From positions 1-36,504 of the forward strand of contig JACQFF010000251.1 of the NCBI GenBank assembly GCA_016200205.1: a stretch of 36,504 nt of DNA, given 5' to 3'. Below are positions 1 to 36,504 of this stretch, in pieces (positions within the stretch are counted from its first letter, which is position 1; every line of letters starts with the position of its first letter). The stretch is from Planctomycetia bacterium. GTDB lineage: Bacteria > Planctomycetota > Planctomycetia > Pirellulales > PALSA-1355. The notes beneath the pieces are model-generated. The model was not told the DNA's origin, made no database searches, and saw only the letters and a list, made by a program, of their open reading frames with translations. A program made the position numbers and the translations under genes.

Positions 1-179
1 CCTGGACTGGGGCGGTACGTCGAATCCATGCCGGTAGACTACCGTTTTGGTTTTTCCACTACCGCAATTCTCCGCAGAAAACTGCAATTCTTTGAAACGA
101 CTTGAAAATGTACCCGCGTGGTGTAAAATGCCGATATTGCTCGGGAAAATGGGCCTATTTTGGTTGGTCTCGGTTTTGA
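1..179. other. AT-rich segment left of the tRNA half
   Basis: No convincing gene is visible here. The segment is plainly richer in A and T than the rest of the window. A short hairpin, CGGTA-GAC-TACCG at about 32-44, is followed by T-runs and could end a gene lying to the left. GCAATTCT occurs twice (about 64 and 83), as does CTACCG (about 39 and 58). Short direct repeats next to a tRNA-type attachment site are often integrase arm or Xis sites, but that is only an inference here. Confidence 0.35.
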
Positions 180-221
180 TTCGCAATGCAGAGGTCGAGG
201 GTTCGACTCCCTTCCGCTCCA
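180..221 (+). tRNA. 3' half of tRNA-Ala(CGC), 5' half absent (attachment-site remnant)
   Basis: Read as tRNA positions 32-73, the segment fits without gaps: anticodon loop TTCGCAA (U33, anticodon CGC, A37), 3' anticodon strand TGCAG, variable loop AGGTC, T-stem GAGGG/CCCTT with loop TTCGACT, acceptor strand CCGCTCC and discriminator A. The U at position 70 would give the G3-U70 pair that marks alanine tRNAs. CCA is not encoded. The bases just upstream (TTTGA) cannot form the 5' anticodon strand CTGCA, and no D-arm or acceptor 5' strand lies within 75 bases, so the gene is a half. A half beginning at the anticodon loop and keeping its own downstream terminator is typical of the distal att site of an integrated element. 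Confidence 0.6.
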
Positions 222-228
222 CTGGGTT

Positions 229-265
229 TGCCCGCTGATAGAGAATGCCAGCGGGCATCTTTCAT
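229..265 (+). terminator. Rho-independent terminator behind the tRNA half
   Basis: A perfect 9-bp stem, TGCCCGCTG (229-237) with CAGCGGGCA (249-257), encloses an 11-base loop and is followed by TCTTTCATT. It lies 7 bases beyond the tRNA discriminator base, so it is probably the native terminator of the original tRNA-Ala gene. Confidence 0.6.
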
Positions 266-387
266 TGCAGCTCCATGATGTCTACCGGAATTGCGCGACA
301 CCGGGATGCGCGAAGACTAAAAGGTAGAATGCCAATCGCACCCCAGCTCAAGTCGGGTACTCCGATTCCCACTGACGCTGCCCCTGA

Positions 388-564
388 GTCGCGCGGATAA
401 CCGCCGCGATTACTGCAACGAAGAAGTTGGCCGAAGTGCGCAAGCGGCCTGCCCAGCAAGCCTACACGGGCAATTACCCAGTGATTTCCAAGCTCCGAGA
501 CAGGGGTCTAACCCTTCGTGGTATTGCCCGCCGGCCAAACGAATGGGGCCGGATCGAGTTGTGA
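388..564 (+). pseudogene. Decayed C-terminal piece of a large serine recombinase
   Basis: The frame that opens after a stop at 385-387 and closes with TGA at 562-564 contains the segment PVISKLRDRGLTLRGIARRP followed by NEWG. In the recombinase part of large serine recombinases, just before the end, the family shows a tail of the form AY...PVI..LR..G.TLR.IA..LNE.G. The match is good, but the catalytic resolvase domain is absent. The frame has no start codon in a plausible place, and the Leu of the usual LNE has become Pro-Asn. Weak traces of the following TSRKD segment appear in another frame, suggesting an additional frameshift. It lies about 170 bases right of the tRNA half, and together they point to old mobile-element activity. 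The family call rests on pattern memory, not a search. Confidence 0.5.
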
Positions 565-717
565 CAAGTCGCAAGGACTGACGCGGCTGGCCGGGTTGTC
601 GGTGGCCAGCGAAATTGGGTCTCGGCGGATCGTCTGTTATAACGATCTTGTGAAGTCCGCGGGATCATTGAGCCGCTCGAGAAAGGAAAAGCAGCCAACG
701 ATTGGGGGGGCGAACCG

Positions 718-1707
718 ATGAAATTGGGCATGTTGGGCATGTGGCACTCGCACGCCGACGGCATTGTCCGCCGCGTGGCCGAGCATCCAGAAGAATTTAA
801 GCTGGTGGGCTTTTACGACCCCGACCCGCGCGTCGTCCGCGATCGGCGCAGCCACTGGGAGCCGCGCATCGAAGGCTTCCGAGTGTTCGACACCGCGGAG
901 CAACTGCTCGCCGAGCCGCTCGACGGCGTGGTGGTCGAGGGGCGCGTGTTCGAGAACCTGGCGTTGGCGAAGTTGGCGCTCGAAAGTGGCCGCCCGGTGA
1001 TGCTCGAAAAGCCCGCGGGCCAACGGCTCGACGAGTTCCGCGCCCTCGCCGATCTGGCCCAGCGAAAGCATCTGCACGTGCAGATGATCTATTTGTTCCG
1101 CTACATGTCGGCGGTGCAGGAAATGTTGCGGCGGGCGCGAAGTGGCGAGCTGGGTCGCATTTATGAATTTCGGGCGCGATTGCCGAAAGACCTGCGGTCA
1201 TACGATAACTACGTGGCCGAGCTGGGTCGCTATAAAGGCGGAATGTTCTTCGAAATGGCCGGCCACGTCATCGACCTGATGGTGGCGATCCTCGGCAAAC
1301 CGAACAGCGTGACGCCGTTTCTGGCGCATCATCACGCCAAGAGCGGAGACTTCATCGACAACGGCGTGGCCGTTTTCGGCTTCGACGGCGCCTGGGGCAT
1401 CATCGAGGTGCCGGCGTTGGAGCTGGCTCCGCGCTCCCGTCGCATCGAGGTTTACGGCACAGCTGGAGCCTGTGTGATCCCACACCTGGGCAGCGGACAT
1501 TTGGCCAACAAAGACATTCAGCCGATCGAAGTCTATACAGCCGGCGCCGCGGACTGGCAGACCCACGAGCTTGCGGCCGCGACGCTTCAGATTTCCGACC
1601 TACGGCAATTCGCCGCGGTCGTCATGAAACGCGAGAATCCCGATTTCAGTCTGGATCACGACCTGACCGTACAGGAATCGCTGCTGCGCGCTAGCGGCAT
1701 GGCTTAA
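718..1707 (+). CDS. Gfo/Idh/MocA family NAD(P)-dependent oxidoreductase
   Basis: A 329-residue cytoplasmic protein of the usual family length. The N-terminal Rossmann part opens with GMLGMWHSHA (residues 4-13), a glycine-rich dinucleotide loop with the histidine common in planctomycete members. The LEKPAG segment (96-101) is the conserved EKP motif at the end of the nucleotide domain. The C-terminal half has GGMFFEMAGHVIDLM (174-188), which corresponds to the catalytic GG..D.G.H.IDL motif, with H183 as probable catalytic base. Such enzymes oxidise or reduce sugars, inositols or their derivatives, but the substrate cannot be told from the sequence. The ATG at 718 follows a G-rich stretch. The gene stands alone, and its stop codon is followed within 11 bases by a dispersed repeat. 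Confidence 0.9.
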   Translation: MKLGMLGMWHSHADGIVRRVAEHPEEFKLVGFYDPDPRVVRDRRSHWEPRIEGFRVFDTAEQLLAEPLDGVVVEGRVFENLALAKLALESGRPVMLEKPAGQRLDEFRALADLAQRKHLHVQMIYLFRYMSAVQEMLRRARSGELGRIYEFRARLPKDLRSYDNYVAELGRYKGGMFFEMAGHVIDLMVAILGKPNSVTPFLAHHHAKSGDFIDNGVAVFGFDGAWGIIEVPALELAPRSRRIEVYGTAGACVIPHLGSGHLANKDIQPIEVYTAGAADWQTHELAAATLQISDLRQFAAVVMKRENPDFSLDHDLTVQESLLRASGMA

Positions 1708-1717
1708 ATCGGGACAA

Positions 1718-1808
1718 GGGGACAGTCCCATTTTGCTCCCCGACCATCCTGCGGATGGTGCCCGCCGCAAAATCGGGACAGTCCCCGACGGTTCTCGGAT
1801 AGGCTCTT
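1718..1808. repeat. Dispersed palindromic repeat, copy 1
   Basis: The copy contains GGGACAGTCCC, the hairpin ACCATCC-TGC-GGATGGT, AAAATCGGGACAGTCCCC and the end GACGGTTCTCGGATAGGCTCTTAA. It matches 5679-5768 at most positions in the same orientation. It starts 11 bases after the stop codon of the preceding oxidoreductase gene, so it may also act as that gene's 3' end. The left arm seen in copy 2 is missing or replaced here. Confidence 0.7.
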
Positions 1809-2227
1809 AATGTCGAATCGGCTGATAAGTTTTGTCCAGCCTTTGGGGCGCACTAGGCGGCCGCGACTTTCGCGAATAGACTCCCTTCCTCTTTTCCCCT
1901 GCGAGTGTAGTGTCGTCCAACTCGTTGCGACTTTTGCAACTCAATCGTGGGGCGACTCCGTGCTTGCCCCGGCTTTCCGGCTGACTTTGTGCCCAGAGGG
2001 CCAACCGCGAGTTGGTCTCGGCGCAGAAGCGGTTGTGCCGATTAGCGCGATTCTAGCTTTGCATTTTCGGTGTCAGCGACAACCGCGGGTGAGTTGCTAT
2101 TGAAAGCGATTAGTGTTGGTACATAGTCGAACTATCGACATGGATGAACACAACGTTGGTCGAATTTGTCCGCTATGGCAAATGCAGGCCGGAAAACTTT
2201 TCTTGTTCAACCCCGAGAGACACGCCG
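1809..2227. other. Intergenic region upstream of the first PEP-CTERM gene
   Basis: No gene is supported. Short open frames on both strands show no family pattern or ribosome site. A possible promoter for the downstream gene is TTGAAA (2100-2105), a 16-base spacer and CATAGT (2122-2127), a weak match to the sigma-70 consensus. Nothing else is visible. Confidence 0.3.
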
Positions 2228-2953
2228 ATGAAACGCATCCTAACCCCCGGCAAATGGCGGCAGCATTGCACCGCGGTTATCGCAGGATTCCTTCTAATCT
2301 TACTGCCTGGCGCGGCGCGTGCCACCATCTTGACGATGGAGGCCGACATCGAATTCAGCGGCGGCACTGCGCCAGCGGGACCGGCTCCGTGGTTCACGGT
2401 GACAATCGACGACCATGGCAGTACTGGTTCAGTGACGTTCGATCTGACCGGCGCCCACCTCACGAGTACCGAGAATATCAGCGAATTGGATTTGAACCTC
2501 GATCCAGCCTTGAGCGCGGATTTGGGGTCGCTGACGTTCACTGAGTTGAGCAGGACTGGCTCGTTCACGACGCCAACAATTTTCCAGGGTGAGGACAACT
2601 TCAGGGCGAACAGCGGCGGCCTGTACGATATCCGATTGTCGTTCGCGGTTGGAACCAACCACACATTCATTGGCGGAGATGCCATCCAATACTCGATCGC
2701 TGGCGCTGGACTAACGGCGTCATCGTTTGATTTTTTGAGTACTCCCGCTGGCGGTCATGGTCCGTTTGTCATGGCAGCGCATATACAGAATACTCCCGCC
2801 GGTGGTGGCTCAAGTGGCTGGGTGACCGACAGCGTCAACAGCCATGTGCAAGCGGTGCCCGAGCCGAGCACTGCCTGTCTGGCGGGGTTTGGGCTGATCA
2901 GCCTGGCCACAATCGCCTGCGGCCGTCGGGCCACTCTCGGTTGGTTGGCGTAG
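2228..2953 (+). CDS. Exported PEP-CTERM protein of unknown function
   Basis: A 241-residue protein with a typical Sec signal: a basic start (MKRILTPGKWR), a hydrophobic run at about 18-29 and a probable cut after the ALA-like GAARA. The C-terminus carries the PEP-CTERM sorting signal: VPEPSTACLAG, a hydrophobic helix and a short basic cluster (CGRR). This tail is processed by an exosortase and is known from biofilm- and envelope-associated proteins. The middle (residues about 35-200) is Thr/Ser/Gly-rich and looks like beta-sandwich sequence, with no recognised domain. The frame is open further upstream to 2144, but ATG 2228 directly precedes the signal peptide and follows a GAGAGA purine run, so it was chosen. 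No exosortase gene is in the window. Confidence 0.8.
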   Translation: MKRILTPGKWRQHCTAVIAGFLLILLPGAARATILTMEADIEFSGGTAPAGPAPWFTVTIDDHGSTGSVTFDLTGAHLTSTENISELDLNLDPALSADLGSLTFTELSRTGSFTTPTIFQGEDNFRANSGGLYDIRLSFAVGTNHTFIGGDAIQYSIAGAGLTASSFDFLSTPAGGHGPFVMAAHIQNTPAGGGSSGWVTDSVNSHVQAVPEPSTACLAGFGLISLATIACGRRATLGWLA

Positions 2954-3231
2954 CGACTCGGTGGGATCGTACGTCTGGGGTGGCGCGTTTTGCCGGTTCC
3001 TGCGGGTCGACCCGGGCGAAAAAAATGATCGCCATCGTGATGACCCAGGTTCGGCCTTACAGCCATCTCTACAATCGCCATGAGTTGCAGGTTTTGGCTT
3101 GCCGGGGCGTCGTGGACAGCGCGAAAGACTGCGTTGTCGCGCCGATTCAGGACTCCCGTCTTTGACCGGGCGCCAACTGACCAAAAACCACGGATCAGCG
3201 TGCCGCCTGCTTGCAAATGATTGCCAACGAA
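2954..3231. other. Convergent intergenic region between the two PEP-CTERM genes
   Basis: No gene is supported in this gap. It separates a plus-strand and a minus-strand gene whose 3' ends face each other. The right part holds the terminator described separately. Confidence 0.4.
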
Positions 3232-3267
3232 AAGAGCCGGGCGGCAGTCCGTCGACCACCGCCCGGC
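3232..3267 (-). terminator. Terminator of the kelch/PEP-CTERM gene
   Basis: A 9-bp stem, GCCGGGCGG (3236-3244) with CCGCCCGGC (3259-3267), has a 14-base loop. Read on the minus strand it is followed by TCTTTTC, as expected for rho-independent termination of the leftward gene ending at 3286. Confidence 0.6.
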
Positions 3268-3285
3268 CTAAAGAAAACACAATGT

Positions 3286-4398
3286 CTACCGCACGTAGGC
3301 AGCCTTGCGCCATCGGGCGATCAGTAGCAGAGCGCCGGCGATAGCCAAGAGCACCAGCGTGCTAGGCTCCGGTACAAGGCGTTCCACAAACGGCACCGAG
3401 AGGCCAAAGATACCGGACCCGATGGCGTACAAGCCCGTCCCGTCAGCCAGCGGACCAACGGCATGCTCGCTTTGCGGGAAAAGCATTGCCGGGCCAGCCA
3501 TCCAACTGTCTGTGAGCGGGTCGTACAACTCGGTTATCGGCAGGTTAGGGCCGCCGGCAAAGCCGCCGTACACCGCGATCTTGCCGTCCTCAGCCGTGCC
3601 CAGGTGGATGACGCCTGCCATGCTGTTGGAACGGGCGGTGGGCATCGGCGCGCCGAAGGCCCAGGTGCCGCTGGCGATGTCAAAAATCTGCACGGCGGAC
3701 GAAAAGCCGGAAAAGGGACTAAACCCGCCGAACACGTACACCTTGCCAGCCAACGAGCCGCTATCCGCCGCATTGAGCGCAACGGTAGCTTCCGTATCCA
3801 TCAAGGGAACAGGCATGGGAGCCAGCGGGGCCCAAGTGCCCAGGGGCCCAGCAGTCGGATCGAAGACTTCAAAGGCAGGCGTCGGCGTGCCGGAGAGTGG
3901 CACCGCGCCGTCGCTACCGCCGGCAGCATAGATCTTTCCGCCCAAGCTGCCCGTGCCGAGTCCGCGGCGCGCCGTCGGCATTGCGGCCTTGGGCATCCAG
4001 ACGCCGCCCGGAGTAAACTGTTCGACAACGGTACCGACGCTGATTGCTGGCCGACCACCGATGGTATACAATTTTCCGCCCGCAACCGCGCCGGCGCCTT
4101 CGGAGTTTGGAACGAAGGCGTCAGGCAACATGGGACTGATGTGGGTCCAGGTGTCGGTCGGAATGTCATACGACGACAAGAACGGAGTATCGCCCGGTCG
4201 GTAGCCTTTGGCGACGTAAATCGTGCTGCCAATGATTCCGGCGGAGCCACCCTCGATACCTCCACCGCCGGTTCGCGGATCCATAAACGGCGCGAGCGCC
4301 TCCCAGTGCAACTGCGCGTTGGCCGTGCAGACCAGCCCAGCCACCAGCACCGTGGCGCACGCCGCAGCCTGGCCAAAACGGAATAAGATCTGTCTCAT
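3286..4398 (-). CDS. Exported kelch-repeat protein with PEP-CTERM anchor
   Basis: A 370-residue protein. The signal peptide is residues 1-28, ending TANAQ. The body is a series of kelch-type beta-propeller blades, seen as repeated segments such as GKLYTIGG, GKIYAAGG, GKVYVFGG and GKIAVYGG, each followed by a stretch with a Trp and an MP(T)AR-like turn (for example MPTARRG and MPTARSN). At least five blades can be counted, which suits a closed six- or seven-bladed propeller. The C-terminus is VPEPSTLVLLA, a hydrophobic helix and RWRK, a clear PEP-CTERM exosortase signal. Kelch propellers usually bind proteins or glycans, and no catalytic residues (galactose-oxidase type) are evident. The ATG at 4398 follows AGGAGA at 7 bases. 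The next gene upstream on this strand is 770 bases away, so it is monocistronic. Confidence 0.85.
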   Translation of the reverse strand: MRQILFRFGQAAACATVLVAGLVCTANAQLHWEALAPFMDPRTGGGGIEGGSAGIIGSTIYVAKGYRPGDTPFLSSYDIPTDTWTHISPMLPDAFVPNSEGAGAVAGGKLYTIGGRPAISVGTVVEQFTPGGVWMPKAAMPTARRGLGTGSLGGKIYAAGGSDGAVPLSGTPTPAFEVFDPTAGPLGTWAPLAPMPVPLMDTEATVALNAADSGSLAGKVYVFGGFSPFSGFSSAVQIFDIASGTWAFGAPMPTARSNSMAGVIHLGTAEDGKIAVYGGFAGGPNLPITELYDPLTDSWMAGPAMLFPQSEHAVGPLADGTGLYAIGSGIFGLSVPFVERLVPEPSTLVLLAIAGALLLIARWRKAAYVR

Positions 4399-5167
4399 TA
4401 GCAGGTCTCCTAGTCTTGATGTCCAACGAACATGATGCGGATGTTTCTGACTACTTCCAACCTGTTGCCGAGTGGAATCGTGCGTTGCAAGCGCGCGCGC
4501 GACCCACTCCGCGCCCTAATCGAGGGTCGCCGATAAACACGACAGGTTCATTGAGTCGCGGCACCTCCTTTTGGCCAGCGCGGCCAGCCTGTCGTACATC
4601 GTCGCGAAGGACTCGGCCGGGGTCGAATGCCCCGGGTGGCGCAGAAAACGCCGCGAATAAAGAGTAAAACGCCGCCCGACCTGCGTGCGCCGGCACAGAG
4701 ACTAACCTTGCGCTCCACCGACTTGAGATCGGGCTGCATTAGCGTCACTCCCAAAGATCTGCGTGGAGCGCGACCGCGATCGGCATTTGGCCGCCGCCGA
4801 AGCGCTCTCGCACGAACGGGGGTCATCATACCGTCCGGAGAAGGAGGCGTCAAGTATTTTTTCTCGTTTGTCGCAGGATTTCATGCCAACGCGGCCCGGG
4901 GGCTGACGAGAGTTGCCTCCAGAAGTATCGCCGTCTCGCTGGAACGCGATCCTTTGGCCTCCTGGCCTTTGAAAACCCCGCCGATCCCCTCGATATGGTG
5001 GTACACTACGACGAGCAGGTTGTCCTGGGCAAAGGCATTTCGGATCGCGGGCAGGTGATCGCTTCATACGCACTGACGCGCGGGTCGGCTGCGAGGCGAT
5101 CGAGAGTGGATGGCAAAGAAGTACATAAACCGCGTCGGATCGCAGTCAAGGTTGCGCGCGCGCCAGG
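4399..5167. other. Long intergenic region without a recognisable gene
   Basis: 769 bases lie between two minus-strand genes. Open frames on both strands were read and none shows a family pattern with a plausible start. On the plus strand, the frame through 4995-5167 has a protein-like composition but runs antisense into the HHE gene. A minus-strand stretch around 4560-4700 also looks weakly protein-like and is interrupted. Both could be remnants of lost genes. A T-run (TTTTTTCTCG) at about 4857 is not preceded by a strong hairpin. Confidence 0.3.
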
Positions 5168-5623
5168 TTATCCCTCTCCGCCGTTGTCTTCCAGCAAGGC
5201 ATGCTGGAGCAGGTCCGTTTCTCTTCGGCTGTGCTCGTCCAGTTTTTCCAAGAGGGCCAACAGGTCGTCCGATATCTTGGCAAAAGCGGCATGGTCGGTC
5301 GGCTCGACACGCCGCAAGCGCCTCAGAATGCGGCTTAGCGCCTTGCGGAATCGATCGTGCTCCTGCCGCAGCGCTTCAACTTCGTCGGTCAACTCCGGGC
5401 GCTCCGCCAAGACTACCGACATGTAGCCGTCTTCCTCCTCCAACTCCATCAGATGCTTGAGATGCCGCTGGAACGACTGGCCGACAAATCGCAGGCTCGA
5501 TAGTTTTCTGGAGAGGTCCGCTCCTTGGAACTTCCAGCCGATGGTGGCGCGTAGCGCACTGGTGACGTAAGCCAATGTCTGGTGCTCGACAAGCACTTGC
5601 TGCGGAATGGCGAGATGGTCCAT
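5168..5623 (-). CDS. Hemerythrin-like HHE domain protein
   Basis: A 151-residue, all-helical protein of the length usual for stand-alone HHE domains. Candidate metal ligands are spaced along the helices as in the family: H14 (LVEHQTL), H54 in FQRHLKHLMELEEE with a nearby Glu, H89 (RQEHDRF), H131 and E135 (DEHSRRETDLLQHA). HHE proteins bind a di-iron centre and serve in oxygen or nitric-oxide sensing, iron handling or repair of damaged iron-sulphur clusters, and the role here is not determined. The frame extends upstream to 5794, but ATG 5623 follows AAGGAG at 7 bases and the extension would be made of repeat DNA, so 5623 is the start. The repeat lies directly upstream and may carry or disturb the promoter. 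Confidence 0.8.
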   Translation of the reverse strand: MDHLAIPQQVLVEHQTLAYVTSALRATIGWKFQGADLSRKLSSLRFVGQSFQRHLKHLMELEEEDGYMSVVLAERPELTDEVEALRQEHDRFRKALSRILRRLRRVEPTDHAAFAKISDDLLALLEKLDEHSRRETDLLQHALLEDNGGEG

Positions 5624-5654
5624 GATGCGTCTCCTTGAAGGACGACAAATCCGA

Positions 5655-5772
5655 CTTAGAGCCAATCCGACAACCGTCTCGGACAGTCCCATTTGTTCGC
5701 CGAGCATCCTGCCGGTGGTGCCCGCCGCAAAATCGGAACAGTCCCCGACGGCTCTCGGACAACCTCTTGTTA
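5655..5772. repeat. Dispersed palindromic repeat, copy 2 (MITE-like)
   Basis: Positions 5679-5768 match copy 1 (1718-1808) over most of their length, including CCCGCCGCAAAATCGG and ACAGTCCCCGACGG. Here the left arm, TTAGAGCCAATCCGACAACC GTC (from 5655), is present. Its reverse complement closely matches the right end of copy 1 (GACGGTTCTCGGATAGGCTC), so the full element is a long imperfect inverted repeat with TTA...TAA ends. It sits just upstream of the HHE gene's ribosome site. Confidence 0.65.
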
Positions 5773-6376
5773 ATTCTACCCCGAAGTGGCCCATTTGATT
5801 ATCTGACCGACCCCGTACACCAATAGGCCAGCCGGCTTAACTCTCGTTCACCAAAGGTCTTTTGCGATCAGCCGAGGCCCAAACCACACACCGCCACATA
5901 GTGGCCATTCTAAGGTCGCTCGGGCGGCCTGCTCCTGGTGGCCCGGTGCGGTCGGTTGTGGGACAGGAAAATGGCCGCGAATCCCCGGCCGAGGGCGGCA
6001 ACGAAAAAGTCCGAAAAATCTGTCGTAAAAACGTTGCTCGTGGCGTTTGGCGGGGCTATGCCACCGGCATTCTTCTCACGCGCCATGGTGCCGCTAGCCA
6101 AACGTTCATTCAGCGTTTGACCTTCTTTCGTGGCGCCCGGGGTCCGCCACGCGGGCACTTTTCCGATTCGCCGTCGACTTCACGTTGCCAGCATGTCGCA
6201 AGTCGGTAGTCCGCCGAGCCGTGATTCAGATAGACCTATCGTCTGGCATTTGGCTACAATTCGCCCCCCGGCCTTTCGTGCGCCGGACAATGATTTCGCA
6301 AGTGCAGGGCCGAGAGCGCGCACTTTGCCGGATCGTGCGTTCCGCTCAGCCCGATCGCAGTAAATGGAGTTACCGC
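5773..6376. other. Intergenic region between the repeat and the Gly/Trp-rich TPR gene
   Basis: No gene is supported with confidence. A short plus-strand frame at 5971-6120 encodes a basic 49-residue peptide after a weak AGGA, but its composition falls apart after the lysine-rich start. TACAAT at about 6254-6259 could be a -10 box for the downstream gene but has no good -35 partner. Confidence 0.3.
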
Positions 6377-7777
6377 ATGAAAACGGCATTCGTAACTGGC
6401 CTGATCCTGGCAATCGTGACGGCCCCCATCGAGGCGTACGCCCAACGGGGACACGGCGGCGGCAATCGTGGTGGTGGCTGGCAGGGTGGCGGTGGCGGCA
6501 GGCAGGGCGGTGGAACTCAACAACGCGGCGGAGGTGGTGGCTTTCAGGGCGGCGGGGGACGCACCGCGTCGAATGCTCCCGCTTCACGGCAGACCAATTC
6601 GGTCCAGCATCAGCTTGCCGCCAGCAGCCCTGCATTCAGCCATCGTCCCACCTATCACGGCGACTGGTATCACGGCGACTGGCGCGGCCATTGGGTCGAT
6701 CCTTGGGCCTGCCGACCCTGTGGTTGGTATGGCGGTGGCTGGGGATGGGGATGGGGCTTTGGTTGGGGATTCGGCGCCGGCGTCGCAACCGTTGGCGTCG
6801 TGACGCTCGGATCTCCCTGGGGATGGGGCTACTACAGTTATTACAATCCATACTGGGTCGTGCCGGTTGGCGGGGTGAGCTACATCAATTACTCGCAGCC
6901 GATCATCGCTGCCCCGGTGGTCGTGCCCGCACTGCAACCCGCCATGCAGACGACCCTGCCGAGCCCCTCGGATGCCGCCAGCACGTCGAGCGACCAGGAA
7001 AAAGCACTGAGCATTTTTGAGAGCGCGCACAGCTTCTTCAAGCGCGGTGAATATCAGTTGGCGCTTGCGCAAACAAATCGGGCCGTGGCGCTATTGCCCA
7101 ACGACTCGCTGATGCACGAGTTTCGCGGCTTGTGCTTGTTCGCCTTGCAGGATTACGGGCAGGCTGCCGCGGCGACTTATGCAGTGCTATCCATCGGGCC
7201 CGGCTGGGATTCGGCAACCTTGATGAGCCTCTATCCCAATGCGAGCGTCTACAACGAGCAGTTGCGCGCACTGGAGACATATCGCGACGAAAACCCCAAC
7301 GCCGCCGCCGCACGATTCCTGCTGGCGTACCACTACATGCTTGCAGGACACAATGACAAGGCGACGGCCGAACTTGAGACTGTTGTGGAACTCGAACCGA
7401 AGGACCAGCTTTCGGCTCAATTGCTCAAAGGACTCACCACTCCCCCGGAAATCCAGCCTCCCGCGGGGCCGGCTCGACCGCCGGCACGGCCGGTCGCTGT
7501 CGAAAGTCTGGTAGGAAATTGGAGAAGCAGCCGGGCCGATGGGTCGAAGTTCGAGCTGAACCTGAGCGAGGACAACCGGTTCAGTTGGAAGGCCACGCAA
7601 CAGGACAAGCAGCAACAGCTCAGCGGCACGTACACGCTTGCCGACAATTACTTGATCCTGACGGCGAGCGACCAGAACGCGCTAGTGGGTCACGTGGCGC
7701 TCGAGCCAGGCGGTAAGCTCAAGTTCAAGCTGGCCGGCGGCAGCCCGACCGATCCCGGCTTGACGTTCACGCGATAG
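6377..7777 (+). CDS. Exported Gly/Trp-rich protein with TPR region and C-terminal beta domain
   Basis: A 466-residue protein. Residues 1-23 form a Sec signal ending AYAQ. There follows a low-complexity stretch of Gly, Arg and Gln (about 25-65), then a Trp/Gly/Tyr-rich segment (about 95-170) with repeated GWGWG and HGDW units, likely membrane- or wall-associated. Residues about 210-345 contain helical repeats of TPR type, for example KRGEYQLALAQTNRAVALLP and a later AGHNDKATAELETVVELEP. After a Pro-rich linker (PPAGPARPPARP), the last 90 residues, beginning VESLVGNWRSS, look like a small lipocalin-like beta domain (GNW...F.L...N..F.W). The frame is open back to 6185, but ATG 6377 precedes the signal peptide and follows GGAG, which fixes the start. 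The function is unknown, and proteins of this layout recur in planctomycete genomes. Confidence 0.75.
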   Translation: MKTAFVTGLILAIVTAPIEAYAQRGHGGGNRGGGWQGGGGGRQGGGTQQRGGGGGFQGGGGRTASNAPASRQTNSVQHQLAASSPAFSHRPTYHGDWYHGDWRGHWVDPWACRPCGWYGGGWGWGWGFGWGFGAGVATVGVVTLGSPWGWGYYSYYNPYWVVPVGGVSYINYSQPIIAAPVVVPALQPAMQTTLPSPSDAASTSSDQEKALSIFESAHSFFKRGEYQLALAQTNRAVALLPNDSLMHEFRGLCLFALQDYGQAAAATYAVLSIGPGWDSATLMSLYPNASVYNEQLRALETYRDENPNAAAARFLLAYHYMLAGHNDKATAELETVVELEPKDQLSAQLLKGLTTPPEIQPPAGPARPPARPVAVESLVGNWRSSRADGSKFELNLSEDNRFSWKATQQDKQQQLSGTYTLADNYLILTASDQNALVGHVALEPGGKLKFKLAGGSPTDPGLTFTR

Positions 7778-7814
7778 ACGGCACGGCCGGCTGACTGTTC
7801 TCCTACCAAGGCGC

Positions 7815-7832
7815 GGTCAAATAATTTTGACC
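7815..7832. terminator. Perfect hairpin across the stop codon of the TPR-glycosyltransferase
   Basis: GGTCAAA-TAAT-TTTGACC is a 7-bp perfect stem between the convergent 3' ends at 7777 (+) and 7817 (-). It has no clear T-run beyond it, so a terminator role is only possible. Confidence 0.3.
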
Positions 7833-9166
7833 AGTTCCTGTTCGATGACCTCGAATACGCCCTGCCAGTCGCCGCGGCGGCTTTGGCGAAACAGCCGCAT
7901 CGTTGGATACCAAGGGCTGTCGTTCCGCTCCAGCGACCAGCGCCAATCGGGCGCAAAGGCCAGCGCCAGCCATACCGGCACGCCAATCGCTCCAGCCAAG
8001 TGGCCCGGCGCAGAGTCGCAGGTGATGACCAGATCCAGATTCCGCATGATGGCCGCCGTATTGTGAAAATCACCCAAGCGGTCGCCCAGATCGGAGATCG
8101 GCCACTGTCCGGCAAGGTCGCTCAATTGCTCCCGATTCGCTCCCATCTGCAAACTGTACAGTCGGACGCCGGGCAGTCGAGCAATTCCGCCAAACTGTGC
8201 CAACGGAATGGAACGCTGCCGGTCCGACGGATAATTCCGATTGCCAAACCACGCGATTCCAATTTTGAAATTCCTTTCACGTGCCAATTCGTTCTTCCAC
8301 GCTTCGACCAACTGCGCATCAGGTGCAAGGTAGGGAATTCGGGCCGGAATATCCGTCGGCGAAATTCGCAAGATCCCAGGCACGCTAAGCAGCGGCACGT
8401 GAAAGTCGAATGGCGGCAGGGGCTCTCCGACCGCGATCACGCGGTCTACGCCAGGACAAGTGGCCAGTAGCCGCACCAACTGCGGCAGGCATTCGACGAT
8501 GACCGTGGCCCCTTGCCGCTTCAGCAGGTCGACAAAACGGATGAACTGCAGGTTGTCCCCGAATCCTTGCTCGCTGCGCACGAGAATCGTGCGACCGTCG
8601 AGCTTCTCGCCCGTCCAACGCGGCCGCGGCAGGACCTCCTCTTGCGCGCCGTGGCGCTTCCAACGCCATTCATATTCGGGCCAGCCTTCATCGAACCTGC
8701 TCATCGTGAGCAATGCCAAAGCATGGCTGAAGTGCGCATCGACATATTGGGGATTCAATTCCAGCGCCCGCCGATAAGCAGCCACCGCTTCTTCCAGCCT
8801 GTTGTCATCCACCAAGGCCAGCCCCAGGTTGTAATATACCTCGGCATAATCAGGACTTAGCTCCAGCGCGCGCCGATAGCAGGCCAGCGCCTCTTCGAGC
8901 TTGCCTTGGTATCGCAAAAGATTCCCCAGGCTGCCCTGGGCCTGGACGTGGTCGGGCTGCAGTTGCAATGCCTTGCGGTAGCAAATCAGCGCTTCCTCAA
9001 GTTTGTCTTGATGCACCAGTACCCTGCCGAGGTGATAGAGTGCCTCGGCATTGTCAGGTTTCAGTTCCAGGGCTCGGCGGTGGCAGGCGGCGGCTTCGGC
9101 GAACTTTTCTTGTTTGGTAAGGACCGCCCCGAGTTCCCGGTGCACTTCGGCAACGTCAGGCTTCAA
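7817..9166 (-). CDS. TPR-glycosyltransferase, C-terminal major part of a broken gene
   Basis: About 449 residues. The first 170 are five TPR units of the form A..CYRRALEL.PD.AE..YNLG..L (for example FAEAAACHRRALELKPDNAE and LEEAVAAYRRALELNPQYVD). The remainder, from about residue 190, matches the domain often annotated as glycosyltransferase family 9 or heptosyltransferase-like in TPR proteins: WTGEKLDGRTILVRSEQGFGD, FVDLLKRQGATVIVECLP, KIGIAWFGNRNYPSDRQRS, and near the end the nucleotide-sugar site TCDSAPGHLAGAIGVPVW. The only start in frame is a TTG at 9166 with no ribosome site, lying in the middle of a TPR repeat, so the gene has lost its true beginning. That beginning is recognisable at 9420-9722 on the same strand. 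Whether this piece is expressed is doubtful. The hairpin GGTCAAA-TAAT-TTTGACC spans its stop codon. Confidence 0.75.
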   Translation of the reverse strand: MKPDVAEVHRELGAVLTKQEKFAEAAACHRRALELKPDNAEALYHLGRVLVHQDKLEEALICYRKALQLQPDHVQAQGSLGNLLRYQGKLEEALACYRRALELSPDYAEVYYNLGLALVDDNRLEEAVAAYRRALELNPQYVDAHFSHALALLTMSRFDEGWPEYEWRWKRHGAQEEVLPRPRWTGEKLDGRTILVRSEQGFGDNLQFIRFVDLLKRQGATVIVECLPQLVRLLATCPGVDRVIAVGEPLPPFDFHVPLLSVPGILRISPTDIPARIPYLAPDAQLVEAWKNELARERNFKIGIAWFGNRNYPSDRQRSIPLAQFGGIARLPGVRLYSLQMGANREQLSDLAGQWPISDLGDRLGDFHNTAAIMRNLDLVITCDSAPGHLAGAIGVPVWLALAFAPDWRWSLERNDSPWYPTMRLFRQSRRGDWQGVFEVIEQELVKII

Positions 9167-9320
9167 GTCGATCGAAATCGAGCCGACGCGAGTCTATGCG
9201 GCCAAGGACGCGGCAGGATTTTTGCGCAGCATGAACCTCGATCCTGAGAAAGTGGCGCCGATGATCGACGGCAAGTTCATGAGCGCATTCGTGCGCGCGC
9301 AAAAACCAGCTCTAAATTAG
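9165..9320 (+). pseudogene. 3' end of an arsenite methyltransferase gene (arsM fragment)
   Basis: The plus-strand frame encodes KSIEIEPTRVY, then KDAAGFL and finally IDGKFMSAFVRAQKP, closing with TAG at 9318-9320. ArsM-type arsenite S-adenosylmethyltransferases end in a very similar tail (IEPTRVY...DA..FL...GKFMSAFVRA.KP). Only about 50 residues are present; the SAM-binding domain and the arsenic-binding cysteines are absent. On its left, the sequence passes without a gap into the antisense TPR gene at about 9165. The stop codon lies in a perfect small palindrome, GCTCTAA-A-TTAGAGC (9309-9323). This is therefore a gene fragment moved by recombination, not a working gene. The family call rests on the C-terminal motif alone. 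Confidence 0.65.
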
Positions 9321-9353
9321 AGCGACAGTTCGATGACGATAATTCCGGATTCA

Positions 9354-9722
9354 CTAATATGCACCCCCGCGGTGTGGCTTGGGATCGAGCAGGCGCAGCG
9401 CGGCGATTGGATTCGGCGCCAGCCGGCACGCTTCCTGAAAGCTAGCAAGGGCCTCATCCAGTTTGCCCTCCTTTGCCCAGACAATACCGAGGCAATTGTG
9501 AGCCGCGGCATAATCCGGTCGCAGCCGCACTGCCTCTTTCAGGCTTGCGATCGCTTCGTCGAGATTGCCCAATTCGTGACAAATCGTGCCAAACAGGCAC
9601 AGGATCCCGACATTGGTCGGATCCGCTGCGAGGATCTGTCGATAAAGCGGCTCCGCGTCCCGCCCACGCCCGGCGAGATGAAATGCCTGGGCCTGGGCAA
9701 ATAGATCAACAAAGTTGGCCAC
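9354..9722 (-). pseudogene. N-terminal part of the broken TPR-glycosyltransferase gene
   Basis: The frame starts with GTG at 9722, preceded by GAGGGAA at a suitable distance, and encodes a typical beginning of planctomycete TPR-transferases: FAQAQAFHLAGRGRDAEPLY, then TPR units LDEAIASLKEAVRLRPDYAA and LDEALASFQEACRLAPN. After residue ~100 the TPR pattern stops and the frame ends with an unrelated tail (PIAALRLLDPKPHRGGAY) at a TAG. The next TPR repeat resumes on the same strand at about 9166. The two parts together would make a protein of about 560 residues, a normal length for the family. The break lies between about 9168 and 9420 and contains the arsM fragment. Confidence 0.65.
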
Positions 9723-10157
9723 AAAAGTTCCCTCGCACCAAGAATTGCCCAATTTTACCACATACTCACCCAGTCCAACGCAAGCCAATCGCAGTCAATT
9801 CCGGCCACGAACCGGTACCCGATGGCCTGTTCTTACCCACGAAAAAACAGCCAGCGGCAGCGGATCATTGAAATCACGTTTCTGGCTTTTGACTCAAGCT
9901 TTCAACTTGATCTGGCCGATACACGGCCTGCGATTGATGGCTAATACGTGGGTTTCGGTGCATGCATCTTATGAACCTAAAACCTCGACACGGCGACTCT
10001 AACGCGGTTCAGCCGCAAGTGTTCGACGCGGTAAACCGTGGGAAGAGCGTTGCATTGAACTTGCGCAAACTCAATCGCGTTGCGCATCGTGAGCCGACGG
10101 CAGTGCTAGGCGTGCTGAAGTTGTGGCTCGGTTCGGAAATGGCCGAAGGCGAAACAC
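9723..10157. other. Divergent intergenic region
   Basis: The region separates the leftward TPR gene remnant from the rightward fliG-like gene and should hold promoters for both. No gene, clear promoter or hairpin could be picked out. A plus-strand frame at 9962-10171 has no family pattern and overlaps the start of the next gene. Confidence 0.35.
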
Positions 10158-11153
10158 GTGACGACTGCTGAAATCCGCAAAGCGGCCGTGGTGTTGATGA
10201 GTCTGCCGCAAGAGCAGGCCGCTCAACTATTGTCCAAGCTCCCTCCGCGGCAGATCGAAGCCGTGGCGACCGAGATCGCCAAGAGCCGTTCGATCACGGC
10301 CGAGGAGCAGCAATCGGCCATTCTCGAATTCGCCGACGCCGATCCTCAAGCGACCGACGGGGGCAGGGGCGGATTCGACATCGCCAAAACGCTCGTGGAA
10401 AAGGCGCTGGGCAATGCCAGCCGCGCGCTGGATCATATTCGTCAATCGATCGACCCACCCCCCTTTGGATTTCTGCGGCACGTCGACGCCCGAGATCTAT
10501 CGGCGTTTGTCGTCGACGAGCATCCGCAGACGATTGCGCTGGTGCTCTCGCACTTGCCGGCGTCGTATGCGGCCGCGATTGTCCCGAACTTGGCCGACGA
10601 GCGACAATCCGCCGTGCTGCGACGGATTGCGGCGATGGGTGAAGTCCATCCGGAAATCGTTCAGGAAGTCGCGCACTTGCTGGAGCGGCGGATGGCGCAG
10701 GTCATCTGCCAACAATTCGACAGGGCCGGCGGCGCGGCTGCCGTGGGCGAAATTCTCCACGAAACGGATCGCGCGGCCCGGCACAGGGCACTGGAGAATT
10801 TGGCGCGGGAAGATCCCGAATTGGCTGCCGAGGTCCGCGGCGGGATGTTCGAATTCGCGGATATCGACAAGTTTTCGGAGCTGGATATTCAGACCATCTC
10901 GAAGAACGTCGATAGCGGGCAATGGGCCGGGGCCCTCGCGGGAGCCGACGACGAACTCAAACAGAACGTTCTCGGCAAACTTTCGTCCCGCGTCCGAGAG
11001 TTGGTCGAAAAGGAGACGGAGCGACTGGGCCCCGTGCAGCTCGCGACCATCGAGCATGCTCGGCGACAAATCGTCGACATCGTCCGCCGACTGCACGACG
11101 CCGGCGAGATCCGCATGCGATCGGTCGCCGAAGCCAACGAATTCTTCCACTAG
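10158..11153 (+). CDS. fliG: Flagellar motor switch protein FliG-like
   Basis: A 331-residue cytoplasmic protein, the full length of FliG. The N-terminal domain starts RKAAVVLMSLPQEQAAQLL (7-25), the middle domain carries the conserved EHPQTIALVLSHLP (121-134, the FliM-binding EHPQR-type motif with T for R), and GGAAAVGEIL (191-200) and DPELAAEVRGGMFEFADI (219-236) match the hinge before the C-terminal domain. The C-terminal torque domain has the charged helix around DDELKQN...SSRVRELVEKE and ends ARRQIVDIVRRLHDAGEI. FliG couples the MotA stator to rotor rotation. No other flagellar gene is near, so it is an orphan copy. GTG 10158 is preceded by GAAGG at 8 bases. FliG2-type paralogues outside flagellar operons are known in several phyla. 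Confidence 0.85.
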   Translation: MTTAEIRKAAVVLMSLPQEQAAQLLSKLPPRQIEAVATEIAKSRSITAEEQQSAILEFADADPQATDGGRGGFDIAKTLVEKALGNASRALDHIRQSIDPPPFGFLRHVDARDLSAFVVDEHPQTIALVLSHLPASYAAAIVPNLADERQSAVLRRIAAMGEVHPEIVQEVAHLLERRMAQVICQQFDRAGGAAAVGEILHETDRAARHRALENLAREDPELAAEVRGGMFEFADIDKFSELDIQTISKNVDSGQWAGALAGADDELKQNVLGKLSSRVRELVEKETERLGPVQLATIEHARRQIVDIVRRLHDAGEIRMRSVAEANEFFH

Positions 11154-11373
11154 CGGCGTCTCTCAATTAGGGGCATCGTAGTCCGGCTGCCCCAGCCAGC
11201 TTGCTGTCTGGGTCGCGACAAGAGGACGAGGGACCACTTCCGGTAGCCTGTTGTGGCTTCGGCACCGCGACAACAAGTTGTCGGTCGCCGCCCTCGAGGC
11301 AATCGCGCCGCGGCCTCCTCCCGTTTCGCCGCACGTTCTGTTAGCATGCGACTCCAAAAGCGGAGAAAATCGC

Positions 11374-13980
11374 ATGTCCGTCTCGCCCATGATGCAGCAA
11401 TACCAGGACGCCAAGGCCGCGTGTCCCGATGCGCTGTTGCTGTTTCGGATGGGTGACTTTTACGAGATGTTTCACGACGACGCCAAGACGGCTACCCGCG
11501 TGCTCAATTTAGCGCTGACCAGCCGCGAAAAGGGCGACAATCCCGTTCCCATGGCCGGCTTTCCCTACCATCAGTTGGAAAGCTATCTGGGCAAACTAAT
11601 TGCCGCCGGGCTACGGGTCGCGATCTGCGATCAGATGGAGGACGCCAAAGCAGCCAAGGGTCTGGTGCGCCGCGAAGTCACGCGCATCGTCACCGCCGGA
11701 ACCGTCACCGACGATGCGCTGCTCGATCCGCGGGCCAGCAATTACCTGGCGGCCGTGGTGCCGGCGGGCGATGTGTCGGGCCTGGCCTGGGTCGAGCTCT
11801 CGACGGGTCGGTTTCATGCGGCTTGCTTTCCCACGCCGCGCATCAGCGACGAACTGGCGCGGATCAGCCCGGCCGAATGCCTGGTGAGCGAAGACGCGCA
11901 ATTGCCGGCAAATTCGCTGGACGAGGGCCCGATGATCACCCGCCGGCCGGCTTGGGCCTTTTCTTTAGACACCACTCGAGACGCATTATTAAACCACTTC
12001 GGCACCTCCAATCTCGAGGGCTTTGGATTCGCGGACGGTGACGGGCCGGCGATTCGCGCGGCCGGCGCCGTGCTGGGCTATCTGATCGAAACCCAAAAAG
12101 CGTCGCTGGGGCACATCGACACGCTGGGGCACTATTCGGCCGGAAACACACTTGAGATCGACGCCGCGACCAGGCGCAGTTTGGAAATCACCTGCACGCT
12201 GCGCGAAGCTCGCCGCGAGGGATCGCTATTGGGCGTAATGGACCGCACGGTGACGGCGATGGGCTCGCGCCTCTTGGCCGACTGGCTGGCCGATCCGCTG
12301 ACCGACATCGCCCGCATCGATGAGCGGCTTGACGCGGTCGCTGAATTAGTCGCGGATCCGATGCTGGCCAACGCATTGCAAGATCAGTTGCGCGGGATTT
12401 ACGATCTGGAGCGGTTGTTGGCGCGCGTGACGACGGGGCGAGCCAGCCCGCGCGACCTGAGCTTCGTGGGCCGCACGTTGCGAAGCTTGCCGCCCATCAA
12501 GGCCAAGATCACCGCCCGGCGCAGCGTGTTGCTCGCGCAGCTCGAAGAGCAGCTCGATTTGTGCTGTGAGGTCCGCGCTGGGCTGGAAAAAGCCCTGGCC
12601 GATGAATGTCCGCTGGTCAGCCGCGAAGGCGGTTTTATTCGCGAGGGCTTTTGCGGCGAGTTGGACGCCCTGCGCGAATTGATGAGCGGTGGCAAACAAT
12701 GGATTGCCCAATACCAGGCGGAAGAATCGCAGCGATCCGCGATTCCGAGCCTGAAAGTTGGCTTCAACAAGGTCTTTGGCTATTACCTGGAAATCACCAA
12801 CACTCACAGCTCCAAGATTCCGGCCCACTACATCCGCAAGCAGACGGTGAAGAATGCCGAGCGTTATATCACGCCCGAGTTGAAGGAGTACGAGGAACGG
12901 GTGCTCTCGGCCGATGAGAAGTCGCGGGATTTGGAATACAAGTTGTTTCTCGACTTGCGCGAGATGGTGGCTGAGTCCGCCGCTCGGTTGCAGCGGACCG
13001 CCGCGGTGCTCGCGCAACTCGACGTGCTCGTGTCGCTGGCCGAATTGGCTCGCCATCGGGCCTATTGCCGGCCGACGATGATGGCTGAATCGGTGCTGCA
13101 CATCAACGATGGCCGGCATCCGGCTCTCGACGCGCTAGTGGCCGAAGGATCATTCGTGCCCAACGACGTGAAGTGCGGTGCCGAGGACGGGTTTTCGCTG
13201 TTGGTCACGGGCCCCAACATGGCCGGCAAGAGTACGTTCATTCGCCAGGTGGCGCTGATCACACTGATGGCGCAGGTCGGCAGTTTCGTGCCGGCGCGGC
13301 ATGCCACGATCGGGATTGCCGATCGGATTTTCGCCCGGGTCGGCGCCAGCGACGAATTGTCGCGCGGTCAAAGCACGTTCATGGTCGAGATGATCGAAAC
13401 GGCGCGCATTCTCAACACGGCCACGCCGCGAAGCCTGGTGATCTTGGACGAAATCGGCCGCGGAACCAGCACGTATGACGGACTGTCGCTGGCCTGGGCC
13501 GTGGTGGAATACCTGCACGACCGGGTCGGCTGCCGCACGCTGTTTGCAACGCATTACCACGAGTTGACGACCCTGGCCGGCTCGCTCGGCGGATTGCGAA
13601 ACTTGAACGTCGCGGTGCGCGAATGGCAGGACCAGGTCGTGTTTCTGCACAAAATCTTGCCCGGCGCCGCGGACAAGAGCTATGGCATTCACGTGGCCCG
13701 GCTGGCCGGTGTGCCGGGGAACGTGGTCGAGCGGGCCAAACAGATCTTGGCCCAACTCGAAAACGAACATCTCGACGCCCAAGGCCAGACGACGCTCGCC
13801 CGGCGAAGCAAGAAAATCAAAAGCGCCGATTTGCAACTGACGCTATTTGCTCCGCCGGAACACCCACTGGTAGGCGAGCTGCGAGAATTGAAACTCGACG
13901 AAACGACGCCCCTGGCCGCGCTGCTTTGGTTACAGCAATGGCAAGCCCGCGTCAAAGGCGATCGAGCTCAACCCGATTGA
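11374..13980 (+). CDS. mutS: DNA mismatch repair protein MutS
   Basis: An 868-residue MutS1 of standard length. It recognises mispaired bases and small loops and recruits MutL. The mismatch-reading Phe-x-Glu motif is in MGDFYEMF (F29, E31). The core and clamp domains occupy roughly 250-570. The ABC-type ATPase has Walker A TGPNMAGKST (612-621), the MutS signature DELSRGQSTFMVEM and Walker B DEIGRGTSTYDG (692-703), then FATHYHEL. The frame is open back to 11251, but ATG 11374 begins the conserved SPMMQQYQ.AK start and follows CGGAGA at 8 bases. It stands 220 bases behind fliG, and its stop is only 4 bases from the facing stop of the halogenase-type gene. Confidence 0.97.
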   Translation: MSVSPMMQQYQDAKAACPDALLLFRMGDFYEMFHDDAKTATRVLNLALTSREKGDNPVPMAGFPYHQLESYLGKLIAAGLRVAICDQMEDAKAAKGLVRREVTRIVTAGTVTDDALLDPRASNYLAAVVPAGDVSGLAWVELSTGRFHAACFPTPRISDELARISPAECLVSEDAQLPANSLDEGPMITRRPAWAFSLDTTRDALLNHFGTSNLEGFGFADGDGPAIRAAGAVLGYLIETQKASLGHIDTLGHYSAGNTLEIDAATRRSLEITCTLREARREGSLLGVMDRTVTAMGSRLLADWLADPLTDIARIDERLDAVAELVADPMLANALQDQLRGIYDLERLLARVTTGRASPRDLSFVGRTLRSLPPIKAKITARRSVLLAQLEEQLDLCCEVRAGLEKALADECPLVSREGGFIREGFCGELDALRELMSGGKQWIAQYQAEESQRSAIPSLKVGFNKVFGYYLEITNTHSSKIPAHYIRKQTVKNAERYITPELKEYEERVLSADEKSRDLEYKLFLDLREMVAESAARLQRTAAVLAQLDVLVSLAELARHRAYCRPTMMAESVLHINDGRHPALDALVAEGSFVPNDVKCGAEDGFSLLVTGPNMAGKSTFIRQVALITLMAQVGSFVPARHATIGIADRIFARVGASDELSRGQSTFMVEMIETARILNTATPRSLVILDEIGRGTSTYDGLSLAWAVVEYLHDRVGCRTLFATHYHELTTLAGSLGGLRNLNVAVREWQDQVVFLHKILPGAADKSYGIHVARLAGVPGNVVERAKQILAQLENEHLDAQGQTTLARRSKKIKSADLQLTLFAPPEHPLVGELRELKLDETTPLAALLWLQQWQARVKGDRAQPD

Positions 13981-13984
13981 TCGG

Positions 13985-15241
13985 CTACTCGGGCATGCCG
14001 CCGTAGATGTAAGCGCCGGATTGCTTCATTGAATCCATCGGGCCGACCACTTCGTCGACTTTGTCCTCGAACAGGTCGCCAATCAGCAGATCGGTGAGAT
14101 GGCCTTTGTGCTGCGGATAGCGTTTGACGAAGCGGCCGAAGCTGAAGCCGTTGTAGTATTCGCAGACCAGCCGGCGCATGCGGTCCATGCCCTTGCTGAA
14201 ATCGGGAGCCCATTTGCCCAACTGGTCGGCGGACGTGTCGCCCTTGGCCAGCCCCTCGACGATCGTGTCGGCGACCAGTTGACCCGATTTAAGCGCCAAC
14301 AGCACGCCGGAAGAATAGAGCGGATCGAGAAACCCAAAGGCGTCGCCGACCAACACCCAGCCGTCGCCGGCCGGCTGGTTCGAGCGATACGAATAATCCT
14401 TGGTGGCATAAAAACCGGCAACGCGTTTACCGATCGAGACTCGCTCTTTCACGGCGGGGCAGCGATCAAGTTCTTCGTTGTAGATCGTTTCGTGATCGCC
14501 ACGGTCATTGAACAAATAATCAAAGGCGGCCACCACGCCCACGCTGACGATGTTGTTGTGCAGCGGAATGTACCAAAACCAACCTTTCTTGCCGGCCGTC
14601 TGCAGTACCAGTGTAGCGCCTTCGTCGCGGCCCTGGTCTCGGTAGGCGCCCTCATAATAGGTCCACAGCGCGCCCTTTTTCAGTTCTGGATCGGCGACGC
14701 GCAATTTGAAACGGTTGGCAATCATCGTGCTTTGCCCGCTGGCGTCGACGACGACCTGGGCGTGAATCTCGCGCTCGGTGCCATCCTCTTCCCTGATGCG
14801 AACGCCCGTGGCCCGTTGGCCGGAAAATAGCACGTCGAGCACGCGGACTCCTTCGTGCGCGTCCACGCCGTGTTCCCGCGCGTTGTCGAGCATCAATTTG
14901 TCGAACTCGCTGCGCAACACTTGCCAGGTTTGCGAACACTCGTGCGGCTTGTGCTCCATGAAATAAAACGGTTCGGAAAGTTTGCCGCTGGAACCGACGA
15001 ATTGCACGCTGTATTTTTTGACGAACGCGCTGGCCTTCATCTTCTCGAGCATGTTCAATCGCTCGAGGACCCAGTAGGTCTCCGGGATGAGCGATTCGCC
15101 GATGTGGAATCGCGGAAACTTCTCTCGCTCGAAAAGCTGAACTTTGTATCCCTGCTGCGCGATGAGCGTCGAAGTGGTCGCCCCTCCCGGCCCGCCGCCG
15201 ATCACGACTACGTCGGCATGATTCGTGGTCGCAGTGCTCAT
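13985..15241 (-). CDS. FAD-dependent monooxygenase of the flavin-dependent halogenase family
   Basis: A 418-residue single-component flavoprotein. The FAD-binding loop is VVVIGGGPGGATTST (11-25), and HIGESLIP (46-53) and VGDAFGFLDP (298-307) are the other flavin contacts. Two motifs distinguish halogenases from ordinary monooxygenases: WFWYIP (221-226, WxWxIP) and FLDPLYSSG (304-312, the Fx.Px.Sx.G signature). A Lys pair at 75-76 (FVKKYSVQF) lies where variant-B halogenases carry the catalytic lysine that handles HOCl. Family members chlorinate or brominate phenols, pyrroles or indoles. Many planctomycete relatives are untested and are also annotated as geranylgeranyl-reductase-like. No carrier protein or biosynthetic genes adjoin it, so the substrate is unknown. 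ATG 15241 was chosen because the upstream open stretch has no family sequence; its ribosome site is weak. Confidence 0.8.
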   Translation of the reverse strand: MSTATTNHADVVVIGGGPGGATTSTLIAQQGYKVQLFEREKFPRFHIGESLIPETYWVLERLNMLEKMKASAFVKKYSVQFVGSSGKLSEPFYFMEHKPHECSQTWQVLRSEFDKLMLDNAREHGVDAHEGVRVLDVLFSGQRATGVRIREEDGTEREIHAQVVVDASGQSTMIANRFKLRVADPELKKGALWTYYEGAYRDQGRDEGATLVLQTAGKKGWFWYIPLHNNIVSVGVVAAFDYLFNDRGDHETIYNEELDRCPAVKERVSIGKRVAGFYATKDYSYRSNQPAGDGWVLVGDAFGFLDPLYSSGVLLALKSGQLVADTIVEGLAKGDTSADQLGKWAPDFSKGMDRMRRLVCEYYNGFSFGRFVKRYPQHKGHLTDLLIGDLFEDKVDEVVGPMDSMKQSGAYIYGGMPE

Positions 15242-15304
15242 GATGGAGGGTGCCTGGCGAAGAGCTCGAAAGTGGATCTGACGCCCAGTTTTACGATACC
15301 TCGC

Positions 15305-15352
15305 TGGACAATAGTTGTCCAGACAACTATCTTCTCGGACCCTCCTCGGTCC
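15305..15352. promoter_or_regulatory. Overlapping hairpins between ybaK-like gene and halogenase-type gene
   Basis: Three inverted repeats occur in 48 bases: TGGACAA-TAG-TTGTCCA (15305-15321), ATAGTTGT-CCAG-ACAACTAT (15311-15330) and GGACC-CTCCTC-GGTCC (15338-15352). The first two share bases, so only one can form at a time. They lie in the transcript leader or intercistronic gap of the minus-strand halogenase-type gene. The third hides GAGGAG in its loop on that strand. An attenuator or binding site is possible. Confidence 0.35.
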
Positions 15353-15379
15353 CGACCATAGACCATGTGGCAACAAGAG

Positions 15380-15859
15380 TTAGGACGTCTGGGCCATCGA
15401 AAGCCACTGCGCTCCAGCGATGCGTCTGTAATCGGCAAAGGCCATCACGATCGACGTGGTCAGCGAGCCAGCGTTGAAGGCGATTTTGTCATTTTCGCCC
15501 AAGGCCGGGTCGGCCCAAAGCTCCAGCGGCAGAATCGGCTCGCCAAACGGCGGCACGCTCCCCGGCACCAGCCCGGTGAGTGCAAATAGTTCGGTGGCGT
15601 CGGCAAACCGCATCTTCTTCGCGCCGAAATGGCGCTTGACCGCCTGCGAATCCAGCTTGCGGTCCGCCGGCAGAACCAATAGCCGATAGCGATCGTCCGT
15701 TTTGACCACCAGGGCCTTGGCGCCGATCGAGAGCGACTCGCCGCGGGCGCGGGCTGATTCCTCGGAGGTGAAGGTGGGTGGGTGGTGCTTTTCGACGAAG
15801 GTCGCGCCGGTGGCATTGAGAAAAGCGCGAATGGCTTCGAACACATTTTCAGCCGTCAT
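15380..15859 (-). CDS. YbaK/EbsC-type aminoacyl-tRNA deacylase domain protein
   Basis: A 159-residue protein of the family's usual length. The conserved core is seen as GESLSIGAKALVVK (about 40-53), the catalytic-lysine region of the YbaK/ProX fold, LLVLPADRKLDSQAVKRHFG, RFADATELFALTGLVPGSVPPFG (the T-G.v.G.v.P.g motif) and NAGSLTTSIVMAFADY near the end. Relatives hydrolyse mischarged tRNAs such as Cys- or Ala-tRNAPro in the cytoplasm; the particular specificity cannot be told. ATG 15859 follows GGCGGCT. It starts 38 bases after the sialidase-like gene's stop and could be co-transcribed with it and with the halogenase-type gene, although 138 bases with strong hairpins separate it from the latter. 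Confidence 0.85.
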   Translation of the reverse strand: MTAENVFEAIRAFLNATGATFVEKHHPPTFTSEESARARGESLSIGAKALVVKTDDRYRLLVLPADRKLDSQAVKRHFGAKKMRFADATELFALTGLVPGSVPPFGEPILPLELWADPALGENDKIAFNAGSLTTSIVMAFADYRRIAGAQWLSMAQTS

Positions 15860-15897
15860 CGTGAGCCGCCTCGCGAATCAGCCCGGTGATTCGAAAA

Positions 15898-17040
15898 TCA
15901 ATCTGCGGCGGCCGGGTCCCAAATGGTGGCCGCGATGTAGCGGGTTTGTTTTGGATCGTCGTTGAAGTAGTAAACGGTGACGATTTTGCCATCGGGCCGC
16001 TGGACGCTGCGCGGATAGCCCAAGTCGCGGCCACCACCGTCGGCCCGCAAGATGATTTCTCCTCCCCACGTACGGCCTTCGTTGCGGCTCAACTTGGCGC
16101 GCATGCCAAAGGGTTTTGCGCGGACGCCATACGTGAGGCAAATCCGTCCGTCGGCGAGCTTGAGCATGGCCGCCGGATTGCCTTCGCCTGTGTCCGGCAC
16201 CGGCGTGGTGCGCAGTGACCAGGTTTGGCCATCGTCGGGCGAAAAATAGGCGTCGATCCAACTTCGGCTGCCTTCGCGATAGCGGATGGCCGAGAGCAGG
16301 CCAGTTTCGGAGAGGCGGACCGACGAGGGCATGACCGCGTAGTCCCGCGGCTCCGGCGCGATCCAGCCGACAAAATCCCATGTCTTGCCGCCATCGGTCG
16401 TGCGTGCGCACAGCGGGCGGCCCTCGCGGCCGTTGGCCTTGGCCGCCGTCAAAAACAGCATGCAATCATGCGGGCCGTTGATCAGATAATCGGTGCGGGC
16501 CGCGATTCCCTTTTGACCGAACTGTGGCAGGTTGAACGGCCCCCGCCAGTGATGGCCCCGATCGGTGGAATAATAGAACCGCGATGGACCGGCATTGGTG
16601 TCGGTCATGCGCAGGGTCATGGCAAAATCGGGATGCGTAAAATCGATGCCGCCCGGGCAGTCGGTCCACGGCCGATCGACCACGCGCGGCAATTCGGTGC
16701 CGTGCAGCGATGGGCCACGCGGGATGAGAGCCCCCTGCGCCGCCGGATTTTCGACGTTCCACGTCAGCCCACCGTCCAAGCTGCGCGCCAGCAAATGCTC
16801 TTCGGGCAGGTCGTGGTCGATGGCATGCAGATTGGGTCCATGATCCTTGAAGTAGCCGGCGCTAAAGCCCACCAGCATTTCATTGCCCCAACTCCACATC
16901 CCATGGTTTGCGGGCCAGCCGCCAAATCGTCCCGGTTCGCGGTAGACGATGACATGTTGCACGTCTACCGCTTGCAGCGACGGCGCTGCGATCAATATGA
17001 GTAGACCCATCAAAATGCCGATTAACCATTGAAGCCGCAT
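15898..17040 (-). CDS. Exported sialidase-superfamily (BNR/Asp-box) protein
   Basis: A 380-residue protein. Residues 1-23 form a signal peptide (hydrophobic run LIGILMGLLILIAA, ending LQA). Five Asp-box-like turns, S.D.G.TW, are spaced along the chain: SLDGGLTW, STDRGHHW, TTDGGKTW, SPDDGQTW and SRNEGRTW, marking a six-bladed sialidase propeller. An Arg at the first strand (YREPGRFGG) and the late GYPRSVQRPDGKIVTVYYF strand fit the family. Such planctomycete proteins are thought to cleave or bind sialic-acid-like or other sugars of polysaccharides outside the cytoplasm, but the catalytic Tyr-Glu pair cannot be assigned from reading alone. ATG 17040 is preceded by GGGAGGA at 6 bases, so the longer frame to 17295 is not used. 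Confidence 0.8.
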   Translation of the reverse strand: MRLQWLIGILMGLLILIAAPSLQAVDVQHVIVYREPGRFGGWPANHGMWSWGNEMLVGFSAGYFKDHGPNLHAIDHDLPEEHLLARSLDGGLTWNVENPAAQGALIPRGPSLHGTELPRVVDRPWTDCPGGIDFTHPDFAMTLRMTDTNAGPSRFYYSTDRGHHWRGPFNLPQFGQKGIAARTDYLINGPHDCMLFLTAAKANGREGRPLCARTTDGGKTWDFVGWIAPEPRDYAVMPSSVRLSETGLLSAIRYREGSRSWIDAYFSPDDGQTWSLRTTPVPDTGEGNPAAMLKLADGRICLTYGVRAKPFGMRAKLSRNEGRTWGGEIILRADGGGRDLGYPRSVQRPDGKIVTVYYFNDDPKQTRYIAATIWDPAAAD

Positions 17041-17477
17041 GCTATCCTCCCGACGAACGGCAAATTCACGCGGGGGCTCGATCACAGCGCCCAGTGCCAA
17101 GCCATGATCATGCGCGGCGGTAGCACCGGCGTCAACGCATGACCTTTCACTGGCCGCGTTGCAGCGAAAACCTCGACTCACTGCAATGGAGGGTGACATG
17201 GGTCGTTCGGCAGAGACATCCAGGCAATATGGTTCAAGCGATATCGCGCCGTCCGCGTGGAATGTCGACGAACACGGACGTCCACAGACGGCCATCCACG
17301 GCAGAAAGCGAAACAGTCGGCCTAATCGTGTCCAGTTCCGCCTTCGAACGTGGATTCGAATGGCCGAAGCGGCCGAGCGAGGGTCCGGCTGAGTCTCTCG
17401 ACGCGATGCAAGATCGGCTCAGCGGAGCTTCGCCCACCAAAATTCCGGCGTTCGAAACTATTGGAAGACGCGTTCTT
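17041..17477. other. Intergenic region upstream of the sialidase-like gene
   Basis: No gene is supported. Plus-strand frames here (for example through 17139-17531) have no family pattern and run across the terminator. The promoter of the leftward sialidase gene should lie here but no clear -35/-10 pair was found. Confidence 0.35.
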
Positions 17478-17527
17478 AAAAAAGATCAGCCCGCGGGCCG
17501 GCAAGAGAGTTTCCGGCGCCGCGGGCT
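17478..17527 (-). terminator. Strong terminator of the acidic repeat gene
   Basis: AGCCCGCGG (17488-17496) pairs with CCGCGGGCT (17519-17527), and GCCGG (17497-17501) with CCGGC (17513-17517), leaving one bulged base. On the minus strand the hairpin is followed by GATCTTTTTT. It lies 36 bases behind the stop at 17563. Confidence 0.75.
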
Positions 17528-17562
17528 GTGAAAATTTCCGCCGCAAGCGGCACGAGGCCAGG

Positions 17563-18411
17563 TTACGTGAAGTTGTGCTTGTGCAGGTGCGCCAGCGAAT
17601 TGCCGCCACCGTCGGTATAGGTGTTGGTGCCATCGCCGCCGTCGAGGTTTGTCCTGATAGTTACGGTGGTGCCGGCGATCGAAAGTGTGTCGTCGCCGCC
17701 GCCCAGAGACACGCCCAGTCTCTGGAAGTGCGAATCCGCGATCATGACGATGTCCGCGCCATCGCCGGCGTGGACATTCATGTTCTTGGCATGCACATGG
17801 TCGATCGCAACATTATCGGCACCGTCACCGGTATCGATCACGACGTTCTTGCCGATGTCTACACTGCTGAGCGAGACCTTATCGGCGCCATCACCCCCGT
17901 GAATCACCAGATCATGGCCGACGTTGACATTCGTGGCCGAGAATGTGTCATCGCCACTGCCCAATTGCACCACCAGATTGCCGCCAACCTTCACGTCCAC
18001 GAGGGGCGCTGGGGGCTTCACAATTGGCGAGGCAGCGCCGAGAGTTATCTGATCGTTGCCGTCGCCAGAGCGGATCAGTTCGTTGTGACCGACTTCGACC
18101 AAGTTCTCAGTGAGCGTATCGTTGCCGTCGCCCAGGCTGATAATCAGATTGCCGCCGATCTTGACCGAGGGAGCCGGCGGGGGACCGGGGCTTGGTCGAG
18201 TGACGGAAGGGCCAAGATCGACCGTATCGTTTCCGTCTCCGGTCCGAATGATCACGTTGCGGGTGATGTTGACGTCCTTCATCGTGACCGAATCGTCGCC
18301 ACCCTCGAGGTTCACAAAGATGCTATGGTTCGCGTCGTCGAGCGTGAGAGAGTCGTGTTCGACTCCCTGATCGTCTTTGATCTTGGTGGCCACGCCGTGC
18401 GAGTCGGCCAC
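17563..18411 (-). CDS. Acidic GDGND-repeat (beta-roll-like) protein, N-terminus uncertain
   Basis: At least 282 residues, made of about nine units of roughly 23 residues with the centre GDGND, GDGAD or GGGDD, each followed by T/V-x-L or similar and a strand such as VGHDLVIH or IGKNVVID. This resembles the calcium-binding nonapeptide (RTX, GGxGxD) beta-roll, but units are longer, as in many planctomycete surface proteins. No signal peptide or anchor is visible. The only start in frame is GTG 18411, without a ribosome site. The protein-like frame continues upstream (VTQGQIVVTG) to a TGA at 18463-18465. The good ribosome site AAGGAAC with two ATGs (18449 and 18443) is in another frame, so a one-base frameshift or loss of the true N-terminus is likely. 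Confidence 0.6.
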   Translation of the reverse strand: MADSHGVATKIKDDQGVEHDSLTLDDANHSIFVNLEGGDDSVTMKDVNITRNVIIRTGDGNDTVDLGPSVTRPSPGPPPAPSVKIGGNLIISLGDGNDTLTENLVEVGHNELIRSGDGNDQITLGAASPIVKPPAPLVDVKVGGNLVVQLGSGDDTFSATNVNVGHDLVIHGGDGADKVSLSSVDIGKNVVIDTGDGADNVAIDHVHAKNMNVHAGDGADIVMIADSHFQRLGVSLGGGDDTLSIAGTTVTIRTNLDGGDGTNTYTDGGGNSLAHLHKHNFT

Positions 18412-18721
18412 GCCGGTGACGACGATCTGTCCTTGCGTGACATGCTCATGTTCCTTATAGAATCAGACGTGCCCCTCGACCCATAACTTGTCCACGACCG
18501 AATCGCGTGGACCAATGGATACCCATTAGCCGACCTTTCCGGCTTACTGGGACCATCGGGCTAGCCCACTTTTTCCACAGCGCCTACTTTATCAGTGTTT
18601 GCCGCCGTGTCAACGATGTTTAGTACAATTGTCCTGATCGGGCCAGATTGTCAAGATCAGAGACCCACGAGCGGCCCGTGGGTTCCCGGCCATGCACGAA
18701 GGGAGTTGCGCCGGTGGCAGC
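18412..18721. other. Upstream region of the acidic repeat gene
   Basis: No gene is supported. The in-frame continuation of the repeat gene covers 18412-18462. Beyond this only a promoter candidate is seen, which is listed separately. Confidence 0.35.
18586..18613 (-). promoter_or_regulatory. Candidate sigma-70 promoter of the acidic repeat gene
   Basis: On the minus strand, a perfect TTGACA (18613-18608) is followed after 16 bases by TAAAGT (18591-18586), a fair -10 box. It lies about 135 bases before the ATG/ribosome-site pair at 18449. Confidence 0.4.
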
Positions 18722-18722
18722 T

Positions 18723-18752
18723 AAAAAAATGCAAATGGCGGCTGGCACCGCG
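18723..18752 (-). terminator. Possible terminator of the trypsin-like protease gene
   Basis: Read leftwards from the stop at 18756, a short stem (GCGG/CCGC, six-base loop, 18738-18751) is followed by ATTTGCATTTTTTT. The T-run is good and the stem is weak. Confidence 0.4.
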
Positions 18753-18755
18753 CGA

Positions 18756-20219
18756 TCACTGTTGCAATGCTTTGGCCATTTTCTCGACTTGATTCTGCAG
18801 TAATGCCAGTCTCGATTTCTTGTCATTTTGGAGCCGTTGCAGATCGGCGAGTTTTGACCGCGATTCGCGCAGGGCTTTTTCGGAGGCGGGCGTCTTCTTG
18901 TTCGCCTTTTGTTGACGCGTGATCTTGGCGGTCATGACGATGATTTCACGCTCGTTGACGTCCATTTCCTTTTGCAAGCCGCGCATCTTTGCCTCATGCT
19001 CCGAGATAGCCACCTCGATCTTTTTACGGGTCCGCTCTTTGGCCGTGGCCGCGTTGGCGCGGATTTCGTCCTGCACCACGGGCAGCACGTATTCTTGCAT
19101 CTTTTTCGATAGAAACGGATTGCTCCTGGCAAACACCAGTTCGGGATCGGTGAGAAAGCGGTCACGCTCGGCGACCACATTGGCAATGGCGAGCGCGAGC
19201 CGTTGCTCGGGCAGATCATAACTCAAGAGAAACATCAAGACTTCGTCGCCCTTCAATTCAAGTACCCGAAGCGCCTTGCCCAACGCCGTTTCGTCGATGC
19301 GCTCGACGGCCGCCCGCACATCCTTGAGCAGAAACAGTTTTCCGGGCATGGAACAGGCATAGCGGAGCTCGTCGCTCGACAGGCCTCCCAGACCCTTGGC
19401 GGCCAATTTCGTGCCCAGTGCCAAAATTCCGCGCTGCTCGTCTTGCGTTAGCGCGGCCCACACCTTGGCTTTAGACTCCTCACTATCATCGCCATGCTTG
19501 GCCGGCAGTTTGGCCAGCGCGATGACCGCGCCGTGCGGCTTTTCCAGCAGTTGCTTGATGTCGACGGCGGAAATCGCAAAGTTCAGGTTTTGGCCTCCGG
19601 TGAAACAGAAAGTATTCAGGCCCAACAATTGTCCTTGCATGTCGACCAGCGGTCCTCCGCTATTTCCGCCGGAAATGGCCGCGGTCGTCTGGATCCAGGT
19701 CGATTTGGGTTCGTGTGAAAACTCCGAGGAGTCGCCGGCCTCGATGACTTGATTGACTTCCTGGCCGCTTCGGACCGCGCTGACAATGCCTTCCGATGCC
19801 GAAAAGGAAAAGCCCAACGGAGCTCCCAGCGCGGCCACGCGTTCGCCCTTACGGGGCAGCGCCGCGGCTATGACGATTGTGGGGTAAGGCTCCTTATCAG
19901 CTTTAAGCTGCAAGAGGGCCAAATCTCGCCCCGAGTCTGCCGCCAGGTAGCCCTCGACGGCCACGCTCTTCCCATCGCGAAATGTCGCCGTGGCTTCCTT
20001 CGCCTGATCGACCACATGATAGTTGGTGATTACCAAACCTTTGCCATCGACGACCACGCCGCTTCCAATCCCATCGCCGGTATTGATTCTCACAACCGCC
20101 GGCTCGACCTTTTCAACCACGTCGGCCAGGTCCGCGCCGCCCGCGATGGGTGCGCCGCACAAAATGCCAATGAAGGCCGCCACCGCTTTAAGAGGCTTGA
20201 GTTGTGACATGCTGGCCAT
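18756..20219 (-). CDS. Exported trypsin-like serine protease with coiled-coil tail
   Basis: A 487-residue protein. The signal peptide is residues 1-29 (ending PIAGGAD). Residues 33-235 are a trypsin-2/HtrA-like protease domain with the complete triad: H68 in TNYHVV, D99 in SGRDLALLQL and S187 in ISGGNSGGPLV. Instead of PDZ domains, it has a helical region and, from about residue 370, a long charged coiled coil (KKIEVAISEHEAKMRGLQKE and the following heptads, then LADLQRLQNDKKSRLALLQN). It probably acts outside the inner membrane on unfolded or envelope proteins; the coiled coil may set an oligomer or a partner. The frame is open to 20333, but ATG 20219 precedes the signal peptide and follows GGAGCG at 8 bases. 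It is transcribed alone. Confidence 0.88.
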   Translation of the reverse strand: MASMSQLKPLKAVAAFIGILCGAPIAGGADLADVVEKVEPAVVRINTGDGIGSGVVVDGKGLVITNYHVVDQAKEATATFRDGKSVAVEGYLAADSGRDLALLQLKADKEPYPTIVIAAALPRKGERVAALGAPLGFSFSASEGIVSAVRSGQEVNQVIEAGDSSEFSHEPKSTWIQTTAAISGGNSGGPLVDMQGQLLGLNTFCFTGGQNLNFAISAVDIKQLLEKPHGAVIALAKLPAKHGDDSEESKAKVWAALTQDEQRGILALGTKLAAKGLGGLSSDELRYACSMPGKLFLLKDVRAAVERIDETALGKALRVLELKGDEVLMFLLSYDLPEQRLALAIANVVAERDRFLTDPELVFARSNPFLSKKMQEYVLPVVQDEIRANAATAKERTRKKIEVAISEHEAKMRGLQKEMDVNEREIIVMTAKITRQQKANKKTPASEKALRESRSKLADLQRLQNDKKSRLALLQNQVEKMAKALQQ

Positions 20220-20273
20220 GAACAATCGCTCCACGAGAAACTCAGCACGATCTGGTGAGGGAGACGATAGACT

Positions 20274-20302
20274 ACTATAGCGGCCTGCCGAAAGGGGAAC
20301 AA
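20274..20302 (-). promoter_or_regulatory. Candidate promoter of the trypsin-like protease gene
   Basis: On the minus strand, TTGTTC (20302-20297), a 17-base spacer and TATAGT (20279-20274) resemble a sigma-70 promoter with a good -10 box and a half-matching -35 box. It is 54 bases before the chosen ATG at 20219. Confidence 0.45.
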
Positions 20303-20792
20303 TTATTTGCTGCACGATGTTTTTGCAAAGCACCGACCGTCGCGGACGAGTTCAACAAGGCGGCTACCGATCCTGCAAAAAGGGTTAAGAATTGGCGGCC
20401 GTGCGACGAAATTAGGGCACAGACCTCGGCGCGTTTTTGGCGCGAGCTTGCCGCTGTATAGAGACCCGGGTCGTCCCGGCAAGTTGTTGTCGGGGCGCCG
20501 AAGGCATAAGAGGTCGGCGGCGGGATGGTGGCGGCCCAAAAGTCGTGAGTCTATCGCTGGGCCTCATGTTGGTTCGCAACGCCAACGACGAATTGAGGCT
20601 ATCCGTCGTCGTCGTTGCTCTCCTGAACAACATTGGCCAATGTTTTCCCGCTCGGACGGTGTCTAAAATGTCATCGCTTTCAAGACGACGCAAAGCTCAC
20701 CACCTCATTGCACGCGTGGCCGGCTTGCACGACAATCCTTATTGGTCGCCCGTGTGCCCTCGTGGCTGTCCTTAGTGACGGGAGACACTAAC
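20303..20792. other. Divergent intergenic region before the DUF4242 gene
   Basis: No gene is supported. The open frames on both strands lack ribosome sites and family patterns. The promoter of the DUF4242 gene must lie on the right side but could not be assigned. Confidence 0.35.
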
Positions 20793-21065
20793 ATGCCCAA
20801 ATACGTCATCGAGCGAGAGATGCCTGGCGCCGGCGCGCTGTCGAATGAGCAGTTGCAGGCCGCTTCGCAAACGTCCTGCGGCGTTTTGCGAGCGCTGGGG
20901 CCACAGATCCAATGGATCGAGAGTTATGTGACTGACGACAAGATCTATTGCATTTACGCGGCACCCAACAAACAGCTAATCGAGGAACACGCCAAGCGCG
21001 GGGGCTTTCCGGCCAACCGAATCTTGGAAGTCAAAGCCGTCATCGACCCGACCACGGCCGAGTAG
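20793..21065 (+). CDS. DUF4242 (SCO4226-like nickel-binding) family protein
   Basis: A 90-residue protein that is recognisable along its whole length: MPKYVIEREMPGAG at the start, SCGVLRALGPQIQWIESYV in the middle, DDKIYCIYAAP and EEHAKRGGFPANRI, ending VIDPTTAE. The family has a ferredoxin-like fold. A Streptomyces member, SCO4226, binds nickel, but the physiological role of most members is unknown. ATG 20793 follows GGAG at 9 bases; the longer frame from 20742 is not used because homologous sequence starts at MPKY. It stands alone and converges on the cold-shock gene. Confidence 0.88.
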   Translation: MPKYVIEREMPGAGALSNEQLQAASQTSCGVLRALGPQIQWIESYVTDDKIYCIYAAPNKQLIEEHAKRGGFPANRILEVKAVIDPTTAE

Positions 21066-21113
21066 CCGTCGCCAAGCGGCAGAGTTGGCCGAGCGCCTCG
21101 TCCGCGATTGGTC

Positions 21114-21145
21114 AAAAAAGCGGGCCAGGAGAAGTCTCCCGGCCC
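21114..21145 (-). terminator. Terminator of the cold-shock gene
   Basis: GGGCC-A-GGAGA pairs with TCTCC-C-GGCCC across a two-base loop with one mismatch. Read on the minus strand the stem is followed by CGCTTTTTT (A-run 21114-21119 on the plus strand). It lies about 50 bases behind the cold-shock stop codon. Confidence 0.7.
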
Positions 21146-21196
21146 TCACTTGGCCCAATTCCAATTAGATTGCTGGTTTCTGGGGGGCGAGCTCCC

Positions 21197-21409
21197 TCAC
21201 GCAGGAACTACCGACGCAGCCCGGGGACCTTTTCCTTTGGGCGATTGGCCCTGTTCGACCGTGTATTCGACCTTTTGACCTTCGGTCAAATCGTCGAAGC
21301 CCATGTCGGCCACCGTCGAATGATGGAAAAAGATGTCTTCGCCACTGTCGGTCTGAATGAAACCGAAGCCCTTGTCCTGCACGAGTTTTTTGATCTTACC
21401 AGACGCCAT
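21197..21409 (-). CDS. CspA-family cold-shock protein
   Basis: A 70-residue single cold-shock domain, the standard size. RNA-binding motif RNP1 is KGFGFIQ and RNP2 is DIFFHHS, preceded by GKIKKLVQD and followed by GQKVEYTVEQG. The protein binds single-stranded RNA and DNA and acts as an RNA chaperone. ATG 21409 begins the canonical MASGKIK and has AGGAG at 8 bases; a longer in-frame start (MRVGVRA) adds unrelated residues. The upstream region holds a hairpin in the probable 5' leader, listed separately. Confidence 0.95.
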   Translation of the reverse strand: MASGKIKKLVQDKGFGFIQTDSGEDIFFHHSTVADMGFDDLTEGQKVEYTVEQGQSPKGKGPRAASVVPA

Positions 21410-21448
21410 CGCACGCACTCCTACACGCATTCAATTTGATCAGTATGT

Positions 21449-21471
21449 AGGTGGAAATCGCTTCACCACCT
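21449..21471 (-). promoter_or_regulatory. Hairpin in the leader of the cold-shock gene
   Basis: AGGTGG (21449-21454) pairs with CCACCT (21466-21471) around an 11-base loop, 40-60 bases before the start codon. Cold-shock mRNAs often have structured leaders that control translation; here this is only inferred. Confidence 0.3.
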
Positions 21472-21608
21472 AAGCTCCACTAGCGTGGTACCGTCGCCAT
21501 CTTACACAAGAAACGTCCTGTGACCATACAGATCGAAGCCAAAATCCAAACTTTTTGGGGGGATAGCAATCTACCTAGAAGGTTTAGAATGGCTCTCGAC
21601 CCACCAAA

Positions 21609-23891
21609 TCAACAAGCACGCATCCTATCGCGCGTCGATAAGTCCCCAGCCGCATTGGGCTTGGGAATCGTGTCCTTGCCTGTCGGGGCAACCATTTCGC
21701 CCACTTCAGCCGAAACCGGCATGACCGTGACGAGCACGTTCTTGAAGGCTGGAGTTCGCGAAGCCGGGTCCACGTGTCGCGGCACCAAACGATTGGCCTC
21801 TGGGTAGTACATCAACGCATTGCCCGGCTTGATCTTTCCAAAACTTCTCGCCAACACATTGTTTACAGCGCCGGCCTCGCTCCGCACCACGACGCTCATA
21901 TCATGCCGCAACCCAAGCCGCTCCAAATCGCTGGGGTGCATCAAGATCACGTCGCGACGGTCCTGGCCGCGGTACAAGTCGTAGTCCTCATAGACAACTG
22001 TGTTGAATTGCCCCTCGCTGCGGACGGTCATCAGGCGCAACTGCGTGGCCTCGCCAGAGGGGATCGGCAGCTCATGGAGATGCATTTGGGCGCGTCCATT
22101 CGCCGTGGCGAATAGTGGTTCGGCGAGCCGCCGCCCGGCGATCCGGAACTCCTGTTTCGATTGATCGATTTGCGAAATCTTCTCCCAGCCGGGGAGAATG
22201 TGTCCGATCAACGAGCGAATCTCACGAGTTTGGGCCAAAGTGTCCCAATCGATCGGTCCTGTTTTTCCCAAGAGCCGGCGGCCCAGCTCGGCGACGATTT
22301 CGACTTCGCTGCGCGGCCCCGAGTGTCGCGCCGGACCGCCATCGCTTAAGCGAACATAGCTGAACATCGATTCCTGCGTGGTCGGCTGCGGCTCCTCATC
22401 GCGCGCGAGCACCGGCAATATGATCGTCTCGTTGGCCAACCCGTGGGCGTGGCCGGTGTTCAGCGTGGTATTGAGATAGACGACCATTTCCAATCTTTGC
22501 AGTGCTTTGGCGACAAATGCGGCGTCGGGATTCGATCCGTAGAGATTGCCCCCCAGGCAAAAGCCGAACTTGAGCTGCCCTGCCCTGGCTGCTTCAATGC
22601 AGCCCATTGTGTCCAAGCCGATTTCCGTGGGCAGTTGAACGCCAAAATGGCTTTGCAGCCGCTCCAGGACTATCTGCTTGAGCTTGGGGGTCACGCCCAC
22701 CGAGCCCATCCCCTGCACGTTCGAATGTCCACGAATCGGCAGCAGCCCCGTCCGGGGCCGGCCGACCATGCCGCGCATCAAGGCCAAATTGGCGATCGCC
22801 TGCACGTTGCTCACACCGTGCACGTGATGCGTAATCCCCATCGTCCAGCCGAACACGACCCGCTTGGCGGCGGCATAGCGGCGGGCAATTTCGTCGATCT
22901 GCTGGCGGTCGACGCCCGATTTGGCGCAAATCTCATCCCAGTTAAGCGAGCGCAAGTGCGATTGCAGTTGATCCCAGCCGTCACAATGCGCAGCCAGAAA
23001 CTGCGCATCCACCGCGCCCAGCTCGTCGACGCGCTTGGCCACTCCGGTCAGCAGGGCCAGGTCGCCGCCAATGTCGGGCTGGACATACAGGCTCGCAATC
23101 TGGGAGCCAAACAACAAACTGCGCAAGTCGCTGGGGACGCTGAAATTGACCATCCCGGTTTCCACCACGGGGTTGATCACGATCACCTGCCCGGCGTTGC
23201 GGCGGACCTGCATCAGGGTGCGCATCAACCGCGGATGGTTGCTGGCCGGATTGCCGCCGATAATGAACACCAAATCGGCGCCTTCGACATCCTCGATCGA
23301 GACGGTGGCGGTGCCGATGCCGAGGGCACTGGTAAGGCCGACGCCGCTGGCCTGGTGGCAGTAGTAGCTGCAATTGTTGACGTTGTTGGTGCCGTACAAC
23401 CGCGCGAGGAGTTGAAGCACAAAGCCCGCTTCATTGGAGCTGCGTCCGCTGAGGTACCAAAAGCTTTGGTGCGGTGACAGGTGGGCCAGCTTGTCGACGA
23501 TTCGTTGAAGCGCCTCGTTCCAATCGATCGGGCGGTAATACTGGGAGTCGCCGCTGACGAGCAATGGCGTCGTGAGACGACCGCAAGTCTCCAGCTCGCG
23601 CGGCGAGAAGGCTTGCAATTGCGCGAGGGAGTACGTCTCGAAAAACTGGCCGCGAATGGCTCCTTGCATGTCGGAAGCCATGGCCTGCAGCGATTTCTTG
23701 CAGACTTCCGGAAAATGGCCCGCTTCGTTGACCATACCGCCGGCCTGGCCGCCCATGCCCAACGCACAGGTTTTGCAGGCGTTTTTGCTGCGCATGGCCT
23801 TCCACAGCTTGAGGATGCCACCCACCTCGCGCGCTTTTCGCAGCGTATAGAGCACCGCCGGCCAGCCGCCGCCCGTTGTGGTTTTTCTCAT
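21609..23891 (-). CDS. FdhF/YdeP-type molybdopterin oxidoreductase
   Basis: A 760-residue protein with the layout of the YdeP/formate-dehydrogenase-alpha-like family. Near the N-terminus a CKTC pair (C39, C42), with later cysteines C64 and C103, suggests an iron-sulphur cluster. The molybdenum ligand is probably C178 in NNCSYYCHQASGVGL, aligned with the selenocysteine-His of formate dehydrogenase H. IIGGNPASNHPR, GWTMGITHHVHGVSNVQAI and MRGMVGRPRTGLLPIRGHSN line the two pterin cofactors. The final part (TVRSEGQFNTVVYEDYD, HPSDLERLGL) is the molydopterin-dinucleotide-binding domain. No twin-arginine signal is present, so it is cytoplasmic. The substrate is not known; YdeP relatives act in acid resistance. 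ATG 23891 has a weak ribosome site. No maturation (FdhD-like) or partner gene lies next to it. Confidence 0.88.
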   Translation of the reverse strand: MRKTTTGGGWPAVLYTLRKAREVGGILKLWKAMRSKNACKTCALGMGGQAGGMVNEAGHFPEVCKKSLQAMASDMQGAIRGQFFETYSLAQLQAFSPRELETCGRLTTPLLVSGDSQYYRPIDWNEALQRIVDKLAHLSPHQSFWYLSGRSSNEAGFVLQLLARLYGTNNVNNCSYYCHQASGVGLTSALGIGTATVSIEDVEGADLVFIIGGNPASNHPRLMRTLMQVRRNAGQVIVINPVVETGMVNFSVPSDLRSLLFGSQIASLYVQPDIGGDLALLTGVAKRVDELGAVDAQFLAAHCDGWDQLQSHLRSLNWDEICAKSGVDRQQIDEIARRYAAAKRVVFGWTMGITHHVHGVSNVQAIANLALMRGMVGRPRTGLLPIRGHSNVQGMGSVGVTPKLKQIVLERLQSHFGVQLPTEIGLDTMGCIEAARAGQLKFGFCLGGNLYGSNPDAAFVAKALQRLEMVVYLNTTLNTGHAHGLANETIILPVLARDEEPQPTTQESMFSYVRLSDGGPARHSGPRSEVEIVAELGRRLLGKTGPIDWDTLAQTREIRSLIGHILPGWEKISQIDQSKQEFRIAGRRLAEPLFATANGRAQMHLHELPIPSGEATQLRLMTVRSEGQFNTVVYEDYDLYRGQDRRDVILMHPSDLERLGLRHDMSVVVRSEAGAVNNVLARSFGKIKPGNALMYYPEANRLVPRHVDPASRTPAFKNVLVTVMPVSAEVGEMVAPTGKDTIPKPNAAGDLSTRDRMRAC

Positions 23892-24206
23892 GCAAAAAGC
23901 CCCGCGCTACCCACGAAAGAGTGCCTTGTATGTGTCCATGCCCATCATCCTACCCCACAGCGCATGAAAAAGCCGCCCCGCCGAGCCATACGGCATTTCG
24001 GCAGCGACAGGCATCGACGTAGACCTTCTCGAAAATGTCGCGATTGGGTATGGTGAGCATTGAGTGAAGCTCGATTTCGATTGTTCTAACTTGAACGATC
24101 CGCATTATGCGGCGGCGCCGTTCCACCGGCGTCTTAGCGAACGCTGGACCCACTCGCCCAATCATTTTGCCGAACCAGCACGGCCCGCGGTGCGAGGGTA
24201 CTCTCG
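23892..24206. other. Divergent intergenic region
   Basis: The region lies between the leftward molybdopterin enzyme and the rightward dioxygenase and should hold both promoters. A 71-residue minus-strand frame at 23950-24165 shows no family pattern. No clear promoter box or hairpin was seen. Confidence 0.35.
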
Positions 24207-25229
24207 ATGACGGCTACACAAGCCCTTGCTGAGTTTTCAGAAGTTCCTGTCATCGACGTCGGCCCGCTGGTGAGCCGTACATCACAACGCGTTGACGTGG
24301 CCAAACAACTGGGCATGGCCTGTCGAGAGTGCGGGTTCTTCTACATCGTCGGCCACGGAATCGACGAGCAATTGTGTACGCGCTTGGAAGATCTCAGTCG
24401 GCGGTTTTTCGCGCTGGACAAACCGACGAAAATGCGGATCGGCATGTCGCAAGGCGGCCGTGCCTGGCGTGGGTATTTTTTCGTCGGCGACGAACTTACG
24501 TCGGGCAAACCCGACCAAAAGGAGGGGATCTACTTCGGCGACGAATTGTCTTTCGATCATCCGGCGGTGTTGGCTGGCACGCCCCTTCATGGGAGAAATC
24601 TCTTTCCCGATATTCCTTCGTTCCGCGAGGTCGTGCTTGAGTATCTCGCGGCCGTTACAAACTTGGGGCATGCATTGATGGCCGGCGTCGCGCTGAGTCT
24701 CGAACTGGATGAATCCTATTTCGCTCACCGCTATACGGGCGATCCTCTGATCCTGTTTCGCATCTTCAACTATCCCTATTTGCGCGAAGCATCGGCCGGA
24801 AACGATGTCCGTTGGGGCGTGGGCGAACACACCGACTACGGCCTGCTGACAATTCTCAGGCAAGATGACGCCGGAGGATTGCAGGTAAAATCCCAGTCCC
24901 GCTGGATCAACGCGCCGCCGATCCCGCGATCGTTCATCTGCAACATCGGCGATATGCTGGATCGCATGACGCGCGGCATCTTTCGCTCCACGCCGCACCG
25001 CGTTCTCAATTCCGGGGGGCGCGACCGGCTTTCTTTTCCTTTCTTCTTCGATCCCAACTTCAACGCCGAGATACGGCCCATCGAAGAACTCGCCGGCCAT
25101 CACGCCCGCGACGACCGCCACGAACGTTGGGATCATGCGAGCGTTCACGACTTTCGCGGAACCTACGGCGATTACTTGTTGAACAAGGTCTCGAAGGTGT
25201 TTCCCCAATTGCGCCGCGAAATGCTCTAG
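24207..25229 (+). CDS. Isopenicillin-N-synthase-family Fe(II)/2-oxoglutarate dioxygenase
   Basis: A 340-residue enzyme of the DIOX_N plus 2OG-FeII_Oxy layout. The N-terminal part has VPVIDVGPL (13-21) and RECGFFYIVGHGID (40-53), typical of the family. The iron triad is H208 and D210 in GEHTDYGLLTIL and H264 in STPHRVLN; R274 and S276 in RLSFPFF bind 2-oxoglutarate. Members include plant-type ACC oxidases, flavonoid and gibberellin oxidases and many bacterial proteins of unknown substrate. It has no neighbours of a clear pathway. ATG 24207 follows GAGGG at 8 bases. No sign of damage is seen. Confidence 0.9.
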   Translation: MTATQALAEFSEVPVIDVGPLVSRTSQRVDVAKQLGMACRECGFFYIVGHGIDEQLCTRLEDLSRRFFALDKPTKMRIGMSQGGRAWRGYFFVGDELTSGKPDQKEGIYFGDELSFDHPAVLAGTPLHGRNLFPDIPSFREVVLEYLAAVTNLGHALMAGVALSLELDESYFAHRYTGDPLILFRIFNYPYLREASAGNDVRWGVGEHTDYGLLTILRQDDAGGLQVKSQSRWINAPPIPRSFICNIGDMLDRMTRGIFRSTPHRVLNSGGRDRLSFPFFFDPNFNAEIRPIEELAGHHARDDRHERWDHASVHDFRGTYGDYLLNKVSKVFPQLRREML

Positions 25230-25366
25230 CGGCTTGGCCATTCCTGGTTTCCCAAGCGGCCGTCGATTTATTACAATGGCCACAACTTGTGTTTTCGGCC
25301 TCTTTTCATAATGACGCTTGTGCCGGTAGGCGCGGCGACCGAATCGACCGGTTTTTGGAGACCATA

Positions 25367-26572
25367 ATGCGACAAGTTCGCCTCGCGGGGTTGGCGCTCG
25401 TCGGCTGGACACTGGCTGGCGGCATCTCATGGGCGCAATCGGACAGTCTGGCCCCGCTGCTCAAGACGATTCGCGAAGTTGGTCCCGAAGGTAAAGGCAA
25501 TCTCGCGGCAAGCCAGGCCTGGGCGGAACTCGCGGCCCGCTCCGACGCCGATCAGTTGCCCATGATCTTGGGAGCCATCGACGGCGCCAGCCCTCTGGCC
25601 GCCAATTGGCTGCGTTCAGCGTTCGACGCCGTTGCCGAACGACAGGCGCGCAAAGACGGCAAGCTGCCCATCGCGGAGTTGGAGAAATTTCTTCACGAGC
25701 GTCAACACAACTCACGTGCTCGGCGTTTAGCCTATGAGTGGATCGCCCGCAATGATCTGACGGCGCCCGACCGGCTGATTCCGCAAATGCTCGATGATCC
25801 CAGCCTGGAACTTCGTCGCGACGCCGTGGCTCGCGTCTTGATGGCCGCGGAAAAAGCGTCGGCCGAACAAAACATCGATCTGGCGATGTCGAGTTATCGC
25901 AAAGCTTTGGGCTCGGCGCGCGATTTGGACCAAATCAAGGTGGTGACCGAGGCGCTCAAAAAGCTCGGCCAGCCGGTCGACCTGGCTCATCATTTTGGAT
26001 TCCTGTTGGATTGGAAGCTGTTGGGTCCGTTCGATAATCATCAAGGCAAGGGATTCGAAGTGGCGTATCCGCCGGAGGCGACGATCGATGTGGCCGCTTC
26101 GTATCCGGTACAGAGCGGAAAAATTCGTTGGAATTCGCACCACACCAGCGATGAATACGGCATGGTGGACTTGAACAAGGCGATCGGCAAGCACATGGGC
26201 GCGGTGGCGTATGCCGTGGCCGAGTTCCAAAGCGACAAGCCGCGGCCGATCGAATTGCGGCTAGGATCGGAAAGTGCCAACAAGATCTGGCTCAACGGCG
26301 TGCTGCTTTCGACGGCCGAGGTTTACCATGCCAACGGCACGATGGATCAATACGTGGGGCGTGGCGAGTTGAAGGCGGGCAGAAACGTGATCCTGCTGAA
26401 AATCTGCCAAAACGAGCAAACCGAAACATGGGCCCAGGATTGGAAATTTCAATTGCGCGTTTGCGACGCGACGGGTAAGGCGGTGCTGGCCACCGATCGG
26501 CCCGCGCCCCGCGCTGGCGACAACCAAACAGCAGCCAATGAATCAACCAGCCCCAACGGGCCCAAGGAGTAA
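25367..26572 (+). CDS. Exported protein with helical repeats and a beta-sandwich domain
   Basis: A 401-residue protein with a signal peptide (1-23, ending SWA before QSD). Residues about 30-200 are helical and repeat-like (LPMILGAIDGASPLAANWLR, RLIPQMLDDPSLELRRDAVA), resembling HEAT units. From about 215 the sequence becomes a beta-sandwich type found in planctomycete exported proteins: WKLLGPFDNHQGKGFEVAYP, PIELRLGSESANKIWLNGVL and GRNVILLKICQNEQTETWAQ. This pattern resembles galactose-binding-like domains fused to enzymes, but no catalytic residues are recognised. ATG 25367 follows GGAG and starts the signal; the upstream open frame from 25127 overlaps the dioxygenase and is not used. The stop is 4 bases before the next gene's GTG, and its ribosome site lies in this gene's last codons, so the two are translationally coupled. 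Confidence 0.75.
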   Translation: MRQVRLAGLALVGWTLAGGISWAQSDSLAPLLKTIREVGPEGKGNLAASQAWAELAARSDADQLPMILGAIDGASPLAANWLRSAFDAVAERQARKDGKLPIAELEKFLHERQHNSRARRLAYEWIARNDLTAPDRLIPQMLDDPSLELRRDAVARVLMAAEKASAEQNIDLAMSSYRKALGSARDLDQIKVVTEALKKLGQPVDLAHHFGFLLDWKLLGPFDNHQGKGFEVAYPPEATIDVAASYPVQSGKIRWNSHHTSDEYGMVDLNKAIGKHMGAVAYAVAEFQSDKPRPIELRLGSESANKIWLNGVLLSTAEVYHANGTMDQYVGRGELKAGRNVILLKICQNEQTETWAQDWKFQLRVCDATGKAVLATDRPAPRAGDNQTAANESTSPNGPKE

Positions 26573-26576
26573 CCGC

Positions 26577-27809
26577 GTGTCGCGGAGAACTTTTATTTTG
26601 CCGCGGATTGTGATCATTTTGGCGGCCCCGGGCCTTGTGACGTTGTCGGCCGCCGCCGATTGGTTGCAGTTTCGCGGTTCGCGGAGCAACAGCGTCACTC
26701 TCGATGTTCAGCCGCCGGCCAAGTGGAGCGAGACGGAAAACCTGGCCTGGAAAGCCAAACTGCCCGGTCGCGGACCTTCGAGCCCGATCGTGATCGGTGA
26801 GCGGGTCGTGGTTACCTGCTCCAGCGGAATCAATCAGGACCGTCTGCACGTGCTATGTTTTGCCGCCCAAAGTGGACAGCAACTTTGGGAGCGGCAATTT
26901 TGGGCCACTGGCCGCACGTTGAGCCATCCCAGCAGCGCCAACGCCGCACCAACTCCCGCCAGTGACGGCAAACTGATCTTCGCTTTCTACTCGTCCAACG
27001 ATCTGATTTGCTTGGATATCGAAGGCAACTTGAAATGGCTGCGCGGCTTGGCTCACGATTATCCTCACGCCGGCAATGACGTCGGCATGTCTTCGTCTCC
27101 AGCGGTGGTCGGCGGGCTGGTCGTGGTGCAGGTCGAGTGCCAGGGAGAATCGTTCGCCGCTGGCATTGATCCAGAGACGGGTGAAAGCCGCTGGCGGATC
27201 AATCGGCCGCGAGAGGCCAGTTGGGCTTCGCCCGTCGCCATGCCTGGCGCCACGCCCCAGCAGGATGTCGTGCTGTTGCAATCGCCTTCTCAAATCACGG
27301 CCCATGAGGCGACGACGGGCAAACAGCTTTGGGTGTACAAGTCGCCTTGCGACGGAATTTCCTCGGCCGCTGCCGCCGGAGGAGTCGTCTATGTTCCGTC
27401 CAAAGGCCTCACGGCGCTGCGTTCCACTTCGGACCCGCAGCCGGAAGTAGTCTGGAACGCGTCGGCGCTGCTGCCTGGGGCGGCCAGTCCGGTCGTGGAT
27501 CGAGGGCGACTGCTGGTGATCAATCGGGCCGGAGTTTTGGCGTGTGCCAGCACGGTGGACGGACAGATTGCCTGGCGCGTACGGCTGGAAGGAGAGTTCT
27601 GGGGCACTCCGACGCTGGCCGGCAATCGCTTGTATTGCATCAGCCAAAATGGCGCAGGCCAGGTCGTGGAAATCAGTGTCGATGGGAGCCGCGGCGAGAT
27701 TGTGGGCAAAGGGCAGCTCGAAGGTCCGATTCAATGTTCGCCCGCCATTTCCGGCGGTGCGTTGTACGTGCGCAGCGACCGCCATTTATGGAAAATCGCG
27801 GCTCCGTAG
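26577..27809 (+). CDS. Exported PQQ-like beta-propeller protein
   Basis: A 410-residue protein. The signal peptide (MSRRTFILPRIVIILAAPGL) ends near SAAADW. The mature part begins WLQFRGSRSNSV, the usual start of PQQ-like outer-surface propellers, and has repeated blades with G.L.CLD..G.LKW-type turns: LICLDIEGNLKWLRG, AAGIDPETGESRWRINRP, AHEATTGKQLWVYKSP and ACASTVDGQIAWRVRLEG. These resemble the BamB/PQQ propeller fold and no enzymatic residues are evident, so a binding or scaffolding role outside the cytoplasm is likely. GTG 26577 has the excellent site AAGGAG at 7 bases and is preferred over the in-frame ATG at 26538, which lies inside the previous gene. The pair with the preceding gene is a two-gene operon. 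Confidence 0.82.
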   Translation: MSRRTFILPRIVIILAAPGLVTLSAAADWLQFRGSRSNSVTLDVQPPAKWSETENLAWKAKLPGRGPSSPIVIGERVVVTCSSGINQDRLHVLCFAAQSGQQLWERQFWATGRTLSHPSSANAAPTPASDGKLIFAFYSSNDLICLDIEGNLKWLRGLAHDYPHAGNDVGMSSSPAVVGGLVVVQVECQGESFAAGIDPETGESRWRINRPREASWASPVAMPGATPQQDVVLLQSPSQITAHEATTGKQLWVYKSPCDGISSAAAAGGVVYVPSKGLTALRSTSDPQPEVVWNASALLPGAASPVVDRGRLLVINRAGVLACASTVDGQIAWRVRLEGEFWGTPTLAGNRLYCISQNGAGQVVEISVDGSRGEIVGKGQLEGPIQCSPAISGGALYVRSDRHLWKIAAP

Positions 27810-28058
27810 TCGAGTTCCTCAATCGGTTGGAAAATTATCTTCTGGGTGGAGCAGACAATTTTGCTCTCTGGGTTGCAGAGCGCCAAGAGGCCGCGCGGCG
27901 ACGAGAGCGCGCCTCTTGTGCCCGCGGCATCCAGGCAAACAAGTTGTGGCCCCTCGGTTCGGGCAATTTGCCTCTCGTTCCTTTGGAACCCAGCCGCCAT
28001 GCCGACGGCTGGGCCGCACGAAGTCCGATAACAAATCTGCGGAGTTGATTCAGCGATC

Positions 28059-29354
28059 GTGGCTTCGAGCATTGAAATCCAACCCGTTACGGCGCCGCTC
28101 GATGCGAGCATTCGGCCGCCGGGCTCCAAAAGCCTGACGAATCGCGCGTTGGTCTGCGCGGCCTTGGCTGAAGGAACGTCGCAATTGCGCGGCGCGTTGG
28201 ATAGCGAAGACACGCGGGTCATGATCGAGGCGCTCCGCTCGCTGGGAATCACGATCGTCGAAAATCGCGATCAACGGATTATTCGCGTGACGGGTTGCGG
28301 CGGCAAAATACCATCGACCTCCGCCGACTTGTACATCGCCAACAGCGGCACAACCGTTCGCTTCTTGACGGCGTTGGTGTCGCTGGGTCACGGCACCTAT
28401 CGCTTGCACGGCACGCCGCGCATGCATGAGCGGCCCATCAAGGATTTGCTCGATGTGCTAAAGCGGCTTGGCGTGCGGGCCGAGAGCGAAACGAATAGCG
28501 GCTGCCCACCGGTCCTGGTGCACGCGGACGGACTGCGGCTCGACAATGTCTCGATCCGCGGCGACGTGTCGAGTCAGTTCTTGAGCGCCATGCTGCTGGT
28601 CGCTCCGTGCGCCACGGGCGCACGCGACGCTGCGACCGTCAAAATCGAGATTGTCGGCGGGCTAGTTTCGAAGCCCTATGTCGCAATGACGGTGGCCGTG
28701 ATGCGGGCATTCGAGGCCGAAGTGACAAGCGCGGCTGATCTGGCGGCCTTCGAAATCGAGTTGCGCGGCTACCACGCTTGCGACTACCAGATCGAGCCCG
28801 ACGCCTCGGCCGCCAGTTACTTTTGGGCCGCGGCCGCGATTGCCGGCGGGCGAGTTCGCGTGGAAGGCTTAAACGAGCACAGCTTGCAAGGAGACACCAG
28901 CTTCTGCAAGTGCCTGGAGCAGATGGGCTGCCAAGTGATCTATGACGACGACGCCATTACAGTCGTGGGCAAGCCGCTACGGGGCATCGATGTCGACATG
29001 AACGCGATCAGCGACACGGTGCAGACCCTGGCGGCCGTGGCGGTGTTTGCCGATTCGCCTACCCAGATCCGCGGCGTCGGCCATATTCGGCATAAAGAAA
29101 CCGACCGCATCAGCGCGTTGGCAACGGAACTCGGCAAACTCGGCGCCGAAGTGGAAGAGCGGCCCGACGGGCTGAGAATTGTGCCGCGCCGGCTGCACGG
29201 CGCGCGTATCGACACATACAACGATCATCGGATGGCCATGAGCATGGCATTGCCCGGGTTGAAAGTGCCCGGCGTAATCGTCGACGATCCTGGATGCACG
29301 GCCAAGACCTACCCCAGGTTTTTCGACGATCTCGAGCGGTTGCGCTGCCGTTAG
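28059..29354 (+). CDS. aroA: 3-phosphoshikimate 1-carboxyvinyltransferase (EPSP synthase)
   Basis: A 431-residue enzyme of full length. It joins shikimate-3-phosphate and phosphoenolpyruvate to EPSP in the chorismate pathway. PPGSKSLTNRALVCAALAEG (20-39) carries the substrate-binding Lys, Ser and Arg. ANSGTTVRFLTAL (94-106) is the PEP-binding loop, in the SGTT form rather than the enterobacterial AGTA form, with the glycine retained. RMHERPIKDLLDVLKRLG (121-138) holds the second arginine pair. Near the end RHKETDRISAL, TYNDHRMAMS and AKTYPRFFDDL are the C-terminal PEP and catalytic segments. The start is GTG 28059, because residues from IEIQPV onward are conserved; GGAG is rather far (14 bases), so the assignment of the start codon is less sure. 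It stands alone, and its stop overlaps that of the facing gene. Confidence 0.95.
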   Translation: MASSIEIQPVTAPLDASIRPPGSKSLTNRALVCAALAEGTSQLRGALDSEDTRVMIEALRSLGITIVENRDQRIIRVTGCGGKIPSTSADLYIANSGTTVRFLTALVSLGHGTYRLHGTPRMHERPIKDLLDVLKRLGVRAESETNSGCPPVLVHADGLRLDNVSIRGDVSSQFLSAMLLVAPCATGARDAATVKIEIVGGLVSKPYVAMTVAVMRAFEAEVTSAADLAAFEIELRGYHACDYQIEPDASAASYFWAAAAIAGGRVRVEGLNEHSLQGDTSFCKCLEQMGCQVIYDDDAITVVGKPLRGIDVDMNAISDTVQTLAAVAVFADSPTQIRGVGHIRHKETDRISALATELGKLGAEVEERPDGLRIVPRRLHGARIDTYNDHRMAMSMALPGLKVPGVIVDDPGCTAKTYPRFFDDLERLRCR

Positions 29355-29584
29355 GCCACCGGGCGCGGGCGCTGCTGGCCAATGGAGTCGAGCAGTTCAT
29401 CCGCGCGACGCAGCAGATTGAGCCCGGATTTGGACGGCGGATAGGCGGCGCTGGCTGGATCACAAGCTTCGAAGTTACCGCGACAATGTTGGCACACCAC
29501 CTGGCGGCCCAGATATTCGACGCGCACCTGCAAGCTTCGACCACACGTCGGGCACTCTTGAACGAAGTACGTAGACCTCGACAT
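29351..29584 (-). CDS. Small zinc-ribbon protein
   Basis: A 77-residue protein with two cysteine knuckles, CPTC (11-14) and CQHC (32-35), separated by VRVEYLGRQV, which gives a one-zinc ribbon as in many planctomycete small proteins that resemble MJ0042-type ribbons. The C-terminal half is polar and probably helical (LLRRADELLDSIG). Its function is unknown. ATG 29584 has the strong site GGGAGGT at 8 bases, which supports it as a real gene. Its TAA (29351-29353 on the plus strand) shares two bases with the TAG of aroA (29352-29354), so the convergent genes overlap by 4 bases at their stops. Confidence 0.75.
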   Translation of the reverse strand: MSRSTYFVQECPTCGRSLQVRVEYLGRQVVCQHCRGNFEACDPASAAYPPSKSGLNLLRRADELLDSIGQQRPRPVA

Positions 29585-30019
29585 GATTTGGCACCTCCCT
29601 TACCTTGCCCGATTCCACGACCCGTCATGCTACGACATTATCGCTTTTGATACAAATCTAATCCGCGAAATCCCGTGGCGGCTTGTGAAACAAATCACAA
29701 TCCGCGTAAGGAGAATCTGTTTGAATCTTTCCGCAAATTCTGAATTCGTTGAAACTAGGCAGGCTGGGACAATGCTTGTCACTTTTGCCTACCGCGGTGC
29801 TTGTCGTCCACGTTCGTGGCTTTGACCGCTAATCAAGACAGGCCCGCTCGCCGGAAGGTTCGAGCCTTGCACGGCTAAGGGGTGATTCTGTTCGCCGCGA
29901 ACAGTTCGCGCCGCGTGCCGCGGTGCGCGTCTGGCGGCTCGCCTCGCCAGTCAACGGAAAATGGGGTAAACTGGGTGCTGGTTTCACTCCTTTCGCACGG
30001 ATTCCCGTCAATCGCCACC
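29585..30019. other. Divergent intergenic region before the ABC cluster
   Basis: No gene is supported. A perfect hairpin, CTGTTCG-CCG-CGAACAG (29888-29904), lies about 115 bases before the next gene and could be an operator or leader element. GATAAT on the minus strand (about 29636-29641) may be the -10 box of the zinc-ribbon gene. The open frame from 29882 is continuous with the next gene, but this part has no conserved look. Confidence 0.35.
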
Positions 30020-30988
30020 ATGGGTAATCACCCGTTCAACGTGACTGTGGTCTTGTTTTGGTTGGCCACGATGGGCTGGCTGGTGGTCGCGAAGATCCTG
30101 CCTCCGGTGCTGATCGGCGAACCGCCCAACTACAGTTCGATTTTGAAAGCAACGCACGCGGAGCCGCCGGTCTGCTGGAGCATTCGTTTGCAGGACAGGG
30201 TGATCGGTTGGGCGGCCACGAAAATCGCGCCGCGCGACGATGGAATCACGAACTTGTACAGTCGAGTGTACTTGGGCGAGTTTCCCTTGGACGAGATTGC
30301 GCCCGGCTGGTTGGCGGCCGTGTTCAAGCCCGTGCTCCAGGAATTCGGCCCATTGGATATCGACAAAAAGAGCCGCGTGGTGATCGACCCGCTGGGCCGG
30401 CTCGTTAGCTTCGAGTCGCGCGTGCGCGTGGCCGATATACCCGATGCGATCAAAGTGGAAGGGCAGATCGAAGGCACTTGCTTGAAGCTCAGCGTGCAAT
30501 CGGGCGAGATTCCCTACAAGCTGGAGCGCTACCTGCCGCAGGGTTCACTGGTGGTCGACGAACTCTCGCCCCAGGGGAGAATGCCGGGATTGCGCGTGGG
30601 CCAGACCTGGACCGTGCCGTTGTTCAGCCCTTTCCGTCCGCCGAGCAGCCCGATGGAAATCCTGCAGGCGAGCGTGGAGCAAGAAGAGCGAATCACCTGG
30701 GATGGAGAGCGGGTCAATTGCCGTGTGATTGTCTACCGAAACGATTCTGGATCGGGCCTTGCCGGCAATGATAATCGCGGCCGAGTTTGGGTTCGGGACG
30801 ACGGGGTGGTGTTGCGGCAGGAAGTCTCCATTTTCAAATCCCATCTGCATTTTATTCGCCTGCCAGACAATCGGTCGAAAGAAATGTGGCAGGCGATGGG
30901 AGACGGTTGGACCGAAAACTGGACCGAAAAGCTGCCCAGCCGATTGGCCAATGGGTTACTCAAACAACTCAATAGCGATGCTCCCTGA
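30020..30988 (+). CDS. Membrane-anchored protein of unknown function at the head of the ABC cluster
   Basis: A 322-residue protein with one N-terminal membrane helix (residues about 6-27, VTVVLFWLATMGWLVVAKIL) and a long extracytoplasmic, beta-rich part. Noticeable segments are RLQDRVIGWAATKI, IDPLGRLVSFESRVRV, GQIEGTCLKLSVQSGEI and RVWVRDDGVVLRQEVSIF. No known family could be named. The regular beta strands and lack of catalytic motifs suggest a binding or lipid/peptide-handling role. It begins a cluster with an ABC ATPase (53 bases downstream) and its permease, so it is probably an accessory part of that exporter. ATG 30020 was chosen because the membrane helix follows; the frame is open to 29882 and the ribosome site is weak. 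Confidence 0.65.
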   Translation: MGNHPFNVTVVLFWLATMGWLVVAKILPPVLIGEPPNYSSILKATHAEPPVCWSIRLQDRVIGWAATKIAPRDDGITNLYSRVYLGEFPLDEIAPGWLAAVFKPVLQEFGPLDIDKKSRVVIDPLGRLVSFESRVRVADIPDAIKVEGQIEGTCLKLSVQSGEIPYKLERYLPQGSLVVDELSPQGRMPGLRVGQTWTVPLFSPFRPPSSPMEILQASVEQEERITWDGERVNCRVIVYRNDSGSGLAGNDNRGRVWVRDDGVVLRQEVSIFKSHLHFIRLPDNRSKEMWQAMGDGWTENWTEKLPSRLANGLLKQLNSDAP

Positions 30989-31041
30989 GGGAACGAGTTG
31001 GTTCAATCTGTTGTCCACCGTCGGAGTTCGTCGAGCGCGCC

Positions 31042-31845
31042 ATGATCCAATTCGAGAACGTCACGCGGAGGTATGGCGGCAAAATCGCCGTCTCCGAGTT
31101 GAACCTGGAAATCCCGCCAGGCCAGCTATTCGCATTTCTGGGACCCAACGGAGCTGGCAAAACCACGACGATCAAAATGATCGTGGGGCTGCTGCGGCCC
31201 AGTTCGGGCACGATCCGGCTCTGCGGCCATGATGTGACGAAGAACAACAGCGCGGCCAATCGCTTGCTCGGCTACGTGCCGGATGTCCCCTATCTGTACG
31301 ACAAGCTGTCGGGCAGTGAGTTTCTGCAGTTCATCGCCGAAATGTATGGCCTGGATCGGCGCCAAACCGCGGAGAGAATTGCCGAACAAATCGAGGCGTT
31401 CCGGTTGCAGGAATTTGTCGAGGATCTTACCGAAAGTTATTCCCACGGCATGAAACAGCGCCTGGCGTTTGCCGCGGCCATGCTGCACGACCCGCGCGTG
31501 CTCGTGATCGACGAGCCCATGGTCGGGCTCGATCCGAGGAGCGTCCGCCTGGTCAAGGATTTGTTGCGGGCCAAAGCCGCCCAGGGCCAAACGATTTTCA
31601 TGTCCACCCACTTGCTGTCGATCGCGGAAGAAATCGCCGACCGCGTCGGCATCGTCGACGAAGGACGGCTGAAGTTCTTGGGTACTCTCGACGAGTTGCG
31701 GCGGAAACTCGCGACTCACGAAACCTCCTTGGAACATTTGTACCTGAGCTTCACCGAGGCCGAGCGGTTGCAGGCCGATCAAAACGGCGCCACGTCGCAG
31801 GTTCCTACGCCCTCGCCGCTCGCGCGTGAGGACGGACCACCATGA
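31042..31845 (+). CDS. ABC transporter ATP-binding protein
   Basis: A 267-residue ATPase of CcmA/NatA type. It has Walker A GPNGAGKT (34-41), signature YSHGMKQR (133-140, a variant of LSGGQ common in this subfamily), Walker B VLVIDEP (153-159) with E158 as catalytic residue, D-loop GLD and H-loop STH (H190). The Q-loop glutamine is replaced in GYVPDVPYLY, as in related exporters. The C-terminal tail (LEHLYLSF and a Pro/Ala-rich end) ends at the start of the permease. ATG 31042 has only a weak GAG site. The stop TGA shares bases with the ATG of the permease (ATGA), showing translational coupling. The pair likely exports a hydrophobic compound or peptide; the substrate is unknown. Confidence 0.93.
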   Translation: MIQFENVTRRYGGKIAVSELNLEIPPGQLFAFLGPNGAGKTTTIKMIVGLLRPSSGTIRLCGHDVTKNNSAANRLLGYVPDVPYLYDKLSGSEFLQFIAEMYGLDRRQTAERIAEQIEAFRLQEFVEDLTESYSHGMKQRLAFAAAMLHDPRVLVIDEPMVGLDPRSVRLVKDLLRAKAAQGQTIFMSTHLLSIAEEIADRVGIVDEGRLKFLGTLDELRRKLATHETSLEHLYLSFTEAERLQADQNGATSQVPTPSPLAREDGPP

Positions 31846-33644
31846 GCGACTTTGCTCCCGCATCCAGCCTGCCGCTGACCCTTGTCCAGCCCACCACGGC
31901 AATTCTGCTGAGGCCGCTTTCCTATGGCGCCGAAGCCAGGCTACTGTGGTGGGTGCGCGCGAAGATCCTGGCGGCCGCGGTTCGCCAATCTTTAGCCAGG
32001 TCGCGGTTCCGTGTGACCTTGGTCATCGTCTTGAGTCTGCTGTTCTGGTTTGGCCTGTTTCAATTGTTCAACAAGGGATTCGAGTTCTTGAGCGACACGA
32101 TCGGCCACACTGTGACGCACGCGCAAACGGTGCAGGCGATTTACAACGTGTTCTTCGCATCGCTGATGATGATGCTCGTGCTTTCCTCGGGCATTATTCT
32201 CTACGGCGGATTGTACTGCTCCGCGGAAGCGGAATTCCTGCTCACGACTCCGATGCGACCCGAGCGGATCGTGCTGCACAAATTTCAAGAAGCGATCGTC
32301 TTCAGCAGTTGGGGATTCGTGCTGCTAGGCAGTCCGATGCTCGTGGCTTACGGTCTGCAGGCCGATGCCCCCTGGTATTATTTCGCGCTGCTGCTGCCGT
32401 TCATGGCGGCATTTATCTATATTCCTGGCGGGATCGGCGCCATTCTGTGCATGTTGTTCATCCACCGGGTGGCGCGCATTCAGCGTCACTTCGTCGCGTT
32501 TAGCGCATGGGCGGCCGTTGCCGCGGCGATCTTATTCGCCTGGTCGCTCTTGGGTAAGACGGAGGGCAACCTGCTCACGCCGATCTGGTTTCAGGAGATG
32601 CTGGGGCGGCTGCAGTTCAGTGAGTACCGACTGTTGCCCAGTTGGTGGCTGAGTTCCGGACTGCTCGAGGCGGCGCGCAGCGATCCCGGTCCCACCGGCA
32701 AGGCGCCCTGGGCCGAGAGTCTGTTGTTCTTGTCGCTGTTGATTTCGAATGCTCTGTTTTTCCGCGTCTTGGCGGTCGGCCTGAGCGCGCGGATTTACCG
32801 CACTAGCTACAGCGAGCTTCGGACCCAGCGCGCGCCACGCAGACCCAGCAAGCAGTTCTGGCTCGATCAGGCCGTGATGCGCTCGACGCCCCTTTTGACG
32901 CCCCAAATGCGCCTGCTGATCGTGAAGGACCTGCGGTTGTTCCGCCGCGATCCGGTTCAATGGTCGCAGTTCATCATTTTCTTCGGCTTGCTGACCTTGT
33001 ATTTCGCCAACATCCGCCGCTTCAGCTACGACGTCAACTACATCGCCTGGGTCAACATGATCAGCTTCCTGAATCTGGCCGTCGTGGGACTGATCCTCTC
33101 CACGTTCACCACGCGATTTATTTTCCCCATGCTGAGCCTCGAAGGGCGGCGATTCTGGATTTTGGGCCTGCTGCCGGTGCGCCGCGACTCGATCTTGTGG
33201 GGCAAGTTCTTGTTTGCAGCCGCCGGCTCGGCCGTTCCCTGTTGCTTGCTCATCTTGCTCAGCGATCTGATGCTGCACATCTCGCCGCTGGTGCTGGCGA
33301 TCCACCAGTTGACCTGCTTGCTACTATGCGTTGGCCTCTCGGGCATCGCGGTGGGACTGGGGGCGAAGATGCCTGATTTGCGCGAAGAGTCGCCCTCGAA
33401 AATCGCGGCCGGTTTCGGCGGAACGTTGAACCTTGTAATCAGCGCAAGCTATATCATTGTGGTCGTCTTGCTCACCGCGCTCCCCTCGCATTTCTATTTG
33501 GCGGCGATGCAAGCCGATGTCGACCCGTTTCGGATGCGCACCTGGTTGATCGCGGGAACCGCCGCCGCATGCTTGACGGGCCTGGTCGCCACGCTTGTTC
33601 CCATGCAGATCGGGCTCAAGGCGTTTCGTGCGATGGAGTTTTAG
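31842..33644 (+). CDS. ABC exporter permease with many membrane helices
   Basis: A 600-residue integral membrane protein. Helices are seen at about 58-76 (VTLVIVLSLLFWFGLFQLF), 100-125, 155-175, 180-210, 220-240, 300-320, 375-390, 400-425, 450-475, 480-500, 530-555 and 570-590, in two halves separated by a long polar loop (about 320-360), suggesting a fused pair of six-helix units. The charged segment before the second half (MRLLIVKDLRLFRRDPVQWS) matches the coupling helix of the putative ABC exporter family found in planctomycetes. The gene starts in the ATGA overlap with the ATPase gene. The transported substrate cannot be told. Confidence 0.85.
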   Translation: MSDFAPASSLPLTLVQPTTAILLRPLSYGAEARLLWWVRAKILAAAVRQSLARSRFRVTLVIVLSLLFWFGLFQLFNKGFEFLSDTIGHTVTHAQTVQAIYNVFFASLMMMLVLSSGIILYGGLYCSAEAEFLLTTPMRPERIVLHKFQEAIVFSSWGFVLLGSPMLVAYGLQADAPWYYFALLLPFMAAFIYIPGGIGAILCMLFIHRVARIQRHFVAFSAWAAVAAAILFAWSLLGKTEGNLLTPIWFQEMLGRLQFSEYRLLPSWWLSSGLLEAARSDPGPTGKAPWAESLLFLSLLISNALFFRVLAVGLSARIYRTSYSELRTQRAPRRPSKQFWLDQAVMRSTPLLTPQMRLLIVKDLRLFRRDPVQWSQFIIFFGLLTLYFANIRRFSYDVNYIAWVNMISFLNLAVVGLILSTFTTRFIFPMLSLEGRRFWILGLLPVRRDSILWGKFLFAAAGSAVPCCLLILLSDLMLHISPLVLAIHQLTCLLLCVGLSGIAVGLGAKMPDLREESPSKIAAGFGGTLNLVISASYIIVVVLLTALPSHFYLAAMQADVDPFRMRTWLIAGTAAACLTGLVATLVPMQIGLKAFRAMEF

Positions 33645-33740
33645 CGAGAAAGCGGGGCCAGCACGCACCGGCCGCTAAGCCGCAAGCGGTATTGTTAAGT
33701 CACTGGCCGGTTAGCGGCATTCTTTGAGAAAGTATACGCG

Positions 33741-34433
33741 TCAAGCCCCGGCCGCGCGAAACTTGGCCAGCGCGTCGCGATGCCCTCGGCGCGCGTCCCA
33801 GGCGATCCAGCCGAGGTACGCGTTAGCTCCCAACGAGCAGCAAAGCAGCACCAGCGCGATCAACAGCGGCACCCACGGACGGCCTGGATCGGCGGCATCG
33901 GTCGCGGGCAACGCCGGTTTTTTCGTGTCGACACTTTCGGGCTCGTGATGCGTCGCCGGTTGGGCTTCAATCGGCTTGCTTCCGCTGCTAATCGCGGGCA
34001 ATATGCCCGGCGGGTCTGCCTTGCGTTTTGCGTGGTTCGCCGGTGGTTGCGCGGCCGCCGGTTCGGAATGGGAGAAGGTTGGCGGTTCCGGCGCTGGCGC
34101 ACGCTGAGAATCGTCGGGCGCGGCAGGCTCTCGCGCCGACGTGAACGGGTTTTCGGCCGGATCGGGCTGTTCGCGCCGCGGCCGCTTGCTTTCCGGTGCC
34201 GGCTGTGGTTCGCCATCGATCTGTGCAAGTCTTTGCGTGCCGAGAGTCACTCGATACCGGCGTACGTTGAGCTGTGGAGGAACTTCGCTGATAATCTCCT
34301 TGCCCTGCCGCAACACTTCGAGCAATTGCGGCTCGATTTGGATCGTGTACTCATGGCCGCCCTCGGGCAGGGGCTCCCAACCGACCTCGATCCCCAAGAC
34401 GGCCACGGCGGAAAGGATGAAAATTGGATTCAT
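33741..34433 (-). CDS. Pro-rich membrane protein of unknown function
   Basis: A 230-residue protein. The N-terminus is a short hydrophobic run (MNPIFILSAVAVLG) that may be a signal peptide. Residues about 18-75 form a compact domain (YTIQIEPQLLEVLRQGKEII, RRYRVTLGTQRLAQI) of unknown type. Residues 76-185 are disordered and rich in Pro, Ala, Glu and Arg. One membrane helix follows (about 187-210, VPLLIALVLLCCSLGANAYL), with a short basic cytoplasmic end (RRGHRDALAKFRA). It may anchor a periplasmic or surface domain. ATG 34433 follows GGGGATAG. It faces the ABC permease gene with 96 bases between the ends. The frame has no neighbours of known link. Confidence 0.65.
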   Translation of the reverse strand: MNPIFILSAVAVLGIEVGWEPLPEGGHEYTIQIEPQLLEVLRQGKEIISEVPPQLNVRRYRVTLGTQRLAQIDGEPQPAPESKRPRREQPDPAENPFTSAREPAAPDDSQRAPAPEPPTFSHSEPAAAQPPANHAKRKADPPGILPAISSGSKPIEAQPATHHEPESVDTKKPALPATDAADPGRPWVPLLIALVLLCCSLGANAYLGWIAWDARRGHRDALAKFRAAGA

Positions 34434-34690
34434 GGCGTTCTATCCCCGGTAAATGGCTGCTGTCGCAGGCTTCGTTTCCAGCTATCCTAGCCCGAGCCAA
34501 GGGCATAGGTAAAGCCAAACGCCCCAAGCAGGTAAGGTCGCCAGGCATTAGAATGCAGGGCGGGTCAGTCGCGGCGGCGACCTGATGCTACCACCCGGCC
34601 GTCCACATTGGGGCCGATTCGTCTTGTGCAGTCGTGCCATGCCGGACACAATAGCCCGCCCACAAACCAACCGACTCCCCGAGTAAGCGT

Positions 34691-35680
34691 GTGAAAGCGC
34701 CCCGTAGACACTGGACCCGCTGGCTGCCAACCGTCGCCAAGCTCGTTGTGCTGGCGCTGTTGATTTGGTTCGTTCGCCACACCGTGGTCAGCGCCTTCGA
34801 AAACCTCGGCCAGCACGATTGGCACATCGAGCCCCTGTGGCTAGTGGCCTCTGGCGTTTTGTATTTGTTGGGAATCTTGCCGGCGGCCATCTTTTGGCAC
34901 CGCGTCCTGGTCCACGCCGATCAAGAGGCGAAGCTTGGCGAATCGCTGCGGGCTTACTACGTATCGCAACTGGGTAAGTACGTGCCCGGTAAATGGATGG
35001 TGATCGTTTTGCGCCGCGGGCTGCTCACCAGCCCTGGTGTGGAAAACACGGTGGTCGCCGCCAGCGTGTTTTTCGAAACCCTGACGATGCTGGCCGCCGG
35101 CTCGGCGTTATCCGCATTGCTACTGATCATTTGGCACCCTGACAAGACGCTACTCATCGGCACGGCGCTGGGATCGATGCTGATCACCGGCGTGCCGACC
35201 GTGCCGAGGATCTTTCAATGGCTGATTCACGTGCTCCGCGTGGGCAAGTTGAATCCCACAACGGGAGACAAACTCAGCCGGATGGGCGCGCGTGCGATTC
35301 TGATCGGCTGGGCCTCGATATCCGTCGGTTGGCTGCTGCAAGGGATAAGCCTGTGGGCCACGTTAAGGGCCATGGGCGCAGCGGTCGACGGACCCTTTTA
35401 CGATCTCTCGCTCCACACGGCGGCGGTTTCGTTGGCCGTGGTGGCCGGGTTCTTGTCGCAAATTCCCGGCGGGCTGGGGATGCGAGAGTGGGTGCTCGAC
35501 CAACTCGTGCAACCGCAATACGGGGCGAGCGTTGCGATCGTCTCGGCAATCCTTTTTCGCCTCGTTTGGCTAGTGTCGGAGCTGGTGATTTCGATTATCC
35601 TATATGCAGTGGGTTGGCGCCGGATACGCAAGCCCGCCGCGGCTGTAAAGCCCGAATACAGTGCCTCGGGCAGCCGCTGA
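34691..35680 (+). CDS. YbhN/LPG-synthase-like flippase-domain membrane protein
   Basis: A 329-residue protein with about eight membrane helices, for example VAKLVVLALLIWFVRHTVVS, WLVASGVLYLLGILPAAIFW and AAVSLAVVAGFLSQIPGGLG. Two motifs of the UPF0104/lysylphosphatidylglycerol-synthase transmembrane family are present: the QLGKYVPGK loop (about 93-101) and PGGLGMREW. Relatives include the membrane part of MprF and AglD-type proteins and are thought to flip or handle lipids. GTG 34691 has only a weak site (GAGTAAGC). The gene is followed after about 100 bases by a Dpm1-like glycosyltransferase, so a role in a polyprenyl-phosphate or glycolipid pathway is plausible. Confidence 0.85.
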   Translation: MKAPRRHWTRWLPTVAKLVVLALLIWFVRHTVVSAFENLGQHDWHIEPLWLVASGVLYLLGILPAAIFWHRVLVHADQEAKLGESLRAYYVSQLGKYVPGKWMVIVLRRGLLTSPGVENTVVAASVFFETLTMLAAGSALSALLLIIWHPDKTLLIGTALGSMLITGVPTVPRIFQWLIHVLRVGKLNPTTGDKLSRMGARAILIGWASISVGWLLQGISLWATLRAMGAAVDGPFYDLSLHTAAVSLAVVAGFLSQIPGGLGMREWVLDQLVQPQYGASVAIVSAILFRLVWLVSELVISIILYAVGWRRIRKPAAAVKPEYSASGSR

Positions 35681-35779
35681 GCTCACACCGCGGCTCTTTG
35701 CTACCCTCGGGCAATAACACAACGGGCCGCCACAGTGCCGGCGCGATCCTCGATTTCCACCCTTCCTCTTGTTGCGCCC

Positions 35780-36504
35780 ATGCTGTCCACCGTCATCCCT
35801 GTCTATAACGAACGCGAAAGCCTGGAAAGCTTGCATCGGGAATTGGACCAGGTGGCGCGAGAGCACGGCTATGATTTGGACATCGTGCTGGTGGATGACG
35901 GATCGAGCGACGGCTCCTGGCAGGTGATTTGCAACCTGGCCGAGCGCGATCCGCGCATCCGCGGGCTGAGATTTCGCCGCAATTTTGGCAAAGCGGCCGC
36001 GCTGTCCGCCGGGTTCAAGACCGCGCAGGGCGAAATGGTCATGACCTTGGACGCCGATTTGCAGGACGATCCCCGCGAGATCCCGCGATTCTTGGCTGCC
36101 ATGTCAGAACAGCTCGATGTCGTGTGCGGCTGGAAGCAGGTGCGTCGCGACCCCTGGCACAAAGTGCTGCCCTCGCGCGTTTTCAATGCGCTGGTGAGTT
36201 GGCTCACCGGGGTTCGGTTGCACGACCACAATTGCGGCATGAAGTGCTACCGCCGCGAAGTTTTGCGCGAGGTCCGGCTGTACGGTGAATTGCATCGCTT
36301 CGTGCCCGTGCTGGCCGCCGCGCGCGGATTCACGATCGGAGAGCTTGCGATCGAGCACCGGCCACGCAAATTCGGCCACTCCAAATACGGCATGGGCCGC
36401 TTCATCAAAGGCTTTCTCGATCTGCTGACGGTCAAATTCCTGACCGGGTTCGGCCAGCGGCCACAACACCTGTTGGGAGCCATTGGCCTAGTCTCGTTCG
36501 TGGT
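35780..36504 (+). CDS. Dpm1-like family 2 glycosyltransferase (cut by window end)
   Basis: About 241 residues are visible and the frame is still open at the last base. MLSTVIPVYNERESLESLHR starts the GT-A fold. VLVDDGSSDGSW carries the metal-binding and donor Asp residues, and LDADLQDDP is the DxD-type motif. FRRNFGKAAALSAGFKTAQG and LHDHNCGMKCYRREVLREVR, then GELHRFVPVLAA, HRPRKFGHSKYG and LDLLTVKFLTGFGQRPQHLL, are typical of the polyprenyl-phosphate mannosyl/glucosyltransferases of the Dpm1/GtrB group. The last residues (GAIGLVSFV) begin a membrane helix, as in GtrB-type proteins with C-terminal helices. An in-frame GTG at 35735 is an alternative start; neither has a clear ribosome site. 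It forms a pair with the preceding YbhN-like gene. Confidence 0.9.
   Translation, partial: MLSTVIPVYNERESLESLHRELDQVAREHGYDLDIVLVDDGSSDGSWQVICNLAERDPRIRGLRFRRNFGKAAALSAGFKTAQGEMVMTLDADLQDDPREIPRFLAAMSEQLDVVCGWKQVRRDPWHKVLPSRVFNALVSWLTGVRLHDHNCGMKCYRREVLREVRLYGELHRFVPVLAAARGFTIGELAIEHRPRKFGHSKYGMGRFIKGFLDLLTVKFLTGFGQRPQHLLGAIGLVSFV

Follow-up and report, generated by a model that had tools for sequence, protein, structure and literature searches.

Known tRNA-borne elements

Islands borne by tRNA genes are classic mobile elements, and a clade of integrases is often tied to one site. The elements described here resemble the anticodon class of Islander (site A), in which a tyrosine integrase is likewise combined with an intact tRNA at one end and a displaced 3' fragment at the other. 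Recombination within the anticodon loop, tandem arrays, and target switching are shared as well (PMC4383910). Planctomycetes do not occur in the text of that paper, whereas here a single integrase clade with conserved att arms uses at least 22 anticodons.

Pseudomonas ICEclc differs from the planctomycete elements in being a large conjugative element in tRNA-Gly, while the latter measure 8.5-15.2 kb. Its promoter Pcirc sits at the end opposite the integrase and acts in the circle. Pcirc is listed at position 102,729 as the promoter of intB13 (PMC2892462), and its arrangement is the one proposed here for the planctomycete tail, where the promoter is predicted from sequence.

PICIs, HE-PICIs and capsid-forming satellites share with the planctomycete elements a small size, an integrase at one end, a replication gene and, in one planctomycete case, packaging genes. 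They differ in that only L102 among the planctomycete elements has a small terminase, an HK97 capsid protein, and a head protease. A repeated motif in the attP of HE-PICIs was read by the authors as possible arm sites (PMC10111431). The integrase clades of HE-PICIs keep one attB (PMC10111431), whereas planctomycete clades mix tRNAs. The tycheposons of Prochlorococcus, compared here by their description in PMC10872708, are also cargo elements with a tyrosine recombinase at several tRNA genes, but belong to another host phylum and have another range of tRNAs, with seven tRNA genes reported for them in that description.

The kind of element, a tRNA genomic island, is already known. The planctomycete family is new and previously unnamed, and the open-access literature searched holds nothing on point about planctomycete integrases, genomic islands, or satellites.

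The displaced tRNA-Ala(CGC) half

The window, which is the whole stretch of 36,504 nt analysed from a Planctomycetia bacterium of the order Pirellulales, is an entire contig of a 328-contig draft genome, and its position 1 is therefore an assembly break. Its left end is almost certainly an attR. Very probably, positions 1-221 are the attR of a tyrosine-integrase element in tRNA-Ala(CGC), belonging to a Planctomycetota family of fixed architecture whose tail may carry a promoter for the circular form. As an attR it is ordinary, and the element family to which it belongs is unusual and widespread. The features of the locus are compiled in Table 1.

Table 1. Annotated features of the left end of the window.
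Feature	Position	Strand	Basis
Element DNA, uncharacterised	1..28	+	Starts at contig end; remaining element off contig
Conserved element tail (attR/P' arm)	29..164	+	BLAST and model R1; tails beside tRNA 3' halves in relatives
Palindrome CGGTAGACTACCG, putative arm-type protein binding site	32..44	+	Recurs, co-varying, at integrase end of complete relatives
Extra half-site TACCGC	60..65	+	31-37 of 36-38 tails per column conserved
Candidate protein sites: three TTGCAA-like repeats (CTGCAAT, TTTGAAA, CTTGAAA) in phase, spaced by 9-10 nt	82..107	+	Inference
Outward sigma-70-like promoter TTGAAA-N16-TAAAAT toward tRNA half; putative circle-activated integrase promoter	102..129	+	Sequence
Displaced tRNA-Ala(CGC) 3' half, tRNA positions 32-73; crossover in anticodon loop	180..221	+	Relatives' intact genes
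Displaced host terminator of tRNA gene	229..257	+	9-bp stem 229-237/249-257; similar one in G049

The half reads TTCGCAATGCAGAGGTCGAGGGTTCGACTCCCTTCCGCTCCA and comprises the loop residues T32 and T33, the anticodon CGC (182-184), a T-arm of GAGGG-TTCGACT-CCCTT, an acceptor strand of CCGCTCC, and A73 at position 221. Its assignment in an earlier note on this DNA holds, as all 42 nucleotides are identical to intact tRNA-Ala(CGC) genes in related genera. In many relatives, tRNA-Ala(CGC) genes that ARAGORN confirms have these 42 nt, with zero or one mismatch, as their 3' half, and in nearly all of them the identity starts at window position 180. Since the intact genes of relatives contain the identical 42 nt, the half is not degenerate. 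It also has T at position 70, as in G3:U70 alanine tRNAs, in agreement with the remark in the note that U70 suits an alanine tRNA.

The remainder of the gene is absent from the assembly. A run of ARAGORN on the window gave no tRNA, and the best ungapped match to the matching 5' half within it (20/31) is noise. In the draft genome the half (41 nt) is single-copy, a matching 5' half was not found even when 3 mismatches were allowed, and an intact tRNA-Ala(CGC) is absent. When the same genome was searched for the other end of the element with both tRNA halves, the integrase, and the pattern of the attL arm, no tRNA-Ala locus was returned either. The left flank (1-179) is AT-richer, as had been noted, with a GC content of 0.48 against 0.60 overall, and only 0.6% of 179-nt stretches are as low. 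An Rfam search of positions 1-800 for introns or other RNAs yielded chance matches only; the one with the lowest E-value, in which the T-arm was taken for tmRNA, is spurious. A group I intron was tried as a candidate and rejected, as neither a covariance-model match (Rfam) nor an upstream 5' half (genome search, up to 3 mismatches) was found.

The note's account of the terminator after the half, with its perfect stem, is a little generous. The stem does have 9 perfect pairs, but the T-run at 258-263 is weak (TCTTTC). In the relative G049, a similarity of 85% extends over 180-265, from the half through a similar terminator, which there lies behind an intact gene. This similarity past the half is expected if positions 222-257 are the displaced original 3' flank. 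The host chromosome runs on rightward past the terminator. An empty-site test via the ortholog of the first chromosomal gene showed that the closest relative has no tRNA upstream at that place. Further right of the border lie FliG (10158-11153) and MutS (11251-13980), which are ordinary chromosomal core genes.

A conserved tail beside many tRNA halves

BLAST of the left flank revealed matches of 71-75% in four contigs, three from the only other congeneric genome searched and one from another family. Each of the four matched tails ends at a different tRNA 3' half, namely Leu, Arg(TCT), Phe(GAA), and His(GTG). From five tails, that of the window included, a sequence-only covariance model termed R1 was trained, which within the order matches 50 of 397 genomes. 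At 29 of the 30 best R1 loci the tail adjoins a tRNA 3' half that starts at or near the anticodon loop, and many different tRNAs are represented. The window itself has an R1-type tail beside a tRNA 3' half; it is part of the training set of R1, while the BLAST match to G001 (E 3e-10) is independent of the model. The homology of the flank to tails abutting the 3' halves of other tRNAs substantiates the proposal that position 180 is the far border (attR) of an element lying to the left.

Across 38 aligned tails, conservation is strongest in the palindrome, the TACCGC half-site, the phased TTGCAA repeats, a TTGCAA/TTGAAA hexamer located 16 nt before TAnAAT, and CTCGGGAAA. The last of the TTGCAA-like repeats in the window, CTTGAAA, would double as the -35 element. 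The tail model provides a simple probe for mobile-element ends in planctomycete genomes. On viral contigs R1 has zero matches.

Complete elements in relatives

Seven complete elements of 8.5-15.2 kb were reached from the tail side, each with an intact matching tRNA at the other end (Phe, Ala(GGC) in three cases, Asp, Val, and Met). Their order is constant: an intact tRNA, an attL arm of about 122 nt, a tyrosine integrase, cargo, the tail, and the 3' half of the same tRNA. The integrase (PF00589) reads into the element and is truncated in the copies of L053 and L091. The longest tRNA run common to both ends comprises 28-45 nt and starts at tRNA positions 30-34. An exception is L094, where one mismatch shifts the start of the shared run to 47. 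For the Met element 12 nt are shared, as the fetched stretch stops within the half, and the full 43/43 was obtained from the integrase-side search.

In the attL arm, a palindrome CGGTAnnTACCG lies at +80 to +82 after the tRNA and recurs in the tail. Within one element its two copies change together, both reading AATCCGGTA in L094 and CGGAA/TTCCG in L164. Co-varying palindromes at both ends point to one protein binding both arms. We infer that the palindromes are arm-type sites for the integrase or a partner, and the integrase is the most likely candidate for the protein acting on both arms.

With this architecture, the origin of the locus can be outlined. A tyrosine integrase would insert the element into the anticodon loop of tRNA-Ala(CGC), so that the element comes to lie left of position 180. 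The chromosomal 5' half would thereby receive a fresh, element-borne 3' half (attL, off the contig), and the original 3' half with its terminator would be left behind at 180-257. The complete relatives, in which the intact same tRNA and the integrase are found at the other end, uphold the earlier proposal of an integrase mechanism that rebuilds the complete gene there. The note had named as one refuter relatives with the same half and the same left flank in which an integrase is lacking, a combination that did not occur among the relatives. Its reading of an integrated element with an attR is thus supported, though it was understated.

Integrases and their tRNA targets

An alignment of the integrases was scanned against 84,980 genomes, giving 368 relatives, of which the best 80 were analysed; these are planctomycetes as far as the records state. 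An intact tRNA lies upstream in 65 of the 80 loci, at a distance of 112-156 nt (204 in one case, median 122), and 21 anticodons are represented. In the 9 others for which enough upstream sequence is available, a tRNA 3' half takes that position. Among the best 80, a tRNA or a tRNA 3' half thus precedes every one of the 74 Planctomycetota integrase loci whose upstream sequence is long enough. In L154 and L120, the half before the integrase is itself preceded by a tail, revealing tandem elements. A matching half with an identity of 98-100% was found 7.3-10.7 kb downstream in 6 of the 65 (halves of other tRNAs mostly reach 0.45-0.7). All six downstream ends, which were located without the tail model, match R1. 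The seven complete elements from the tail side and the six from the integrase side overlap in part.

The solved-structure relatives of the integrases are only Xer-like and integron recombinases, which match the catalytic end, and no curated NCBIfam model matches the family at its cut-off. Distant relatives occur on viral contigs, where a bare tRNA 3' half often precedes the integrase. In two of these contigs, L192 and L213, the palindrome is present on both sides of the bare half in an attP-like arrangement (circular or tandem form). The near-integrase palindrome is also found on the far side in 2 of 22 viral relatives versus 4% in controls, a difference too small to extend the pattern to others than L192 and L213.

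The genome of the window has further members of the family. Integrases are located behind tRNA-Val(TAC), Lys(CTT), Arg(CCG), and Gly(CCC), and the integrase end of the window's own element is off the contig. Two further loci are remnants. C145:9357-10745 (L099, L109) is a 1.3-kb relic whose contig end falls exactly in the anticodon loop of tRNA-Phe; the tRNA-Phe 3' part is followed by an attL arm, a broken integrase, a tail, and a degenerate tRNA-Phe half. In C177 (about 25505-25700, L275), tRNA-His(GTG) is followed by an attL arm, the integrase is gone, and this tRNA keeps a 3' flank of foreign origin. Together, these are six further family loci in six other tRNAs, with tRNA-Ala(CGC) of the window being the seventh, and none of the six represents the opposite end that the window's element lacks on its contig. 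With Lys(CTT) of this genome, which is part of the tree set, added to the 21 of the survey, at least 22 anticodons are targeted. Within one phylum, a conserved pair of ends thus goes with at least 22 different tRNA targets, seven of which occur in this single genome.

Switching of tRNA targets during integrase evolution was already stated in the Islander paper (PMC4383910), and the HE-PICI study reports the opposite tendency, with integrase clades keeping one site (PMC10111431). In a tree of 63 planctomycete integrases, which is a quick tree with many open forks and therefore firm only for close pairs, the tRNA target needs 43 changes, compared with 50 (47-53) for shuffled labels and a minimum of 21. 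Among the close pairs, integrases of 88% identity use fMet(CAT) versus Pro(TGG), or two different Pro tRNAs. The range of targets within one clade with conserved arms seems to be the new part. A tentative explanation, to which we give somewhat less than even weight, is that the integrase recognises the element by its conserved symmetric arms and the core merely as a tRNA anticodon stem-loop, and could be re-aimed by swapping the 43-nt half. If this is true, almost any tRNA would be reachable within a short evolutionary time. The elements offer a natural matched set of integrase, arms, and core, with which a change of target in tRNA-targeting integrases becomes directly testable.

The outward promoter-like site

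The promoter-like site in the tail, which points towards the tRNA half, is present in 30 of 38 tails versus 2.2 in shuffles. This count is circular in part, since all five training tails of R1 have the promoter. None of 64 attL arms contains such a site, and it is kept in only 1 of 18 more distant relatives from viral contigs. Circularisation would join the tail to the half, the attL arm, and the integrase, all in one direction, and the tail promoter would then drive the integrase in the circle. The site is proposed to serve the integrase because, in the integrated state, nothing promoter-like is present in the attL arm. Most simply, then, formation of the circle would turn the integrase on. 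A circle-activated integrase promoter is the slightly favoured function of the site. At the level of sequence the arrangement is of the Pcirc type, with the promoter facing outward at the end opposite the integrase and none before the integrated integrase.

Alternative explanations

The same site could be read differently, with the tail having no part in recombination and serving instead, as an outward promoter or as a regulatory RNA, in the expression of the tRNA half or of host genes downstream. The outward orientation in most tails is in line with this, but the most conserved part of the tail is the palindrome, which has a co-varying counterpart at the integrase end, and in the window a terminator follows the half. 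Folding of positions 120-275 as RNA shows no excess stability (z 0.24). We regard this function as unlikely. Somewhat less doubtful, yet still improbable, is a decayed relic, of which tail and half are left and the complete element to the left is gone. Such decay has precedents in the same genome, in the C145 remnant with its broken integrase and in the integrase-less attL arm behind tRNA-His in C177, and the assembly has no integrase beside any tRNA-Ala. The half of the window is nevertheless identical to intact genes at 42 of 42 positions and its tail is well preserved, unlike the degenerate half of C145.

The contig end lies 179 bases from position 180 in a fragmented draft, and C145 likewise ends within an anticodon loop, as might be seen if an assembly error had fused unrelated DNA to the tRNA gene in a chimeric contig. 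Independent assemblies of other species, however, join the tail to tRNA halves at the same point, which makes a chimera highly improbable. The anticodon loop is also the usual site of tRNA introns, and the break lies exactly there. Positions 1-179 could accordingly be the 3' end of a self- or protein-spliced intron in tRNA-Ala(CGC) whose 5' half is off the contig. Yet there is no Rfam group I or II match, the tail recurs beside many different tRNAs, and the other end in relatives has an uninterrupted tRNA 8.5-15.2 kb away, followed by the integrase. The probability of an intron is negligible, and the attR of an integrated element is the reading retained here.

Cargo and other islands in tRNA-Ala(CGC)

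The cargo of the relatives varies. A DnaB-type helicase is encoded in L086 and L089, and a D5 primase in L098. Among the scanned proteins of the 8.5-15.2 kb elements no conjugation genes were seen. The 10.8-kb element in tRNA-Met (L102:9134-19960) encodes DUF3987, a small terminase, an HK97 capsid protein, and a head maturation protease, genes by which it resembles a capsid-forming phage satellite, here with a planctomycete host. The tRNA-Phe element L053:4537-14586 has cargo that by eye resembles heavy-metal efflux genes. Beside a tail in L054 (1194-4166, minus strand; G020:C23) lies a gene for a 990-aa protein with no Pfam match, which by eye recalls family-B DNA polymerases.

Islands of 1.5-12 kb with an intact gene and a displaced half are also present in tRNA-Ala(CGC) of G006, G007, G040, and G025 (L029, L030, L031, and L032). 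The tail was not found in these four islands, with R1 run on G006, G007, and G040; other element families therefore use this tRNA too. In the island of G007, the terminator is duplicated along with the half.
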